Part shown: positions 1 through 64,000 of the stretch, piece by piece
Layout of the letters: the number at the start of each line of letters is the position of its first letter
Position numbering within the stretch: the first letter of the stretch is position 1
Origin: Rhizobiales bacterium NRL2
Lineage (GTDB): Bacteria > Pseudomonadota > Alphaproteobacteria > Minwuiales > Minwuiaceae
Assembly: GCA_001664005.1 (NCBI GenBank)
Contig: CP016093.1
Coordinates: forward strand, 3,059,001 to 3,123,000
Direction: 5' to 3'
DNA: 64,000 bases
Made by a program: the position numbers and the translations under genes
The notes under the pieces: model-generated
Database searches by the model: none
Seen by the model: only the letters and a program-made list of their open reading frames with translations
Told to the model about the DNA's origin: nothing

Positions 1-1029
1 CCAGACCGCCGCGCCGCGCACCAGCGGCGAAGCGTCGTCCAGCAGGCCTTCGACCCGTGCCGACAGCGACTCGTCGCCGGCATTGCCGACCGCCATCAGG
101 ACATTGCGCAGGAACCGGTCCCGCCCCAGCCGCTTGACCGGCGTCTGAGCGAACATCCGCCGGAACGCGGCGTCGTCGAGTTCCAGCAGTTCCGCCAGCG
201 GCGCGTTCAGAATTTCCTCCCGCATCGCCAGCCGGTCGTCGCGGGAGGCCCGGGCGAACTTGTTCCACGGACAGACCGCCAGACAGTCGTCGCAGCCAAA
301 GATCCGGTTGCCTATCGCGGTGCGGAATTCATGCGGGATCGGCCCGCGGTGCTCCACCGTGAGATAGGCGATGCAGCGGTTCGCATCGAGTTGATAGGGC
401 GAGGGAAAGGCGTCGGTCGGGCAGACGTCGAGACATCGCCGGCAGGCGCCGCAATGGTCGCCCCCTGCTTCGTCCGCCGGCAGGTCGAGGGTCGTGAAGA
501 TTGCGCCGAGAAAGGTCCAGGAGCCGGCGCTGCGGCTGACGAGATTGGTGTGCTTGCCCTGCCAGCCGAGGCCCGCTGCGGCGGCCAGGGGTTTCTCCAT
601 CACGGGAGCCGTGTCCACGAACACCTTGATTTCACAGCCTGTTTCATCGACCAGCCAGCGGCCCAGGGTCTTCAGGCGTTTCTTGACCACGTCGTGATAG
701 TCGCGGCGCGCGGCATAGGCCGAAACCGCGCCGCGGCCGGGATCGTTCAGCAAGGCCAGAGGATCGTGGTCGGGCCCGTAGTTCGTCGCCAGCATCACGA
801 TCGATCGCGCCGCGGGCCAGAGCGCCGCAGGATCGCGCCGCCAGGCGGCCCGCTCGGCCATCCAGTCCATGTCGCCCTGCCGGCCGGCCGCCAGGAACGC
901 ATCCAGGCGTTCGCCCGCCCCGGCAATTCCGGCAGGCGCGGTGACGCCGGTCCCGGCAAAGCCGAGGTCGAGCGCGCGCGTCCGGATCGCCGCCTTCAGA
1001 CCAGCCGGATCAGAAATCGAGATCGTCAT
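1..1029 (-). CDS. queG: Epoxyqueuosine reductase QueG (3' end outside window)
   Basis: Cobalamin- and Fe-S-dependent enzyme that reduces epoxyqueuosine to queuosine in tRNA anticodons, the last step of queuosine synthesis; cytosolic. Two ferredoxin-type cysteine clusters are visible, [12 protein letters not shown] near residues 190-202 and CDDCLAVCP near 245-254, followed by a HEAT-like tail ([18 protein letters not shown]) that runs off the left edge. About 343 residues are present, close to the family's full length. The ATG at 1029 gives [11 protein letters not shown]. The start overlaps the end of the upstream GST gene by 20 bp, so the two are probably co-transcribed. Identification is firm; only the C-terminus is missing. 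Confidence 0.93.
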
Positions 1030-1681
1030 AATGCGCCGGCGGCGCCAGCCCCGCGATGCGGTCCGCCAGCAGCGGACGGAACGACGGCCGGGACTTCATC
1101 CGGCTGTACCACTGCCGTGCCTCCTGAAATTCGTCCCAGGGCGCCTCGCCCAGATAGTCGACGACCGACAGATGTGCCGCCGCCATGAGGTCCGCAAGAC
1201 TCATCTCGTCGCCAGCAAGCCAGCGCCGCCGCTCCGAGAGGTGGCCGATATAGTCGAGATGGAAACGGATGTTCGTGCGCGCGGTCCGGATCGCCATCGG
1301 ATCCGGCGCGCCGGCGCGGATCATCCCGCGGTAGTGCCGCTCGAACAGCAGCGTGTCGGAGACCTCGACGGCGAACTTGTAGTCGAACCAGCCCACCAGC
1401 CGGCGCACTTCGGCGCGGGCGACGGCGTTCTGGCCGAGCATGACCGGCTGAGGGTGACGTTCGTCGATATATTCGGCGATGGCGCGGGCGTCCGCCAGAG
1501 CCGGCACGCCGCCCCCCGGAGCCAGCACCGGCGGCCAGCCCGACGGATTCAGCGAGAGGAAGCTCTCGCCCGGCGCCCACGGCTTGGTCAGAGCGAGATC
1601 GAATCCGATTCCCTTCTCCGCCAGCAGCAGCCGGATGAACCGGCTCCCCTGCGACAGCCAGTAGTGATAGAGGGTCGTCAT
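1010..1681 (-). CDS. Glutathione S-transferase family protein
   Basis: Cytosolic GST-fold protein of 223 residues. It has an N-terminal thioredoxin-like domain ([20 protein letters not shown]) and an all-helical C-terminal domain with the typical [20 protein letters not shown] segment. It could conjugate glutathione or have another thiol-dependent role; the substrate cannot be read from sequence. I prefer the ATG at 1681 to the upstream ATG at 1720 because the extra 13 residues are basic and precede the conserved domain start. The 3' end overlaps queG by 20 bp. Confidence 0.88.
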
Positions 1682-1783
1682 CCAGGATCGCCGATTCCGC
1701 CGCGCAAAGACCTTCGCCATTCAGTGGCGCTCTGATAAGACACGTTCCGGCCATCTCAGGCAATCGACCGCGGGATCGAAGCG

Positions 1784-2590
1784 TTGACCGACCTTCAACT
1801 CATCATCATCGCCCTGGTCCAGGGGATCACCGAGTTCCTGCCAATCAGCTCATCGGGCCACCTGTATCTGACGTCGAACCTGCTGGGCTGGCCCGATCAG
1901 GGCGTGAAGGTGGATGCGGCCGTCCATGTCGGCACGCTGGCGGCGGTGATCATCTACTGCTGGCGGGAGGTGGGCCGCGTGATCGGCGGATTCTTCCAGG
2001 CGCTGGCGCTGCGCAACACCGCGAACAGCCGCCTGTTCCTTAACCTGCTGGTCGGCACGATTCCGATCGTCCTGGCCGGCGGCGTGCTGGTGTGGCTCGA
2101 CCGCACGGCCATGTTCCGCTCCCTGGAAATGGTTGCCTGGGCGACCATTGTCTTCGGCCTGCTGCTCTGGCTGGCCGACGGCGTCGGCATGACCATCCGC
2201 AAGATGGAGCACATGGGCTGGGGCAGCGCCCTCATGATCGGTCTGTTCCAGGTCATCGCCCTTGTGCCGGGCGCCAGCCGCGCCGGCATGACCATGATGG
2301 CGGGGCGCCTGCTCGGCTTCGAGCGGGCCGAAGCGGCGCGGTTCTCGCTCCTGCTCTCGATCCCGGCGATTCTGGCCGCAGGCGGCCACAGCCTGAAGGA
2401 GATCTACGAGAGCGGCGACCTGTCACTGGGCCGCGGCGTGCTGATGGCCATGGGCATCGCCTTTCTGACCGCCCTCCCCGCCATCGCGCTGATGATGGCC
2501 TGGCTCAGGCGTTCGGGCTATGCGCCCTTCGTGATCTACCGTCTGGCGCTCGGCGCCGTGCTGCTGGCGGTGGTCTACGGCGTCGTCTGA
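1784..2590 (+). CDS. uppP: Undecaprenyl-diphosphatase UppP (BacA)
   Basis: Inner-membrane phosphatase that converts undecaprenyl pyrophosphate to undecaprenyl phosphate, recycling the lipid carrier of peptidoglycan synthesis; also linked to bacitracin resistance. It is 268 residues long, the usual length, with multiple membrane helices. Both signature motifs are present: EFLPISSSGHL at about 17-27 and VPGASRAGMT at about 160-169. The start is TTG at 1784 (TTGACCGACCTTCAAC); no better ATG lies upstream in frame. Divergent from the GST/queG pair, with about 100 bp between them for promoters. Confidence 0.95.
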   Translation: MTDLQLIIIALVQGITEFLPISSSGHLYLTSNLLGWPDQGVKVDAAVHVGTLAAVIIYCWREVGRVIGGFFQALALRNTANSRLFLNLLVGTIPIVLAGGVLVWLDRTAMFRSLEMVAWATIVFGLLLWLADGVGMTIRKMEHMGWGSALMIGLFQVIALVPGASRAGMTMMAGRLLGFERAEAARFSLLLSIPAILAAGGHSLKEIYESGDLSLGRGVLMAMGIAFLTALPAIALMMAWLRRSGYAPFVIYRLALGAVLLAVVYGVV

Positions 2591-2700
2591 GGTCGCGCCT
2601 TGCGACCCGGGGGCCGCGTCGCCACGTGCCCGGGGAGCCGGGACACGCGAATGCCGCGGCGGCCCGGCTGCATGATCCAGATCGACGTGGAGCAACAAGC

Positions 2701-3231
2701 ATGAACCTGAAAGGCACGCTCATCGGCCTGTCGGCGGGCATCCTGCTGGCGGCGTCGCCGGCGACCGCCGACGAGGCGCGCACCGCCGACCTCGTGAACG
2801 GCGACGGCCAGCGAATCGGCCAGGTCATCGTGAAACCGGTCTCGGGCGGCGTCCTGTTGACGGCGAAGGCCCAGCGACTGCCGGCCGGCGCCCATGGCTT
2901 CCACATTCACGAGACCGGCAAGTGCGAGCCCGGCGAGGGCTTCAAGACCGCAGGCGGCCATCTGGCCGACGGCGCCAGCCACGGCTTTCACGTGGACGGC
3001 GGCCCGCATCCGGGCGACATGCCGAACGTGCATGTCGGCAGCGATGGCGTCCTGAACGTCGAGGTCCTGAACAGCCGCGTGCAACTGACGGAATCCGGCG
3101 ACGGCGCACTGCTCGACCGGGACGGCTCGGCCCTGATGATCCATTCAGGTCCCGACGACTACGAAAGCCAGCCATCCGGCGCCGCAGGGGCGCGGATCGC
3201 CTGCGCGGTGATCGCCGAGGGCGGTTCCTGA
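2701..3231 (+). CDS. sodC: Cu/Zn superoxide dismutase, periplasmic
   Basis: Periplasmic Cu/Zn SOD that dismutates superoxide; 176 residues. A signal peptide (MNLKGTLIGLSAGILLAASP, cleaved near ATADEAR) precedes the beta-barrel. Metal ligands are visible in order: HGFHIHE, GGHLAD, SHGFH and GPHPGDMPN, then the late copper histidine in MIHSGPDDY and the conserved Arg of GARIACAV. The paired cysteines of the structural disulfide are in ETGKCEPG and RIACAV. The start is ATG at 2701, 110 bp after uppP. A second, more diverged SodC lies in the island at 24.5 kb. Convergent with the HAD gene, 4 bp apart. Confidence 0.94.
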   Translation: MNLKGTLIGLSAGILLAASPATADEARTADLVNGDGQRIGQVIVKPVSGGVLLTAKAQRLPAGAHGFHIHETGKCEPGEGFKTAGGHLADGASHGFHVDGGPHPGDMPNVHVGSDGVLNVEVLNSRVQLTESGDGALLDRDGSALMIHSGPDDYESQPSGAAGARIACAVIAEGGS

Positions 3232-3235
3232 ACGT

Positions 3236-3946
3236 TCAGCAGTCGAGCTGTTCGGCCAGGTCGCGGAAATCCGCCGCGACCCAGTCCCAGTCACCGGTGG
3301 CGGGCCGCGGCTCGCCGCCCGACGACTGGAACTCGTCGCGGCGTTCGACATAGGCAGTCTTCAGCCCGAAGGACTGCGCCGCGGCCAGATCCTCGTTGTG
3401 GGCGGCGACCATGCAGCATTGTTCCGGCGCCAGATCCAGCGCGGCGGCGGAGTTCAGATAGGCCTCCCGCTGCGGCTTGTAGGCCCGGGCGACCTCCGCG
3501 CCCAGGATCACGTCCCAGGGCAGTCCGGCGCGCCTGGCCATGTTCACCATCAGCGAGATATTGCCGTTCGAACAGGTCGCCAGGATGAAACGGCTTTTCA
3601 GGCGGTTCAGCCCGCCCACCGCGTCGGACCAGGGGTCGAGCCGGTGCCAGACCCGGTTCAGCTCGGCCTTCTCCGCTTCGGTCATGTCATCGATGCCGAA
3701 ATCCTTCAGCACCTGCTCCAGGTTCTCGCGGTGGAGCACATCGAGCTTCACGAAGCCGCGGCCGCCCTCGCGGATGCGCGCCATGGCCGGCTGGTAGAAG
3801 TTGCGCCAGGCGGTCGCGAAGTCGTGGCCGCTGACGCCCCAGCCCCGCGCCGCGTTCATCAGGTCGACCTCGGCGGCGATCGAGCCGCGCCAGTCCACCA
3901 CCGTGCCGAAGACATCGAAGAGCAGCGCTCTGGTTCGATCGGTCAT
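3236..3946 (-). CDS. Haloacid dehalogenase type II, HAD superfamily
   Basis: Predicted cytosolic hydrolase of 236 residues, related to L-2-haloacid dehalogenases. The nucleophile aspartate sits in LLFDVFGTVVDWRG (D11), motif II in ATCSNGN, and the later lysine/acidic region in YKPQREAYL and VAAHNEDLAAA. These match the type II dehalogenase arrangement rather than generic phosphatases, but substrate is not proven. The start is ATG at 3946; a long upstream extension to 4156 is in frame but does not look like protein. Divergent from the LLM oxidoreductase gene at 4075. Confidence 0.88.
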   Translation of the reverse strand: MTDRTRALLFDVFGTVVDWRGSIAAEVDLMNAARGWGVSGHDFATAWRNFYQPAMARIREGGRGFVKLDVLHRENLEQVLKDFGIDDMTEAEKAELNRVWHRLDPWSDAVGGLNRLKSRFILATCSNGNISLMVNMARRAGLPWDVILGAEVARAYKPQREAYLNSAAALDLAPEQCCMVAAHNEDLAAAQSFGLKTAYVERRDEFQSSGGEPRPATGDWDWVAADFRDLAEQLDC

Positions 3947-4074
3947 TTGCAGTCCCTCCCGTTTTGCGAAGATTGGTTCCGGCCGAGGGCGACTGCAAGC
4001 GCACGCTTCTACCCAGGGGTCAAGGTTGATACCTTCGCGTACAAAGCTTTCAGGACATACCGGGAGGAGAAACG

Positions 4075-5328
4075 ATGGAATTCGGGGTTTTCTACGAGCT
4101 GCAACTGCCCAAGCCCTGGAACGAGGGCGACGAGCACCGGCTGTTCCAGGAGGCATTGGAACAGGTGGAACTCGCCGACCGGCTGGGCATCGACTACGCG
4201 TGGGCGGTGGAGCATCACTTCCTGGAGGAGTATTCCCACTGCGCTTCGCCGGAGGTCTTCCTGGCCGCCGCCGCCGGGCGGACGAAGAACATCAAGCTGG
4301 GCCACGGCATCCGCCAGGTGATCCCGAACTACAATCATCCGGCCCGCACCGCCGAGGGCATGGCCTCACTGGATCTCGTCTCCAGCGGCCGCGCGCAGTT
4401 CGGCATCGGCGAGGGCGCCACGCGGCTGGAACTGCACGGCTTCGGCATTCCGGCCAAGAAGAAGCGCGCCATGTCGCTGGAGGCCGCCGAGCAGGTCGCC
4501 AACATGATGGTGATGACGCCCTATCCCGGCTACGAGAGCGAGAGCTTCTCGGTACCCTGCCGCAATGTCGTGCCGAAGCCGCTGCAGAAGCCGCATCCGC
4601 CCATGTGGATGGCCTGCACCAACCGCGACACCATCAAGGTCGCGGCGCAGAACGGCATCGGCGCGCTGGCCTTCTCCTTCGTCGACCCGGACGAGGCGAA
4701 GACCTGGGCCGATATCTACTACGACATCATCAAGTCCGATCAGTGCGTGCCACTGGGCCATGCGGTCAACGCCAACATCGCCATGGTCAGCGCCTTTTCG
4801 CTGGACCATGACCGTGGCGAAGCGATCCGCAAGGGCCAGGAGGGCTTCGAGTTCTTCTCCTACGCCATGCGCAAGCTGATTGCCGAGGACACGATCCCCG
4901 GCCGCACCCGGATCTGGGAGGACTTCCAGGCCGAGCGCAAGGTGGGCAGCGAGGAGATGATCGACGCCGCGAAGAAAGGCCGCGATCTGATGCACGCGCC
5001 CGGCATCGGCACGCCGGACGACTTCCGCAAGCACATCCGCAACTACGAGGATGCGGGCGTCGACCAGATCATCTTCCTGCAGCAGGCCGGCCGGAACACC
5101 CACGACGAGATCTGCCGGTCGCTGAACATGTTCGCCGAGGAGGTGCTGCCGGACTTCAAGGGCCAGGCATCGGAACGCATGGCCCGGAAGGCCGAGGAAC
5201 TGAAGCCCCACATCGAGGCCGCAATGAAGCGGAAACGCTACATGCCGGAACTGGCCGACGACGAGATCCCGCCGGTCCGGGCATCCAAGCCGCAGGTGGA
5301 GGTCAACCGCTCCGGCGACGCCGCCTGA
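4075..5328 (+). CDS. LLM-class flavin-dependent oxidoreductase
   Basis: Luciferase-like FMN- or F420-dependent oxidoreductase of 417 residues, cytosolic. The N-terminus MEFGVFYELQLPKPW and the WAVEHHFLEEYSH segment (about 43-55) are typical of bacterial luciferase-like monooxygenases, as are the LVSSGRAQFGIGEGATRLE strand and the late DDFRKHIRNYEDAGVDQIIF region. A purine-rich site (GGGAGGAGAAACG) sits just before the ATG. Substrate unknown. A hairpin terminator follows at 5361. Confidence 0.9.
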   Translation: MEFGVFYELQLPKPWNEGDEHRLFQEALEQVELADRLGIDYAWAVEHHFLEEYSHCASPEVFLAAAAGRTKNIKLGHGIRQVIPNYNHPARTAEGMASLDLVSSGRAQFGIGEGATRLELHGFGIPAKKKRAMSLEAAEQVANMMVMTPYPGYESESFSVPCRNVVPKPLQKPHPPMWMACTNRDTIKVAAQNGIGALAFSFVDPDEAKTWADIYYDIIKSDQCVPLGHAVNANIAMVSAFSLDHDRGEAIRKGQEGFEFFSYAMRKLIAEDTIPGRTRIWEDFQAERKVGSEEMIDAAKKGRDLMHAPGIGTPDDFRKHIRNYEDAGVDQIIFLQQAGRNTHDEICRSLNMFAEEVLPDFKGQASERMARKAEELKPHIEAAMKRKRYMPELADDEIPPVRASKPQVEVNRSGDAA

Positions 5329-5360
5329 CAATCGGCGTCAATTTCATCGGATGAGATCGG

Positions 5361-5391
5361 GGGCGGCCGCCGGAAGGTTGCCGCCCTCTTT
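5361..5391 (+). terminator. Rho-independent terminator after LLM gene
   Basis: Perfect 7-bp stem GGGCGGC (5361-5367) and GCCGCCC (5380-5386) with a 12-nt loop, followed by TCTTTC. It lies 33 bp after the LLM stop codon and before the DUF1800 gene. Confidence 0.6.
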
Positions 5392-5481
5392 CGATTCCAG
5401 CACTTCGTCGGCGGGCATCGCACTATCGACATCGCAAAGCCGTTGGGATTCAATCGCCCGCAGGCGTGAGGGGTTGAATTC

Positions 5482-6813
5482 ATGACGGTGCCCATGGGCG
5501 CGGTCGCGGCCATCCGGTTCGGATACGGCCCGCGTCCTGGCGAGATCGAACGGCGCGCGGGCGACCCCCAGGGCAGCCTGCTGGCCGAACTCGCGCCGGA
5601 TCCCCCAACGCCGGAGCCGCTCACCGGCCTGCCGCAGAGCGCGGCCATGCTGACCCGCTTCATGCGCGCCCGGCGCAGCGACGGCGATCCGGGCGTCATC
5701 CGCCTGTTCAAGAACGATTTCCGCATGCTGTTCCTGCAGGAGGCGATGCTGCGCACCCGTGCGGCGGTATTGACGGACACGCCCTTCCGGGAGCGGCTGG
5801 TGCACTTCTGGTCGAACCACTTCACCGTTTCGGCGCGCAAGGCGGTCCTGCTCGGCCTGGCCGGCGGCTTCGAGCGGGAAGCCATCCGCCCCAACATCAT
5901 GGGCCGATTCGAGGATCTGCTGGTGGCGGCGGTGCGCCATCCGGGCATGATCTTCTACCTCGACAACGTGCTTTCGATCGGTCCGCGTTCCGAGGCCGGC
6001 CGCCGCCTTGGCAAGGGCATGAACGAGAACCTGGCGCGCGAGATCCTGGAGCTTCACACCCTGGGTGCGGGCGGCGGCTACACCCAGGCCGACGTCGAGG
6101 CGCTGGCGTTGATGCTGACCGGCTGGAGCGTCGGCCGGCCCGACCGGGAACGGCAGCCCGGCGCCTTCTGGTTCTACGCCCGCGCCCATGAACCGGGCCC
6201 CCGCGCGCTTCTCGGACGGCGCTATGCCGACGATGGCGCCGGCCAGGCGGAGGCGGCGCTGCGCGATCTCGCCCGGCATCCGGCGACCGCCCGTCACGTC
6301 TGCGCCCGGCTGCTCCGTCATTTCGTCGGGGACCGGCCGGAACCGGCGGACCTCGACTACCTCGTCCGTGTCTGGTCCGAAAGCGGCGGCGACCTGCCGA
6401 CCGTCTATCGCGGTCTGATCGGGCTGCGCAACGCCTGGACGCCGCTGACCAAACTGAAGACACCCAATGACCTGCTGATCTCCAGCCTCCGCGCCACGGG
6501 CATCCGCAAGGTCAACCAGTGGGTGGTCAGCGCGCTGGAGCTTCTCGGCCAGGCGCCATGGTCCGCGCCGACGCCCAAGGGCTGGCCCGACCGCGCCGAC
6601 GCCTGGCTCAGCGCGGATCAGGCCATGCGCCGCATCGAGTACGCCGGCGCGCTGGGCGAGCGGATGACAGGCTGGCTCGAACCGGAGCGGACCGCCATCG
6701 ACGCGCTGGGACCGCTGCTGCCTCGCGACATGGCAGTCAGCGTCGGACAGGCCGAGAGCGAAGCGCAGGCGCTGGCGGTGCTGTTCGCCGCGCCCGCGTT
6801 CCAGAGGAGGTGA
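5482..6813 (+). CDS. DUF1800 domain-containing protein
   Basis: 443-residue protein of the DUF1800 family. Conserved blocks visible: FWSNHFTVS (about 112-120), GMNENLAREILELHTLGAGG (about 180-199) and ALMLTGWSVG. DUF1800 genes are nearly always followed by a DUF1501 gene, as here with a 2-bp gap, so the two are an operon. Biochemical function is not established; DUF1501 partners are Tat-exported, so a periplasmic or surface role is likely. No clear signal peptide is visible on this protein. Confidence 0.88.
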   Translation: MTVPMGAVAAIRFGYGPRPGEIERRAGDPQGSLLAELAPDPPTPEPLTGLPQSAAMLTRFMRARRSDGDPGVIRLFKNDFRMLFLQEAMLRTRAAVLTDTPFRERLVHFWSNHFTVSARKAVLLGLAGGFEREAIRPNIMGRFEDLLVAAVRHPGMIFYLDNVLSIGPRSEAGRRLGKGMNENLAREILELHTLGAGGGYTQADVEALALMLTGWSVGRPDRERQPGAFWFYARAHEPGPRALLGRRYADDGAGQAEAALRDLARHPATARHVCARLLRHFVGDRPEPADLDYLVRVWSESGGDLPTVYRGLIGLRNAWTPLTKLKTPNDLLISSLRATGIRKVNQWVVSALELLGQAPWSAPTPKGWPDRADAWLSADQAMRRIEYAGALGERMTGWLEPERTAIDALGPLLPRDMAVSVGQAESEAQALAVLFAAPAFQRR

Positions 6814-6815
6814 GC

Positions 6816-7979
6816 ATGACGGAACTCTCCCGCCGCCGCCTTCTCGCCTCATCCGGGCTCACGCTCGCCGCGGGCCTGACGCCTGCCCTGCCCGCCTTCG
6901 CCGGCGCCGACGAGCGCCGGCTGCTGGTGGTCATTCTGCGCGGCGGCATGGACGGACTGGCGGCATTGCCCCCGCTGGGCGACCCCGATTTCGCCGGTCT
7001 GCGCACGGCCGGGGCAGCACCGCTACCGCTCGACGGCTTCTTCGGTCTCCACCCGGCCCTGCCGACGCTGGCGCGGTTGTGGGCACGGAAGGAGATGATC
7101 GGTTTCCACGCCGTAGGCACGCCATACCGGGAACGGTCGCACTTCGACGCCCAGAACGTACTGGAATCGGGTCTGGACGGCCCGAGCGGCAGCGCCGACG
7201 GCTGGCTCAACCGGGCGGTCGCCGAGCGCGGCGCGCCGGCGGGCTACGCCATGGGCGTCGGCATCCGCCCGCCGCTGGTGCTGCGCGGCCGGGTGACCGT
7301 CGGCTCCTGGGCGCCCAACGCCCTGCCACAGGCCGACGAATCCACCCTCGCCCGGATCGCCGCGCTGTGGCGGGAAGACCCGCTGCTGGCCCCGCACATC
7401 GCAAGCGCCCTGGAGCAGCAGCGCATGACCGCCGGCCTCGACGAGGGAATCGAGGGCACGCGTCAGTCGCGCAGGCGGCTGGAGCCGCTGATGAAGGGCG
7501 CGGCGGAACTGATGAGCACGCCGGACGGCCCGCGCGTCGTGGCGATGGACGACACCGGCTGGGATACCCACACCAACGAGGCCAATCGCCTGGACCGGAA
7601 GCTGGCCGAACTGGAGGCGGGGCTGGAGCTTCTGGTCGGCGGCCTGCAGCCGGTCTGGCGGCACACCGCCGTGCTGGTCGTCACCGAGTTCGGGCGCACG
7701 GTGCGGATCAACGGCAACCAGGGCACCGATCATGGGGTCGGCGGCGCGGCCTTCCTGTTCGGCGGCGCGGTGGACGGCGGCCGGATCGTCAGCGAGTGGC
7801 CGGGTCTCGCCCCGCGTGACCTGATCCAGGGCCGCGACCTGCGGCCCACGATCGACCTGCGCAACCTCTTCCGGGCGCTGCTGCACGACCATCTGGGCTA
7901 CGCCTCGGCGGCGCTGGGCGAACGCGTGCTGCCCGGCGTCCGCCGCGATCGCCGTCTCGACGGCCTGATCCGGGGCTGA
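6816..7979 (+). CDS. DUF1501 domain-containing protein, Tat-exported
   Basis: 387-residue protein with an N-terminal SRRRLLASSGLTLAAGL segment that fits a twin-arginine signal. The sulfatase/alkaline-phosphatase-like DUF1501 fold follows: LRGGMDGLAALPP (about 45-57), FHAVGTPYRERSHFDAQ, MDDTGWDTHTNEANR and VTEFGRTVRINGNQGTDHG. Those Asp/His/Thr blocks are the usual metal-binding core of the fold; the substrate is unknown. The ATG at 6816 follows AGAGGAGGTGAGC, a strong ribosome site inside the end of the DUF1800 gene. Confidence 0.9.
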   Translation: MTELSRRRLLASSGLTLAAGLTPALPAFAGADERRLLVVILRGGMDGLAALPPLGDPDFAGLRTAGAAPLPLDGFFGLHPALPTLARLWARKEMIGFHAVGTPYRERSHFDAQNVLESGLDGPSGSADGWLNRAVAERGAPAGYAMGVGIRPPLVLRGRVTVGSWAPNALPQADESTLARIAALWREDPLLAPHIASALEQQRMTAGLDEGIEGTRQSRRRLEPLMKGAAELMSTPDGPRVVAMDDTGWDTHTNEANRLDRKLAELEAGLELLVGGLQPVWRHTAVLVVTEFGRTVRINGNQGTDHGVGGAAFLFGGAVDGGRIVSEWPGLAPRDLIQGRDLRPTIDLRNLFRALLHDHLGYASAALGERVLPGVRRDRRLDGLIRG

Positions 7980-8181
7980 GCCGCTATTCGATCGAAGCGC
8001 CCCTGCGCCACCTTCCAATCGACTGACACTAAGGAACATTTCCCCCTGGAAAGTGTCGAAACTCGAGACTCTTTCCCGGAAGTCAGTCGGACAAGTGTCT
8101 TTCGCCGATGTTGGTGGTCCCACAAAGTTTGTGCTTGGGTTCGCCGTCCCTCCCGGAGGAGCCACCCGAGCCGAGGATTGC

Positions 8182-9864
8182 ATGAACCGACCATTGAACT
8201 TCGTTGCGGGGCTGTTGGGCGATGTCGGGATCGTCTTCTATCTGTCGATCCTGATCATCGCTGGTTTCGTTGCCACAGCAGCGCTCATTCCGGAAGTTGT
8301 CGGACAAACAGCACAGCAGATCCTCGACGCAACCGCGACGAACGTTGGCTGGATGTACCTGCTGGTGACGAGCGGGTTCGTCGTCTTCACGCTTTCACTC
8401 GCTCTTTCCAGGTACGGCAGCCTCCGGCTCGGTCCCGAGGACGAAGCCCCGGAATTCTCGTTCAATAGCTGGATCGCCATGATCTTCTCCGGCGGGATGG
8501 GGGTCGGATTGGTGTTCTGGGGCGTTGCGGAACCCATGACGCATTTCAACGCCCCGCCGCTGGGCATCGGCGTCCCCAGAACCGCTGACGCAGCCCAGAC
8601 CGGAATGCGGTACGCCTTCTTTCATTGGGGGCTTCACCAGTGGGCGAGCTTCGCCGTCGTGGGCCTCGCCATCGCGTATGTCCGTTTCCGCCACAACAGT
8701 CATGGCCTGATAAGCGAAACCTTCCGCCCCCTCCTCGGCGATCGTGTCGATAGGGGCTGGGGCAAGGCCGTAGACATCCTCACCGTCGTCTCGACGGTTG
8801 TCGGCGTCGCCACGACTCTCGGGCTGGGTGCTCTGCAGATAAACAGCGGCGTCGCACGCCTTGCGGATGTCCCGTACGGCCTTCTCCCACAGTTCGTGAT
8901 CATCGGCGCCGTAGGCGCGCTGTTCACGATCTCGGCAATGACCCCACTCGACAAGGGCATCCGCTACCTCAGCAACGCGAACATGGTACTCGCTGCCCTG
9001 CTCCTGGTGTTCGTGCTCACGCTGGGGCCGACGGCCTTCATATTCGGCGTGATGACCCAGACCCTTGGTGAATACCTGGGAAGCATCATACAGATGAGCC
9101 TGGTAACCACGCCGTACTCCGGCGAGCACTGGGTGGAACAGTGGACCATGTTCTACTGGGCGTGGGGGCTCAGCTGGGCGCCGTTCGTCGGCAGCTTCAT
9201 TGCCCGCATCTCGCGCGGACGTACCATCCGCGAGTTCGTCCTCGGCGTGATGATTGTGCCGGTCGTGCTCAGCATGCTCTGGTTCGCCACCTTCGGCGGC
9301 TCGGCCCTCCATTTCGAATTGTTCGACCATGCCGACATCGCCGATGCGGTCGCCCGGGAGATGCCGTCCGGTCTATACGTGATGCTCGACCAGCTTCCGT
9401 GGGGCGACGTTCTGGCCATCGCGGCTATCGCGTTGGTGTGCATGTTCGTGATCACGTCCGCCGACTCGGCGACATTCGTCCTCGGCATGTTCACATCGAA
9501 GGGCGTCCTTAATCCGACACGTTTCGTACGCGTCCTCTGGGGAGGATTGCAGTTGCTGATGGTTGCCGTGTTGTTGCTGAGCGGCGGCCTCGATGGCCTG
9601 CGCACCGTTTCCATCATTGCCGCCTTTCCGTTCATGTTGCTGATGGTGCTGATCGCCTTCGCGCTCTACAGGGACCTCTCGCGGGAGTTCCAGCAACGAG
9701 ACGAGAAAGCCCGGCTGCTCAACACACGTCTCGAACGCCTGCTGCTGAGGGAATCGGAACGCGAAGCGGAATTACTGGCCGAAGAGGAAAGCCACCCGTC
9801 GGCACCGGAGGAGGCGCCAACTGTAGGTCCAGGTGACGATCCATCTCAGGCGTATCCAAGGTAG
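8182..9864 (+). CDS. BCCT-family betaine/choline/carnitine transporter
   Basis: Sodium- or proton-coupled uptake of quaternary ammonium osmoprotectants at the inner membrane; 560 residues with about 12 membrane helices. Family signatures: GGMGVGLVFWGVAEPM (the GMGxG segment of sodium-coupled members), HWGLHQWASF, and the Trp-rich stretch WTMFYWAWGLSWAPFVGSFI. A charged cytosolic tail (about the last 70 residues) could be the osmosensory domain seen in some members. I use the ATG at 8182; a GTG at 8053 would add 43 residues without hydrophobic or conserved character. The nhaA gene begins 8 bp after the stop, so the pair looks like one salt/osmotic-stress operon. Confidence 0.92.
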   Translation: MNRPLNFVAGLLGDVGIVFYLSILIIAGFVATAALIPEVVGQTAQQILDATATNVGWMYLLVTSGFVVFTLSLALSRYGSLRLGPEDEAPEFSFNSWIAMIFSGGMGVGLVFWGVAEPMTHFNAPPLGIGVPRTADAAQTGMRYAFFHWGLHQWASFAVVGLAIAYVRFRHNSHGLISETFRPLLGDRVDRGWGKAVDILTVVSTVVGVATTLGLGALQINSGVARLADVPYGLLPQFVIIGAVGALFTISAMTPLDKGIRYLSNANMVLAALLLVFVLTLGPTAFIFGVMTQTLGEYLGSIIQMSLVTTPYSGEHWVEQWTMFYWAWGLSWAPFVGSFIARISRGRTIREFVLGVMIVPVVLSMLWFATFGGSALHFELFDHADIADAVAREMPSGLYVMLDQLPWGDVLAIAAIALVCMFVITSADSATFVLGMFTSKGVLNPTRFVRVLWGGLQLLMVAVLLLSGGLDGLRTVSIIAAFPFMLLMVLIAFALYRDLSREFQQRDEKARLLNTRLERLLLRESEREAELLAEEESHPSAPEEAPTVGPGDDPSQAYPR

Positions 9865-9872
9865 AATTTGCA

Positions 9873-11210
9873 ATGACAGGTCAGGATAGCACCAATCTTC
9901 CACCTGCAATTACCGACCGGATTACCAGATACTTTGCGCGATTGCTGAAAATCAAGGCCGCGACCGGCGGCATGTTGTTCGCCACAACATTCATGGCCCT
10001 CATTCTATCGAACTCGGCATGGTCCGAGCCTTTCCTCGCGTTCTGGGAGACGCCGATCGGGCTCCACGCGGGTTCGGTGGATTTCACCCGTTCGTTGCGC
10101 CTCTGGATCAACGACGGCTTGATGACGCTTTTCTTCTTTCTGGTGTCCCTGGAATTGAAGCGCGCGCTTGTTCTGGGTGAATTGCGGAGTTTACGCGTCG
10201 CCGCGCTTCCATTGTTCGGAGCTCTCGGCGGCATGCTGGTTCCCGCAGCCCTCTATCTTGCGCTCATGCACGGCCAGTCTGGAAGCAATGGCTGGGGAAC
10301 CGTGGTGGCCAGCGATACAGCGTTCGTCATAGGATGCCTCGCGCTCCTTGGCGGCCGTGTTCCGCCGAGCCTCCGCCTGTTTCTCCTGTCCTTGGCCATC
10401 TTTGACGACGTGGGAGCGATCCTGATTGTTGCCGTCGTCGGCCATGAGTACTCGCTGAACTGGACGGCCCTTGCTCTTGCGGTACTCGGCCTCGCCGCCG
10501 TGTTAGGGGCCAGGGGCTTGGGAATCAGGAGCGCCCCGATCTATTTCGTGCTTGGGGGAATGATCTGGTTCTGTTTTGACGCATCGGGGATACATCCGAC
10601 GATTGCCGGCGTCATTCTGGGTCTGATGACATCGACACACGGATGGGTCAGCGACCACCGTCTGCGCTCCATACTTGGGCGTGTGCTGTCCTATCCGACG
10701 GGCGACCATTGGAGTGGAGACACCACGGATCGCGACGACTTGAGGCGAGTGCGCATCGCAGCAACGGAAACCCTCTCTCCCGAAGAACGGCTGGAGATGG
10801 CGCTTCGCCCCTGGGTGGGTTTTGTGGTCATGCCGCTCTTCGCGTTGGCCAATGCCGGAGTTGTCATCTCCGGCGTCGACTTCGCCCAGCCTGTCTCCGT
10901 GGCGATCATGGCAGGTCTTGTCATCGGCAAGCCGGGCGGCGTACTGATCTTCAGCTGGGTCGCTGTACGCCTCGGCCTCGCAATCCGGACGGCCGGTTTG
11001 AGTTGGCCCGTCCTGATAGCCGGTGCGCTCCTGACCGGCATCGGCTTCACCATGTCGCTGCTCATCGCCAGTCTGGTCTACGATCCAATAATGCTCAATG
11101 CGGCCAAACTCGGGATTTACACCGGCTCCGTTTTTTCCGCCGCCGCAGGACTTCTGATGTTGCTCTGGCTGACATCTTCGAAACGAACAGTTCGAGACAC
11201 GGCACGCTGA
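9873..11210 (+). CDS. nhaA: Na+/H+ antiporter NhaA
   Basis: Electrogenic inner-membrane antiporter that expels sodium in exchange for protons; 445 residues, slightly longer than the E. coli type. Conserved features: NDGLMTLFFFLVSLELKRAL near residues 80-100, the paired ion-binding aspartates in LAIFDDVGAILIV (about 170-182), and the late LLTGIGFTMSLLIASLVY segment. It follows the BCCT gene by 8 bp. The pair appears less GC-rich than its neighbours. Confidence 0.94.
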   Translation: MTGQDSTNLPPAITDRITRYFARLLKIKAATGGMLFATTFMALILSNSAWSEPFLAFWETPIGLHAGSVDFTRSLRLWINDGLMTLFFFLVSLELKRALVLGELRSLRVAALPLFGALGGMLVPAALYLALMHGQSGSNGWGTVVASDTAFVIGCLALLGGRVPPSLRLFLLSLAIFDDVGAILIVAVVGHEYSLNWTALALAVLGLAAVLGARGLGIRSAPIYFVLGGMIWFCFDASGIHPTIAGVILGLMTSTHGWVSDHRLRSILGRVLSYPTGDHWSGDTTDRDDLRRVRIAATETLSPEERLEMALRPWVGFVVMPLFALANAGVVISGVDFAQPVSVAIMAGLVIGKPGGVLIFSWVAVRLGLAIRTAGLSWPVLIAGALLTGIGFTMSLLIASLVYDPIMLNAAKLGIYTGSVFSAAAGLLMLLWLTSSKRTVRDTAR

Positions 11211-11427
11211 ACTCGAGGGGACAGCATGGGGGATTGCGCTGATCTGCCATAGACGCAGATTGACCGAACCGGCGCGCTGGCGCACCCAGGGCGGATCCGA
11301 ACAGGATGCGAGGATGGATGGAAACGCTTCCTGTTGCTGCGGCCGCTGGTGTGGCGACAAATCGAGCATTCGAATTTTCTTAAGAGATTCAGCACGTCAC
11401 GTGGTGTGATGCTTGATTGCATCTTGA

Positions 11428-11472
11428 GTTTGCGTCCCTCTCCCCCTCCTGCAAGGAGAGAGGGACGCAAAC
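11428..11472. repeat. 15-bp perfect inverted repeat (hairpin)
   Basis: GTTTGCGTCCCTCTC (11428-11442) and GAGAGGGACGCAAAC (11458-11472) are exact reverse complements separated by 15 nt. The pair lies between the convergent nhaA and S49 peptidase genes. It could end transcription from both sides, although there is no clear T-tract, or it could be a dispersed intergenic palindrome. The rest of the 288-bp gap shows no gene. Confidence 0.7.
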
Positions 11473-11498
11473 GCGGTACGGCCAAATGCTGTAAAACT

Positions 11499-12362
11499 CT
11501 AAAGCCCGAAACGGTTCCAGGCGAGCCGGTCGTCGATGCTTGCGAGGGCGTCGGCGGCGATGTCGCGTCGGGCGCCGCCCAGCAGGCGGCGCAGCGGCGA
11601 ACTCTTCACCGAGATCCGCTTGAGGATGAGGTGCTCGCCGAACTTCTCGCGCAGCACCTGGTCCATCACGCCAAGGCCGTCCACCAGCCCGAGACGCACC
11701 GCCTCCTCGCCGACGAAGACGTCACCGGAGAAGATCTCCTTGTAGCGGCGGCGGTTCAGCTTGTCGGAGCGGCGCGCCTTCACCTGGTCGATGAACTGCT
11801 GGTGGATCTGTTCCTGCATGCGGCCCAGCCGCTCGACGTCCTCCTCCCGCTCCGGGCTGAAGGGGTCGAGCATCACCTTGCGCTCGCCGGCGGTGTGAAT
11901 GCGGCGCTCCACTCCGTGGCGCTGCATCAGTTCCTGGAAGCCGAAGAAGGCGTAGATGACGCCGATGGAGCCGACGATCGAAGCCGGATGGACATAGAGC
12001 TCGTCGCCCGCCGTCATCAGCCAGTAGCCCCCCGAGGCCGCCACGTCCTCGGCGAAGGCGAGCACCGGCACGCCCTTCTTCGCGGCCTTGCGGCGCACCG
12101 CATCGGCGATCAGCGCCGACTGCACCGGCGAACCGCCGGGGCTGTTGATCTGCAGCGCGACAGCCGAAAGCCGCTTCGGCCTGAATGCCTGCTCGATCTG
12201 GGAATTGAGCGCGGCGAGGTTCAGCGAACCGGGCCGCAGGGGACCGCCGCGGCCGGTGGCGATGACGCCCTCCAGACGCAGCACGGAGACGACGGGCCGG
12301 CCGCGCTGGAACTTCAGCCACGCGCCCGGATCTCGGTATATCTTCGGTTTCTCTTCGGTCAT
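11499..12362 (-). CDS. S49 family (SppA/SohB-like) peptidase
   Basis: 287-residue Ser/Lys peptidase of the SppA/SohB type. Strand and oxyanion motifs QINSPGGSPVQSA (about 71-83), the nucleophile in EDVAASGGYWL (S110), ASIVGSIGVIYAFFGF, and a candidate base lysine at about 162 in GERKVMLDPF. Members usually cut signal peptides or membrane proteins. No signal peptide or membrane helix is obvious at this N-terminus, so the protein may act from the cytosol. The ATG at 12362 overlaps the stop of the upstream methyltransferase gene by 4 bp. Confidence 0.9.
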   Translation of the reverse strand: MTEEKPKIYRDPGAWLKFQRGRPVVSVLRLEGVIATGRGGPLRPGSLNLAALNSQIEQAFRPKRLSAVALQINSPGGSPVQSALIADAVRRKAAKKGVPVLAFAEDVAASGGYWLMTAGDELYVHPASIVGSIGVIYAFFGFQELMQRHGVERRIHTAGERKVMLDPFSPEREEDVERLGRMQEQIHQQFIDQVKARRSDKLNRRRYKEIFSGDVFVGEEAVRLGLVDGLGVMDQVLREKFGEHLILKRISVKSSPLRRLLGGARRDIAADALASIDDRLAWNRFGL

Positions 12363-13129
12363 GAGGGCCTATGTATCCGTGTGGCACCGCGATACAAGGT
12401 GGAATGCCAGCGGATCGGCGCGCCATGGCGAAAAAGCGCCGGCGCCAGCGCGGTCTCCGATCCGTCGGCGCGGTGCAGAGAAAGTCCTTCGAGTTGGTTC
12501 ACCCCGGTCAGTCCCGCGCCGGCGCGGGCCAGAACCCGCTTCGCCGGCCGACCCGGACGGCCAAGCAACGGCAGGACCTCGGCCCCGAAACCGGACGGCA
12601 GCGCGGCCAGGAATTCCGCCAGCCGCTCGCTCCTGAGAATGAAGACGCATTGGCCATCCGGCCGGAGGACGGCGGCGGCCGCGGCGACCCACTGCGCCAG
12701 ACCGGCGGTGGTCTCGGCCCGCGCACGATCCCGCCCCGCGTCCGGCGAACGGCGGTGCCGGCCCTCCACGAAATAGGGCGGATTGGCCAGCACCAGGTCG
12801 AACGCGCTGGGGACCAGCGGCAGCGCCCCGACATCGCCGCAGACCACCGAGAGCCGGCGCGAAAGCCCATTGCGCCGCACGTTGAAGGCGGCCAGCGCCG
12901 CCGTCGGCGCATCCCGCTCCAGGCCGACGACGCGCAGATCCGGCCGCCGCCAGCCCAGGGCCAGCATGGGCATGCCCGTGCCGCAGCCCAGCTCCAGCGC
13001 CCGCCCGCCGTCCGGCGGATCGCAGGCTGCGGCGAGCAGCAGGGCGTCGGAGCCGCTGCGGAAACCCTGGCGGGGCTGGCGCAGCACGATCCGTCCCTCC
13101 AGCACCCGGTCGTCGGTCCAGCTCTCCAT
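12359..13129 (-). CDS. tRNA1(Val) A37 N6-methyltransferase-like protein
   Basis: 256-residue Rossmann-fold SAM methyltransferase. The N-terminal RIVLRQPRQGFRSGSDALLL, SAM motif LELGCGTGMPMLAL (about 44-57) and the catalytic VLANPPYF (about 113-120) match the TrmN6/YfiC group that methylates adenine 37 of tRNA-Val. The gene lies in a tight leftward operon, DUF2007 then this gene then S49, with a 5-bp gap and a 4-bp overlap. Assignment to the N6-adenine group is strong; exact tRNA target is inferred. Confidence 0.85.
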   Translation of the reverse strand: MESWTDDRVLEGRIVLRQPRQGFRSGSDALLLAAACDPPDGGRALELGCGTGMPMLALGWRRPDLRVVGLERDAPTAALAAFNVRRNGLSRRLSVVCGDVGALPLVPSAFDLVLANPPYFVEGRHRRSPDAGRDRARAETTAGLAQWVAAAAAVLRPDGQCVFILRSERLAEFLAALPSGFGAEVLPLLGRPGRPAKRVLARAGAGLTGVNQLEGLSLHRADGSETALAPALFRHGAPIRWHSTLYRGATRIHRPS

Positions 13130-13134
13130 CCGGC

Positions 13135-13341
13135 TCAGAGCGCGCCGGCGTCTTCCAGCAGCCGCCGCGCCGGATGCTCGTCGGCATCCGCCACCATCAG
13201 CCGCCGGGGCAGGACGCCGAGCGAGCCCTCCATCACGCTCATGTGCTGGTCGAGGATGATGGCCTCGATCCCTTCCGCCTTCAGCACCGCCTCGGCGAAG
13301 GACAGTTGCACCGGATCGTTGCTGCGGAAGATCTCCTTCAT
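13135..13341 (-). CDS. DUF2007 domain protein
   Basis: 68-residue protein starting MKEIFRSNDPVQLSFAEAVL, with the DUF2007 pattern of an alpha/beta fold (GIEAIILDQHMSVMEG) and a C-terminal HPARRLLEDAGAL helix. This family resembles small signal-transducing PII-like folds, but the role is unknown. The ATG at 13341 is chosen over an upstream in-frame start at 13455 because homology begins here. It is the first gene of the leftward operon and divergent from the polyprenyl synthase gene. Confidence 0.82.
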   Translation of the reverse strand: MKEIFRSNDPVQLSFAEAVLKAEGIEAIILDQHMSVMEGSLGVLPRRLMVADADEHPARRLLEDAGAL

Positions 13342-13469
13342 GGCGGCTTTCCCGTCCCCTTCCCCACGGCCAAGCGACAAGTGGTCCCGCCGGGGGCGCT
13401 TGACCGGCCCCGGGCGAAATCTATTGTCGGCACCCTGCGCAACAGCAATCCGCACCCGGAGCAGCCGAC

Positions 13470-14489
13470 TTGTCGAATGTCGTACCGCTGAAAGGCGATC
13501 AGGAAAACCCGCGCAAGGGTCTGGAGGCCCTGCGCCAGTTCGTCGGCGACGACATGGAGAAGGTCAACGCCGTCATTCTCGACAAGATGCAGTCGGACGT
13601 GGCGCTGATCCCGCAGCTCGCCAGCCACATCATCGCCGCCGGCGGCAAGCGTCTCAGGCCCATGCTGACCCTGGCCGCGGCGCAGCTCTGCGGCTACCGC
13701 GAGGAGCGGCACGTGGCCCTGGCCGCCTGCGTCGAGTTCATCCACACCGCCACGCTGCTCCATGACGATGTCGTGGACGAAAGCGATCTCCGGCGCGGCA
13801 ACGCCACCGCCAACGCCGTCTTCGGCAACCAGGCGAGCGTGCTGGTCGGCGACTTCCTGTTCTCCCGCGCCTTCGAACTGATGGTCGCCGACGGCTCGCT
13901 GGAGGTGCTGGGCATCCTCTCGCGGGCGTCCGCCGTCATCGCCGAGGGCGAGGTGATGCAGCTCATCACCACCAACGACACCGAAACCACCGAGGACGCC
14001 TATCTGGACGTCATCTCGTCCAAGACCGCGGCGCTGTTCGCCGCCGCCGCGCGCGTGGGTGGCGTGGTCGCCGATGCCAGCCGGCCCGAGGTCGAGGCGC
14101 TCGATTCCTACGGCCGCAATCTGGGCGTCGCCTTCCAGCTCGTCGACGACGCCCTCGACTATTCGGCGCACAAGGCGACCCTGGGCAAGTCCATCGGCGA
14201 CGACTTCAAGGAGGGCAAGATCACCCTGCCCGTCCTGCTGGCCTTCCGCCGTGGCGCCGAGGAGGATCGGGTCTTCTGGCGGCGCTGCCTGGAGAAGCTG
14301 GAGCAGGACGACGGCGACCTGGAGCATGCGCTGGATCTGATGGCGCGCCACAACGCGCTGACCGACACCATCGAACGCGCGCGCCACTATGGCGCCAGGG
14401 CCCGCGACGCGCTGGGAATCTTCTCCGACGGCGCGCTGAAGAGCGCGATGATCGACGCCATCGAATTCACCATCGAACGGGCGTATTGA
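13470..14489 (+). CDS. ispB: Polyprenyl diphosphate synthase (ubiquinone side chain)
   Basis: 339-residue long-chain trans-prenyl transferase that builds the octa- or decaprenyl tail of ubiquinone from FPP and IPP. The first aspartate-rich motif is LLHDDVVDESDLRRGN (about 91-106) and the second is FQLVDDALDY (about 221-230); GGKRLRPML precedes the first. Start is TTG at 13470 (MSNVVPLKGD), since no ATG is placed correctly. Chain length cannot be read reliably; alphaproteobacteria usually make Q10. Confidence 0.92.
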   Translation: MSNVVPLKGDQENPRKGLEALRQFVGDDMEKVNAVILDKMQSDVALIPQLASHIIAAGGKRLRPMLTLAAAQLCGYREERHVALAACVEFIHTATLLHDDVVDESDLRRGNATANAVFGNQASVLVGDFLFSRAFELMVADGSLEVLGILSRASAVIAEGEVMQLITTNDTETTEDAYLDVISSKTAALFAAAARVGGVVADASRPEVEALDSYGRNLGVAFQLVDDALDYSAHKATLGKSIGDDFKEGKITLPVLLAFRRGAEEDRVFWRRCLEKLEQDDGDLEHALDLMARHNALTDTIERARHYGARARDALGIFSDGALKSAMIDAIEFTIERAY

Positions 14490-14567
14490 GGCCTTGCGGG
14501 GGCGGCGGGCAGCCGCTATACAGCCGCTCGCCTCCCGGCGCGCCAAAGCGGGCGCGCAGGCACCGGT

Positions 14568-14644
14568 CGGGGAGTAGCTCAGCCTGGTAGAGCACCGTCT
14601 TCGGGAGGCGGGGGCCGGAGGTTCGAATCCTCTCTCCCCGACCA
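14568..14644 (+). tRNA. tRNA-Pro (anticodon CGG)
   Basis: 77 nt including an encoded CCA. Acceptor CGGGGAG pairs with CTCCCCG; the D arm is GCTC/GAGC; the anticodon stem CCGTC/GGCGG closes the loop TTCGGGA, with anticodon CGG reading proline CCG; the T arm carries GGTTCGAATCC. It is intact, and the genomic island begins right at its 3' end. Confidence 0.95.
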
Positions 14645-15348
14645 ACTCGTCTTCAAAAATCGCCAGCCCCGATAGCCGGCCCCCGAAACGCCGGCTTTCT
14701 GGGACTTTCGGGCGCTCTCTGGACAAATGCCCACCACAAGAGACGGTGAATCCGGCGCTTTTCCCGCCCGTTTCGGCGATCGTCTCTTTTCGGCCATTTC
14801 GGTAGCCCCACCATCATTTCGCCGGCGGACCGGACACATGGTTCTGGAGTCGCGGACAGATGGTTTTACTGTAGCCGGACACATGGTTCTGGAGTCGCGG
14901 ACAGATGGTTCTACCGGAGGCCGTCACCGGCTGCTTGATCAGGCGAAGCCCAGCGCCTTCCGCTGCTCGGTCCAGTCGAGCGGCAGGCCGGCCATGCGCT
15001 TCAGGCGATGCGCCGTGAGCTCGGAGGGCTGGCGGCCATCGAGGATGGCCTCGGTGATATCGGGGGCGAGATACGCCAGCTGCAGCACGCGTCCGATCTC
15101 GCTGCGGTCGATGCCGGCCTTGCTGGAGAGTTCCTGGAGCGAGCCCGACTCACCCGTCGCCAGCATGTTGTTCCAACGATGGGCGCGCGTGATCAGTCGG
15201 AGAAGCGCCGCATCAGGGGTTCCGGCACTATTGTCATCGGCGGCCAGCACGATGCGGCTTTCGACACCGCGGCGGGCGACCCGAACCGGCAGTTCGATGG
15301 AAAGCTCTTCCGGCCCGGTTTCGCCCCGTTCATCCAGTGTCGCCCGGT
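14639..15348. repeat. Left copy of ~700-bp island-end direct repeat
   Basis: Matches 52652-53332 in the same orientation, roughly 80-90% by eye. It begins with the tRNA-proximal CGACCAACTCGTCT, continues through the shared stretch CCATTTCGGTAGCCCCACCA, the CGGACACATGG motif, and the last part of the recombinase gene. Similarity stops just after the segment encoding LDRATLDE. Confidence 0.85.
14830..14913. repeat. Two tandem copies of a 45-bp motif
   Basis: The unit beginning CCGGACACATGGTTCTGGAG and ending near GATGGTTTTACTGTAG starts at 14830 and again at 14875. A single related copy occurs in the right-hand repeat near 52852. It lies just downstream of the recombinase stop and may be part of the recombination site or an old IS end. 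Confidence 0.7.
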
Positions 15349-16702
15349 CGAGTACCAAGCCGAGTATGCCGTCGCGGAGTTCGATGCGCCGGACCAGTTG
15401 GCGAAGTAGGTCGCCGGCGGGTTCTGGCTGCCCGGGGTCGAGCCGGCTGGCCATCTCCGCGGCCCGGTCGATCAGTTCGGTGAGACGCGTGTTGTCGCGA
15501 GTGTCATCCTCCAGAAGGTCCATCAGGCGGATGGGATCGCGAAGCAGGGCCTGCAGCTGTTCGACCACCAGCTTCTCGAAGGCGGGCACCGCGATACGCC
15601 AGCCCTTGCCGGGACCTGCAGCTTCTTCCCTGCCCTCCACGAGCGCCTTCGACGTGTAGTAGCGATAGCGCTGGCCCTGCTTGCTGGCCTGGGTCGCGTA
15701 GAGCGGCGCGCCGTCTTCATCGAACAGAAGCCCGGCGAACAGGTGCTGGCTGGCCCCTCCGCCGGTGTCCCGCTTGCGCCGTGCCTGATGGGCCAGTTGC
15801 TTCTGGACGCGGGTCCAGGTTTCCCGGTCGACGATGGCCTCGTGCCGGCCATCAAAGACCTCGCCGCGATGGCGGACCCGGCCGATATAGACGGGATTAC
15901 CGAGGATCGAATAGAGATTGCCCCGGCTGAAGTGTCTTCCACCGTGTTCCCGGCCGGCCTTGCTCTTCCGATGCGGCGTGCGGATGCCTTCCGCCTCCAG
16001 GACCTGCTGCACCGCCCTGACCGAGCCCAATTCGAGATAGAGGGTGAAGATGCGACGGACGAGTTCGGCCTGATCCTGGTCGACAACCAATTGCCGGTCC
16101 TCGGCGCGATAGCCCACCGGCACGCCGCCGCCCATCCACATGCCTTTCTTCCGGGAGGCGGCAATCTTGTCGCGGATGCGCTCGGCTGTGACCTCGCGCT
16201 CGAACTGGGCGAAGGAGAGCAGCACGTTGAGCGTCAGACGGCCCATCGAGCTGGTGGTGTTGAACTGCTGGGTCACCGAGACGAAGGAGACGCCTTGGCC
16301 CTCGAACAACTCGACGATCTTGGCGAAGTCGGCGAGCGACCGGGTCAGCCGGTCAACCTTGTAGACGACCACCGTGTCGATGCGGCCGGCCCGGATGTCG
16401 TCCAGCAGGGTGGCCAGCGCAGGCCGTTCCATCGAACCGCCGGAGAAGCCGCCATCGTCGTAGCGGGCGGGGAGTTCCTGCCAGCCCTCGTGCTGCTGGC
16501 TGCGGATATAGGCGGCGCAGGCCTCCCGCTGGGCATCCAGCGAATTGAACGCCTGGTCGAGCCCCTCCTCCGTCGACTTCCTCGTGTAGATGGCGCAGCG
16601 GACCATCCGGCCCGAGGCCCCGCTTCGGGCGACGGAGCCAGCCCTTCCCTTCATTTGCTGCGCTCGCGCGCCCGTAGCGCTGTTCTGCTGACGCTCAGAC
16701 AT
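14939..16702 (-). CDS. Large serine recombinase (island integrase)
   Basis: 587-residue site-specific recombinase. The resolvase domain at about 34-190 has the catalytic serine in AIYTRKSTEEGL (S43) and the R/D motif VVVYKVDRLTRSL. A Recombinase domain follows (VPVGYRAEDRQL, RRIFTLYLELGS, SILGNPVYIGRVRHRG), then a C-terminal DNA-binding region ending in ARRGVESRIV and RAHRWNNMLATGE. The ATG at 16702 gives MSERQQNSATG. The start overlaps the upstream DUF2924 gene by 8 bp, a pairing seen in many alphaproteobacterial islands. A truncated paralogue sits at 52.9 kb. Confidence 0.9.
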   Translation of the reverse strand: MSERQQNSATGARAQQMKGRAGSVARSGASGRMVRCAIYTRKSTEEGLDQAFNSLDAQREACAAYIRSQQHEGWQELPARYDDGGFSGGSMERPALATLLDDIRAGRIDTVVVYKVDRLTRSLADFAKIVELFEGQGVSFVSVTQQFNTTSSMGRLTLNVLLSFAQFEREVTAERIRDKIAASRKKGMWMGGGVPVGYRAEDRQLVVDQDQAELVRRIFTLYLELGSVRAVQQVLEAEGIRTPHRKSKAGREHGGRHFSRGNLYSILGNPVYIGRVRHRGEVFDGRHEAIVDRETWTRVQKQLAHQARRKRDTGGGASQHLFAGLLFDEDGAPLYATQASKQGQRYRYYTSKALVEGREEAAGPGKGWRIAVPAFEKLVVEQLQALLRDPIRLMDLLEDDTRDNTRLTELIDRAAEMASRLDPGQPEPAGDLLRQLVRRIELRDGILGLVLDRATLDERGETGPEELSIELPVRVARRGVESRIVLAADDNSAGTPDAALLRLITRAHRWNNMLATGESGSLQELSSKAGIDRSEIGRVLQLAYLAPDITEAILDGRQPSELTAHRLKRMAGLPLDWTEQRKALGFA

Positions 16703-17375
16703 CCGGACCGTCCTCGACGCAGGAATCGCTAGAATACGAGTTCGCCCCCGGCGCAACTGATTGCGCCCCTCTTGCTCTCTGCCCACTGCCGGAATCCGTC
16801 TTTGGTCGGTTGAGACCAAAGAACCGCGGTCCCGACCAGCGAGCGCCGGTGATCTCGAAGGCGATCGCCGTGAGCGAGCTGTAGGTCCGGCCGTCATAGC
16901 TGAAGCCGCCCTCGACCACGTCGACGATGTGAGTCCGCCCCTGCCACTGCCGGACCAGCCGGCTCCCCGGTCGCAGGGGCCGGTGCGAGACCTTCGGCCT
17001 GCTGACCGGCTCCTTTGCAGCGTCGTTCGCCCCGTTGTCATCTTCGTCGACCTCGGCCAGTTCGTTCAGGCGCCGCCGCGTGGCGGCGCCGACCCCGCCC
17101 TGCCCTTCGGCCTGGATCAACCAGGCGGCGTTGCATTCGAGCAACCGTCGGCTGATCCCTTTCGGCGGTGGCCGTCGCCAGCGACGCTGCCAGAAGACGA
17201 CCAGCTGTTCCCGCGTTATCTCCCGAACCCGGTCGCCCACGTCCGCCACCGCTGGCACGGGCGCCGAGGCCGGCGGCGGGGACTCGCCGGGAACCCCGCC
17301 GCTGACCCCGGTGCGGACTGGACAGGCGGCGACCGGATCGCCGCCGCCTGCAGCCAATGCGCATTCGCCTCGCAT
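16695..17375 (-). CDS. DUF2924 domain protein
   Basis: 226 residues. Conserved DUF2924 blocks are KGISRRLLECNAAWLIQAE (about 73-91) and GSRLVRQWQGRTHIVDVVEG with FSYDGRTYSSLTAIAFEITG (about 136-176). The family accompanies island recombinases, and a helper or DNA-binding role is plausible but unproven. The stop overlaps the recombinase start by 8 bp, implying translational coupling. Confidence 0.85.
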   Translation of the reverse strand: MRGECALAAGGGDPVAACPVRTGVSGGVPGESPPPASAPVPAVADVGDRVREITREQLVVFWQRRWRRPPPKGISRRLLECNAAWLIQAEGQGGVGAATRRRLNELAEVDEDDNGANDAAKEPVSRPKVSHRPLRPGSRLVRQWQGRTHIVDVVEGGFSYDGRTYSSLTAIAFEITGARWSGPRFFGLNRPKTDSGSGQRARGAQSVAPGANSYSSDSCVEDGPDV

Positions 17376-17388
17376 CGTCGTCGCGCCC

Positions 17389-17916
17389 TCAGCCGGCGGC
17401 TTCGACAGCGTTCGTCGGCGCGAAGACGCGGTAGACGCTGACGCCGTTGCCCTCCTTCATGCGGGTCACCTCGACGCCGCGCTTGCGGAAGCCCGTCAGC
17501 ACGGCCCGGACGCTGTGCGGTTGCCAGCCGGTAAGCTGCACCATCTCGTCGATGTCGGCACCCTCCTCCCGCTGCAGCAGGTCCAGCAGCTGCGCCTGCC
17601 GCGTGCCCGGCCGGAAGAGCGGCGTCGCGACGCCATCGCCGTCGCCCGCGTCCTCAGACGCACCCTGCGGCTCGGCCTTCTCGTCCTCGCTCTTGTCGCC
17701 CTCGACCACCCCGGCGACGGCCGCACGACCGGCGTCGGTAATCGCCCAGGCGTCTTCTGAGCGCTGTACAAGGCAGCGGCGTTCCAGGGCCTTCAGCATC
17801 GCAGCGAGCCCGCCGCCCTTCATCTGCATGTCTTCCGGCAGCGGCAGGACGTTGCCTTCCGGGCGGCTCACAGCGTTACCAAGAACCGCAATCTGCTTGT
17901 CGTTGAGCTTCGTCAT
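17389..17916 (-). CDS. DUF3489 domain protein
   Basis: 175 residues starting MTKLNDKQIAVLGNAVSRPE. A first winged-helix-like half (about 1-75) precedes an acidic linker (GDKSEDEKAEPQGASEDAGD). The C-terminal DUF3489 winged helix follows (FRPGTRQAQLLDLLQREEGA, MVQLTGWQPHSVRAVLTG). Likely a DNA-binding regulator of the recombinase operon; it lies 13 bp upstream of DUF2924. The ATG at 17916 is used; the in-frame extension to 18045 is not protein-like. Confidence 0.85.
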   Translation of the reverse strand: MTKLNDKQIAVLGNAVSRPEGNVLPLPEDMQMKGGGLAAMLKALERRCLVQRSEDAWAITDAGRAAVAGVVEGDKSEDEKAEPQGASEDAGDGDGVATPLFRPGTRQAQLLDLLQREEGADIDEMVQLTGWQPHSVRAVLTGFRKRGVEVTRMKEGNGVSVYRVFAPTNAVEAAG

Positions 17917-18266
17917 GGTCGGTCTCCGTGGTTTGCATCCGCGCCGGCCCAATGCCGGCGCTGTCACCAGGAGAAGCCCGGACCGCGATGCGGGCGCCGG
18001 GCCGGGACGGCCACGCGTCTCTCGCGTGGCCAATCCCGCGACCATGCATGCTTGCGAGAAGGGGAAAGTCCAGCCGTTCTCAATGCTCCCGGAGGGCTTC
18101 TTTTGCGCGCGCCATATCTCAATACAACCGCATCGCCAGCTCGAATCCCGCTGTCGTCGCCAATCACCCTTGCAAGATTTGGCTCCTCATCCGGCTGCGA
18201 CCCAATTTTTCAGTTGTTCGCAAGGGTCATGGGGGAGGAACTGTTCACCGGCTTCGACGCCAAGAG
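17917..18266. other. Intergenic, no gene seen
   Basis: About 350 bp between the DUF3489 start and IS debris. It should hold the promoter of the recombinase operon. A short inverted pair around GCATCCGCGCCGG and CCGGCGCTG is visible, but nothing I can name. Confidence 0.5.
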
Positions 18267-18345
18267 TGACCAGCCCCCAGCGATTGGTCCGGGTGGAATG
18301 TTAGTGCATGGCTTCTTTGGACTTCACCCCGTCTTTGGTCCGGGC
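18267..18345 (-). mobile_element. IS3-family terminal remnant
   Basis: Starts TGACCAGCCCCCAGCGATTG. Its reverse complement matches the last ~75 bp of the IS3-type fragment ending at 57131 (shared HPTRTNRWGLVT coding end, one or two substitutions). It butts into the IS1595-type transposase and replaces that gene's C-terminus. Only this terminal scrap remains. Confidence 0.7.
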
Positions 18346-19134
18346 TTCATGCGAGCTTTCGGACTGATTGGTGTTGACGCCGTCGCGGCTGTAGGCGTCG
18401 GAATGGTTGATCCGGTGAACATCGAACGTGGCCTCGAGAAGGTCCCAGTGTGCGACCTCGTCGGCGGAGACCGACGATCCCGGCGCGATCCTCTCCCGGG
18501 CAAAGGCGACCCCCTCAGCTTCACGCAGAAAGGTCCGCGCGAGCGTGCGGCCGCCACGCTGTCTGAGCGTGACGACGACGCGCCGCCTGCCGCTGCGGTT
18601 CTTGAGCAGACGGCGATCGACGCGGTCCGCGCGGACATTGGCGGGACGGACATGGCCGCCGAACGCGGCGCCGTCCACCTCGACATGGCCAGCGAGCTGC
18701 GCGTCACGCGTCTCCGCTGCCATCGCCTCGCGCAGCTTGTGCATCAGCACGAAGGCGGTCTTGTATTGGATATCGAGGTCGCGGGAGAGCTGGACCGCCG
18801 ACAACCCCTTCGAGGCATTCACGAACAGGCAGACCGCGCCGAGCAGATCGACGAAGGTAAGCTTGCGCGAGGCGAAGATCGTACCCGAGGTGACGCTGAA
18901 CTGGCGGTAACAGGCGGCGCACTTGAAGCGGCGGCGTGTCGTCAGATCGTAGATGTCGAGGCAATTGCAGACCGGACAGACCGGCGCCCCGTCTGTCTGC
19001 GGCCAGCGCAAACGTCGGAACCGCCGATACGCCGCGTCCTCGCCTTCGGAGAAGATTGCCTTGAGCGACAGGGTCCGCGCCGCCGCCGAAAGCAGGAAGT
19101 GCTGTGCCAAGGTCCTCTCCCGACCGCGAATCAT
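18301..19134 (-). pseudogene. Truncated IS1595-family transposase
   Basis: The first ~255 residues match ISXO2/IS1595 transposases: an N-terminal zinc ribbon (CPVCNCLDIYDL and FKCAACYRQFSVTSGTIF), then the DDE-type domain (HVEVDGAAFGGHVRP, SSVSADEVAHWDLL, INHSDAYSRDGVNTNQSES). After NQSES the normal ending is missing and the frame runs through an IS3 remnant (SHEARTKDGVKSKEAMH). Lacking its C-terminal catalytic part, it is probably inactive. No terminal inverted repeats could be assigned. Confidence 0.8.
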
Positions 19135-19367
19135 TTATGTTGCCATAATGTTCTCAATCGTGCCGGATAGCAAGCGTGTGCCAGTCTCTCAAAGCCAAGA
19201 ATCACAGCAACAGGATCAGGCTCGATCCAACCCATCACATGCCGAGACTAAACACCTAGGTAATTGGTGACAAGTCCTTTGAAAAATTGCGCCACTGAGC
19301 GTCCAAACGACGCAGAAGGCACATCTCCTTGCAAGTGGACCGCTTTTGGTCCCATCTTTAGTGTGCT

Positions 19368-19724
19368 ATGAACCACTGGATGGCAAGACAGCTGATCGCG
19401 CTGGTGATGGGGGTAATGTTTACCCTCATGACCGCGTTGTCGACCGTTCAAGCCGCCGATATGGTGGCGAAGATGTCTGCTGATGCCGCCATGGGAACGG
19501 CGGCTGTCCCGGATAGCTGCGGCGGGTGTGGGGGCGATGACGAGGCTGCGAGCGAAGATCCATGTGTCATGGTCTGTCCCGGCCCCAGCTACGCCGTCGT
19601 CCCGCCTGCCGGCCCGATCCTCAAAGTAGAAATTAGAAACGGGCCGCCTTCAAGCGAAGTTGCAGTGGCCGGCCGTTCTTCGGCCCCCGACCCCTACCCT
19701 CCCAGATCCCTCCGCCTTGGCTGA
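19368..19724 (+). CDS. Small secreted cysteine-rich protein
   Basis: 118 residues. A membrane/signal segment (QLIALVMGVMFTLMTALSTV) is followed by a short mature region with DSCGGCGGDDEAASEDPCVM and CPGP, four or five cysteines suited to metal or disulfide chemistry. No family is recognised. It is the first gene of the rightward copper cargo, 146 bp before the multicopper oxidase. A periplasmic copper-related role is inferred only from position and composition. Confidence 0.6.
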   Translation: MNHWMARQLIALVMGVMFTLMTALSTVQAADMVAKMSADAAMGTAAVPDSCGGCGGDDEAASEDPCVMVCPGPSYAVVPPAGPILKVEIRNGPPSSEVAVAGRSSAPDPYPPRSLRLG

Positions 19725-19870
19725 CGTGCGGGCGAGCGCGATTTAGCGCCGGCTCACCGCGTCGATGCATCGCCACCGGTCGATGACTGGGCGATGTCCC
19801 ACGGAAATCGACGAGGCCGGTGGTCTCGCCGAGACAATCCGTCATCCGAGGATTCGCGAGGGATCAGAGC

Positions 19871-21399
19871 GTGGATATCGATTCGAAGCATGCCATCTCG
19901 CGCCGCGCCTTTCTGGCGGCGAGTGGCGGACTGGCGCTGACCGCGCTGATGCCGGCGAGCGCCGACAACGCGCGACACTATACCATCAAAGCTGCTCCCG
20001 GGCGCGTGCCGCTGGTCGGCACCGAACATCCCGAGACCGCCGCCTGGGCCTATAACGGCGCAGTGCCTGGTCCGGAGATTCGGGTCCAGCAAGGCGAGCG
20101 GCTGCGTGTCGCCATCGAGAACGGGCTCGACGAGGAGACCACCGTCCACTGGCATGGCATGCGCGTGCCGAACCGGATGGACGGCGTGCCGCATCTGACT
20201 CAGACGCCGATCGCGCCGGGCGAGATCTTCGTCTACGAGTTCGACTGTCCGGACGCCGGCACCTTCTGGTACCACCCACACCAGCGCAGCTTCGAGCAGG
20301 TGGGCCGCGGCCTTTATGGCCCCTCATCGTCGAGGAGCCGGAGCCGATCGCCGTCGACCGCGACGCCACCTGGGTGCTCGACGACTGGCGCCTGCTGTCG
20401 GATGCCTCGATCAGCAACGATTTCGGCAACAGGATGGATTCCGGCATGTCCGGCCGGGTCGGCAACACCGTCACGGTCAACGGCCGCGTTCCCGAGACCT
20501 TTGCCGTGCGCGCCGGCGGGCGCGTGCGCCTCAGGCTCATCAACGGCGCGAACGCGCGCATCTTCGACCTCAGGTTCGAGGATCACCAGCCACAGATCAT
20601 CGCCCTCGACGGCCAACCCGTGGAGCCGCATGTCCCCGAGGGTAGCCGGATCGTGCTCGGCCCCGCCATGCGTGCCGACCTCGTGATCGACATGACTGGC
20701 GCCCCGGGCAACCGCTTCCGCGTGATCGACACCTTCTACCCCGACCTCGAATACCGGCTGCTCGACCTTGTCTATGGGGACAAGCCCCTGCGCGGCCGCC
20801 CGCCCGAGACGCCGACCCGGCTGCCGGACAACCCGCTCGCCGAGCCCGACCTCCCGGCCGCTGAGCGGCACGAGGTCGGCTTCGGCGGCGGCATGATGAG
20901 TGGGATGATGGGCAGCGGGATGCGCGGTGGAATGAGGGACCGCGGAACATCAAACGACGGCATGGGCGGAATGATGGGCGGCATGATGGAAGGAATGCGC
21001 GGTGGCGGCATGACCGGCCGGATGATGCAGGGGATGCGCCACGACGGCATCTGGACGATCAACGGGGTGAGCACCACCGGTCACGCGATGGACCCGCTAC
21101 TGACGTTGGCCCGCGGAGGGTCCTACGTGCTGGCATTGAACAACGATACCGCCTGGCACCATCCGATCCACCTGCACGGCCACTCGTTCCGGGTGCTGAG
21201 CATGAACGGGACGGCAACCCGCCATCTCGAATGGCAAGACACCGTGCTGATGACGCCGCGCGAGACACCCGTGCTGATGACGCCGCGCGAGCGGGTCGAT
21301 ATCGCCTTCGTCGCCGACAACCCCGGCGACTGGATGTTCCACTGCCACATCCTCGAGCACCAGGCGTCCGGGATGATGGGCATGATCCGCGTCGCCTGA
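19871..21399 (+). pseudogene. Multicopper oxidase with a frameshift
   Basis: CueO/CopA-type periplasmic laccase expected to oxidise Cu(I). A Tat signal (SRRAFLAASGGLALTAL) precedes three cupredoxin domains. Copper motifs are intact: TTVHWHGMRVP, FWYHPHQRS, HHPIHLHGHSF and WMFHCHILEHQ. A Met-rich insert (GGGMMSGMMGSGMRGG) precedes domain 3, as in copper-tolerance oxidases. The frame breaks near 20320: GLYGP is followed by CCCCTCATC where one more C would restore LIVEEPEPIAV. A 27-bp duplication (TPRETPVLMTPRE, 21236-21290) adds nine residues before the last copper site. The GTG at 19871 is the likely start. The gene is either broken or suffers a one-base sequence error. Confidence 0.85.
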
Positions 21400-21432
21400 C
21401 GCATGACCGAGCAACCAGAGTAGAGACCGAAA

Positions 21433-21885
21433 ATGAAAGCAGCGTACATCCTCGGAGCCGCCATCGGAGCGATCCTAACGATTTCGCCGGCAGCGGCCAA
21501 CGAAGCAAAGACCCCGACCCTGTACAAGCCCCTGCAATGCGGGTGCTGCGACGAGTACGCGAGCTATCTGGAGCGGCATGGTCTCGAGGTGGAGGTCAAG
21601 TCCGTCCCCGATCGGCAGTTCGAGACCGTCAAGCGCATGGCGGCGGTGCCGAAAGGCTTCGAAGGCTGCCACACCCTAGCGATCGACGGCTATGTCGTCG
21701 AAGGGCTCGTCCCGATCGACACGCTCAACAAGCTGCTGACGGAGAAGCCGAAGATCAGGGGCATCTCGCTGCCGGGGATGCCGGTCGGCGCACCCGGAAT
21801 GCCGGGCCGCAAGGCTGGTCCGCTGATCATCTACGAGATCCCACAAGGTTCGGCGGTTTGGTCCAAGGAGTTTGCCAGAGAGTAG
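21433..21885 (+). CDS. DUF411 metal-binding periplasmic protein
   Basis: 150 residues with a signal peptide (KAAYILGAAIGAILTISPAA). The DUF411 core is LYKPLQCGCCDEYASYLERH, then FEGCHTLAIDGYVVEGLVP and KIRGISLPGMPVGAPGMPG. The cysteines (CGCC and GC) and methionines suit Cu(I) binding. DUF411 genes are regular neighbours of copper ATPases and multicopper oxidases, as here; a copper chaperone or storage role is likely but not demonstrated. Confidence 0.9.
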   Translation: MKAAYILGAAIGAILTISPAAANEAKTPTLYKPLQCGCCDEYASYLERHGLEVEVKSVPDRQFETVKRMAAVPKGFEGCHTLAIDGYVVEGLVPIDTLNKLLTEKPKIRGISLPGMPVGAPGMPGRKAGPLIIYEIPQGSAVWSKEFARE

Positions 21886-21968
21886 GTGGACATGTGCGTG
21901 AGGCTTTCAGCAGCTGATACGGCAGCGAGGAAGACTGACGGATACGGAAAGACGGAGCTAACGTTGCG

Positions 21969-22139
21969 ATGATGCAGAACACTATGGATTGCGGCTTTGG
22001 CGGCTGGGTGATGATGGGAGCCGGTGTTCTGCTGCTCGCCGTGCTAATCCTCGGTGCCGCGGCCCTCATCAAATATCTGTTATTCACCGGCCGTAGGGGC
22101 CGGGGACGGAGTGAGCCGTTATGGTCGGACGCTCCTTAA
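21969..22139 (+). CDS. Small single-span membrane protein
   Basis: 56 residues: MMQNTMDCGFGGWVMMGAG, then a hydrophobic helix (VLLLAVLILGAAALIKYLLF) and a basic tail (TGRRGRGRSEPLWSDAP). Met/Cys-rich outside, positive inside. The ORF overlaps the next gene's start by 19 bp, which suggests coupled translation. No family is recognised; similar tiny SHOCT-like or Met-rich membrane peptides occur in metal operons. Function unknown. Confidence 0.6.
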   Translation: MMQNTMDCGFGGWVMMGAGVLLLAVLILGAAALIKYLLFTGRRGRGRSEPLWSDAP

Positions 22140-22711
22140 CTTCCGATGATCACGGCGCGGTCACCGACCGGCCGCACCGGCGGTTTCGCATCGCATTCTT
22201 GATACCAGTCGTCTTCTTCCTGAGTCTGGCGGTGGCCCTCGGCTGGGGATTGACCCGGGATCCGCGCGAGCTTCCCTCGGCGCTGATCGGCAAGGCCGTC
22301 CCCGACTTCAGCCTTCCACCCGTCCAGGGACGCACACTGGGCCTTTCGAGCGAAGACCTGAAGGGCGAGGTCTCTCTCGTCAACGTGTTCGCCTCGTGGT
22401 GCACGGCCTGCCGCTACGAGCATCCGGTGTTCATGAGGCTCAGTGAGCAAGGCGTCGTCCCCATCCACGGGATCAACTACAAGGACCGTCCCCAGGACGC
22501 CGCCAACTGGCTCGATGATCTGGGCGATCCCTATACGCGCACCGGCGCCGATCTTAACGGCCGGGTCTCGATCGAATGGGGCGTCTATGGCGTCCCCGAG
22601 ACCTTCGTCATCGACCGAGACGGGCGGATCGCCTTCAAGCAGGTGGGGCCGGTCACACCAGACGTCTATCGGGATAAGATCGGACCACTGATCGAGGAGT
22701 TGCGTAAGTGA
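22121..22711 (+). CDS. ccmG: CcmG/DsbE thiol:disulfide protein
   Basis: 196-residue membrane-anchored thioredoxin of the DsbE type, which keeps apocytochrome c or CcmH thiols reduced for heme attachment. An N-terminal helix (RIAFLIPVVFFLSLAVALGW) precedes DFSLPPVQGRTLGLS. The active site is FASWCTACRYEHP, and IHGINYKDRPQDAANWL with GVPETFVIDRDGRIA (cis-Pro loop) is classic CcmG. This fills the role missing from the ccmF-ccmH-ccmI set at 36.5-40.2 kb. Confidence 0.9.
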   Translation: MVGRSLTSDDHGAVTDRPHRRFRIAFLIPVVFFLSLAVALGWGLTRDPRELPSALIGKAVPDFSLPPVQGRTLGLSSEDLKGEVSLVNVFASWCTACRYEHPVFMRLSEQGVVPIHGINYKDRPQDAANWLDDLGDPYTRTGADLNGRVSIEWGVYGVPETFVIDRDGRIAFKQVGPVTPDVYRDKIGPLIEELRK

Positions 22712-22781
22712 AGCTCGTTGCCCGCAAGCTCCAACCTTTCATTCGGCGACACGTCGAATGGAGTAGCCGCGAGTGTCGTTC

Positions 22782-23429
22782 ATGCGCTTGAAATCAGCGA
22801 TCATCACCGCAAGCGTTCTAGCCACCACGGCAGTCATCGCCGGCGGTATCTACCACCACTACAGCACGACCGTGCCAGAGGAGTCCGCCGGGTCGCCGGC
22901 ACCCGATGGGCCGACCACGGCGACACATTCCGACAAGGGGTTTTCCTTTTCCGCGCTGGAGACCCCAAGGCCGCTACCGGAGCTAAAGTTCGTTGACGGC
23001 GAGGGCCGCGAGATGACGCTCGAGGGCTTCGAGGGGCAGATGGTGCTCCTCAACATCTGGGCCACGTGGTGCGTGCCGTGCCGTGAGGAGATGCCTGCGC
23101 TCGACCGGCTTCAGGCGAAGCTCGGCGGTCCCGATTTCCGCGTGGTTCCCCTGTCGATCGACCGGAAGGGGCTGTCGACGGTGAAGGCCTTCTATCAGGG
23201 GCTGGGCCTCGAGAACCTTGGCATCTACGTGGACCGGACCGGCAAGGCCTCGCGGCAGCTGGGTGCCGTCGGCATTCCGACAACGCTGCTGGTCGACTGG
23301 GAGGGTCGTGAGATCGGCCGAACCGTGGGACCAGCCGAGTGGGACAGCGACGAGGTCGTGAAGGTCCTCGAACAGTATGTGGAGCCCGAGGCCGGTGCGG
23401 CGCACTCGGCGCGGGGAGGCAGTCAGTGA
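22782..23429 (+). CDS. TlpA-family disulfide reductase
   Basis: 215-residue membrane-anchored thioredoxin-like reductase facing the periplasm. N-terminal anchor LKSAIITASVLATTAVIAGG, active site NIWATWCVPCREEMPALD, then VGIPTTLLVDWEGREIG with the cis-proline. TlpA proteins deliver electrons from CcdA to periplasmic partners such as Sco or CcmG; both are encoded in this island. ATG 22782 is used; a GTG at 22773 is also possible. Confidence 0.9.
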   Translation: MRLKSAIITASVLATTAVIAGGIYHHYSTTVPEESAGSPAPDGPTTATHSDKGFSFSALETPRPLPELKFVDGEGREMTLEGFEGQMVLLNIWATWCVPCREEMPALDRLQAKLGGPDFRVVPLSIDRKGLSTVKAFYQGLGLENLGIYVDRTGKASRQLGAVGIPTTLLVDWEGREIGRTVGPAEWDSDEVVKVLEQYVEPEAGAAHSARGGSQ

Positions 23430-23476
23430 CGTGTGGAGCAACGGCGAGTGCGGGCGATTTCGCAAGCACGAAGGTG

Positions 23477-23507
23477 TTGACCTTCCAGTTACTAGAACCA
23501 TTACGTT
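23477..23507 (+). promoter_or_regulatory. CueR-type promoter A
   Basis: -35 TTGACC (23477-23482), 19-bp spacer, -10 TACGTT (23502-23507). The spacer holds the near-palindrome TTCCAG-TTA-CTAGAA. A 19-bp spacer with this operator is the mark of MerR/CueR-activated promoters. It ends 29 bp before the ATG at 23536. Confidence 0.75.
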
Positions 23508-23535
23508 GGACCAACTGAACAAGCGAGGCGACGCA

Positions 23536-23892
23536 ATGAGCACACCGAACGAACGGACGAAAGTGGCCGAGCCGTCCTTGGCAAAGGACGGGCTCAACCT
23601 GGGCCTATACTACCTCTGGCGCGCAACTAATTGGGCCCGACCATATCTGGGCGGACGGCGCGGCCTGATCTTCTTGGCCGTTGCCGTCCTAGGAGTCGGC
23701 GCTGCCCTCAACTGGGGCTGGCTGGTCGCCATTGGCCTCGCTCCGATCCTCCTGGCATTGGCACCTTGCGCCGCAATGTGCGCCCTTGGCCTGTGCATGA
23801 AGGGTGGCGGCAAGTCCTGCTCTTCGGGCGATCAGAGCGCCAAGGGCACGCCGGGAACGACCGTATCGGCAAAGCCTCGTGACGAGGTCTAG
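23536..23892 (+). CDS. Small membrane protein with cysteine tail
   Basis: 118 residues. The soluble N-terminus carries GLNLGLYYLWRATNWARPYL. A hydrophobic pair follows (GLIFLAVAVLGVGAALNWGW and VAIGLAPILLALAPCAAMCA), then a Cys/Gly/Lys-rich tail (LGLCMKGGGKSCSSGDQ). No domain family recognised. It is the first gene after CueR-type promoter A, so it is probably copper-induced; the cysteines may bind or sense copper. Inference from context only. Confidence 0.7.
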   Translation: MSTPNERTKVAEPSLAKDGLNLGLYYLWRATNWARPYLGGRRGLIFLAVAVLGVGAALNWGWLVAIGLAPILLALAPCAAMCALGLCMKGGGKSCSSGDQSAKGTPGTTVSAKPRDEV

Positions 23893-23996
23893 CCGTGGCA
23901 CTCACCGTCGTGAGGCTGTTGCCCGACCACGGGCAGACAGTTGCGCCGGTCGAATGCCGTGATCCACGCACTGAGAAACGAAAAGGAGTTGAACCG

Positions 23997-24284
23997 ATGC
24001 GCACGAACCTGAAGACGGTCTTGAGTGCAGCCGCTGTCGCCGCCGCACTGGCGGGCACGCCCGCCCTCTACGCTTACGCCGATACACCTGATCAAGGCCA
24101 GTCGGGCGGCATGATGCAAGGCGGCCAAGGCGGCATGATGAATATGATGGGCCAGATGAGCGAGATGATGGAGAACTGCAACAAGATGATGCAGTCCATG
24201 CATCAGGGCGGTTCCGGCAAGCCCAACGAGCAACGGCGTGAGAATGCCCCCGAGACGGACCAAGCGCCCGAAAAGGAAGGCTGA
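23997..24284 (+). CDS. Met-rich periplasmic small protein
   Basis: 95 residues with a signal peptide (RTNLKTVLSAAAVAAALAGT, cut near YAYADTP). The mature part is GGMMQGGQGGMMNMMGQMSE followed by MMENCNKMMQSMHQGG and a charged tail. Paired methionines spaced by glycine, plus one Cys and His, are typical of periplasmic Cu(I)/Ag(I)-binding peptides. The ribosome site AAAAGGAG precedes the ATG at 23997. No formal family assigned. Confidence 0.7.
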   Translation: MRTNLKTVLSAAAVAAALAGTPALYAYADTPDQGQSGGMMQGGQGGMMNMMGQMSEMMENCNKMMQSMHQGGSGKPNEQRRENAPETDQAPEKEG

Positions 24285-24291
24285 GGTCAAA

Positions 24292-24354
24292 GCCGGCCTG
24301 CCCGCCCGGAGCGCTGTCTCGTTTTTCTAGAGCCAGCGGGGCGGGCGGGCCGGC
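24292..24354 (+). terminator. Strong 16-bp hairpin before sodC
   Basis: GCCGGCCTGCCCGCCC (24292-24307) pairs with GGGCGGGCGGGCCGGC (24339-24354), with one G-T wobble and a 31-nt loop containing GTTTTTC. It directly follows the Met-rich gene. There is no T-tract after the stem, so it may be an attenuator or mRNA-stability element rather than a full stop. Confidence 0.55.
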
Positions 24355-24384
24355 GTTCATGAAACTGACGATATCATCGACGGA

Positions 24385-24456
24385 ACGTACAGGGATTCAG
24401 ATACGTACAGGGATTCAGATACGTACAGGGATTCAGATACGTACAGGGATTCAGAT
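24385..24456. repeat. Four exact 18-bp tandem repeats
   Basis: The unit ACGTACAGGGATTCAGAT occurs four times without mismatch, and the last copy runs into the ATG of the sodC-like gene. If translated from an upstream ATG at 24359 it would give a repeating TGIQIR. It more likely forms the leader of the sodC mRNA and sets spacing from the hairpin. Confidence 0.9.
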
Positions 24457-25075
24457 GCTCAAAGAAGACTGCCGTCTTCGGCGCGGCGTGCAATACGGAT
24501 CGAAGACATCAAGCATTGGCGAGCTGCGTTACCCGAAGACGGTGGTGGTCGCTACCGGCATAGCCGTGCTTGCGGTCACGGCCCAGCCTGCTTTTGCGGG
24601 CGAGACCAGCGTCACACTGCACGAGGTGACAAAAGACGGGTTCAGCAAGGAGATCGGACGGGTGCAGCTCGAGGACAGCGAGTACGGCCTCCTGATCACG
24701 CCGGATCTGACAGGGGTAGAACCCGGGCTGCACGGCCTCCATGTCCATCAAAATCCGGACTGCGGACCGGTAAACAAGGATGGCGACGTGATTCCCGGGG
24801 GCGCCGCCGGCGGCCACTACGACCTGAAGGACACCGACCAGCACACGGGCCCCTACGGGGACGGCCATCTGGGTGACCTACCGAACGTGATGGTCGAACC
24901 TGATGGCTCCGTCTCGATCCCTGTCCTGGCGCCGCGCGTCAAGGTCGCGGACGTGAAGGGGCGCAGCCTGATGATCCACGCGGGCGCAGATCGCTACAGC
25001 GGCCACATGCAGCATTCGCACGGCAAAGGCGGCACCCGCATGTACTGCTGCGGCGTTGATCGAATAGACGGTTAG
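24455..25075 (+). CDS. sodC: Cu/Zn superoxide dismutase (island copy)
   Basis: 206 residues. A late hydrophobic segment (TVVVATGIAVLAVTAQPAFA) acts as signal. Metal motifs: GLHGLHVHQNPDCG, GGAAGGHYDLKDTDQHTGPY, GDGHLGDLPNV and SLMIHAGADRYSG; it ends with a Cys pair in RMYCCGVDR. It differs from the 2.7-kb SodC in loops and has an extra His/Met stretch (GHMQHSHGKGG). ATG 24455 begins inside the last 18-bp repeat; the long lead before the signal segment makes the start uncertain. Detoxifies superoxide in the periplasm and may also buffer copper. Confidence 0.88.
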   Translation: MLKEDCRLRRGVQYGSKTSSIGELRYPKTVVVATGIAVLAVTAQPAFAGETSVTLHEVTKDGFSKEIGRVQLEDSEYGLLITPDLTGVEPGLHGLHVHQNPDCGPVNKDGDVIPGGAAGGHYDLKDTDQHTGPYGDGHLGDLPNVMVEPDGSVSIPVLAPRVKVADVKGRSLMIHAGADRYSGHMQHSHGKGGTRMYCCGVDRIDG

Positions 25076-25118
25076 GCCGCTGAAGGTTTCCAAGGCGCCC
25101 TGGAACTGGAGAAAAGGT

Positions 25119-25835
25119 ATGAGAAGCCTGCTCGCAATTCTTTCCGTTCTGACGCTAGCTGTGTTTGCGGCGATCTTGATGCCGGCCGGCGCGCATTCCA
25201 TCAAGGACAAGGGCGAGCTCGACCGGCTGATGGGCGACAAGGAGAAGTACTTCCAGCCGCTCGACAAGGAGGCGCCGGACTTCACGCTCCTGGATGCCAA
25301 CGGGAATGCGGTCAGCCGGGCTGATCTGCGCGGCAAAGTCACGGTCCTGCACTTCATCTATGCCGGGTGTCCCGATGCGTGCCCGCTGCACGCTGACCGG
25401 ATCGCCGAGAGCCAAGAGATGGTGAACCAGACTCCGATGAAGGATCACGTTCAGTTCGTCACGATCACCACGGACCCCAAGAACGACACGCCCGATGTGC
25501 TGCGCGACTACGGTCCGGCACATGGACTCGATCCAGTGAATTGGGTGTTCTTAACGACGAGACCGGAGCAGCCGGAAGACGCGACCCGCCGGCTGGCCGA
25601 GGCCCACGGCCACAAGTTCACCACAACCGAGGACGGCTACCAAGTACATGGCGTGGTCACTCACATCTTCGACAAGCGGGGCCGCTGGCGCGCCAATTTC
25701 CATGGGCTGAAATTCGAGCCGACCAATCTCGTTACGTACATAAATGCCCTCACGAACGAGTCGGATGCCCCTCCGGGCCACGGTCATGTCGAGCAGAGCC
25801 TGTGGGACAGGGTGATGGGCCTGTTGTCATGGTGA
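25119..25835 (+). CDS. SCO family copper chaperone
   Basis: 238-residue membrane-anchored thioredoxin-fold protein that delivers copper to the CuA site of cytochrome oxidase. Anchor LLAILSVLTLAVFAAILM; Sco core DFTLLDANGNAVSRADLRGK; copper motif FIYAGCPDACPLHADRI (CxxxC); FVTITTDPKNDTPDVL; and a His in HGVVTHIFDKRGR. It overlaps the cox11-like gene by 7 bp, a pair that works together in oxidase assembly. No oxidase subunits lie in the window. Confidence 0.92.
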   Translation: MRSLLAILSVLTLAVFAAILMPAGAHSIKDKGELDRLMGDKEKYFQPLDKEAPDFTLLDANGNAVSRADLRGKVTVLHFIYAGCPDACPLHADRIAESQEMVNQTPMKDHVQFVTITTDPKNDTPDVLRDYGPAHGLDPVNWVFLTTRPEQPEDATRRLAEAHGHKFTTTEDGYQVHGVVTHIFDKRGRWRANFHGLKFEPTNLVTYINALTNESDAPPGHGHVEQSLWDRVMGLLSW

Positions 25836-26557
25836 AAAGCCCCGAACGCGCCAAAACGGAGACAGTCGCAGCACCAAAGCTTCGACAACGAAACCTTATG
25901 GTTCTCGCAGCCGTCCTCCTCGTACCGATGGCGATGGGCACGCTCGTCTACTACTCGGTGCCGCTCTATCGGCTGTTCTGTGAAGCCACGGGTTTCGGCG
26001 GAACGACGCGGACAGCGGAAGAAGGCTCCACGACCGTCATAGATCGGGAGATCACTGTCCGCTTCGACGCCAACGTGGCGTCCGGCTTGCCCTGGCGTTT
26101 CACCGCGCCCGAGCCGGTGACGCTTCGTCTCGGCGAAGAGCGCGTTGTCGCGTACAGAGGCAACAACATCGGCAACGAACCTTACCTCGGCACGGCGACC
26201 TTCAACGTCACGCCGTTCAAGACGGGTGAATACTTCAACAAGATCGAGTGCTTCTGCTTCACCAAGCAGCTTCTCCTCCCCGGGGAGGAGAAGGAATTCA
26301 CGGTGAACTTCTTCGTCGACCCCAAGCTTGTCGAAGACTCCAACGCGAAGGAAGTTGCGACAATCACTCTTTCTTACACCTTTTTCGATCAGGGCAGGGA
26401 GGCCCGCGATCGATACATGCGAAAGCACAATGTCTCATATGTGCCGGGTTCGGCGAGCGACGACACAGCATCGGCATCTCGGAGGGCAACTGGCATTACT
26501 GCGGCCGCATCGATTCGGAGCGAAGGATCTCGCGATGCAGCGCCAGCTCGGCAATAG
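25829..26557 (+). CDS. ctaG: Cytochrome oxidase assembly protein CtaG/Cox11
   Basis: 242 residues. Single membrane helix (LMVLAAVLLVPMAMGTLVYY), then YSVPLYRLFCEATGFGGTTR and an Ig-like periplasmic domain. The copper ligands are in the invariant NKIECFCFTKQLL, and FVDPKLVEDSNAKEVATITL is also conserved. Cox11 inserts CuB into subunit I of aa3 oxidase. The C-terminal ~40 residues (Ser/Ala-rich) exceed the family core. The ATG at 25829 overlaps the sco stop. Confidence 0.92.
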   Translation: MVKSPERAKTETVAAPKLRQRNLMVLAAVLLVPMAMGTLVYYSVPLYRLFCEATGFGGTTRTAEEGSTTVIDREITVRFDANVASGLPWRFTAPEPVTLRLGEERVVAYRGNNIGNEPYLGTATFNVTPFKTGEYFNKIECFCFTKQLLLPGEEKEFTVNFFVDPKLVEDSNAKEVATITLSYTFFDQGREARDRYMRKHNVSYVPGSASDDTASASRRATGITAAASIRSEGSRDAAPARQ

Positions 26558-26596
26558 GCAAGCAACAGGTTGAGTAAGATTGAAGGATCGGCAAGC

Positions 26597-26824
26597 ATGG
26601 AAATGACCTCGAGGCGGGCGGTGCCGAACGTTCTCGCACCGATTTTCGGCGGCATCCTTCTATCGCAGGCCGCGACATTGTCCGCCGAGAGCGACGAGCT
26701 CGCGCCCTCGCCTTTCGAAGGACATGCGCACGCGTTTGCGATCCACTCTGAAACGGGTGAGCTCCTTCTCCGCGCACGGCCGATCTGTTGCATCCGCGAC
26801 GGCGGCGAGAGCTGGCACCTGTGA
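26597..26824 (+). CDS. Hypothetical small protein
   Basis: 75 residues: MEMTSRRAVPNVLAPIFGGI, LSQAATLSAESDELAPSPFE, then GHAHAFAIHSETGELLLRAR and a CC pair near the end (PICCIRDGGESWHL). A TTG at 26570 would add nine residues. It fits the spacing of the operon (10 bp before the next gene) and its start resembles a signal segment, but no family is recognised and it may be non-coding. Confidence 0.4.
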   Translation: MEMTSRRAVPNVLAPIFGGILLSQAATLSAESDELAPSPFEGHAHAFAIHSETGELLLRARPICCIRDGGESWHL

Positions 26825-26833
26825 ACTGATATC

Positions 26834-27454
26834 ATGAAGAAGCCGAACCCGAAAAGCAAACGATCCAAGGCCACCAAGAAGGCTGCTGCAGCCCAAGCAC
26901 CCGGCGGGCCGCCGGCCGCGAGCAGACATAAGTCTGTCCTCGCCGGTCTGGCCGCTGGCACCGTTCTCATCGTCGCTGGCACGCTCGGCTACGACGCGTT
27001 GACAGGCTTTCTGGTGCCGCAAAGCAGGACTCCGCCGCCGGCGGCGGATAGCGGGGCCGCATACATCGAGCAAGCCAAGGTGCACATCGTCAAGGAGGAG
27101 CGCGAGCTCGGGACGATGCGGGTTTCCGACGAGCGGACCGCTGAATTCTTCCTGCCTAACATGGGCGGCAAGCCTCTCGAGCTTTCTCAGGTCCGCACCT
27201 CATGCATGTGTACCTTCGCGCAGGTTGTCATCGACGACGAGAAGAGCCCGCTCTTCAACATGGAGATGCACAACGCGCCTGCCATCCAGAGCTGGAAGGG
27301 CGTTGTTGAGCCCAGCCTCACCCCGACCGTGCGGGTCATCTACAGGCCGTCCCTGATGCCAGTTGAGGGGTCGGTCGCAAGAAACGTGAAGTTCAACACC
27401 AACGACCCGAGCCGCCCGGATGTCGAGCTGGGTGTCCACGCCACGGTGCAGTGA
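26834..27454 (+). CDS. DUF1573-like membrane-anchored protein
   Basis: 206 residues. A basic cytosolic start (MKKPNPKSKRSKATKKAAAA) precedes one helix (SVLAGLAAGTVLIVAGTLGY) and an Ig-like periplasmic domain. That domain carries the DUF1573 hallmark of a cysteine pair after a strand (ELSQVRTSCMCTFAQV) and the ending NVKFNTNDPSRPDVELGVHA. The CxC motif could bind copper or heme intermediates. Function of the family is unknown. Confidence 0.7.
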   Translation: MKKPNPKSKRSKATKKAAAAQAPGGPPAASRHKSVLAGLAAGTVLIVAGTLGYDALTGFLVPQSRTPPPAADSGAAYIEQAKVHIVKEERELGTMRVSDERTAEFFLPNMGGKPLELSQVRTSCMCTFAQVVIDDEKSPLFNMEMHNAPAIQSWKGVVEPSLTPTVRVIYRPSLMPVEGSVARNVKFNTNDPSRPDVELGVHATVQ

Positions 27455-27493
27455 GGCATGGGTGGGAAACATGGAACACAAGAGGAAACGGCC

Positions 27494-27973
27494 ATGAGCC
27501 AGACCGCGGCAACGTCGTTCGATCCCCGCCTCAGACGGCGGTTCGGCGCAGCCCTGGCGGTCCTCCGAGTCGCGTTGGGCGTGTTCCTTCTCGTCTGGGG
27601 GCTCGAGAAGTTCATCGTGACGGAACGCAGCGTCGCGATCTTCGACTATTTCTATGGCGTGTCCGCCTCGACGGCTGCGACCTATGTCCTGGGCGCGCTC
27701 GAATCCGTCCTGGCCGTCGCGATCATTGTCGGGGCATTCCGGCGCTGGAGCTATGGCATCGGCCTGCTCGTCCACGCAGCCACGACGATCGTCTCGGCCC
27801 GCCTGATCATCGATCCCTGGGGCTTGATCTCGGGTGAGCCGCAGCATCTGTATCTTGCGGCCGTGCCTATCCTCGGCGCCTTTGCCGCGCTCTATCTCCT
27901 CCGGGATCTGGACTCCTTCAGCTTCGATGAGTGGCGGGCCGGTGCCGGGCAGCGCGTACCGGGGACTGTCTGA
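27494..27973 (+). CDS. DoxX-like membrane protein
   Basis: 159 residues with four predicted helices, beginning VLRVALGVFLLVWGLEKFIV, the DoxX-type RxxxGxxFxxxGxxK pattern. Others are TYVLGALESVLAVAIIVGAF and IGLLVHAATTIVSARLIID. DoxX proteins are linked to thiosulfate:quinone reduction or redox-stress complexes. The role here is unassigned; the position, between DUF1573 and the propeller gene, suggests a membrane redox module. Confidence 0.75.
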   Translation: MSQTAATSFDPRLRRRFGAALAVLRVALGVFLLVWGLEKFIVTERSVAIFDYFYGVSASTAATYVLGALESVLAVAIIVGAFRRWSYGIGLLVHAATTIVSARLIIDPWGLISGEPQHLYLAAVPILGAFAALYLLRDLDSFSFDEWRAGAGQRVPGTV

Positions 27974-28075
27974 CCATGAGACAGTCGCGTAGACACCTCT
28001 CCCTACCGCTGCTTCTCGTGCCGCAAAGCGCGAATCGCCTCTCTAGCGCTCGCTTAACTGAAATGGGTGAATGAA

Positions 28076-28936
28076 ATGCCTACCGTCATCGTGAAACTGG
28101 CCCGCCAACTCGCCACGATCGTCATGGCCGCATCAGTGCTGGCCGGTCTTCAGGCTGCGCAGGCCGCTGGGGGCATGGATCAGGCGGTGAGCGCGCTTGC
28201 CTCTGCGCCGCAGACGGAGACCCTGTACAAGTCCGACGGACAGGCGCTGTACCGCGGTAATGGCGGCGGCAAGCAATGGACGAAAGTGCCGCTCGCAGCG
28301 CAGCCTGACGGCGGCAGGGTCGCGGCGGTCGCTGTCTCGGTGGGCGAACAAAGCCAGCTGTACGTGGCGGGCATCGGGCTAGGCGTGCTGAAGAGCGTCG
28401 ATGCCGGCAAGAGTTGGAGCCACGTCGACCAGGGGCTCCCGGGCCGCGACGTAGTCGCCTTTGCGGCGCACAGCACCGCGCCCGATACTCTCTTCGCCGT
28501 GGTCGCGGGAGAAGGCGTCTACCGCAGCGAGGACGGCGGCGCTCAGTGGCGCATGGTGGACAAGGGGCCTGAAGCCGATATTCGGCGGCTCATCCATTCC
28601 AACCTCGAAGGCAGCATGCAATCCGGCTGGCTCTTCGCCGCCACCGACAAAGGCGTCTATCGCTCGATGGACTGCTTCTGCGGCTGGCGCCCTGCCGGCA
28701 GCTTGCCGGGCTCGGTCTCAGCCGTTGCGTACGACCCCAAGCAGCCGATGGAGCTTTATGCAGCCACGGGCCGAGAGGTGTTCCGCACCGTCGACGGTGG
28801 CGAGGAGTGGCAAGCGGTCGGCTCGCCGGGCGCGCAGGTCAATGCGCTCGCATATTCGCCTTCGGGCGTGCTCCATGCCCTGTTGTCCGATGGCCGTGTC
28901 GTGCAAAGCCGGGACAAGGGCAAGCAGTGGGAGTGA
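28076..28936 (+). CDS. Secreted Asp-box beta-propeller protein
   Basis: 286 residues with a signal peptide (RQLATIVMAASVLAGLQAAQ). At least five Asp-box/BNR turns are visible: GNGGGKQWTKV, SVDAGKSWSHV, SEDGGAQWRMV, TVDGGEEWQAV and SRDKGKQW. They mark a sortilin/photosynthesis-stability-factor-like propeller. A CFCGW turn (MDCFCGWRPAG) adds two cysteines. The stop overlaps the cytochrome c start (GTGA). Such propellers often scaffold assembly of membrane redox complexes; here the partner is unknown. Confidence 0.75.
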   Translation: MPTVIVKLARQLATIVMAASVLAGLQAAQAAGGMDQAVSALASAPQTETLYKSDGQALYRGNGGGKQWTKVPLAAQPDGGRVAAVAVSVGEQSQLYVAGIGLGVLKSVDAGKSWSHVDQGLPGRDVVAFAAHSTAPDTLFAVVAGEGVYRSEDGGAQWRMVDKGPEADIRRLIHSNLEGSMQSGWLFAATDKGVYRSMDCFCGWRPAGSLPGSVSAVAYDPKQPMELYAATGREVFRTVDGGEEWQAVGSPGAQVNALAYSPSGVLHALLSDGRVVQSRDKGKQWE

Positions 28937-29475
28937 GTGGATGTGTGAGGTCATTGCTGAAAGGTGCCGTGATGCTGTTGGCGCTTAATGCGGGTGGTGT
29001 GCTGGCGGATGGCGGCCCGCCCCCGTTGGACCCTGAACGAGTAGAAGCGGGACGCAGGGTGTACCAAGAGCACTGCGCATCCTGCCATGGACCCCGCGGC
29101 GAAGGTCAGGCGAATTGGGAGAGGCCGAATGCCCGGGGTGAGCTGCCGGCGCCACCCCATAACGCGAAGGGCCATACCTGGAAGCATTCCGACGCCTTGC
29201 TGTACCGGATGGTCAGCGAGGGCTGGCGGGATCCCTTCAACAAGACCCGGCACCTCACAATGCCCGCTTTCCGAGACGAGCTCTCACCAGATGAGATCCG
29301 GAACGTCATTACGTATTTGAAGACTCTTTGGACATCGGAGCAGCGGCAGTTCCAGTGGGAAGAGACTTTGGTTCGCGGGGGGCTTCCCAGCGCCAAGCGC
29401 CACGTCGTCAAGCCACTCGGATGGTGGGAGGGAAACGAATGCGGACTAGGTCTCTCCGCCCCGTGGGCGTCATGA
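28933..29475 (+). CDS. Class I c-type cytochrome
   Basis: 180 residues, exported (LLKGAVMLLALNAGGVLADG). One heme site, HCASCHGPRGEG, and a distal methionine likely in HLTMPAFRDELSPDEIRNV, the usual arrangement of monoheme cytochrome c. Start is GTG at 28933, overlapping the propeller stop by 4 bp. An electron carrier in the periplasm, matured by the Ccm components of the same island. Confidence 0.88.
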   Translation: MSGCVRSLLKGAVMLLALNAGGVLADGGPPPLDPERVEAGRRVYQEHCASCHGPRGEGQANWERPNARGELPAPPHNAKGHTWKHSDALLYRMVSEGWRDPFNKTRHLTMPAFRDELSPDEIRNVITYLKTLWTSEQRQFQWEETLVRGGLPSAKRHVVKPLGWWEGNECGLGLSAPWAS

Positions 29476-29558
29476 TCGGCTTGCTCCTGGTGATGGCCGC
29501 GGCTCTCTCTATTGTTGCGAACTCTGTGACGGCGCACGGTGGGGAGGTAACGCTGTGA
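29439..29558 (+). CDS. 39-residue exported peptide
   Basis: MRTRSLRPVGVM, then a hydrophobic core (GLLLVMAAALSIVANSV) and a short end (TAHGGEVTL). Ribosome site GGGAGGG lies 7 bp upstream of ATG 29439. The ORF overlaps the 3' end of the cytochrome gene, and its stop overlaps the next gene's GTG start (GTGA). Tight packing on both sides argues that it is translated; it may be a small membrane subunit or a coupling peptide. Too short for family assignment. Confidence 0.5.
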   Translation: MRTRSLRPVGVMIGLLLVMAAALSIVANSVTAHGGEVTL

Positions 29559-30315
29559 CACCGTTGAAGATTGTTGGTTTGGGTTCCCTTGGAGCTGTGT
29601 TGGCCATCGGTGGATGGATTGCACTCGATATAGCTGGCATCGTCCTGACCGGAGGCCCTCGGCAGCAGGGGGACGAGTTTGAGCAGCGTGTGCGTAATTA
29701 CCTGGTCGAGACCCCGCAGGTTCTTGTCGAATCGCTTCAGCGGGTGGAGCAGCAGCAGCGCGCGATGCAGACCGACGAACTCGGACGGATCATTTCGGCG
29801 CGTAGCGATGAGATTTTCAATGATCCTGAGACTCCCGTCGGCGGCAATCCCGAGGGTGATGTCAATCTCGTCGAGTTCTTTGACTACAACTGTCCCTATT
29901 GCCGGGGTGTGGCGTCGACACTCGTCGAAATCGAGAAAGGCGATCCCAAGCTTCGCTTCGTCTACAAGGAGTGGCCAATCCTCGGCCCGAACTCCGAGTT
30001 CGCGGCGCGCGCGGCTTTGGCCTCGCGGAGCCAGAGAAAGTACGTCGCGTTTCACAAGGGCTTGATGCTGGCCAGCGGGCTTATCAACGAGTCGAAGGTG
30101 CTCAAGGTGGCAGCGCAAGTCGGTCTCGACGTTGAGCGACTGAAGCAGGACATGGAGGCGCCGGAAATCAAGGCGGCGATCGAGCGCAACCGGGAGCTTG
30201 CCCGGGCGCTCCGGATCACTGGGACGCCGAGCTTCGTGATGGCGACGAGATGCTCCGAGGCGCCGCGGATGCAGAGGCCATCCGCGGGCTCATCCGGGCG
30301 GCAAGAGAGAAATGA
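29555..30315 (+). pseudogene. DsbA-family oxidoreductase, frameshifted near C-terminus
   Basis: Membrane-anchored periplasmic thioredoxin of the DsbA/ScsC type. An N-terminal helix (IVGLGSLGAVLAIGGWIALD) and a helical dimerisation-like region precede the active site EFFDYNCPYCRG. FVYKEWPILGPNSEFAA and RITGTPSFV (cis-Pro loop) follow. After TPSFV the frame changes: one base missing near 30240 (GATGGCGAC; an extra base would restore IGDEMLRGAADAEAIRGLI, stop at 30315). As read, the protein ends with an unrelated Pro/Arg-rich tail to 30397. The catalytic part is intact, so partial function is possible. Confidence 0.8.
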
Positions 30316-30414
30316 CACGGAACGAGGTGGTGAAGTCACGGAGCCCATGCCCCGAAGCGGCCCTCGCCGTTTCGAAGAAGAGGAGGCAGGCGGTTAGCCT
30401 GCAGGGTGATAGTC

Positions 30415-30969
30415 ATGAATACCGGAGAAATCGCCAAAAAGAGACACGAATCCGGCAGTGAAACGCGCCGCGACTTCCTCTATGTGATGACCGGTGCGAC
30501 GGTGGCCGTGGGCACGGGCGCTGCGCTGTGGCCGTTCATCGACAGCATGAATCCGGCAGCGGATGTCATTGCACTGTCCACAATAGAAGTGGACCTGGGG
30601 CCGATTGAGCTAGGCCAGCGGATAACGGTGAATTGGCGCGGGCAACCGGTCTTCATCGATCACCGGACGCCCGAGCAGATCGCAGCGGCACGGGCCGACG
30701 ACGGCGCCGACCTGCGCGATCCGGAGCCGGATAGTGCAAGGGTGATCCGGCCGGAGTGGCTGGTGGTCATCGGGATCTGCACGCATCTCGGATGCGTGCC
30801 GCTGGGGCAGAACACCGGCGACCCGAAGGGCGGGTGGGGCGGCTGGTTCTGTCCCTGCCACGGCTCCCACTACGATGTCTCGGGCCGCGTCCGCAAGGGC
30901 CCCGCTCCCCGCAATCTGGTCGTGCCCCCGTATGCCTTCCTCGACGATGCGCGGATTCGGATCGGCTGA
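30415..30969 (+). CDS. petA: Rieske iron-sulfur protein, bc1 type
   Basis: 184 residues. The Tat-like anchor [20 protein letters not shown] precedes [20 protein letters not shown] and the 2Fe-2S ligands [12 protein letters not shown] and [10 protein letters not shown] with the closing [12 protein letters not shown]. These are the motifs of ubiquinol-cytochrome c reductase subunit PetA. There is no petB (cytochrome b) or petC in the island, so this copy must join a chromosomal complex or act elsewhere. ATG 30415 is used; a GTG at 30406 is possible. Confidence 0.92.
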
Positions 30970-31040
30970 CGATCAGATGGCGTGGCACTTCGATGACCGA
31001 GGGCGAAGGGCGAGCATTGGAAGAAAGGAGTGATCGAGCG

Positions 31041-31451
31041 ATGAACATTGGAGCCGTTGCGGAGAAGTCGGGCGTTCCGCCCAAGACGATCCGCTACTAT
31101 GAGAGCATTGGCCTGATTCCTTCGGCGGACCGTCGTCCGAACGGCTATCGCAGCTATGACGACATCGACATGCATACGCTCAATTTCATCAAGCGTGCGC
31201 GCGGCCTGGGATTCTCCGTCGACGAAGTGCGCGACCTGCTCGATCTATGGCACAACAGGCGCCGTTCCAGCGCCTCTGTGAAGGCGCTGGCGGTCGAGCA
31301 CCTGGAGACGCTCGACCGCAAGATCGAGGAGCTGAGGTCGATGCGCAGGACGCTCGCCACCTTGATCGAACGGTGCCGAGGCGACAGTCGGCCCGATTGT
31401 CCCATCCTCGCCGATCTGGCAGACGGCGAGAAAATGTCGGGCGCGCGATGA
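31041..31451 (+). CDS. cueR: MerR-family copper regulator CueR/HmrR
   Basis: 136 residues. N-terminal winged helix MNIGAVAEKSGVPPKTIRYY with ESIGLIPSADRRPNGYRSY, a dimerisation coiled coil, and the Cu(I)-binding cysteine pair in CRGDSRPDCPIL (C-x7-C, as in CueR). The Cu-specific spacing separates it from MerR (Hg) and ZntR. AAAGGAG lies just upstream of ATG 31041. It is last in the rightward block, probably activating the promoters at 23.5, 40.3, 40.5 and 46.9 kb. An IS630 begins 18 bp after its stop. Confidence 0.92.
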   Translation: MNIGAVAEKSGVPPKTIRYYESIGLIPSADRRPNGYRSYDDIDMHTLNFIKRARGLGFSVDEVRDLLDLWHNRRRSSASVKALAVEHLETLDRKIEELRSMRRTLATLIERCRGDSRPDCPILADLADGEKMSGAR

Positions 31452-31468
31452 TCGCCCCGTCGCTCCTC

Positions 31469-32644
31469 CTAGTGGATTGAACCCGACAGTGGAGTCCCGA
31501 TGGGGATTCCCATTGTCGGTTTTGGGTGCGAGTCTGCGGCATGCGCACGGGTATCAGCTTCGAAGTTTCTCCGGATGACCGCTGTCGTCTTGAGGCGCTC
31601 GTCCGGGATCGGAACGCCCCTCAGAACCATGTCTGGCGAGCCCGGATCGTCCTCTGCACGGCCGACGGTTTCGGCACCAACGCGATCATGCGGGAGACTG
31701 GCAAGTCCAAGACGTGCGTCTGGCGCTGGCAGGAGAGGTTCGCCGAGCAGGGCGTGGACGGGCTCTTTCGCGACAAGACGCGGCCGCCGGGCATCCCGCC
31801 GCTCGGTCAGGAGGTGGTCGACCGGGTGTTGGCACTGACCTTCGAGCCGCCGCCGAAGGAGGCTACCCACTGGACCGGCACGATGATGGCCGCGGCCAGC
31901 GGAATCAGCGTCAGTTCCGTGCAGCGTATCTGGCGTAAGCACGGCCTGCAGCCCCACCGCGTCCGCCAGTTCAAGCTCTCCACCGATCCCGAGTTCGCCG
32001 ACAAGCTGCGCGACGTCGTCGGCCTCTACATGGACCCGCCGGCGCACGCGCTCGTCTTCTCGGTCGACGAGAAGAGTCAGATCCAGGCGCTCGACCGGAC
32101 CCAGCCAGGGCTGCCGCTCAAGAAGGGCCGCGCCGGCACGATGACCCACGACTACAAACGCCACGGAACGACCACGCTGTTCGCCGCGCTGAACAGCCTG
32201 CCCCGGACCCGATCCGGGGTGCTCGACGGCACCGTCATCGGGCGCAACATGCAGCGTCACCGCCACCAGGAGTTCATCCGCTTCCTCAACCTGATCGAGC
32301 GTCACACCCCCGCCGACAAGAGCATCCACCTGATCCTGGACAACTACGCCGCCCACAAGCACCCGAAGGTCCGCGCCTGGCTCGCCCGTCATCCGCGCTT
32401 CACCTTCCACTTCGTGCCGACCTCCTGCTCCTGGCTGAACGCCGTGGAAGGCTTCTTCGCCCGGCTCAGCAAGCGCCGCCTGAAGCGCGGCGTGTTCCAC
32501 TCTCTGGTCGACCTGCAGGCCGCCATCAATCGCTTCGTCGCCGAGCACAACCAGGCGTCCAGGCCGTTCGTCTGGACCGCCGATCCCGACCGGATCATCG
32601 AAGCCGTCAAACGCGGGGACCAAGAGTTGGATTCGCTCCACTAG
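31469..32644 (+). mobile_element. IS630-family element, intact
   Basis: 1176 bp bounded by CTAGTGGA (31469) and TCCACTAG (32644), containing one transposase ORF. The terminal CTAG is consistent with IS630 insertion at TA. It abuts a second, interrupted IS630 that shares the CTAG at 32641-32644. Confidence 0.8.
31541..32644 (+). CDS. IS630-family transposase
   Basis: 367 residues from ATG 31541. The N-terminal helix-turn-helix (TNAIMRETGKSKTCVWRWQE) is followed by the DDE domain: first Asp in LVFSVDEKSQIQALDRTQ, second in IHLILDNYAAHKHP, Glu in SCSWLNAVEGFFARLSKRRL. That is a complete IS630/Tc1-mariner triad. The stop codon TAG is formed by the right terminal CTAG. Appears functional. Confidence 0.92.
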   Translation: MRTGISFEVSPDDRCRLEALVRDRNAPQNHVWRARIVLCTADGFGTNAIMRETGKSKTCVWRWQERFAEQGVDGLFRDKTRPPGIPPLGQEVVDRVLALTFEPPPKEATHWTGTMMAAASGISVSSVQRIWRKHGLQPHRVRQFKLSTDPEFADKLRDVVGLYMDPPAHALVFSVDEKSQIQALDRTQPGLPLKKGRAGTMTHDYKRHGTTTLFAALNSLPRTRSGVLDGTVIGRNMQRHRHQEFIRFLNLIERHTPADKSIHLILDNYAAHKHPKVRAWLARHPRFTFHFVPTSCSWLNAVEGFFARLSKRRLKRGVFHSLVDLQAAINRFVAEHNQASRPFVWTADPDRIIEAVKRGDQELDSLH

Positions 32645-32656
32645 ACCGTTCCGCAT

Positions 32657-33134
32657 TTAGATTGAAGCGTATCCGGCGTTTCGGATGTAGTTGGCGCATT
32701 CCCTTGCAGTGAGGTTGTCGAGGGTGTTTGCGATGGCGTTGCACAGGGTATCGCAGGTTCTCGCCTGCTGCCGGCGAAGCCAGTGCTTGAGCTTGGAGAA
32801 GAGCTGCTCGATGGGGTTCAGGTCGGGACTGTAGGCGGGCAGGAAGAGCAGGTGCGCGCCGGCGCGCCGGATGGCTTGCCGGACGGCCTTGCCCTTGTGG
32901 CTGCCGAGATTGTCCATGACCACGACATCGCCGGCCTTCAACTTCGGGACCAATGCCTGCTCGACCCAGGCGCGGAAGCGTTTTCCGTTGATCGGCCCGT
33001 CGAACAGGCAGGGCGCCTCGACGCGGTCGCTGCGCAAGGCGGCAAGGAAGGTGTAGGTCCGCCAGCGCCCATGCGGCGACTTGCCGATCAGCCGCTCGCC
33101 GCGTTGGCCCCAACCCCGGAGCGGGGCCATGTTG
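32657..33134 (-). pseudogene. IS630 transposase, C-terminal half
   Basis: Continues from [10 protein letters not shown] through DNLGSHKG (second Asp) to [20 protein letters not shown] (final Glu). The first half and the DETWT aspartate lie on the other side of the IS3, at 34.4-34.9 kb. Inactive as it stands. Confidence 0.85.
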
Positions 33135-33204
33135 GTCCTGACGTGACCCCCTGATTTTCCTCCAATCTTGATTAGAGTCCGGCCCTTGGAGAAGGACGGA
33201 CGAG

Positions 33205-33471
33205 ATGAAGAGAGCGAAGTTCACGGAAGAGCAGATCATCGGGGTGCTGAAGGAGGCTGAGGCTGGCGCGAAGACCGCTGATCTTGCCCGTAGGCACGGC
33301 GTATCCGAGGCGACGATCTATAACTGGAAGTCGAAGTATGGCGGGCTTGAGGTCTCGGACGCGCGGCGTCTGAAGGCCCTTGAAGGCGAGAATACCAAGC
33401 TGAAGAAGATGCTGGCGGAGCAGATGCTGGACAATGCTGCTCTGAAGGATCTGCTGTCAAAAAAGTGGTGA
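33205..33471 (+). CDS. IS3 transposase OrfA
   Basis: 88 residues: [20 protein letters not shown], helix-turn-helix [20 protein letters not shown], and the leucine-zipper-like ending [20 protein letters not shown]. It ends at an A6G run (TCAAAAAAGTGG, 33458-33469), a typical site for -1 frameshifting into orfB. Confidence 0.92.
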
Positions 33472-34376
33472 CGCCTGCCGCGAAGCGGGAAGCTGTCGCC
33501 CATCTCCGATCCTGTCACGAGATGAGCGAACGGCGGGCGTGCCGTGTGATCAATGCCGACCGCACGAGCGTGCGCTATCTGTCCAGGCGCGGTGATGATG
33601 CCGAGCTTCGCAGCAGGCTGCGGGAACTGGCGAACCAGCGGCGGCGGTTTGGCTACAGGCGGCTGCACATCCTGCTGCGGCGTGAGGGCGTGATGATCAA
33701 CCGCAAGAAGACCCAGCGGCTCTATGTCGAGGAAGGACTGGCTGTCCGGCGGCGGCGCAGCCGCAGACGTGCTGTCGGGACCAGGGCGCCTGCTCCTGTA
33801 ATGGCCCTGCCGAACCAACGGTGGAGCCTCGACTTCGTCCACGATCAGATGGTCTGTGGCCGACGGTTCCGCGTGCTCAATGTCGTCGATGACGTGACCA
33901 GGGAATGCCTTGCTGCCGTGCCGGACACCTCGATCTCCGGGCAGCGGGTCGTGCGCGAGCTCGACGCACTGATCGCACGACGCGGCAAGCCGGGCATGAT
34001 CGTGAGCGACAATGGGACCGAACTTACCAGCAACGCCGTGCTGGCGTGGTGCAGCGAGGCGGATGTCGAATGGCATTACATCCAGCCGGGCAGACCCATG
34101 CAGAACGGCTATGTGGAAAGTTTCAACGGACGGATGCGCGACGAGCTGCTCAACGAGACGCTGTTCCTCAGCCTGGCCCACGCCCGGGTTGAGATTGCGG
34201 CCTGGGCGGAGGACTACAATCGGGAGAGGCCCCACTCATCCTTGGGATACGAACCACCGGCGGCCTACGCCGCTGAACTGGAAAGGCAATGGCCTGCTCC
34301 GCTGCGCCCTTCGGGCTCCGCTACGCAGCCCATTGCTTCAACCGCGCCTATGCGCAACAAACCCGCCCGGCTCTAA
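33465..34376 (+). CDS. IS3 transposase OrfB (rve integrase)
   Basis: 303 residues in the -1 frame relative to orfA, probably made as an OrfAB fusion. DDE triad: [22 protein letters not shown], and the Glu region [20 protein letters not shown]. Also the HTH_21 segment [16 protein letters not shown]. Intact. Confidence 0.92.
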
Positions 34377-34408
34377 TCCTGGTTGGTAGAAAGTTCGGGG
34401 TCACGTCA

Positions 34409-34873
34409 GTCCTGGTCCAGGTCTCGTCGACAAAGACCAGACGGGCCGGATCGATGCTCTTCTGGTGGCGTCTCCAGCGAACGCGGCGGCGTGCGATCTC
34501 AGGCCGGTCCTGCTCCGTGGCGAAGGCGCTTTTTTTTGAAGCTCAGCCCCTCGGCGTGCAGGAAGCGACGCACGGTGTCTTCGGCAACCACGATCCCCCG
34601 CGCGGCAAGATCCGCCCGCAGTTCCCGGACCGGCCGGTCCGGCCAGGCGGCGACCAGACCGCGGATCAGATCGCGGTGCGGCTCAAGAACAGGACGGCGG
34701 TGGCCTCCGTACCGATCCGGCGCGACATGGCCGCGGGCCCGCTGGCGCTGTCCCCAACGCACAACCGTCGCGACGGAAAGACCGAACCGGGACGCAACGG
34801 CACGGCAGCTGCCACCGGCTTCAAGGGCCGCAGCCACCCGCTCGCGGAGATCAAGAGAATAAGGTCGAACCAT
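34409..34873 (-). pseudogene. IS630 transposase, N-terminal half with frameshift
   Basis: Starts MVRPYSLDLRERVAAALEAG, has a helix-turn-helix (VASRFGLSVATVVRWGQRQR), then shifts frame at a run of eight A (34530-34537, coding strand) after GLSFKK. The other frame continues RPEIARRRVRWRRHQKSIDP, ARLVFVDETWTRT, and ends at the IS3 insertion. One A fewer would restore the frame. Either decay, or the A-run frameshift some IS630 elements use. Confidence 0.8.
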
Positions 34874-34996
34874 CACATGCTGGCCTCCTTCTCCAGCCAG
34901 CATGTTGAATCAGAACCCGACCGATCTGGGAATCCCAAATCGATTCAATCAAAACACTGAACGATCTAGTGACATGGGACTCGGAACTGCATTTGA

Positions 34997-35737
34997 ATGC
35001 TTGAGCTTTCCAGCATCGGCGTCCTGACCGCCTTCGCCGCCGGGGCGATCTCCTTTCTGTCTCCCTGCGTCCTGCCCCTCGTCCCCGGCTACGTCTCCTA
35101 CGTGGCGGGCGAGAGCCTGAATGGTCCGCGGACGCAGCGCGTTTCGGCGACGAAACTTCCGGCTCTGGGCTTGAGCATGCTTTTCGTGCTGGGCTTCAGC
35201 ACGGTGTTCGTCGTCCTGGGAGCGAGTGCCACGGCGCTCGGCCAGCTGCTCCTCCAGTACCGCTATGAGACGAATATTGTCGGTGGCGCCATCATCATCG
35301 CCTTCGGGCTGTTCATGACAGGACTGCTCAATCCAAGTTGGCTCCACCGCGAATTCCGGTTTCATGCGAACATCCCGGGAGGCCGGCCGGTCGGCGCGTA
35401 CGTCCTCGGCCTGGCCTTTGCGTTCGGCTGGACGCCCTGCATCGGACCGGTCTTAGGCGCGATCCTCACGGTCAGCGCGGCCACGGCCACCATGTCCCAA
35501 GGCATCACCTTGCTTGCCATCTATTCGCTCGGTCTCGGCGTTCCGTTTCTGCTGGCAGCAGCGTTTACGGGGGGCTTCCTCGCACAGATGCGCGTCATGC
35601 GCCGGTTCGGCCGGCCCCTGCAGATCTTCGCCGGCCTGGTCATGGTGGTGATGGGGGTCGCAATGATGACAGGCTATCTGGCGGCCTTCTCCTATTGGCT
35701 CCTCGAGACCTTCCCGGGATTGGCGACGATTGGATGA
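34997..35737 (+). CDS. ccdA: CcdA-type thiol-electron transporter
   Basis: 246-residue membrane protein with six helices that passes electrons from cytosolic thioredoxin to periplasmic TlpA and CcmG. Active cysteines: FLSPCVLPLVPGYVSY (helix 1) and FAFGWTPCIGPVLGAIL (helix 4), both on the proline-kinked motif of the family. Completes the thiol-reducing path with the TlpA and CcmG genes at 22-23 kb, from which it is separated by the IS nest. The next gene overlaps its end. Confidence 0.92.
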   Translation: MLELSSIGVLTAFAAGAISFLSPCVLPLVPGYVSYVAGESLNGPRTQRVSATKLPALGLSMLFVLGFSTVFVVLGASATALGQLLLQYRYETNIVGGAIIIAFGLFMTGLLNPSWLHREFRFHANIPGGRPVGAYVLGLAFAFGWTPCIGPVLGAILTVSAATATMSQGITLLAIYSLGLGVPFLLAAAFTGGFLAQMRVMRRFGRPLQIFAGLVMVVMGVAMMTGYLAAFSYWLLETFPGLATIG

Positions 35738-35759
35738 CAACACCCATCGATCGAACGGC

Positions 35760-36538
35760 ATGTCTCGTGGGGCATTCAAACCCCCATCGCCCGAGAACTT
35801 AGAGCCTGGGCCGTTGCAGTCGCCTGGCGGAGTCTCTTCGGTTGCGCAGAAAGCCGCGCCGCCGCAGCGCCGATCGGGGCAACGGCGGCTCCTGCATGTG
35901 TCGCTCGCGCTTCCGGTGACATTGGCAATCGTGGGTGGGGCCGGGCTCGGCCTCCTCCTTATCGGCGAGATGGAAGCGGAGATCTCGGTCCGGGCGTTCG
36001 AGGACGTCATCCTCGCCTGGGGACATTGGGGTGTCCTTGCTTCGATCGGATTGATGGTCATTCACTCCTTCGTGCCCTTCCCGGCCGAGCTCGTGGCCCT
36101 CGCGAACGGCATGCTCTACGGGCCGGTCTGGGGTACGGTCGTCACGTGGATTGGGGCCATGCTGGGGGCCTTCCTTGCGTTCGGCTTGTCGCGCAGTTCG
36201 TCGAGGTGATGGTGGCCCGCCGTCACTGGCAGCGGCTCGATGACTGGACGGGAAAGCATGCGGCGCAGATGGTCTTCCTCGCCCGCTTCCTGCCGGTAAT
36301 CTCCTTCAACCTCGTGAACTATGCGGCGGGCCTGACCCGGATCTCGTGGTGGACGTTCGGATGGACGACCGGCCTCGGCATCCTGCCGATGACCATCCTC
36401 ATGGCTGCGATGGGCGACCAGGCGGGAAGAATGCCCTGGCATTGGTGGCTTGCTCTCATGGGGGCCGCCGCACTTGCCTGGGTTCTCATCCAGCGATGGC
36501 TGCGCCGCCGCCGCTGCAGCGAACAGATCAACGACTAG
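35760..36538 (+). pseudogene. TVP38/TMEM64 (VTT) membrane protein, frameshifted
   Basis: Helical membrane protein of the DedA-like VTT family: VMVIHSFVPFPAELVALANG-like start (LMVIHSFVPFPAELVALANG), MLYGPVWGTVVTWIGAMLGA, then FLARFLPVISFNLVNYAAGL and LGILPMTILMAAMGDQAG. The first part ends at GLSRSSSR (stop at 36207-36209); the rest (QFVEVMVARRHWQRLDDWTG) is in another frame. One extra base near 36193 would join them. The start may be ATG 35760 or TTG 35730, the latter overlapping ccdA. The end overlaps ccmI by 11 bp, convergent. Confidence 0.8.
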
Positions 36539-37724
36539 GAACCCGCCCTCGAAGCTCGTCCAACGCCCGGCCGACGGCCCGACGCGCGGCGGGATCGAAA
36601 GACGGCGTGCTCGCAAGTTCTGCCGCCCGTTCGTAGGCGTGCAGCGCGCCCTTGCGGTCACCCAGCACGCGGTAGGCCCGGCCGAGCCGCATCCAGCCGT
36701 CGTAGTCGTCCGGCTCTGCGGCAAGCCGCGCAGCCAGACGGTCGACCATCGACCGGATGAAGGCGGCGCGCTCCTCATCGCTCATCTCGGCAGCTGCCGC
36801 GAGAGCCTCCTCCGAGGGTGGAGCAAGCCCTTTCTCGACGGAAGCCATTGGGATATCAGCGGACGCAATGCCGAGCTGGTCCGCGACCCTACGAATCTGC
36901 GCCTCCAGCGCGGCGCGCCAGGGCGCGGAGGCCGGTGTATCCGCGGCGAGTGCCAGCCATGTATCATAGGCGGTCCGCGAATCGCCCGCCTGCGCTGCCG
37001 CCAGCCCGAGATAGTAGCGCGCCCAAGGGTTGCCCGGATCGTCGGCCAGGGCCGTTTCAAAGGCGGCGCGGGCTTGGGGGGTGACCACACCTTGAGCCGC
37101 GGCGAACAGCGCCTCGCCGTAGGCTGCCAGAATCTCGGGCTCGCGCCCGCCGAGGTTGATCGCGCGCTGGTAGGCGCTGACGCTGTCGGCGAAGCGCCCG
37201 AGGCGTTCATAGGAGCGCGCCAGCAGCAACCAGCCGCGGGGATCGGAGGGGTTCGCCTCCATCCGTGCGGCCAGGCGGTCGACCAGAAACGTCAAGTCCT
37301 GCGAATGTTCCTCGGTTGGCGACCCGCGTTCGGCCAGCGGCGCGCTGGGGAGCCCAAGGGTCCCAAGTGCGAGATACAGGCCGATAGCGCCGATCATTGT
37401 CAACGAAACGAAGGCCATGGCATAGACCGGCCGACGCGCCAAGCTGCCTTGCTGATCCGGTGCCTCATCTTGGGTTGTCGCCAGGTGGGCATCGCCGGCC
37501 TTGAGGATCCGCCGTTCGATCTCCGCGCGGGCGGCTTTGACCTCGCCATCAGAGATGAGGCCCGACGAAAGATCCCGCTCGAGCTCTCTGAGTTGGGCGT
37601 GATAGACGGCGAGGTCGGGTCCCGTCATCGACGGAGCCTTGAGACGGTGACGCCGAATCAGAGGGGCGGCCAGGAAGACGGCAGTCAAGACGGTCATGGC
37701 CGCCACGATGATCCAGAGACTCAT
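36528..37724 (-). CDS. ccmI: Cytochrome c biogenesis protein CcmI
   Basis: 398 residues. Two N-terminal helices (SLWIIVAAMTVLTAVFLAAP and AMAFVSLTMIGAIGLYLALG) flank the cytosolic region YHAQLRELERDLSSGLISD typical of CcmI-1. A periplasmic TPR domain follows (GWLLLARSYERLGRFADSVS, WARYYLGLAAAQAGDSRTAY, GWMRLGRAYRVLGDRKGALH). It holds apocytochrome for the CcmF/H ligation complex. The ATG overlaps the ccmH stop by 4 bp. Confidence 0.93.
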   Translation of the reverse strand: MSLWIIVAAMTVLTAVFLAAPLIRRHRLKAPSMTGPDLAVYHAQLRELERDLSSGLISDGEVKAARAEIERRILKAGDAHLATTQDEAPDQQGSLARRPVYAMAFVSLTMIGAIGLYLALGTLGLPSAPLAERGSPTEEHSQDLTFLVDRLAARMEANPSDPRGWLLLARSYERLGRFADSVSAYQRAINLGGREPEILAAYGEALFAAAQGVVTPQARAAFETALADDPGNPWARYYLGLAAAQAGDSRTAYDTWLALAADTPASAPWRAALEAQIRRVADQLGIASADIPMASVEKGLAPPSEEALAAAAEMSDEERAAFIRSMVDRLAARLAAEPDDYDGWMRLGRAYRVLGDRKGALHAYERAAELASTPSFDPAARRAVGRALDELRGRVPSR

Positions 37725-38191
37725 GACCTCGGCTCGCGGTCAACCAACTGAGCAAGCCGGGCGCGCTCTTCAGCGCTTAAGGGGACGGCTTCACGGTCCG
37801 GATTGTCACGCTCGCGGCGTACGATATAGAGCGCCACACCAGCCGCCAGGAAAAGTGCGAGAAATGGCCCGAACCAGAGCAGTACTGTCTTCAACTTCAT
37901 GGGTGGCCGCAGCAAGACATAATCACCGTAACGTGCCACCAGGTAATCGAGCACTTCCTGGTCGCTATCGCCTGCCTTGAGTCGCTCGCGCACCAGGATG
38001 CGCAGGTCGCGCGCCAGATCGGCGTTGGAAGTATCGATGGACTCGCTCTGGCACACGAGGCAGCGGATTTCTTTGAACAACGCCCGAGCGCGCGTCTCCA
38101 ACGCCGGGTCCGCAAGTTTCTCACCGGGCTCGATCGCTGCCATGGCCGGCGGAGCGGTAAGTAGCAAAATCAAGAGAAAAGCGATTCTCAT
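37721..38191 (-). CDS. ccmH: Cytochrome c biogenesis protein CcmH
   Basis: 156 residues: signal peptide (RIAFLLILLLTAPPAMA), redox pair in EIRCLVCQSESIDTSNADLA (CxxC), and RARYGDYVLLRPPMKLK-like region (VARYGDYVLLRPPM) leading to a C-terminal helix. It reduces the apocytochrome CXXCH for heme ligation. 27 bp after ccmF; overlaps ccmI by 4 bp. Confidence 0.94.
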   Translation of the reverse strand: MRIAFLLILLLTAPPAMAAIEPGEKLADPALETRARALFKEIRCLVCQSESIDTSNADLARDLRILVRERLKAGDSDQEVLDYLVARYGDYVLLRPPMKLKTVLLWFGPFLALFLAAGVALYIVRRERDNPDREAVPLSAEERARLAQLVDREPRS

Positions 38192-38218
38192 TTTTCAATC
38201 CATCAGACCGATCAATCT

Positions 38219-40195
38219 CTATGCAGTCGTGGCCGTCGGCTTCAAACGCCGGAGCGGCGTCCCGACCCGAAGCCGGCGGTCGCTCAAGGAGAAGGCGCCA
38301 CCGATGACCATGAGCGCGGCGCCGGCCCAGATCCAGGGTATCCCCGGCTGATGGTAAAGCCGGACGGTCCATCCGCCCTTGTCGTCGCTCTGACCAACGA
38401 CCGCGTAGAGGTCGGCAAGGCCTGTGGTGTGGATCGCCGCCTCCGTCGTCTCGCGCTGCTGCACGAGATAGGATCGCCGCTCGGGTTCGAGAACGGTGAC
38501 CGCACGTCCGTCCGTGGTAACGGTGAACGTGCCCCGGTCGGCGGAATAGTTCGGGCCCTCCACGCTTCGAACGCCATCGAACTGGTATGTGTACCCTCCG
38601 ACCTCGACCGTTTCGCCCGGCCGCATCACGCGGATCTCTTCGACCTTCCAGGCGGTCGACGCGATCATGCCCGCGATCGCGACGCCGAGCCCGGCATGCG
38701 CCAGCGTCATGCCGTGTGCGGCGCGCGGCAACCCGGCTGCGCGCGCAAGACTGTGTCGCACCGGCACACGGAACAGCTTGATTTTCCCGGCCCACTCGAC
38801 GAGCGCTCCGATAAACAGCCAAGCTGCCAAACCCATCGCGAGCACGGCCAACACCGAGCCACCGTCCGTCACGTAGGCAACAGTGAGAGCAGCAAGGAGG
38901 GTGATAATCGCCACTATCTTCAAACGCTCTGCCACACCTACCAGATCGGCGCGCTTCCATTGCAGGAAAGGACCCACGGCCATGACGGCGACGAGCGGCG
39001 TCATCAAGGGCACGAAGGTCGCACTATAGAAGGGCGGTCCAACGGAGACCTTGCCGCCACCGACGGCATCAAGAAACAGCGGGTACATGGTGCCGAGGAA
39101 GACGGTCACGGTGGCCGTGACCAGAAGCAGGTTGTTCAGCACCAGCCCGCCCTCGCGGCTGACTGGCGCAAACATGCCTCCCGGCCTGAGCAAAGGCGCA
39201 CGCACCGCGAAGAGGATGAGCGAGCCGCCGATTGCGACAGAGAGCAAGGCTAATATGAAGACGCCGCGTTCCGGGTCGGTGGCGAAGGCATGCACGGAGG
39301 TCAACACGCCCGAGCGCACCACGAAGGTGCCGATGAGACTGAACGAGAAGGTCAGGATCGCGAGCAGCACGGTCCAGACCTTGAGCGTGTCGCGCTTCTC
39401 CACGACGATCGCCGAGTGCAGCAGCGCGGTGCCCAGCAGCCATGGCATGAACGAGACGTTCTCGACCGGGTCCCAGAACCACCAGCCACCCCAGCCGAGT
39501 TCGTAATAAGCCCACCAGCTCCCGAGCGCGACGCCGGCGGTCAAGAATATCCAGGCGATGAGTGCCCAAGGCCGCACCCAGCGCGCCCAGGCCGCGTCCG
39601 CCCGCCCCTCGATCAGACCGGCAATGGCAAAGGAGAACGCCATCGAGAAGCCGACGTAGCCGGCGTAGAGCATCGGCGGGTGGAATGCGAGACCGGGATC
39701 CTGCAGCAGGGGATTGAGGTCGTTGCCGTTGGCCGGCGGCGGGAACACGCGCAGGAACGGGTTGGATGTGAACACCGTGAAGGTGAGGAACCCTGCGGCG
39801 ATCCAGGCTTGCACGGCGAGCGCCCGGGCTTTGAGGGTAGCCGGCAGGCCCTGTCCGAACAGGGCGACCGCGGCGCCGAAGCCCGCGAGCATCAGGATCC
39901 ACAACAGCATCGACCCCTCGTGGTTCCCCCACACGCCGGTGATCTTGTACAGCATCGGCTTCGCGGAGTGCGAGTTCTCGACCACGTTCACCACGGTGAA
40001 GTCGGAGACGACATAGGCGTACATCAGGCTCGAGAAGGCGGTGCCGACGAGCAGGAACTGGGCTATCGCCGCCGGTCCGGCCACCGCCATGAGGGTGTCG
40101 CTCCGCCTCGCGGCGCCGATTGCCGGGAGGCTGCCCTGCACCGCGGCAACGGCGAGTGCGAGGATCAGGGCAAAGTGGCCGACTTCGGGGATCAT
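38219..40195 (-). CDS. ccmF: Heme lyase CcmF
   Basis: 658-residue membrane protein of cytochrome c maturation System I; ligates heme to apocytochrome. Conserved parts: YKITGVWGNHEGSMLLWILM, the Trp-rich WWAYYELGWGGWWFWDPVEN, LLHSAIVVEKRDTLKVWTVL and HGMTLAHAGLGVAIAGMI. ATG 40195. No ccmABCDE is in the window, so heme export must come from elsewhere. Leader with two 28-bp repeats and a CueR-type promoter lies upstream. Confidence 0.95.
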   Translation of the reverse strand: MIPEVGHFALILALAVAAVQGSLPAIGAARRSDTLMAVAGPAAIAQFLLVGTAFSSLMYAYVVSDFTVVNVVENSHSAKPMLYKITGVWGNHEGSMLLWILMLAGFGAAVALFGQGLPATLKARALAVQAWIAAGFLTFTVFTSNPFLRVFPPPANGNDLNPLLQDPGLAFHPPMLYAGYVGFSMAFSFAIAGLIEGRADAAWARWVRPWALIAWIFLTAGVALGSWWAYYELGWGGWWFWDPVENVSFMPWLLGTALLHSAIVVEKRDTLKVWTVLLAILTFSFSLIGTFVVRSGVLTSVHAFATDPERGVFILALLSVAIGGSLILFAVRAPLLRPGGMFAPVSREGGLVLNNLLLVTATVTVFLGTMYPLFLDAVGGGKVSVGPPFYSATFVPLMTPLVAVMAVGPFLQWKRADLVGVAERLKIVAIITLLAALTVAYVTDGGSVLAVLAMGLAAWLFIGALVEWAGKIKLFRVPVRHSLARAAGLPRAAHGMTLAHAGLGVAIAGMIASTAWKVEEIRVMRPGETVEVGGYTYQFDGVRSVEGPNYSADRGTFTVTTDGRAVTVLEPERRSYLVQQRETTEAAIHTTGLADLYAVVGQSDDKGGWTVRLYHQPGIPWIWAGAALMVIGGAFSLSDRRLRVGTPLRRLKPTATTA

Positions 40196-40261
40196 TCAGG
40201 ACTCCGTTGATGTCGCAGCGCGACGGATTCGATCCGAGGGGCTTGCCTAACCGCGTGGTTC

Positions 40262-40317
40262 TTCGTTCGCCCGCGGGGGGCGGTTCCAATTCGTTCGCCC
40301 GCGGGGGGCGGTTCCAA
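40262..40317. repeat. Two exact 28-bp tandem repeats
   Basis: The unit TTCGTTCGCCCGCGGGGGGC plus GGTTCCAA occurs at 40262-40289 and 40290-40317. The CCCGCGGGG core is self-complementary. It lies in the ccmF 5' leader, between CueR-type promoter B and the ATG. Confidence 0.9.
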
Positions 40318-40321
40318 ACGA

Positions 40322-40352
40322 AAGATCGACTATCCAGCTACTGGAATGTCAA
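40322..40352 (-). promoter_or_regulatory. CueR-type promoter B (ccmF-ccmH-ccmI)
   Basis: On the minus strand: TTGACA (40352-40347), 19-bp spacer with TTCCAG-TAG-CTGGAT, then the weak -10 GATCTT (40327-40322). The operator matches the other sites well; the -10 is the poorest. 127 bp before the ccmF ATG. Confidence 0.6.
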
Positions 40353-40525
40353 CGCCAAGTTCGCTATTCCGCCTCGCTCCAGTTTCACGAGATCGAGAGT
40401 GATGCTGGTGCCAAGAGCTCCGGGGTGGCGACCTGATACCTGATTAGCAAGGGTGCCTCCACCAAGTGACGTTCCGCGGCGAGCCCTGGCGACTAAGTTG
40501 CAAGTTGCGTGGCCTGCTCTCGTGC

Positions 40526-40556
40526 TTGACCTTCCAGTCGCTGGAATCCCTATGTA
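40526..40556 (+). promoter_or_regulatory. CueR-type promoter C (copA)
   Basis: TTGACC (40526-40531), 19-bp spacer containing the perfect palindrome TTCCAG-TCG-CTGGAA, -10 TATGTA (40551-40556). The best match of the five. 75 bp before the copA ATG. Confidence 0.85.
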
Positions 40557-40631
40557 GAAGGAGCGAAAGGTGCCTAAAAGAGGTTAGCGGCGTCTTCAGT
40601 GAGGCCAATCGCCGCCTACGAAGGACATGAC

Positions 40632-43094
40632 ATGAACGAAGCCAGCACTGCCACCCGTAAGCGGGCCCGGGACCCGATTTGCGGCATGGACGTCGATCCG
40701 GCGAGTGCCGCGCATCGCGTCGATCACGACGGGACGACGTACTACTTCTGTGGTAGGCGCTGCGCCGAGACGTTCCGCAAGGATCCTGATGTAGCGCTTG
40801 CGGAGCGCGCCAAATCCGCGCCGGAGAACCGAGACACGAGCATCCGTCCGACAAGGAAAGGTCCAAACAAATATATATGCCCGATGTGTCCGGGTGTAGA
40901 GAGCGGGGGGCCGGCGGCCTGCCCGAAATGCGGCATGGCGCTCGAACCCGCGGCCCCAATGCCCGGGCAGCGGCAGGTCCAGTACACCTGTTCAATGCAT
41001 CCTGAGGTGGTGCAGGATGAGCCGGGCGAATGTCCGAAATGCGGCATGGCGCTCGAGCCGATGACCGTATCGGACGAGGACAAGAACCCCGAGCTCGTCG
41101 ACATGACGCGCCGTTTCTGGGTCGGTGCCGCACTGACGGTACCGGTCCTCGTTCTGGCCATGGGCGGCTTGTTGCCGGGGCTCGGACCTCTCTTGGAGCG
41201 TGTCGTCCCGCGCGAGCTCTCCCATTGGCTCGAGCTCGCTTTCGCGACGCCGGTCGTGCTGTGGGCCGGCTGGCCGTTCTTCCAGCGCGGCTGGAAGTCG
41301 GTGATGACGTGGAACCTCAACATGTTCACGCTGATTGCGATCGGTGTCGGGGCGGCCTTTGCCTATAGCGCCGTGGCGACCTTAGCGCCCGGGATCTTTC
41401 CAGTGGCGTTTCGCGGCCCATCCGGCGAGATCGGCGTCTACTACGAGGTGGCCGCCGTGATCGTCGTGCTGGTGCTCCTCGGCCAGGTGCTGGAGCTGCG
41501 CGCCCGCGAGCGGACGGGAGGGGCCTTGCGCGCGCTTCTCGACCTGGCGCCGCAGACCGCCCGGCGGATAAGCACGGGCGGTGACGAGGACGAGGTTCCG
41601 CTCGATCAGGTCCAGCACGGCGACCGCCTGCGTGTTCGCCCCGGCGACAAGGTACCGGTCGACGGCGAGGTGCTCGAAGGGCACAGCGCGGTCGATGAGT
41701 CAATGGTGACGGGCGAGCCCATGCCCGTGGAAAAGACCGCGGGCGGCAAGGTCATCGGCGGCACAGTCAACGGCACCGGCAGCTTCGTGATGCGGGCCGA
41801 GCGCGTGGGCAGCGAGACCATGCTGGCGCAGATCGTCCAGATGGTCGCCGAGGCGCAGCGGTCGCGCGCGCCGATCCAGCGGCTTGCCGACGTGGTGGCG
41901 GGCTACTTCGTGCCGGCCGTGGTGGGGGTCGCCGTGCTTGCCTTCATCGCCTGGGCGATCTTCGGGCCGGCGCCGGCCCTGGCGCACGCGCTGGTGGCTG
42001 CTGTTGCGGTGCTCATTATCGCGTGCCCCTGCGCACTCGGCCTGGCGACACCGATGTCGATCCAGGTCGGTGTGGGCCGCGGCGCGCAAGCCGGTGTCCT
42101 GATCAAGAATGCCGAGGCCCTCGAACGCTTCGAGAAAGTCGACACGCTGGTCGTCGACAAGACCGGCACGTTGACCGAAGGCAAGCCGCGTGTCGTCGCC
42201 GTCGAGACCGGCGACGGGATCGGCGAGGACGAGTTCCTGCGCCTCGCCGCAAGCCTCGAGCGGTCGAGCGAGCACCCGCTCGCAGCCGCCATCGTCGAGG
42301 CGGCGAAGGACCGCGGGCTCAAGCTTTCCGATACCGAAGGCTTCGACGCGCCCACCGGCAAAGGCGTCGTCGGCACAGTGGAGGGACGGCGGGTCGCGCT
42401 CGGCAATACGCGCCTTCTGGACGACCTGAGCATCGAGGCTGGGCGCTTCGGCGAAAAGGCGGACGAGCTGCGCCGCGACGGCCAGACGGTGATGTTCGTC
42501 GCGGTGGATGGCACGGTCGCGGGCCTGATCGGTGTGGCGGACCCGATCAAGGAGACGACGGCAAAGGCCATACAGGAACTCCGCGCGGACGGCCTGCGGA
42601 TCGTCATGCTCACGGGCGACAACCGCACGACCGCCGAGGCTGTCGCCCGCAAGCTCGGTATCGATGAGATCGAAGCCGAAGTGCTGCCGCAGGAAAAGGG
42701 CGAGATCGTCAAGAAGCACAAGGCCGAAGGCCGCGTCGTTGCGATGGCCGGGGACGGCGTAAACGACGCGCCGGCTCTGGCGGAGGCCGATGTCGGCATC
42801 GCCATGGGCACCGGCACCGACGTGGCGATCCAGAGTGCCGGCGTTACCCTGATAAATGGCGATCTTTCCGGCATCGTGCGCGCGCGGCACCTGAGCCGCA
42901 GCGTGATGCGGAACATCCGGCAGAACCTGTTTCTCGCCTTCGTCTACAACTCGCTCGGCGTGCCGATTGCCGCAGGCGTGCTCTACCCGGTTTTCGGCCT
43001 CCTGCTGAGCCCCATTATCGCTGCCGCAGCGATGAGCTTGAGCTCGCTTTCGGTGGTCGGCAATGCGCTCCGACTGAGAGCGGCCAAGTTGTGA
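40632..43094 (+). CDS. copA: Cu(I)-exporting P1B-type ATPase CopA
   Basis: 820-residue inner-membrane copper pump. The N-terminus has a YHS domain ([13 protein letters not shown] to [12 protein letters not shown], about 13-50) and two HMBD zinc-ribbon-like metal domains ([22 protein letters not shown] and [22 protein letters not shown]) instead of HMA domains. Core motifs: CPC in [13 protein letters not shown] (about 464), phosphorylation [12 protein letters not shown] (about 508), and [20 protein letters not shown] (about 705-724). ATG 40632 lies after promoter C; a GTG at 40599 would add 11 residues. Silver is a likely second substrate. Confidence 0.94.
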
Positions 43095-43095
43095 T

Positions 43096-43131
43096 GAGCC
43101 AATACAATGGCTCTTCTGGCGAATGTTCGCC
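43096..43131 (+). terminator. Paired small hairpins after copA
   Basis: GAGCCA-ATACAA-TGGCTC (43096-43113) followed by GGCGAATGTTCGCC (43118-43131). Both are short and have no T-tract, so termination is only a possibility. Confidence 0.35.
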
Positions 43132-43196
43132 GTTGCGAACTGCAGACCGTTGCATCCAGTGGTTTGCGGACAACTCATGCAAGGTAAGGAGATACC

Positions 43197-43859
43197 ATGT
43201 CACTACGCCTTAATGCCGACGCGCCGGACTTCACGGCGGAGACGACGCAGGGAACCCTCAACTTCCACGAGTGGATCGGTGACGGCTGGGCCATTCTCTT
43301 CTCTCACCCGAAGGACTTCACGCCAGTCTGCACTACGGAACTCGGATACATGGCCGGGTTGATGCCCGAGTTCCAAAAGCGCAACTGTAAGATCATCGGA
43401 CTCAGCGTCGATCCGATTGGCGATCATACCCGCTGGTCCAAGGACATCGAGGAGACGCAGGGCCACGCGGTCAACTACCCGATGATCGGCGATCCGGATC
43501 TGAAGGTCGCTAAGCTCTACGACATGCTGCCCGAGGACGCGGGCGACCGCGCCGACGGACGGACTCCGGCGGATAATGCCACCGTGCGCTCGGTGTTTGT
43601 GATCGGGCCGGACAAGAAGATCAAGGCCATGCTGGCCTATCCGATGAGCACGGGGCGCAATTTCGACGAGGTGCTCCGCTTGCTCGATTCCTGCCAGCTG
43701 ACGGCGAAGCACCAGGTGGCGACACCGGTCAACTGGCAGCAGGGCGAGGACGTCATCATCGTCCCGGCCGTCTCGGACGAGGAGGCGAAGCGGAAGTATC
43801 CCGAAGGCTGGAGGGCGCCCAAGCCCTATCTGCGCATCGTTTCGCAGCCCCGGGACTGA
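43197..43859 (+). CDS. 1-Cys peroxiredoxin (Prx6 type)
   Basis: 220 residues. Peroxidatic cysteine in SHPKDFTPVCTTELGYMAG (C45); IIGLSVDPIGDHTRWSKDI and the Prx6-type extension LRLLDSCQLTAKHQVATPVN with NWQQGEDVIIVPAVSDEEAK. It reduces hydrogen and organic peroxides, useful where copper drives Fenton-type chemistry. AAGGAG lies 6 bp before the ATG at 43197. Probably read from the copA promoter or its own. Confidence 0.92.
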   Translation: MSLRLNADAPDFTAETTQGTLNFHEWIGDGWAILFSHPKDFTPVCTTELGYMAGLMPEFQKRNCKIIGLSVDPIGDHTRWSKDIEETQGHAVNYPMIGDPDLKVAKLYDMLPEDAGDRADGRTPADNATVRSVFVIGPDKKIKAMLAYPMSTGRNFDEVLRLLDSCQLTAKHQVATPVNWQQGEDVIIVPAVSDEEAKRKYPEGWRAPKPYLRIVSQPRD

Positions 43860-44155
43860 AGACACCCGGCCTAAGGTCAAGCGGCCTCTCTTTGCCCGCT
43901 GGTCGGGAGGTGACGACAAGCCCCGCTTTCATCGGCCACCTCCCGACGGCAGAGGCTCATGCTTCTTCATGGCAGGAGGGATGAGTGCTCAGCGATCGCG
44001 GCAGATCCGCCGCATCACCATGTGCCGACAGAACAGTGATGGCCGCGATCCCGAGGGTGCCCACCGAGTTTGGAAGAAGGGTATGAGAACCGATGATGCC
44101 GACTCTCAGGAGAGGGCAGAGGGTCGGGCCTCATTCGATCGACGCAAGGAAGAAC
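43860..44155. other. Intergenic, no convincing gene
   Basis: About 300 bp. An ORF from 43969 would give a 64-residue hydrophilic peptide (MAGGMSAQRSRQIRRITMCR...) without recognisable features. No hairpin or promoter stands out. Confidence 0.4.
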
Positions 44156-44797
44156 ATGATTGAGTCCTATTCAAATTGGCTGCAATTGTGGCCCTACGCG
44201 ATCCTGATGATCGTCATCGCGTCGTGGGTGCTCTACCACTTCGTGGCGCCGGCAAGCTGGCGGGACTGGACCGGCGCGGGGCTCGTGCAAACCTTCATCA
44301 TCGCGCTCTACGCCGAGATGTACGGCTTCCCGCTCACGATTTATTTCCTCACGAGCGTGCTGCCGATCGAGATTCCCCTGGTCCATCACAGTGGCCATCT
44401 CTGGGTGACCCTGCTGGGCTACGGCCAGGTCGGCGCGGTACTCGAAATGGCAATCGGCTACGCCTTCGTAATCACCGGATTGCTCATGATCGTCAAGGGC
44501 TGGATCAAGGTCTATTTCTACGGCAGCCGGCTGCTCACCGACGGCATTTACAGTGTCATCCGGCACCCTCAATACACGGGCATTTTCCTAGCCGTGTTCG
44601 GACAACTCGTCCATTGGCCGACCATCCCCACCCTGGCGCTTGGGCCGGTGATCGTCTTGGCTTACGTGCATCTGGCACGCCGCGAGGAGGCGCAGTTGAT
44701 CCAGCGCTACGGCGACGCCTATCTCGCCTACCGGCAGCAGGTGCCCATGTTCTTTCCTCGATGGCAGGCCATCCGCAAGCTGCTCGCAGTCCAATGA
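44156..44797 (+). CDS. Isoprenylcysteine/PE methyltransferase-like membrane protein
   Basis: 213 residues with about five helices. The SAM-binding ICMT/PEMT core is GIYSVIRHPQYTGIFLAVFG, then HLARREEAQLIQRYGDAYLA and YRQQVPMFFP. Members methylate small membrane substrates or lipids; bacterial substrates are mostly unknown. ATG 44156 chosen because it begins the hydrophobic NWLQLWPYAILMIVIASWVL. It overlaps the DUF3047 gene (ATGA). Confidence 0.85.
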   Translation: MIESYSNWLQLWPYAILMIVIASWVLYHFVAPASWRDWTGAGLVQTFIIALYAEMYGFPLTIYFLTSVLPIEIPLVHHSGHLWVTLLGYGQVGAVLEMAIGYAFVITGLLMIVKGWIKVYFYGSRLLTDGIYSVIRHPQYTGIFLAVFGQLVHWPTIPTLALGPVIVLAYVHLARREEAQLIQRYGDAYLAYRQQVPMFFPRWQAIRKLLAVQ

Positions 44798-45591
44798 GGC
44801 CGGCTCACCGCAGCGGTTCCTCGCAAAAATCCGTCGCTCGAGACACGCGTTCGGGCTCGACCAATCACGGTACCGGCGCGACGCGAGTAAGCATAGCGAA
44901 GGAAAGCGCACAGATCGCACGCATCGCGCCGCTCGTCTCGCGCCTCGTGGCGCTTTCGGTACTCGCGCTCTCCTTCGCGCTACCCGCATTTGGGAAGGAG
45001 CCGGTACTGCTTGCCGACCCGGCGGCGCCCCTAGGCGAGGCGTGGACGCACCAGAAATTCAACTCTGCTACTCAATACGACAGGGTCACAGTCAAGGGCG
45101 TCGCGGCGATCCGTGCCGTCGCCCGCGACTCCGCATCGGGGCTCTATCGCGATGTCCGCTACGACGTCGCTGAGCATCCCTGGCTCGCCTGGACGTGGCG
45201 GGTCGACCGCCTGCAGCAAACGGCGGATATCCGAATCAAGGCTCGCGAGGATTTCGCGGCGGCCATCTTTCTGATCTTCGGGCGCCCCAGCCTGCTCAAC
45301 CGCGATGTCCCCACCCTCGCCTATGTCTGGACGGGTGGACGCTTCCCCGAAAACGCGGTCGTCGACAGCCCCTATCATCCCGGAACTGTCCGCAGCATCG
45401 TCGTGAGAAGCGGCAAAGAGCGCCTCGGCGAGTGGACACAAGAGCGTCGCAACGTTATCGATGACTTTCGCCGGGCATTCGGGCGAGAGCCACCGGAGAC
45501 CGTCGAGGCCGTGGCCCTCTTCACGGATAACGACCGGACCGGCGAGCCGGCCGAGGCGTTCTACGGCGCGATCCGCGCCCTCCCGCGCTAG
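44794..45591 (+). CDS. DUF3047 domain protein
   Basis: 265 residues from an ATG overlapping the previous stop. A hydrophobic segment (LVALSVLALSFALPAFG) at about 51-67 serves as signal; the preceding 50 residues look unneeded, so translation could begin later. DUF3047 core: WTWRVDRLQQTADIRIKARE, DFAAAIFLIFGRP, LAYVWTGG, SGKERLGEWTQERRNVIDDF and FTDNDRTGEPAEAFYG. Periplasmic lectin-like fold of unknown function. Confidence 0.85.
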   Translation: MRPAHRSGSSQKSVARDTRSGSTNHGTGATRVSIAKESAQIARIAPLVSRLVALSVLALSFALPAFGKEPVLLADPAAPLGEAWTHQKFNSATQYDRVTVKGVAAIRAVARDSASGLYRDVRYDVAEHPWLAWTWRVDRLQQTADIRIKAREDFAAAIFLIFGRPSLLNRDVPTLAYVWTGGRFPENAVVDSPYHPGTVRSIVVRSGKERLGEWTQERRNVIDDFRRAFGREPPETVEAVALFTDNDRTGEPAEAFYGAIRALPR

Positions 45592-45637
45592 GATGACCGG
45601 CCCCGTGTCGCGTCCCTGCTAAACCCTCAGATGACGT

Positions 45638-45844
45638 TCAGCTTGTCACCGGCCGAGCCGCGGTGCTGCGCTTCCAGCAAGATGTTACGAGCGATCGGCG
45701 CGGCGGTGCGCGAGCCGCTGCCGGATCGCGCAGGAAGCGGCGCACCGTGTTGCGCGACACGCCCACCTCGCGCGCAATCTCCCGCACGCCCTTCCCATGC
45801 CTGACCAACCCCCGGATCTCCATCGACAACTCCACTCCGATCAT
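45638..45844 (-). pseudogene. IS21-type transposase fragment (IstA N-terminus)
   Basis: The 42 N-terminal residues MIGVELSMEIRGLVRHGKGV with REIAREVGVSRNTVRRFLRD are the helix-turn-helix of IS21 IstA. The reading then becomes unrelated. No ends or IstB are visible, so this is a relic between DUF3047 and lgt. Confidence 0.75.
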
Positions 45845-45931
45845 CCGGGCCCTCCGCCATGCGCGTCGGGCCCAGCCTAACGGGGTGGATCAGTTCTCAA
45901 ATCGGCACCCGAGTCAGTTTTGCAGCGGCGG

Positions 45932-46729
45932 CTACACCTCTGCCGGGCGGCGCGCTCGAACCATCAGGTAGAGCCCCAGAAGGACCATCGGGGCCGACAG
46001 GACCTGGCCCATCGTGATCGGGCCGAGGATGAAGCCCAGTTGGGCATCGGGCTCGCGGAAGAGCTCGACGAACGTCCGGGCCAAGCCGTAGCCGACGAGG
46101 AAAACCCCCGTAAGGAACCCGGTCCGGGCTCGCATCCCGGGACGACGGGCCAGGATTGCCAACACGGCGAACAAGACCAGGCCCTCGAGGAAGGCCTCGT
46201 AGAGCTGGCTCGGGTGCCTCGGCAGGTCGCCGCCGTGCGGAAAGATTACGGCCCAGGGCACGTCGGCTACGCGACCGAAGAGCTCGCCGTTGACGAAGTT
46301 TGCCACGCGGCCGAAGAACAGGCCGATCGGCGCCGCCGCCGCGACGAGATCGCCCATCGCCAGCGGCGAGAAGCCGCGTCGCCAGGAGAAGACCGTGATG
46401 GCGACGAGCACGCCGAGGAGACCGCCGTGGAACGACATGCCGCCGTGCCAGACCATCAGGGCGTCCAGCGGGTTCTCCAGATAGTAGGCGGCATTGTAGA
46501 AGACCACGTAGCCGATGCGGCCGCCCAGTATGATCCCAAGAACCGCCCAAACCACGAAGTCATCGAAATCGTGGGCGTTCGGCCGGATCGTGTCGCGTCT
46601 GGCAAGACGGAGACAGTAGCGCCAGCCGAACAGGATTCCGGCTATATACGCTAAGGCGTACCAGCGTATCGCCAAAGGCCCAACCTCGAAGGCGACAGGG
46701 TCGATGTTGGGGAACGGGATTCCTAGCAT
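45932..46729 (-). CDS. lgt: Prolipoprotein diacylglyceryl transferase Lgt
   Basis: 265-residue inner-membrane enzyme that attaches diacylglycerol to the lipobox cysteine of prolipoproteins. Lgt signature GRVANFVNGELFGRVADVPW, HGGMSFHGGLLGVLVAI (essential His region), RHPSQLYEAFLEG and LFREPDAQLG are all present. lgt is normally single-copy and essential; an island copy behind a CueR-type promoter is unusual. ATG 46729. Confidence 0.94.
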   Translation of the reverse strand: MLGIPFPNIDPVAFEVGPLAIRWYALAYIAGILFGWRYCLRLARRDTIRPNAHDFDDFVVWAVLGIILGGRIGYVVFYNAAYYLENPLDALMVWHGGMSFHGGLLGVLVAITVFSWRRGFSPLAMGDLVAAAAPIGLFFGRVANFVNGELFGRVADVPWAVIFPHGGDLPRHPSQLYEAFLEGLVLFAVLAILARRPGMRARTGFLTGVFLVGYGLARTFVELFREPDAQLGFILGPITMGQVLSAPMVLLGLYLMVRARRPAEV

Positions 46730-46881
46730 TCACGAGGTCCTATCTGCTTCGATTCAAAGGCTCCGCACCGCCCTCGCTGGAGCATCTGCTGCGCGTTCGA
46801 CGCACCGAATTCCTGCAGCTCCAACGGAAAGAGGACACTATTTCTCGTCAGCTGGCCGCACCGAAAGCTAAGTTGGTGAGA

Positions 46882-46912
46882 GACATACACGTTCCAGCCA
46901 CCGGAAGGTCAA
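46882..46912 (-). promoter_or_regulatory. CueR-type promoter D (lgt)
   Basis: Minus strand: TTGACC (46912-46907), 19-bp spacer holding TTCCGG-TGG-CTGGAA, -10 TATGTC (46887-46882). 152 bp before the lgt ATG with no other gene between. Confidence 0.8.
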
Positions 46913-46960
46913 GCCAGCGAACCAGCCCGCGCCAGTGCAGCGTTTGCCGTCAGGTCATCC

Positions 46961-46991
46961 TTGACCTTTCTGGAACTGGAATCATTGGCCT
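46961..46991 (+). promoter_or_regulatory. CueR-like site E, orphan
   Basis: TTGACC at 46961-46966 followed by TTTCTGGAACTGGAATC; the -10 at a 19-bp distance is the weak TGGCCT. It points right, away from promoter D, into DNA with no recognisable gene. Probably the remains of a divergent copper promoter. Confidence 0.5.
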
Positions 46992-47310
46992 GACGCATTA
47001 GCTCGGGGCCGGTGCTGTCGAGAAAGCCCAACCGTCAGGCCGCGAGAAAGCACCAGCGGAGGCCAGGAAAGTGCCAGATCAAGGACGAGCGAACCACGCG
47101 TGCCACGAACTCGCGTCTGGGCGTGACTACCGCGTCACGAGACGGCCGGACTGCTCTCGAATATGAGCAGTTCAGACTGAGTCCGGCGACCATACAATAA
47201 CCTTCTCAGCAGCATCGCCGGCACGTTTACGCTCAAACATGGCAGGTTTCTGTGGCCCGGCTATCGCCAGCCGTCATCGGAGACAGATAACTCCCCTGCG
47301 CCGGTCCTTC
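46992..47310. other. Intergenic, no convincing gene
   Basis: About 320 bp. A GTG ORF at 47012 (62 residues, hydrophilic, MLSRKPNRQAARKHQRRPGK...) has no recognisable features. It may be the eroded target of site E. Confidence 0.4.
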
Positions 47311-48105
47311 TCAAGCAACGCCGGAAGAGCTCGTCAGCTGCCTGGTTGCGGTCACCGCCGGACTAGGCACCGAGGCTGGCCAGTTTTCGCGCGCGCACCC
47401 GAACTCCGCCTCGATCAGCCCCGGCAGCCTGCCTTCACCAAGCTCCCGGGTCTCGTCCTTGCGGGCGAGAAGGTCGCCGATCACAGGCCGCACCTCTGCC
47501 GGTAGGTCGCTTTCGTCGACCAGCGTCCCGAACGCCATGGGCACGACAGCTTCGCCCGGGTGGTGGCGCATCCAGCGGAGCGCGATCGCCGGGCGCAGGA
47601 CGTAGAATACCTTCTTCAGCGAGACGCTCTCCCTCCCTTCGAGGCTGCGCCGGTACTGGCGTTCGCCGAGATGGAGGTAACGGTTCGCGATCGCCGCGGG
47701 CTGCACGACCTCGCGCGCCAGGGCCAGCAGTTCGTCGCGGAAGGCGGGATCGCCTGCATAGGCATAGGGCGAGGTCAGCCATTCGATGACGACGGCATTG
47801 CCCTTGAGCAGCAGCTTCAGGGCTTTCTGGAGGTCCCAGCCATTGACGTCGTAGATCCCGTCCGGCGGGTACTCGATGACGTCCCGCTTCGGAAACAGAC
47901 TCAGATAGTCGTCCCGGGGGCGGACATAGATGAAACGGCAGTCGTAGTCGCTGTCGGGTGAGGCAAAGCCCCAGCCGCGGCTGCCGCTCTCGATCGCCAA
48001 CAGAATGCGGACGCCATGGTTGGTTTCGACCTCGCGCAGCTTCGCGTCGATGCCGGCGACGACCGCCGGGTCGAAACCCGGACTCAGACTGCGCAAGGTC
48101 GCCAT
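47311..48105 (-). CDS. Predicted nucleotidyltransferase (COG3541)
   Basis: 264 residues. The pol-beta-type active site LLAIESGSRGWGFASPDSDY then DCRFIYVR (about 36-62) is the GSxxxG/DxD pattern of the COG3541 YcgL-type nucleotidyltransferases. DVNGWDLQKALKLLLKGNAV and EWLTSPYAY are conserved family parts. Substrate unknown; family members are frequent on phages and islands. The last ~35 residues (GCARENWPASVPS...) may be an altered end. Confidence 0.82.
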   Translation of the reverse strand: MATLRSLSPGFDPAVVAGIDAKLREVETNHGVRILLAIESGSRGWGFASPDSDYDCRFIYVRPRDDYLSLFPKRDVIEYPPDGIYDVNGWDLQKALKLLLKGNAVVIEWLTSPYAYAGDPAFRDELLALAREVVQPAAIANRYLHLGERQYRRSLEGRESVSLKKVFYVLRPAIALRWMRHHPGEAVVPMAFGTLVDESDLPAEVRPVIGDLLARKDETRELGEGRLPGLIEAEFGCARENWPASVPSPAVTATRQLTSSSGVA

Positions 48106-48225
48106 CCGAATGCTCCATTCTCTGCCGGGTCGGGACCCTACTACGACGCCCCGAATGGCTTCCTTGGAGCGGCAAGTCCACTGCCAATAGCAGGGCCATG
48201 CGTCTCTCCCCAGCCGATTATCAGC

Positions 48226-49203
48226 TCAATCCATCGCCGCAGGCATGACTTGCCCGACCAGTTCCTTGATCTGGCGCTCCAGTTCGGGCGGAAGGGATTT
48301 CATCGCCTGCCACTCGTGCGCGAGACGTTCGCGCTCGGTCTCGATCTGTCTGGCGCTTTCACGCATGGGAAGGGCTGCGTAGCGCATCAGCGCCGACGTC
48401 ATATCCTGGTCCGTCCACTGCAATCTTGGCGGCAGGCCGAGGTTCAGAACCTGGGCCAGGAGCAACCATCCCGATCGACCGGTCGCGATCGATGAACCGG
48501 ACCTGGTCGCGCCATATCGGTCCGCATGAGCTGCCCGGTGAAGCAGGTGGGCGCGAAGAGCGATCCGATGGGCGCATCGCCGGGCCTCGGCGGCCGAAGA
48601 GGGGCCAATGACGCGCGCGTCCAGCGTATTGGGGTCGAGGATCACGTCGTCGGGATGCGGCAGAAGCTCGGGTTCGGGTTTGCCGCTTCGCCCGCAGGCC
48701 GCCAGAACCTGCTGCCCGTCTCGTTTGGCAGCTTCGAGGCGCCGGTATCGTTCGATCTTCAACTGCTGGCGGGCCGCCTCCTTCTGCTCCAGGTGCTCGA
48801 TGACATAGCGCTGAGAAAGACGATTGCCCTTGAGCGCGGACATGATCGCGGAGCGGACGACGGCCTGGGATGCCGGGAGTTCCACTTCTTCGCCGTTCTC
48901 CCGGAACCTGAGCAAACGATAGGCCTCCTGTTCGAGGAAGTAGTCGGACGGCGCATCGGCAAGCTCGATGGGTCTCGGCTTCGGCTTTTTCGGCCGGCCA
49001 CGCGGGTTGCCCGACTGGCCTTTCCGGAATTGCGTCGACCTGGGTGGCTTGCCGAAGCCGACCTCGTAGTCGTCGCCGTCGCCGTCGTCCCGGCGATCGC
49101 CTTCCGGCCTGGCACGGCCGTCATCCCCGGACCGTACATCGCGCTTCTGCGGACGATGCCGGCGCACCGGCCGCGCGCCCTTCCGGTCTTGACCGCCGCT
49201 CAT
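48226..49203 (-). CDS. DUF5681 domain protein
   Basis: 325 residues. A long, basic low-complexity start (MSGGQDRKGARPVRRHRPQK) is followed by the DUF5681 hallmark VGFGKPPRSTQFRKGQSGNP and RGRPKKPK (about 49-77), a probable DNA-binding strand. A region with RSAIMSALKGNRLSQRYVIE and a C-terminal helix follow. The family is a fixed companion of island methyltransferases, and the ATG overlaps that gene's stop by 4 bp. Function unknown. Confidence 0.82.
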   Translation of the reverse strand: MSGGQDRKGARPVRRHRPQKRDVRSGDDGRARPEGDRRDDGDGDDYEVGFGKPPRSTQFRKGQSGNPRGRPKKPKPRPIELADAPSDYFLEQEAYRLLRFRENGEEVELPASQAVVRSAIMSALKGNRLSQRYVIEHLEQKEAARQQLKIERYRRLEAAKRDGQQVLAACGRSGKPEPELLPHPDDVILDPNTLDARVIGPSSAAEARRCAHRIALRAHLLHRAAHADRYGATRSGSSIATGRSGWLLLAQVLNLGLPPRLQWTDQDMTSALMRYAALPMRESARQIETERERLAHEWQAMKSLPPELERQIKELVGQVMPAAMD

Positions 49204-50699
49204 CTGCCGCTCTCCGTCTCGGCGACGGCGGCCTGTGGGAGCGCCTCTTCCGCTTCGCCCTCTTGGGGCGCGTTCATGTCGGGATCGGGATCTTCCGGCC
49301 CCATCTCGGCCAGGCGTTCCTCCTCGACATCCTCGAAGTGCTGGCCGGTCGCCGCGAGGGTCGCGTGCTTGCCGGTGACGCGTTCCCAGCGCCGGACGAT
49401 GGTGTCGCAATAGGCCGGGTCGAACTCGAGGAGCCGGGCCTTGCGGCCGACCTGGTCGGCGGCAATCAGGGTCGTGCCCGAGCCGCCGAAGCCATCGAGG
49501 ACGATGTCGCCTCGTCTGGAGCAATCCCGGATCGCGTCCGCCACCAGGGCCACGGGCTTGACCGTCGGGTGCATGGCGAGGTCGGCGTCCCGGCTGACGC
49601 CAAAGCTGTTGATGCCGGCATAGTCCCAGACATTGGTGCGGTAGCGCCCGGTCTCGCCGAGGCCGAAGCTGTTCACATGGGGCCCGGTGCCCACCTTGAA
49701 GACGAAGACCAGCTCGTGCTTGGAGCGATAGAAGGCGCCCATGCCGCCATTGGTCTTGTTCCAGACGCAGAGGTTCTTCATCTCGTCGAAGACCGTGCGT
49801 CCGGCCGCCAGCAGTTCGCCCATGTGCCGCCAGTCCATGCAGACAAAGGCGATGGCGCCGTCGCGGCAGCGGTCGGCCGCCGCGCCCAGCGTCTCGGTCA
49901 GGAAGGCAATGAAGGCCTCCTCCGACATCTCGCCCGAGGCGAAGGCGAACTCCCGGTGGCGCACCTTGCCAAGCCCGGAGACATGGCCGTCGATCGGCAC
50001 GTTGTAGGGCGGGTCGGTGAAGACGAGATCGACCTCCTCGCCTTCCAGCAGGAGATCGTAGTCGGCGGGCGACCTGGCATCGCCGCAGAGCACGCGGTGA
50101 CGCCCGCAGCGCCAGAGATCGCCGGGCCGGCTGATCGCCGTGGTCGGCAGGTCCGGGATCTCGTCCTCGGGCCCGGCCGGGCCGGGCACGTCGCGTTCGC
50201 TCGCGGCATCGAGGGTAAAATCGATCTCGGCCAGCGAGAAGCCGGTGATCTCCACGTCGAAGTCGAGATCGACCAGGGCCTGCAGTTCGATCGCCAGCAG
50301 CTCCTGGTCCCAGCCCGCATTGAGCGCGAGCTTGTTGTCGGCCAGGATGTAGGCTCTGCGTTCGGCCTCGTTCATGTGCGAGAGGCGCACGGTTGGCACC
50401 TCTCTCAATCCCAGCTGCTTCGCCGCCAGTACGCGGCCATGGCCGGCGATGATGGTGTCGTCATCGGCGATCAGCACGGGGTTGGTGAAGCCGAAGCGGT
50501 CGATGCTGTCGGCGATCTGGCCGATCTGCCGCCTGGAATGGGTCCGGGCATTGCCCTGATAGGGGCGAAGCTCGTCGATGCGGCGCTCGGCGATCGTGGA
50601 CGCGGCCTTCTCCCGGCTGCCGCCCCGGGTCTGGCGCGTCCGCCTGGCGCCGCCCGCGCGGCGCTGGGTTCTCGTGGTCATCTTCGGGGTCTCCGACAT
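49200..50699 (-). CDS. ParB-domain DNA methyltransferase
   Basis: 499 residues. A ParB-like N-terminal domain (ELRPYQGNARTHSRRQIGQI, TIIAGHGRVLAAKQLGL; about 45-120) is fused to a beta-class N4-cytosine/N6-adenine methyltransferase. DLVFTDPPYNVPIDG is the catalytic motif (about 225-240) and VLDGFGGSGTTLIAADQVGR the SAM motif (about 410-430). There is no cognate restriction gene beside it. I use ATG 50699 (MSETPKMTTRTQ); a further ATG at 50756 is possible. May methylate island DNA or control its copy/excision. Confidence 0.9.
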   Translation of the reverse strand: MSETPKMTTRTQRRAGGARRTRQTRGGSREKAASTIAERRIDELRPYQGNARTHSRRQIGQIADSIDRFGFTNPVLIADDDTIIAGHGRVLAAKQLGLREVPTVRLSHMNEAERRAYILADNKLALNAGWDQELLAIELQALVDLDFDVEITGFSLAEIDFTLDAASERDVPGPAGPEDEIPDLPTTAISRPGDLWRCGRHRVLCGDARSPADYDLLLEGEEVDLVFTDPPYNVPIDGHVSGLGKVRHREFAFASGEMSEEAFIAFLTETLGAAADRCRDGAIAFVCMDWRHMGELLAAGRTVFDEMKNLCVWNKTNGGMGAFYRSKHELVFVFKVGTGPHVNSFGLGETGRYRTNVWDYAGINSFGVSRDADLAMHPTVKPVALVADAIRDCSRRGDIVLDGFGGSGTTLIAADQVGRKARLLEFDPAYCDTIVRRWERVTGKHATLAATGQHFEDVEEERLAEMGPEDPDPDMNAPQEGEAEEALPQAAVAETESGR

Positions 50700-51422
50700 T
50701 GCGCTGGCGTTTTCGGAGCATGGCCGGTCACGTTCTGTTCCGGCCGCGCCCTTCATCCACGCTGTCGCTATCGGAGCTCGATTGTCAAAGCGGCTGATGC
50801 AGAATCCGGCGAAAATCTTTCAAAGACTTCTAATAGACTCTGATAGATGCAGCCCTCCCGCCGCTGCATGACTTTCCAATCCGCAAAAAACCGCCTCTTA
50901 AAAATGGCCAGAACGTTTTAGAGCCTTTTAAAAGCTTATCAGAACCTTGTCGGCGCATGTCCCCGGGGGTTGCCTGCAAGAATCGAAACCGTCCCCCGAT
51001 TCCGACTGCAACTTGCTGGCATCGAGCGCCAGTTTGGCGAATCACCGGGTGAGGCGGTGCGATCGGCAGGCGTTGGAACCGCTCCTCGGGCAGGCTCAGT
51101 TGCCGGGATTCGGAGGTTGAACGGCTAGTTCCGGCCCGCCATGAAACAACCAACGGAGTACCGCGTGATCCTGATCTCTTCGAACGATGTCTCATCGAAG
51201 GTGGTCACCGTTGATATTTGAAGAGTGAGCGATAGACGTACTACGTCTATTGATCCCTGCGCTCATCATAACTGCAACGATCATCATCTTTTTGAATAAA
51301 ATCGCTGCAAGGCACTATTGTCATTGGTCTTCGGATCGCTATTTTCCCGGCAAGGGTAAGCAGGCCTTTAAAATCCACAAGTGTCCCGACTGTCTTCGGG
51401 CCAGATCAGAGAGTGAGTATTG
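50700..51422. other. AT-richer intergenic with palindromes
   Basis: Over 700 bp without a credible ORF, visibly AT-richer than its flanks, especially 50.8-50.95 and 51.2-51.4 kb. It holds an inverted repeat ATGCAGC/GCTGCAT (50847-50869) near the methyltransferase and a tight palindrome at 51232-51250 upstream of the mucR-like gene. Likely divergent promoters. Confidence 0.6.
51232..51250. promoter_or_regulatory. Operator-like palindrome upstream of mucR-like gene
   Basis: ATAGACGTA-C-TACGTCTAT, a perfect 9+9 palindrome around one base, in AT-rich DNA 173 bp before ATG 51423. Fits a dimeric repressor site, perhaps autoregulatory. Confidence 0.5.
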
Positions 51423-51866
51423 ATGGACAAGAACGACGCCGCGAACGAGCCAACCAGCCGCCAGGACCTGATGGAGATGACCTCCGAGATCGTGTCGGCC
51501 TATGTCGGCCACAATGTGGTCCCGGCCGATGAACTGCCGAACCTGATCCGGCGCACCTTCGACGCCCTGGACGCCGCGGACAAAGGCGAAGAGGCGGCAG
51601 CTGTGGAGCCACAGAAGCCGGCGGTCAGCGTCAAGCGCTCCGTCACGCCCGACCACCTGATCTGTCTCGAGGACGGCAAGAGGCTGAAGATGCTGAAGCG
51701 TTATCTCCGGACCAATTACGACATGACCCCGGAGCAGTATCGCGCGAAGTGGAATCTGCCGGCCGACTACCCGATGGTCGCGCCGAACTACGCGCAGAAG
51801 CGCGCCGAGATGGCGAAGTCCATCGGGCTCGGCCGCAAGGGACGCCAGGCCAAGGCCGCCAGATAG
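51423..51866 (+). CDS. MucR/Ros-family regulator lacking zinc histidines
   Basis: 147 residues: N-terminal oligomerisation region (LMEMTSEIVSAYVGHNVVPA) and the MucR DNA-binding domain (HLICLEDGKRLKMLKRYLRT, PEQYRAKWNLPADYPMVAPN). In typical MucR the helix reads KRHLxTHY; here it is KRYLRTNY, so both zinc-ligand histidines are replaced. Such zinc-less Ros homologues exist. Probably an H-NS-like silencer of island genes. ATG 51423; a TTG three bases upstream is also in frame. Confidence 0.88.
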   Translation: MDKNDAANEPTSRQDLMEMTSEIVSAYVGHNVVPADELPNLIRRTFDALDAADKGEEAAAVEPQKPAVSVKRSVTPDHLICLEDGKRLKMLKRYLRTNYDMTPEQYRAKWNLPADYPMVAPNYAQKRAEMAKSIGLGRKGRQAKAAR

Positions 51867-51983
51867 GTGTAACCCAAGGCGCTTCGATTTCGACCGTATC
51901 AATCCACCATGACAACCCCGGCCGGCGCTATAGGGCGCTGGCCGGCTTCCTGCCCGACCGGCTGGCGAACCGACGGTCAATTC

Positions 51984-52170
51984 CGTCCCGCGCCCGTCCC
52001 GGAAATCGGCAGATCCGTCCCGCAATCATCGATTTCTGTCCCGAATCGCCCTGCCGCCGTCCCACTTCCGTCCCGCCATCGCGCGAAGCTGTCCCACTTC
52101 AGGCCCCTCCCGTCCCACATCCGTCCCGCTTCAGAGGTCGCCCGTCCCGGTTCCGGTGGCGCTTGTCCCG
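51984..52170. repeat. Cluster of eleven (C/T)GTCCC motifs
   Basis: Short hexamers CGTCCC or TGTCCC, usually followed by G or A, recur eleven times on one strand in under 200 bp at irregular 10-25 bp spacing. No protein reading fits. It lies between the mucR-like gene and the island's right end. Confidence 0.7.
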
Positions 52171-52388
52171 CATCCTGCGGTCGGCCAGCCTCGGCCGCAG
52201 ATCTTTGGAATGGGCGAACCGGTCATCCGCGGAGAGGCCCCATGCGCCCCCAGCCGCTGCCGGAATCCCACCGGCTCACGCATGGCGCGGGCCGGCCGCC
52301 GACACCGGCGCTGCTCCGGGCCCGCGCCCGCGCACGGCATCATCGTTGGCGTCAGCCCGAAGCGCGGTGGACCAGGGGTTCGACGGGA

Positions 52389-52618
52389 ATTCCCTGGGGA
52401 ATTCGCTGATCCTGAAAACAGCGTTCCCTGCATTCAGTGTCGGATTCCCTGCCCGCGGATTCCGGTTCCCTGTTCCGGGACTTAAGTTCCCTGTTTCTGG
52501 TCACAGGGAAATCGCGCGAAAAGGAACCGGATTTCAGGGGGTTACGGCAACAGAAAGCGCCCCGCCAGGCCCGAAAAAGACGAAATTTCCCTGTTCTTCC
52601 CTGTAAACAGGGTAGCGA
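52389..52618. repeat. Cluster of TTCCCTG motifs at island right end
   Basis: TTCCCTG occurs about seven times on the plus strand and CAGGGAA once on the minus, ending with a CCCTGTAAACAGGG hairpin at 52605-52618. The cluster finishes about 35 bp before the shared CGACCAACTCGTCT. Its place next to the attachment end suggests binding sites for the recombinase or an accessory protein. Confidence 0.7.
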
Positions 52619-52651
52619 TGCACGAGACCCGTTCGACCGGGACTGGCTACA

Positions 52652-53332
52652 CGACCAACTCGTCTCCGCATTTCAGCAGCCCCGTCAGCCCCGCACCGGA
52701 ACGCCGGAGTTCCGGGACTTTCGGGCGCTTTGGAGACGAATTTCCACCACGAGAGACAGTGAATCCGGCTCATTTCCCGCCCGTTTCGGCGAGCGTCTCT
52801 TTCGGGCCATTTCGGTAGCCCCACCATCGTTTGGCCGGCGGACAATTGTAGCCGGACACATGGTTCCGGAGTCGCGGACAGATGGTTTTACCGGAAGCGG
52901 TCGCCGTGTGATTGATCAAGCGAAGCCCAGCGCCTTCCGCTGCTCGGCCCAGTCGAGGGGGCAGCCCGGCCATGCGCTTCAGGCGATGCGCGCTCAACTC
53001 GGAAGGCTGTCGCCCATCGAGGATGGCCTCGGTGATGTCGGGGGCGAGATAAGCCAGCTGCAGCACGCGACCGATCTCGCTGCGGTCGATGCCTGCCTTG
53101 GCCGATAGTTCCTGGAGCGAGCCCGCCTCCCCGGTCGCCAGCATGTTGTTCCAGCGATGGGCGCGCGTGATCAGCCGCACCAGCGCTGCATCGGGCGCTC
53201 CGGCGTTGGCGTTATCGCCGGCCAGCACGATACGGCTTTCGACGCCGCGGCGGGCGACCCGAACCGGCAGTTCGATCGAGAGCTCTTCCGACCCTGGTTC
53301 GGCCTGTTCATCCATTGTCGCCCGGTCGAGTA
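52652..53332. repeat. Right copy of island-end direct repeat
   Basis: Same order as 14639-15348: CGACCAACTCGTCT, the CCATTTCGGTAGCCCCACCA stretch, a single CGGACACATGG motif and the recombinase 3' end. Divergence of some 10-20% by eye shows it is not a fresh duplication but the end of a related older element. Confidence 0.85.
52916..53331 (-). pseudogene. Serine recombinase C-terminal fragment
   Basis: About 135 residues matching the end of the 14.9-kb recombinase (ELSIELPVRVARRGVESRIV, RAHRWNNMLATGEAGSLQEL, SEIGRVLQLAYLAPDITEAI). The catalytic domain is missing. Near the end a small indel (GAGGGGGCAG against GAGCGGCAG) shifts frame after KRMAGLP. Non-functional. Confidence 0.9.
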
Positions 53333-53340
53333 CCGATCGC

Positions 53341-53473
53341 GGTTCGGCACCGCCGGCCGGGGCTCTGCGCTACATCAAGGCTCCGCCCCCCGGCCTCTTG
53401 AAATCCATACTGACCCAAGGTCAGATCACACGAGGACACTACCTACGGCTGGATAAAAGTTGGGGTCACGTCA
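53341..53473 (+). mobile_element. IS3/IS407-like right-end remnant
   Basis: Ends ATAAAAGTTGGGGTCACGTCA at 53473, nearly the same terminal repeat as the intact IS3 at 34408 (GGGGTCACGTCA). The sequence before it is only loosely similar, so it is a related, not identical, element that cut the recombinase fragment. Confidence 0.55.
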
Positions 53474-53484
53474 GCAATGCTGAT

Positions 53485-54462
53485 TTATCGGTCTCTTGAG
53501 GCGACGATCAATGCGTCAAGGCTTGCTCTTGTCGCACGGTTCTTCCCGCTCAAGACGAGGTCCACGCTTTCCATGGAGGCCGACGGTCCAGCTGCTCCGT
53601 CCGCCATGATGGCATAGGCAAAGCCCTCATCGAAAGCTGGGTCAAATCGATAAAATCCGCCCAAGGGCACCATTGCAGGGTGAAGCGCATTCACTCGATA
53701 TTCCCACGGCATGTAGCCCCTGACGGCTTCGCTGTCGGTGGCGTAGCAGCTTTCATCTTCAACGGGACGAGCGGCGTCCTCTTCCGTGCAGGGGCGGCTG
53801 TAATTTCCGGCCGAGATTAACTCGCGGCCCGCAGCCAAGGCCCGCCTACCCGCTTCTGCAATACGATCGGTGTCGTCCGCTTTCAGGGGTACGCCCGTGA
53901 GCGGGTGATAGGCGAAACGACAATCGACAAGGGGCAGGCCGCGGCGGAAGCAGTCTGGCAGTTCGACTGGAATCTCTTCGGTTATCGGACCGGGTTCACC
54001 GAAATAATCCGGCGACTCGACCTCCTTCAGGTCGACCATGATCACCGTCGCGAGCCGATGACCGTTCTCCGTATTGAACCGAATCCCGCTCACCAGACCC
54101 ATGCACAATGTCGCCTTCGAGAAACCGCGGGAAACATATGCGTCCAGGAAGTCGTCGGAGACCGAAATCAGGTTCCCGCCATCACCATAGTAGAAGCACT
54201 TGTTCGGGAGCTCGGGTTCACCCCGGTAGGGTCCGTAATTGGCTTCCATGAGACCCAACTGCCGCTGCGACTCGACATCGCTCAGGAACACCGGGTAACG
54301 CGGGTCCGCCGGCGCCGGCTGGTCCCTCTCCACGTACTGCCAGAGTATCCCCCACAGCCAACCCTCCATCACGTCATGCTGATCGGCTCTGGTAGATTGT
54401 GCAGAAAGCAGAATGCCCACAACGGCAAGCATGAATGAGGCAAATTTTCGAAAGGCCGGCAT
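53485..54462 (-). CDS. Secreted protein of unknown function
   Basis: 325 residues. Clear signal peptide (FRKFASFMLAVVGILLSAQS, cut near TRADQHD). The mature part has several cysteines (PNKCFYYGDGG, KATLCMGLVS, LPDCFRRGLPLVDCRFAYHP, YSRPCTEEDA, DESCYATDSE) that could form disulfides, and an acidic character. I recognise no family. It lies 104 bp downstream of the TIR gene in the same direction and could share its transcript. Confidence 0.65.
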   Translation of the reverse strand: MPAFRKFASFMLAVVGILLSAQSTRADQHDVMEGWLWGILWQYVERDQPAPADPRYPVFLSDVESQRQLGLMEANYGPYRGEPELPNKCFYYGDGGNLISVSDDFLDAYVSRGFSKATLCMGLVSGIRFNTENGHRLATVIMVDLKEVESPDYFGEPGPITEEIPVELPDCFRRGLPLVDCRFAYHPLTGVPLKADDTDRIAEAGRRALAAGRELISAGNYSRPCTEEDAARPVEDESCYATDSEAVRGYMPWEYRVNALHPAMVPLGGFYRFDPAFDEGFAYAIMADGAAGPSASMESVDLVLSGKNRATRASLDALIVASRDR

Positions 54463-54566
54463 GGGCGCTGCTCCGGAATCCGGTTCTGTTGTGTCGGACG
54501 GGTGCCGATGTTCGGGGAACTCACGGCTGTCGCCTGTCGGCGCTGGCGAGCCCTGACGGACCTGCT

Positions 54567-56744
54567 CTAGTTCAATTCCAACCGGTCTTCAATCTCGCCC
54601 ATCAGTCCGTGTTCGATCCCGTGCTCCCGAAGAACGCTGAAATCGTCTGACACCAGCAGCGGCCAGGTACGGCCGCCGACGACCGTCCCGCGATGCTTCA
54701 GATAGATCGCCCGGGCATCCTCGGTCTTTCCCGACAACATCAGGGCATGGGCGCGATTCAGGGCGTAGGCCGCACTATCCGGCCGGAGAGACGTGGCTTC
54801 CCCGGCCGCAGCCAGGGCCCTGTCCGGCGTGCCAGCGAACAAGGCGTACCAGGCAACATTGTTGAGCGCAGCGGCCAGGTTTTCGGCCAGTTCGCCGGAC
54901 TCGCGCAGGTCTTCGGCGTTCGTTTCGGCGACTTCGAGCGCTCCCCCGATGTCGCCGATGCTGAACCGCGCCAGCGACAGTTTCTGCGCCGCGCGTGACG
55001 CGGCATCGAGCTGGGTGGTACGGCCCGTAGCAGCGTTGGCTACCGAGCGCGCAACTTCGTAGGCCCTGGAAAAGCGTGCCTCGGCTTCCGTCACCGCGCC
55101 GGCGCGCCAGTAGACCTGGCCCAGCCGGTCCTCGCTGACCACCAGGTCCTCGGCCCACTCGACGCGGCCTGGATCGGATTGATAAAGCCGCCGCGCAATC
55201 TCCGCATCCGCCTGGAAGAAAACGAGCGCACCCTCCGCGTCGTTCTGGACAAGCCGGAGTTCTCCGATCTTCTGGTTGATCACCGACAGGTCACGCGACA
55301 GCCTGGTGTTCGACGGATCCTGGGCCGACAGTGTCCGGGTGATCGACAAGCTGCGCACATAGGCCTCTTCCGCAGCCTGGGCGGCCTGCCGAGCCAGGTG
55401 TGCCTGTCCGACCTTTTCCAGCACGACGGCGAGGCCGCGGCCCTCCGGTTCATACCTTTCGCGCAACGCCAGTGCCCGGCCGTAGTTTGTCAACGCCTCT
55501 TCAACGTCCTTGTCCCGCAAGGCCAGCGTGCCGATCTTTTCGAAAGCGACAGCGAGATTCAGGCCGAGCGCCGGGTCGTCGGGCCGTGCAAGAACCAGAT
55601 CCTGGTTAAGGGCAAGACTTTCGGCAAAGACCGCCTCAGCCTCGGACCTGCGATCAAGCGACAGCAGGATATCCCCTAACCGGTCCAGGCTTGCAGCCCT
55701 GTCTATCCGCCATTGTTCTTCTTCGGGCTCTGCTGCCGATAGCGCCGCAAACCCTGACGCAGCATCTCTCGCAGCCGACAAGGCGGCCTCAAGGTCTCCC
55801 TGCCGCGCGAGGGTCACCGACATCTCCGTCAACGCAGCCGCCTTGCTTCGCAGCAGGTCAGGCCGGTTTTCGCCTTCCAGCGCCAGTTGATCGACGAGTC
55901 CGCGCGAGCGTTCCAGGATGTCCCTGACCAGCTCCTGGGGAATGCCTTCCCGGTCCCGGAATCTCTGCGCGAGATCGAAGACGAGGTCGTTGGCGGTCTG
56001 ACTTCCGCGATCCAGAATTGTCTCTGCCCGGTCGCGTTGCTCGGCGGCCACCTGGCGGTTGAACTCCGCGAAAATGCCGAGGCCGATGGAAAATGCGGCA
56101 ACCGAAAATGCACCGACAAGCCAGTTTCGCTGCCGCCTGTTCGCCGCGGCGCGGCTGACAGCGATCCACTCGCGGTGCAGGGCAGTCGGCGTTGGCGCGG
56201 TATCGGGTTGAACGGAAAGCCATGTCTCGGCCTCGCTGAGTTCATCTCCCCGCAGGATGCGGGTCCTCGACGATTTCCCTGCACGGTCCCATTCATGGGC
56301 GCGCTCACCGAACTTCGTATGGTTCCGAACCCAGTCGATGTCGGTTGTGCAGGCATCGCGAACCAGCAGAATTGCCGCATCAAGATCTCTGTCGGGCGTG
56401 GCAAAGATGTAGTTCAGCTTCTCGATTTCTGGCGGTACGAGCGAATTCTCGACATCGTCGATAACCAGGGGAATGATTCTTTTGTTCAGCCCGACCGCGG
56501 TTTCGATTTCCCAGGAACATACTTCTGAACGAACCGAGTTGGGTGACATCACAAAGACGATGCCGTCGGCTTGGGTGATCAGTCCCTTGAGACGCCCGCG
56601 CCAGTCCTCGGCCGGCAGGATTTCCTCCGTGTCGCGGTAGACCGTCAGGCCGACCGCTTCCAGGGCTTCATAGATCCCTTCTGCTCGCGTCTTGTCTCGA
56701 CGGGCATAGGAGAAGAAAATTCTGGCGTCGCTCAACTTGTTCAT
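54567..56744 (-). CDS. TIR-domain protein with membrane helix and TPR repeats
   Basis: 725 residues. TIR domain at about 6-125: ARIFFSYARRDKTRAEGIYE, YRDTEEILPAEDWRGRLKGL, IVFVMSPNSVRSEVCSWEIE, with a glutamate (E79) in the SxxCxxE position used by TIR NADases. A helix at about 208-225 (WLVGAFSVAAFSIGLGIFAE) follows, then some 450 residues of helical TPR-like repeats (LDRLGDILLSLDRRSEAEAV, FEKIGTLALRDKDVEEALTN, LGQVYWRAGAVTEAEARFSR). TIR is cytosolic and the TPR part would be periplasmic if the helix crosses once. Possible stress or defence signalling; no known defence partner is adjacent. Confidence 0.82.
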   Translation of the reverse strand: MNKLSDARIFFSYARRDKTRAEGIYEALEAVGLTVYRDTEEILPAEDWRGRLKGLITQADGIVFVMSPNSVRSEVCSWEIETAVGLNKRIIPLVIDDVENSLVPPEIEKLNYIFATPDRDLDAAILLVRDACTTDIDWVRNHTKFGERAHEWDRAGKSSRTRILRGDELSEAETWLSVQPDTAPTPTALHREWIAVSRAAANRRQRNWLVGAFSVAAFSIGLGIFAEFNRQVAAEQRDRAETILDRGSQTANDLVFDLAQRFRDREGIPQELVRDILERSRGLVDQLALEGENRPDLLRSKAAALTEMSVTLARQGDLEAALSAARDAASGFAALSAAEPEEEQWRIDRAASLDRLGDILLSLDRRSEAEAVFAESLALNQDLVLARPDDPALGLNLAVAFEKIGTLALRDKDVEEALTNYGRALALRERYEPEGRGLAVVLEKVGQAHLARQAAQAAEEAYVRSLSITRTLSAQDPSNTRLSRDLSVINQKIGELRLVQNDAEGALVFFQADAEIARRLYQSDPGRVEWAEDLVVSEDRLGQVYWRAGAVTEAEARFSRAYEVARSVANAATGRTTQLDAASRAAQKLSLARFSIGDIGGALEVAETNAEDLRESGELAENLAAALNNVAWYALFAGTPDRALAAAGEATSLRPDSAAYALNRAHALMLSGKTEDARAIYLKHRGTVVGGRTWPLLVSDDFSVLREHGIEHGLMGEIEDRLELN

Positions 56745-56899
56745 TTCAAGAGAGGTTTAATGCCTGATTGGGCCTTGTCAGAGCAAATTCGGAGCGCATC
56801 CGGTTCGCGCCCGTTAGGCTGGCCGAATGCGCAATCCATTCCGCTATGAAAGCGGCATTGTCAGACCAATCCGGAACCGGCGTGTCAACGGCCGGTTTC
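56745..56899. other. Intergenic before IS3 remnant
   Basis: About 155 bp upstream of the TIR gene. Presumably holds the leftward TIR promoter; no clear motif seen. Confidence 0.4.
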
Positions 56900-57131
56900 C
56901 TTGACCTCAGGCTGCCAGCTGACGCCGCGCAGGTGGTCATCGAACAATGGCGCCGTCGCTACAACACGATCCGACCGCACAGCCGTCTCGGCTACCGACC
57001 ACCGGCCCCGGAGGTCCTCATTCCGCCAGGCCGGCCGTCAGGCTCCGCTCCGCTTCTCCAGCCGGCCGGCCTGGCGGCAAAGCCGCCCATGCATAGACAT
57101 CCCACCCGGACCAATCGCTGGGGGCTGGTCA
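56900..57131 (+). pseudogene. IS3-family transposase C-terminal fragment
   Basis: AQVVIEQWRRRYNTIRPHSR and LGYRPPAPEVLIPPGRPSGS are the classic end of an IS3 OrfB; the frame stays open to TAG at 57142. The IS end ...GGGGCTGGTCA lies at 57131. The last ~75 bp match the remnant at 18267-18345. The N-terminal part and the left end are missing. Confidence 0.8.
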
Positions 57132-57450
57132 CGGGTATCTAGCTCCCAGGCTCAGTGCCATTTCTAATAAGAATCGCCCGCTCCTACCCAACCCCGAACT
57201 GCCCATACTGGCCCAACATACCATAATGGACGTCAGGCAATCAGATGCGTGCCCAGATTCGCCCGTCGTCGAACACCTGGCTCCGGGGAACGCAGCGCAG
57301 GGCCAAAATCATTCCGATATCGCACTAAATTCAAACAAATTGATACCATAACTTTCGATATTGTTATAATCTATGCTGCAACCCATCGGCCAGTGCCGCC
57401 CACGCAGTTGAGTTCTCTCCCGGGGGTTTTCGGGTGATCGCACCAATCGA
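57132..57450. other. AT-richer intergenic, no gene seen
   Basis: About 320 bp between the IS remnant and the LLM gene, AT-rich at 57.3-57.4 kb (AAATTGATACCATAAC and GATATTGTTATAATCTATGC). TTGATA and TATAAT-like elements are visible and probably give the LLM promoter. Confidence 0.5.
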
Positions 57451-58602
57451 GTGAGAAGGACCTTGAGCCTCAGGATCGGCCTATTTTATCCGAACTTCTA
57501 CGCTGATCATGCGCTCTCCGGCGCGGTGGCGCGCGCCAACATGAAGCTGGAGGACTTCTCCACACACCAGGCCGTCGCACAGGCGTGCGAGGAAGCCCAG
57601 CTCGATTACGTCTTCATGGCGGACGGCTATGCTCCGTACGGGAAGAAGTCTCACGCAGCATGGATACGCGATCCGCTGCTGATGGCGCCTCTGCTGGCAA
57701 TGACGGTACTTGGCGCGACGCGCCGGCTGCGCTGCATCACGACGCTCCACACGTCGTGGCATCATCCCCTGACGATCGCGCGGATGGGGGCAACTCTGGA
57801 TGCGATGAGCGCTGGACGGTGGGGGGTCAATATCGTCACGGGCGCCGGCTCCTTCGGACCGCCGCTGGACCCCGACTTCATCGGACGCTTCGACCACGAT
57901 GCGCGCTACGAGCGAGCGGCCGAGGCGATGGAAATCATGACTCAAGCCTGGTCCGGCGAACCAGTGGATTTCTCCGGCGAGTATTTCGAAGTTCGCGGCC
58001 AGGTGGTTCATCCCGTCCCGGTGCAACAGCCGCGCCCCTTGGTGGTCAGCGCTGGGGCCTCCGACGCTGGCCGCGCATTCGCCGGGCGCTACGCCGATTA
58101 TACCTTCCTGCCCGGGCGGACCCAGAAGGACGAGCTGATGCGGCGCGTCGCCGACATGCGGCGAGTAGCAGCCGATAACGGTCGCGGCGACGAGGCCGTT
58201 CGCGTCCAGATTCATGCCAGTATTTGTGTACGCGAGACCGAGGAGGAGGCTAAGGAATACTCCGACTGGGTGGCGGGTTCGGTCGACCTCGATCTCGTGG
58301 TCGAATATCTCAACGCCGTACGATCCCAAATCAGCACATACGACGACATCTACGCCCAGATGGGCGACCTGCAGATGCGGGAGATCGGTTCGGTCAGCGG
58401 CGCGCGCCGGATTCACGGCTCCGCCGACGCGGTGGCCGACGAGATCGAGATGCTTTACCGGGACTACGGCGCCAGCGGCCTTGTCATCACCCTGCCCATC
58501 TGGTCGCCTGACGAGATCCGTCTGCTGGGCAGCCTGTTGATGCCGCGCCTCGCCGAACGCGGCATATGGGAACCGCCCGAGATCCGGGGGTATGGCTGGT
58601 GA
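57451..58602 (+). CDS. LLM flavin-dependent monooxygenase (SfnG/RutA-like)
   Basis: 383 residues. LRIGLFYPNFYADHAL start, then THQAVAQACEEAQLDYVFMA, the GRWGVNIVTGAGSFGPPLDP block and DHDARYERAAEAMEIMTQAW with FSGEYFEVRG. This pattern matches FMNH2-dependent two-component monooxygenases of the SsuD/NtaA/RutA branch. Start is GTG 57451 or TTG 57463. A neighbouring TauD-like dioxygenase and a CoA ligase suggest catabolism of an organosulfur or heterocyclic compound; the substrate is inferred only loosely. Confidence 0.88.
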   Translation: MRRTLSLRIGLFYPNFYADHALSGAVARANMKLEDFSTHQAVAQACEEAQLDYVFMADGYAPYGKKSHAAWIRDPLLMAPLLAMTVLGATRRLRCITTLHTSWHHPLTIARMGATLDAMSAGRWGVNIVTGAGSFGPPLDPDFIGRFDHDARYERAAEAMEIMTQAWSGEPVDFSGEYFEVRGQVVHPVPVQQPRPLVVSAGASDAGRAFAGRYADYTFLPGRTQKDELMRRVADMRRVAADNGRGDEAVRVQIHASICVRETEEEAKEYSDWVAGSVDLDLVVEYLNAVRSQISTYDDIYAQMGDLQMREIGSVSGARRIHGSADAVADEIEMLYRDYGASGLVITLPIWSPDEIRLLGSLLMPRLAERGIWEPPEIRGYGW

Positions 58603-58691
58603 GTGGTGGCCGACCTTGCGCGAACAATTGATACAATGATTTAATGCCATGGTGACATTGTCACCGGATCAGACGCTTGGGGAGACGACCG

Positions 58692-59564
58692 ATGAACCAG
58701 CATGCGATGGAAGCGAAACGCGGCAAACCCGCTGAAGGCGACATCGAAATTCGCAGGCTTGCGCCGGCGCTCGGAGCCGAGATCCATGGTATCGACCTCG
58801 GCGCCGGCGTCGATGACGCCACCTTTGCCGTCATCCACGCAGCGCTGATGGAGCATCAGGTCGTCTTCTTCCGTGATCAGGACCTCTCGGTCGAACGACA
58901 GCTCGAACTATCCCGGCGGTTCGGCAACCCCACCTATTCGAAGAAGCTTCCGAAGTACGACGGTTACGATCATGTCTCGCTGATCCAGAGCGACGGCAGC
59001 AAGGTCAACGTCGGCGGCCGCTGGCATACCGACAACACCGATTTCGAACAGCCGCCGATGGGCGCCGTGCTCTATGCGGAGCAGACGCCAGAGATTGGCG
59101 GCGACACGCTGTTCGCCAGCATGTACGCGGCCTACGAGACACTGTCGCCGGGCCTGCGGCAGCATCTCGACGGGCTTGTCGCACAGCACGACAACAGCCT
59201 GACTGTTCTGAGGTTCGCGGGGACAGGCAACGTTAGCGCCGGCGGACTCGAGGTGGGGGCCCCGGTAGAGCATCCAGTCGTCCGCCTCCACCCGGTCACA
59301 GGACGGCGCGCGCTCTTTGTCAACTCCAGCTATACTCGCCGGATTGTCGGCGTGCCAGACGTGGAAAGCCGGCATCTCCTCGCCATGCTGATGGAGCATG
59401 TCATGAATCCGGAACTGCAGGTCCGATTCCGCTGGAAGGCGGGCAGCGTGGCGATCTGGGACAACCGTTGCACGCAGCATTTCGCGCCGAACGACTACAC
59501 GGAAACCAGGCGCATGCGCCGCGTCCAGATCGACGGCGACATCCCGCGCGGGGTCTCCGGCTGA
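58692..59564 (+). CDS. TauD/TfdA-family 2-oxoglutarate dioxygenase
   Basis: 290 residues. Iron ligands: WHTDNTDFEQ (HxD, about 115-124) and the distal His in IWDNRCTQHFAPNDY (about 260-274); the 2-oxoglutarate arginine is in ETRRMRRVQ. HPVVRLHPVTGRRALFVNSS is also a family block. Oxidises a carboxylate, sulfonate or sulfate substrate. ATG 58692 follows GGGAGACGACCG. 89 bp after the LLM gene, same direction. Confidence 0.9.
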   Translation: MNQHAMEAKRGKPAEGDIEIRRLAPALGAEIHGIDLGAGVDDATFAVIHAALMEHQVVFFRDQDLSVERQLELSRRFGNPTYSKKLPKYDGYDHVSLIQSDGSKVNVGGRWHTDNTDFEQPPMGAVLYAEQTPEIGGDTLFASMYAAYETLSPGLRQHLDGLVAQHDNSLTVLRFAGTGNVSAGGLEVGAPVEHPVVRLHPVTGRRALFVNSSYTRRIVGVPDVESRHLLAMLMEHVMNPELQVRFRWKAGSVAIWDNRCTQHFAPNDYTETRRMRRVQIDGDIPRGVSG

Positions 59565-59567
59565 TCC

Positions 59568-61217
59568 TCAATTGGCGGTACCGTCGCGCACGGGCACCTT
59601 TTCGGCCCGTTCTTTCAGAGCTTCAATCGCCATGTCGCGCAGCTTGAACTTGCGCACCTTGCTTGTCCCCGCAGTCAGTGGGAAATCCTCGACCTCGAAG
59701 ACATGAGCCGGCAACTTGTAGGATGCCAGCCGGGGCTTGAGGAAGCTGCGGAGGGCCGAAGCATCGACCCGGCGGCCTTCCCTGGGGATGATGAAGGCGA
59801 CCCCTATCTCGCCCGCCAGGCGGTCAGGCAGACCGACGACGGCCGCTTCGGCGACATCGGGATGATCGGCAATTGCCTTTTCAACCTCCGGCGTCGAGAC
59901 ATTGAAACCCTTGTGCTTGTAGCCGTCCTTGATGCGTCGCAGGAAGACCATGTAGCCCGTCGGCGTCATGTAGCCCAGATCGCCCGTTCGGAAGAACCCA
60001 TCATCGGTGAAGACGGCGGCAGTCTCCTCCGGCTTGTTGTAATAGCCGATCATGATGCTGTAACCGCGGACGCAGATCTCGCCTTCCTCCCCTGCAGCGA
60101 GTTCAGCACCTGTGTCGATGTCTCGGATGGAGACCTCGATATCAGGCAGGGGCTTTCCGTGCGTCGTCTGGCGCACCTCGGGCGCGTCGGTGGAGTAGCA
60201 GCGCGTGACCGCCGAGGACGTCTCCGTCATGCCGTAGCTGGTGAAGTAGCCGGGCATATCGAGATCTTCGGCGACCCGCCGCATGACCTCGGTGTCGGTG
60301 CCGACAACTATTCCCGTTCGCAGGGAGCGTATCCGATCGGGCCGATAGTCCGGGTGCCCCAGCACCTGTTCGATCATGATGGGAAACAGATACGCCATCG
60401 TGCATCTTTCGCGCTCGATGATCTCGATAGCGCGGCCGGCATCGAAACGGCGCTCCAGCACCACGCAGGAGCCTCGGCTCCAGCACGTCAGAACACCGTT
60501 GATGTTGGCGAGAATGCCAAATAACGGCACCGAGAGGTACAATCTGTCATCCGCCGTCTGCTCGAAACGTTCGCCATGGTCCCAGGCCTTGCGGAAGCCG
60601 GCATGATTGAGCATCGCGCCTTTCGGAAGCGCCGTCGTACCGGAGCTGTAGGCAATCATCCCCGGCGCATCTGGATCGGTCACCAGGGGCGGAACAGCAA
60701 GTTCGGGGGCAACCGAGTCGGTCCACCGTTCGATGCCCGCCGCATCTCCCTTGACCGGATCCAGCGCGACAACGTGACGAAGCTTGGGAAGCCGTTCGCC
60801 GCCGTTTACTCCTAGCGGTCCGTCACAGAGTTCGGGACAGAGCCGTATTAGGTCTCCGACGAAATCATGGAACGCACCATCGCCCGGGACGATTGCCGCC
60901 ACGCTCTCCGACTGGTCGATCTGGTAGGCCGCCTCGTCGAGGGCGAGGCGCGTGTTCAGCACAACCGGCACGATGCCGATCTGTGCGGCGCCCAGCCAGT
61001 ACCAGATGAACTCGGGGCGGTTGGGCATCCAGATCGCCACCTTGTCGCCGCGGACCAGACCGAGTCGTCCCAGCCTTGCCGAAGCCCGGTCGATCTCGGC
61101 ACGAACCTCGGTGAAACTCATGCGACGGTCCTCGAATACAAGCGCCTCGCGGTCACCAAATTGTTCGGCCATATAGTCGAGCGCCGGCCCGTAGCTCATG
61201 CCCTTGTAGGGGTTCAT
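59568..61217 (-). CDS. AMP-forming acyl-CoA ligase
   Basis: 549 residues of the ANL superfamily: activates an organic acid with ATP, then CoA. P-loop IAYSSGTTALPKGAMLNHAG (about 193-212), FTSYGMTETSSAV, FFRTGDLGYMTPTGYMVFLR and the C-terminal catalytic lysine in TAGTSKVRKFKLRD. AAGGAGAAAGGCG before ATG 61217 supports this start over the in-frame one at 61292. Convergent with the dioxygenase, 3 bp apart; divergent from the MocR regulator that may control it. Confidence 0.92.
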   Translation of the reverse strand: MNPYKGMSYGPALDYMAEQFGDREALVFEDRRMSFTEVRAEIDRASARLGRLGLVRGDKVAIWMPNRPEFIWYWLGAAQIGIVPVVLNTRLALDEAAYQIDQSESVAAIVPGDGAFHDFVGDLIRLCPELCDGPLGVNGGERLPKLRHVVALDPVKGDAAGIERWTDSVAPELAVPPLVTDPDAPGMIAYSSGTTALPKGAMLNHAGFRKAWDHGERFEQTADDRLYLSVPLFGILANINGVLTCWSRGSCVVLERRFDAGRAIEIIERERCTMAYLFPIMIEQVLGHPDYRPDRIRSLRTGIVVGTDTEVMRRVAEDLDMPGYFTSYGMTETSSAVTRCYSTDAPEVRQTTHGKPLPDIEVSIRDIDTGAELAAGEEGEICVRGYSIMIGYYNKPEETAAVFTDDGFFRTGDLGYMTPTGYMVFLRRIKDGYKHKGFNVSTPEVEKAIADHPDVAEAAVVGLPDRLAGEIGVAFIIPREGRRVDASALRSFLKPRLASYKLPAHVFEVEDFPLTAGTSKVRKFKLRDMAIEALKERAEKVPVRDGTAN

Positions 61218-61528
61218 CGCCTTTCTCCTTCCGGCAACCGGGCGTAGATTGTTCCTATTCAAGGGTGCCCAAATCCATTGCATTGACCGCAAAGATGCTT
61301 CAGAAACACCCTATCCTCATGATTCGGCTGCAATCCGTCACCTATCCAACTTGTCAGCGTAGACCCATGCGGCGCCCGTACCAGAGATATTCGGCGGTCA
61401 TTGGCAAGCTGCCCTGAAATGTCAGTTCGGATAGATGAGACCATAGCGGCCAGACAATGCTACTATGATCAGAGGCAATTTTGGGGTCAATAAGAGGATG
61501 CCAATAGGTACAATGCTAGGATTCCTGA
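61218..61528. promoter_or_regulatory. Divergent promoter region, ligase/MocR
   Basis: About 310 bp without an ORF, AT-richer than its flanks. It includes GCTACTATGATCAGAGGCAA and the near-palindrome CCAATAGGTACAATGCTAGG close to the regulator. Expected to hold the operator of the MocR protein, by analogy with the family. No exact site assigned. Confidence 0.5.
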
Positions 61529-62914
61529 ATGTGGATGCCTGACATATCCCAGGAGAAGGGGCCAACATATCTGGCGGTGGCTAACGCCTATGCGGAAGCC
61601 ATCGAGCGCGGAGACCTGCCCGCAGGGACGAGGTTGCCGCCGCAACGCGATCTCGCCAAGGAACTCGGCGTGACCGTCGGCACGATCAGCCGAGCCTATG
61701 CGCTGATGAGTAAACGGGAACTGGTCAGCGGTGAGGTCGGACGGGGTACATTTGTCCGCGGCACGCGCCAGGACGCGCCATACACCGATTTCTCCAGCGA
61801 GCGAACGGTAAGCAGAGCTATCGATCTCGCATGTTTCCGTGCGCCGGTTAGCAGCATCAACGCCATCATCGCCGAAGCTGCGGTTCAGGCCGCGAACCGG
61901 AGCGGCCCGCATCCGATGCACAAGTATCCGCCAGCCGCCGGGCTGATTTCGCATCGCAATGACGGCGCCGAATGGCTGAGCCGATACGGGCTAAAGGTCG
62001 GCGGCGATCAGGTACTGATATGCGGCGGTGCCCAGTTGGCGTTGAACGTTGCGCTCAACACCTTCATCCGGCGCGGCGAACGCGTCCTTGGGGAAGCGAT
62101 CAGCTACGCCGGGTTGCGGGCGATCTGCGCAATCCACGAAATTGAGCTGCAAGGCCTGGAGATCGACGAGAACGGGCTCGTTCCGGCTGCGCTCGATCAA
62201 GCGTGTAGAGCGGGGCTCGGCAGCACGGTGGTCGTTCAGCCCACACTCCATAATCCGACCACGGCGCTCATGCCTCTGGAGCGGCGGCGCGAAATCGCCG
62301 AACTGGCGAAGAAGTACGACTTGCTGCTCATCGAAGATGACACCGCCGGCGGCATGCTGATGGACCGGCCGCCGCCGATCGCCACCCTTGCGCCGGATCA
62401 CACCATCTACATCAACAGCGTTTCCAAATGCATGAGCCCCGCGCTGCGGCTCGGCTACATGGCGGCACCGCGCCAGTTGGTGGATCGGTTGGAGCGCGTA
62501 CTCCACACGCTGTCACTCGGAGCGCCGCCCCTGGTCTCGGACGTGATGTCCGTCCTGCTTTCGTCGGGCTCGGCCGACAGAATCATCGACATGAACTTCA
62601 AGGAGACCCTGCAACGGCAGTCGATCGTCGCGGAAATACTGGGCCACAACGACATCCGCAGCCGTCCGGGAGCGTTCTTCGCTTGGCTGCAATTGCCTAG
62701 CTACTGGCAGGCCCACGAATTCGTGGCAAGCGCACTGCGCGAGGGGGTCAATGTCACCGACGGCGACAATTTTCTGGTCGACCGCGGAATTCCGTTGAAT
62801 GCCGTACGAATCTCTATCGACGGCGCGCCGGGCCAAGATACGCTGCGGCACGGTCTCGAGATCCTTTCGCGGCTCTTGCACCAGGAACCAAAGGCCTGGA
62901 TGGCGGTTGTCTGA
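61529..62914 (+). CDS. MocR-type GntR/aminotransferase regulator
   Basis: 461 residues. GntR winged helix (PAGTRLPPQRDLAKELGVTV, GTISRAYALMSKRELVSGEV; about 30-75), then a fold-type I aminotransferase domain with LLIEDDTAGG and the PLP lysine in YINSVSKCMSPALRLGYMAA (about 300). Such regulators sense PLP or an amino compound and usually control adjacent genes. ATG 61529; another ATG two codons later is equally possible. Confidence 0.9.
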   Translation: MWMPDISQEKGPTYLAVANAYAEAIERGDLPAGTRLPPQRDLAKELGVTVGTISRAYALMSKRELVSGEVGRGTFVRGTRQDAPYTDFSSERTVSRAIDLACFRAPVSSINAIIAEAAVQAANRSGPHPMHKYPPAAGLISHRNDGAEWLSRYGLKVGGDQVLICGGAQLALNVALNTFIRRGERVLGEAISYAGLRAICAIHEIELQGLEIDENGLVPAALDQACRAGLGSTVVVQPTLHNPTTALMPLERRREIAELAKKYDLLLIEDDTAGGMLMDRPPPIATLAPDHTIYINSVSKCMSPALRLGYMAAPRQLVDRLERVLHTLSLGAPPLVSDVMSVLLSSGSADRIIDMNFKETLQRQSIVAEILGHNDIRSRPGAFFAWLQLPSYWQAHEFVASALREGVNVTDGDNFLVDRGIPLNAVRISIDGAPGQDTLRHGLEILSRLLHQEPKAWMAVV

Positions 62915-62931
62915 TTGGTCCATGGCGCGCT

Positions 62932-63822
62932 TCAATGCACGCCGAGGCTGCCCACAAAGAGATCGTTGACCCGGTCGGCGGCGTCATAAGCCACCCAGTG
63001 GCCCGCGCCTTTGACGATCGTCGTTCGCATGGCCGGGAACTCCCGGTTGAGGCGGCCCAGGCAGGCGGCGACGTTAGGCTGCAGATAGCGGTCGCGGTCG
63101 CCAGCGATCACGTGGGCCCTGGACGCGATATCCGGCATGACGTCCAGGGTCGCCGACGAGTCGGAAATCGGCATGCCGATCAGCCGCCGGCGGCGGGACG
63201 TCAGACGGAACTGGATATCGACGGCCAATTCATCGACCTGTGAGGGAACGCCGATCATGCTGACCCCGAGGTTGTGGCGAACGACTGCGCGCTGTTCAGC
63301 AACGGAGGCCCTGTAGGGGCGGCGCAGCATCCCTTCGCTATTGTCGGCCCAGCCTGCTCCCAGGCCCGCTGGTCCCAGCAGGAATACCTGTCGGACATAT
63401 GTCCCCAGCGCCGCCGCGGCATGCGCCGTGATTACCGAACCGAGCGAGAATCCGCCGAGAACAAGGTCGCCTTCAGGCGCCAGTTTTCTGATGCCGGACA
63501 CGACAATCTCCGCCAGGCGCGGGGCGTCTACCGGCGGCGAGAGGGGATCGGAATCGCCCAGTCCGGGAAGGTCTCCAGCGATGACCTTGCCATGTTTCGA
63601 AAGAGGCCCGATGTTGCGGATCCAGTGTTCCCAAGATCCATGGCCGCCATGCAGCAGCACGATCGGTCGACCCTTTCCCCATATCCGCCAGACCATTTCG
63701 CCGTCGCCGCAGGATGTTCCGACACGCTCGGCTTCCGAACCGAGACGAGCAGGAAGTTCCTGACCGGTCGTCAAGGGCAACTCAGAGACGGCCGTCGACA
63801 GCCGGCCCCGATCCCTCGACAA
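62932..63822 (-). CDS. Alpha/beta-fold hydrolase
   Basis: Up to 296 residues. Oxyanion HG in PIVLLHGGHGSWEHWIRN, nucleophile elbow VLGGFSLGSVITAHA (Ser), acid HVIAGDRDRYLQPNVAACLG and the final His in KGAGHWVAYDAADRVND. The fold is clear, substrate unknown. The TTG at 63822 overlaps the rhodanese gene by 41 bp; a TTG at 63774 (MTTGQELPARLG) just after that gene's stop is equally good. Confidence 0.85.
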   Translation of the reverse strand: MSRDRGRLSTAVSELPLTTGQELPARLGSEAERVGTSCGDGEMVWRIWGKGRPIVLLHGGHGSWEHWIRNIGPLSKHGKVIAGDLPGLGDSDPLSPPVDAPRLAEIVVSGIRKLAPEGDLVLGGFSLGSVITAHAAAALGTYVRQVFLLGPAGLGAGWADNSEGMLRRPYRASVAEQRAVVRHNLGVSMIGVPSQVDELAVDIQFRLTSRRRRLIGMPISDSSATLDVMPDIASRAHVIAGDRDRYLQPNVAACLGRLNREFPAMRTTIVKGAGHWVAYDAADRVNDLFVGSLGVH

Positions 63823-64000
63823 GTTCCACCTCCCATTTTAGGTAACGGAGCATGCCTTCCTTGCCCTGCTTGTAGGGCGGCAACACGTAGTCGTCGCCGC
63901 CATAGGTTTCGCCCGGCTCGCCTTTTTCGATCGCGCCTCCGGCCTTCTCCCAGGCGCGCGTTCCACCGCGCAGCACGGCGACGTCGCGATAGCCCTCGGC
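63782..64000 (-). CDS. Rhodanese-like sulfurtransferase, C-terminal part
   Basis: 72 residues visible, entering from the right edge: AEGYRDVAVLRGGTRAWEKA is the last strand/helix of a rhodanese domain, followed by EPGETYGGDDYVLPPYKQGK and a tail typical of rhodanese-homology proteins of about 300 or more residues. The active-site cysteine lies outside the window. Followed directly by the hydrolase gene, so probably one operon. Confidence 0.75.
   Translation of the reverse strand, partial: AEGYRDVAVLRGGTRAWEKAGGAIEKGEPGETYGGDDYVLPPYKQGKEGMLRYLKWEVELVEGSGPAVDGRL

What the first reader, a model, noticed from the sequence alone, without database searches (positions are those of the whole stretch)
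54567..56744. Membrane TIR-TPR protein with a likely catalytic glutamate
The TIR domain keeps the SxxCxxE motif (E79) of NAD-cleaving TIRs. It is tethered by one helix to a long TPR array, next to a disulfide-rich secreted protein, in a decayed island. The design (outside sensor, inside NADase) would suit defence or envelope-stress signalling and is not a standard named system.
Basis: partly seen in the sequence, partly recalled or inferred. Interest (0 to 1): 0.65.

Follow-up and report, generated by a model that had tools for sequence, protein, structure and literature searches.

The report
Membrane TIR protein with exported partner
A bacterial gene for a membrane protein with a TIR signalling domain inside the cell and a long repeat domain predicted to lie outside turns out to travel with a gene for an exported, cysteine-conserved partner, and the same two-gene arrangement recurs in distantly related bacteria, so it looks like an undescribed inside-outside alarm module.

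Summary
Window 54567-56744(-) encodes a 725-aa protein: TIR domain (Pfam TIR_2, 4.8e-21), one hydrophobic helix, TPR array; E79 aligns with the SARM1 catalytic segment. The secreted neighbour (53485-54462) proved the key: it is the second gene of a recurrent pair. All six partners have signal-peptide-like N-termini and four invariant cysteines; two carry SH3b. Purifying selection acts on both genes. Related TIR-TM proteins end in M23-peptidase or CHASE2 domains, known from outside the membrane, which supports TIR-in/TPR-out. I read it as a mobile module: exported partner and outward TPR regulate a cytoplasmic TIR NADase. Pairing is shown; topology, NADase activity and defence are inferred. Against: the hydrolase-TPR case has no transmembrane helix; two of five lineages sit among housekeeping genes. 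No named system tested fits; new variant of TIR effector systems.

The parts
54567..56744 (-). first gene: TIR - linker - single TM helix - TPR array, 725 aa
   Evidence: dN/dS 0.156 against G007 copy
56391..56720 (-). TIR domain, residues 9-118 (E79 codon 56508-56510)
   Evidence: Pfam TIR_2 4.8e-21; E79 invariant in 5 of 5 paired TIRs and in 7 of 7 of alignment A4
56067..56123 (-). predicted transmembrane helix, residues 208-226
   Evidence: KD 1.94; net charge +4 in the 15 residues before, -1 in the 15 after
54696..55877 (-). TPR array (about residues 290-683), with conserved C-terminal cap NRAHA (residues 663-667)
   Evidence: pLDDT mostly above 70 at about 301-440 and 641-680; N663, A665, H666, A667 invariant in 5 of 5
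53485..54462 (-). second gene: exported partner, 325 aa, four invariant cysteines (C89, C120, C171, C181)
   Evidence: no Pfam, NCBIfam or PADLOC match for this protein
54385..54462 (-). signal-peptide-like segment of the partner, residues 1-26 (cleavage site STRA|DQ by eye)
   Evidence: hydropathy; no signal-peptide predictor was available
53471..56926 (.). two-gene unit shared with sister species G007 at 89% DNA identity
   Evidence: blastn
56927..57131 (+). IS3-type transposase 3' remnant abutting the unit; in G007 the same sequence lies on the other side of the unit, as the end of a transposase with rve/HTH_21 domains
56776..56788 (+). remaining copy of a repeat that, in G007, bounds the pair as a 17-nt inverted repeat

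Best explanation
It is a two-gene, horizontally mobile module. Gene 1 makes a membrane protein whose TIR domain is in the cytoplasm and whose TPR array is in the periplasm; gene 2 makes an exported, disulfide-type partner. In the resting cell the partner and the TPR array hold the protein in a state in which the TIR domains are apart; a change in the envelope (phage entry, envelope damage, or another foreign object) alters the partner-TPR complex, brings the TIR domains together, and the TIR enzyme (E79) cleaves NAD+ to stop growth or kill the cell, or makes a cADPR-type signal. Shown here by sequence: the pairing and its recurrence, signal-peptide-like partner N-termini, single TM helix, retention of E79, purifying selection. 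Inferred: topology, partner-TPR contact, NADase activity, trigger and defence role.
For: Partner searches found homologues only rarely, and each of the four found outside the window genus and examined is the gene directly downstream, same strand, of a TPR (or TPR-like) effector: R. leguminosarum plasmid CP050566 (41 bp gap), G576 (44 bp), G769 (91 bp) and G767 (18 bp); TIR-TM-TPR or TPR-like in three of four. Window and G007 gaps are 104 bp. Five of five paired TIR proteins have one strong hydrophobic peak, at residues 174-230, with more positive net charge on the TIR side. Topology: a TIR-TM protein on an Agrobacterium plasmid (L028) ends in a Peptidase_M23 domain (4.5e-21) after its one helix, and a Kovacikia protein (L026) has three TIR domains, a helix and then CHASE2 (4.3e-56); both domains are known from outside the inner membrane (recalled). 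Six of six partners have signal-peptide-like N-termini and C89, C120, C171, C181; two have an SH3b region (56% identical to each other; SH3_3 1.9e-5 in one, below the gathering score, none in the other; similar to regions in a trypsin-like protease and PAN-domain proteins). E79 5 of 5, and N663, A665-A667 of the C-terminal cap 5 of 5. Loci of TIR proteins with other C-terminal parts (L029, L031, L032, L038, L026-L028) hold no partner in the DNA fetched. dN/dS 0.156 and 0.169.
Against: In G576 the effector is an alpha/beta-hydrolase-TPR protein without a TM helix (its one hydrophobic peak, VFVCHSLGGLVV, is the nucleophile elbow by eye), so there TPR and exported partner would be in different compartments. 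Its TPR is of another type. Two of five lineages (G769, G767) lie among housekeeping genes. E79 is kept in most TIRs, so it does not prove an enzyme. The positive-inside signal is modest for R. leguminosarum (+2 against +1) and absent in the Agrobacterium M23 protein (+4 against +4). G767's TIR scores below Pfam's gathering score and has no Pfam TPR. Single-sequence AlphaFold models were poor: partner mean pLDDT 35.7, TIR region under 40.
Confidence: 0.53

Rival explanations
1. Export-failure fuse: the TPR protein recognises unexported partner precursor in the cytoplasm; when secretion is blocked (for example by a phage) the precursor accumulates and switches the effector on. This fits both the TIR and the hydrolase version if the TPR is cytoplasmic.
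For: G576 effector has no TM helix, so its TPR is cytoplasmic while its partner has a signal-peptide-like N-terminus.
Against: Five of five TIR versions have one TM-like helix between TIR and TPR, with charge bias for TIR-in/TPR-out; related TIR-TM proteins carry M23 or CHASE2 after the helix.
Confidence: 0.12
2. Envelope-stress or developmental signalling, not defence: the TIR makes a signal or acts as a scaffold, and the pair is a regulator in some bacteria of this class.
For: G769 and G767 copies lie among housekeeping genes; SH3b region in two partners suggests binding to the cell wall (recalled role of SH3b).
Against: Sporadic distribution: 1 of 347, 2 of 199 and 1 of 385 genomes searched with the partner profile (counting only E below 1e-5; the one of 385 is the window's own), mobile-element borders, plasmid and conjugative-element carriage.
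Confidence: 0.2
3. The TIR is not an enzyme; it only gathers other proteins when clustered.
For: C76 is lost in two of five; E at this place is kept in over 70% of all TIRs, more than are known enzymes.
Against: E79 invariant in 5 of 5 although identity to the window protein falls to 25%; TIR parts of other conflict-system proteins are the best matches in NCBIfam and PADLOC, all partial, those of NCBIfam below cut-off.
Confidence: 0.2
4. Ordinary TIR-TPR protein beside an unrelated secreted protein (chance neighbourhood).
For: Both genes are rare, so few examples exist; three weak partner matches were not examined.
Against: Same order, same strand and close spacing in five lineages, four of them found by searching with the partner alone.
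Confidence: 0.03

Closest known systems
Bacterial TIR NADase defence proteins (SpbK, Thoeris ThsB, TIR-STING, Cat1)
   Same: TIR fold with the catalytic-type glutamate; in SpbK clustering of the TIR by a phage portal protein switches the NADase on (PMC12847820, abstract and passages)
   Different: those act in the cytoplasm and sense phage proteins or nucleotides (SpbK from the passages; the others recalled or from abstracts); here a TM helix, a TPR array and an exported partner
Group 6 bacterial TIR proteins with C-terminal TPRs (PMC7075850, section 61)
   Same: N-terminal TIR, C-terminal TPRs, over 700 aa
   Different: described mainly from actinobacteria; the passages I saw mention no TM helix or exported partner for them; group membership not computed here
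TIR-linker-TM proteins with other C-terminal parts (own genome L029, G331 L032, R. beringeri L038, Agrobacterium L028, Kovacikia L026)
   Same: TIR front end and a helix; for own genome and G331 42% and 43% identity over residues 6-292 and 5-242
   Different: propeller, M23-peptidase or CHASE2 parts instead of TPR (L032 by eye) and no partner gene in the fetched DNA
Animal Toll receptor with cystine-rich ligand (recalled analogy)
   Same: single-pass TIR receptor with a secreted cysteine-conserved protein
   Different: no homology claimed; TIR at the opposite end, TPR instead of LRR, bacterial envelope

Membership tests
TIR domain | match to a TIR model above gathering score | tested here: met
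   TIR_2 75.9 bits against cut-off 28
TIR NADase | catalytic glutamate in place | tested here: met
   E79 aligned with SARM1 segment, invariant in 5 of 5 pairs
TIR NADase | NAD+ cleavage dependent on that glutamate | not testable with these tools
   needs an assay
Thoeris | ThsB model above curated score together with a ThsA gene (definition recalled) | tested here: not met
   NCBIfam ThcB4 30.3 bits against 220; PADLOC ThsB matches partial, TIR only; no ThsA match listed for the six proteins nor the ten. The rest of the genome was not searched for ThsA
Retron-TIR / SAVED-TIR | reverse transcriptase or SAVED domain in the protein | tested here: not met
   only the TIR part matches; remainder is TPR
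STAND NTPase sensors | STAND/AP-ATPase domain between TIR and repeats | tested here: not met
   no NTPase model among the 13 families listed for the protein at E up to 1
Group 6 TIR-TPR (PMC7075850) | group-specific residue patterns and an N-terminal TIR with C-terminal TPRs | tested here: inconclusive
   architecture met; residue patterns not scored
the two-gene module described here | repeat-bearing effector followed by exported four-cysteine partner | tested here: met
   six of six examined partner genes; the G767 repeat part is TPR-like, without a Pfam TPR match

The most novel reading that the evidence does not exclude
A bacterial Toll-like receptor arrangement: an exported, cysteine-conserved adaptor (in some lineages with a wall-binding SH3b part) bound to the outward TPR array of a single-pass TIR protein senses an attack at the envelope, before or during phage entry, and fires a cytoplasmic TIR NADase. 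It is one member of a wider set of membrane TIR proteins with exchangeable outside parts (TPR, propeller, M23 peptidase, CHASE2), and the partner can also serve another effector (alpha/beta hydrolase).
Probability: 0.3. Interest if true: 0.85.

Novelty: new variant of a known kind. Interest (0 to 1): 0.6.

Why it matters
The bacterial TIR defence protein that I read about here (SpbK), and others as recalled, sense infection from inside the cell. A conserved TIR protein that spans the membrane, with a dedicated exported partner, would be a way for bacteria to read the outside of the inner membrane and answer with NAD+ loss, much as animal Toll receptors join an outside ligand to an inside TIR domain. 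The partner's cysteine-bearing core matches no model in Pfam or NCBIfam (the window protein none in PADLOC either) and so gives a handle to find more such modules and to test the idea directly.

Tried and rejected
Searches that found nothing: window TIR protein in genome contigs; A1 in genome contigs and viral contigs; A2, A5, A6 in viral contigs; both window proteins in phages; window TIR protein alone against PDB sequences; partner profile against PDB sequences, only a chance-level match, E 0.47.

Rejected arguments: (1) lack of cysteines in the TPR array as a sign of export: a STAND-type TIR-TPR protein (L034) also has only two in 1345 aa. (2) AlphaFold models: one sequence each, TIR and partner not folded; not used for fold searches. 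(3) An empty site in sister species: the right-hand neighbour gene 57451-58602 was found in 1 of 7 genomes of the genus, the window's own, so no empty site could be set. (4) Terminator between the two genes: the one pattern match lies inside the partner gene, fewer than in shuffles; no conclusion.

Weak partner matches seen and not followed: G049 (3.5e-4), G377 (9e-4), G250 (0.0047); left out of the counts. In one search only two candidates per genome were scored, so TIR-TM-TPR proteins without a partner may have been missed; three of the five TIR-TM-TPR(-like) examples were found through the partner, so 'five of five have a partner' is biased and only the partner-to-effector direction is a fair test. 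The stretches fetched around other TIR genes are limited (some end with the contig), so absence of a partner there is absence in those stretches only.

Full report
What is there. Window 54567-56744(-) is a 725-aa ORF. Pfam gives TIR_2 at residues 9-118 (4.8e-21) and several TPR models; no STAND NTPase. Hydropathy gives one strong peak, residues 208-226, with RRQR before it. The front end (TIR, linker, helix) is shared with TIR proteins whose C-terminal parts differ: a 1319-aa paralogue in the same genome (42% over residues 6-292) and a WD40-like protein in G331 (43% over 5-242).

The neighbour is the key. The next gene downstream, 53485-54462(-), has no match in Pfam, NCBIfam or PADLOC; of the six family members only one matches anything in Pfam at E up to 1, the SH3_3 match described below, and NCBIfam gives only chance-level matches. 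A tblastn of this neighbour in 72,556 plasmid records gave one record, a Rhizobium leguminosarum plasmid, CP050566, and there the matched gene lies 41 bp after a gene for a TIR-TM-TPR protein that aligns with the window TIR protein over its length at 23% (6e-16). The two partners align at 29% over 160 columns (4e-17). A sister species, G007, has both genes side by side (TIR 91%, partner 86%).

More pairs. The partner alone, and then a profile of three partners (A1), against 385 genomes of the class gave only the window's own genome beyond weak matches. Against 347 genomes of the family of G196, A1 gave one, G576 (2.4e-24). With G576 added (A5), 199 genomes of the order of G196 gave two, G769 (1.5e-62) and G767 (8.5e-11). 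In G769 and G767 the partner again follows a TIR-TM protein, with TPR (G769) or with TPR-like repeats and the same C-terminal cap (G767). In G576 it follows, at 44 bp, a 1015-aa alpha/beta-hydrolase-TPR protein (Abhydrolase_6 3.5e-5, just below its gathering score; TPR_10 2.9e-23), in a stretch that has a T2SSE-type ATPase gene on one side and traG and relaxase genes on the other. The families of G769 (4 genomes) and G767 (3 genomes) gave no further copy.

Conserved features. Partner: C89, C120, C171 and C181 in six of six; C225 and C239 in three. Six of six have a signal-peptide-like N-terminus by hydropathy. Two carry an SH3b region between signal peptide and core (56% identical over 78 residues; SH3_3 1.9e-5 in one, below the gathering score, none in the other). 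TIR proteins of the five pairs: F10, Y13, D17, D38, D47, E79 and P92 in five of five; at the other end W632, A634, N663, A665-H666-A667, A677, R678, Y681, D701, L705. C76 is not conserved. A profile of seven TIR domains (A4: window, G007, R. leguminosarum, own paralogue, G331, R. beringeri, G233) finds SARM1 TIR structures (best about 3e-11; the very best match is a metazoan TIR-STING, 8.9e-12) and places the invariant E on the segment DWVHKEIVTAL, which holds the catalytic glutamate (its identity as E642 is recalled). This glutamate is kept in over 70% of all TIRs (PMC7075850, passage), so it permits but does not prove NADase activity.

Selection and mobility. Against G007, dN/dS is 0.156 (TIR gene) and 0.169 (partner), dS 0.30 and 0.44. 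The shared DNA is 53471-56926 (89.1%); at its right end the window has 205 bases of an IS3-type transposase end that in G007 lies on the left side of the unit. In G007 the pair is bounded by a 17-nt inverted repeat, 94% complementary, 17 and 28 bases outside the two genes, and then by transposase genes with rve/HTH_21 (IS3-like) and IS110 domains; one repeat copy remains in the window. The chance of such a repeat was not computed. The pair looks like a mobile cassette.

Surroundings. R. leguminosarum: SLATT protein, patatin (PADLOC phospholipase effector 1.5e-44), TPR-S protein, a protein matching defence candidate PDC-S60 (1.9e-41), and a second TIR protein. G576: conjugation genes. Window and G007: IS borders. 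G769 and G767: housekeeping genes (DUF2585, HD domain, methyladenine glycosylase; DUF3299, cyclase, GCS2). Defence is thus plausible, not shown.

Mechanism. The charge bias (net +2 to +4 before the helix, -2 to +1 after, five of five) and the need of a TIR enzyme for NAD+ put the TIR inside and the TPR outside, where the exported partner would be. M23 peptidases and CHASE2 sensors work outside the inner membrane (recalled). The hydrolase-TPR case, with no TM helix, is the main fact against direct contact of partner and TPR, and it is why I keep the export-fuse rival. Loci of TIR proteins with propeller, M23 or CHASE2 parts have no partner in the fetched DNA, which ties the partner to TPR effectors, within the small number of loci seen.

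Literature. Eight searches ran, all on the PMC library; in their capped listings I saw no paper on a membrane TIR-TPR protein with an exported partner. Seen in passages or one short section only: PMC7159879, PMC7075850, PMC12847820. Most subscription papers are outside the library, so absence from print is not proven.

Verdict. Observation confirmed; interpretation partly supported and extended: an apparently undescribed two-gene module with a mobile, sporadic distribution. New variant of a known kind (TIR effector systems).

Noticed in passing
L029:5401-9360(-) (own genome, G000:C1 about 3337400-3341359): A second TIR-linker-TM protein, 1319 aa, with weak WD40/propeller matches after the helix and an orthologue in G007 (L031); a divergent neighbour (L029:9554-11356) looks by eye like a TPR protein with a SLOG-like and a cyclase-like part.
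   Followed up: partly
L028:4959-7892 (Agrobacterium tumefaciens plasmid pAtCG920): TIR - TM helix - WD40 - Peptidase_M23 protein: a TIR protein whose far end looks like a cell-wall hydrolase.
   Followed up: partly
L026:4296-7445 (Kovacikia minuta plasmid pB): Three TIR domains followed by CHASE2 and several helices.
   Followed up: partly
L024 (CP050566.1 35774-48115): Compact cluster of conflict-type genes on a R. leguminosarum plasmid: SLATT, DUF3380, patatin, TPR-S, PDC-S60-like gene, two TIR proteins.
   Followed up: partly
L030:1384-1400 and 4706-4722: 17-nt inverted repeat tightly bounding the two genes in G007, as in a passenger cassette moved in trans by an IS transposase.
   Followed up: partly
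window 49200-50756(-): ParB_N plus N6_N4 DNA methylase protein next to a DUF5681 protein (48226-49524), a phage-like pair; RlaP-type nucleotidyltransferase at 47311-48105.
   Followed up: no
L042:8172-8828 with 5080-8127: Partner paired with an alpha/beta-hydrolase-TPR effector beside conjugation genes; its TPR type is shared with CHAT and caspase proteins on plasmids.
   Followed up: partly
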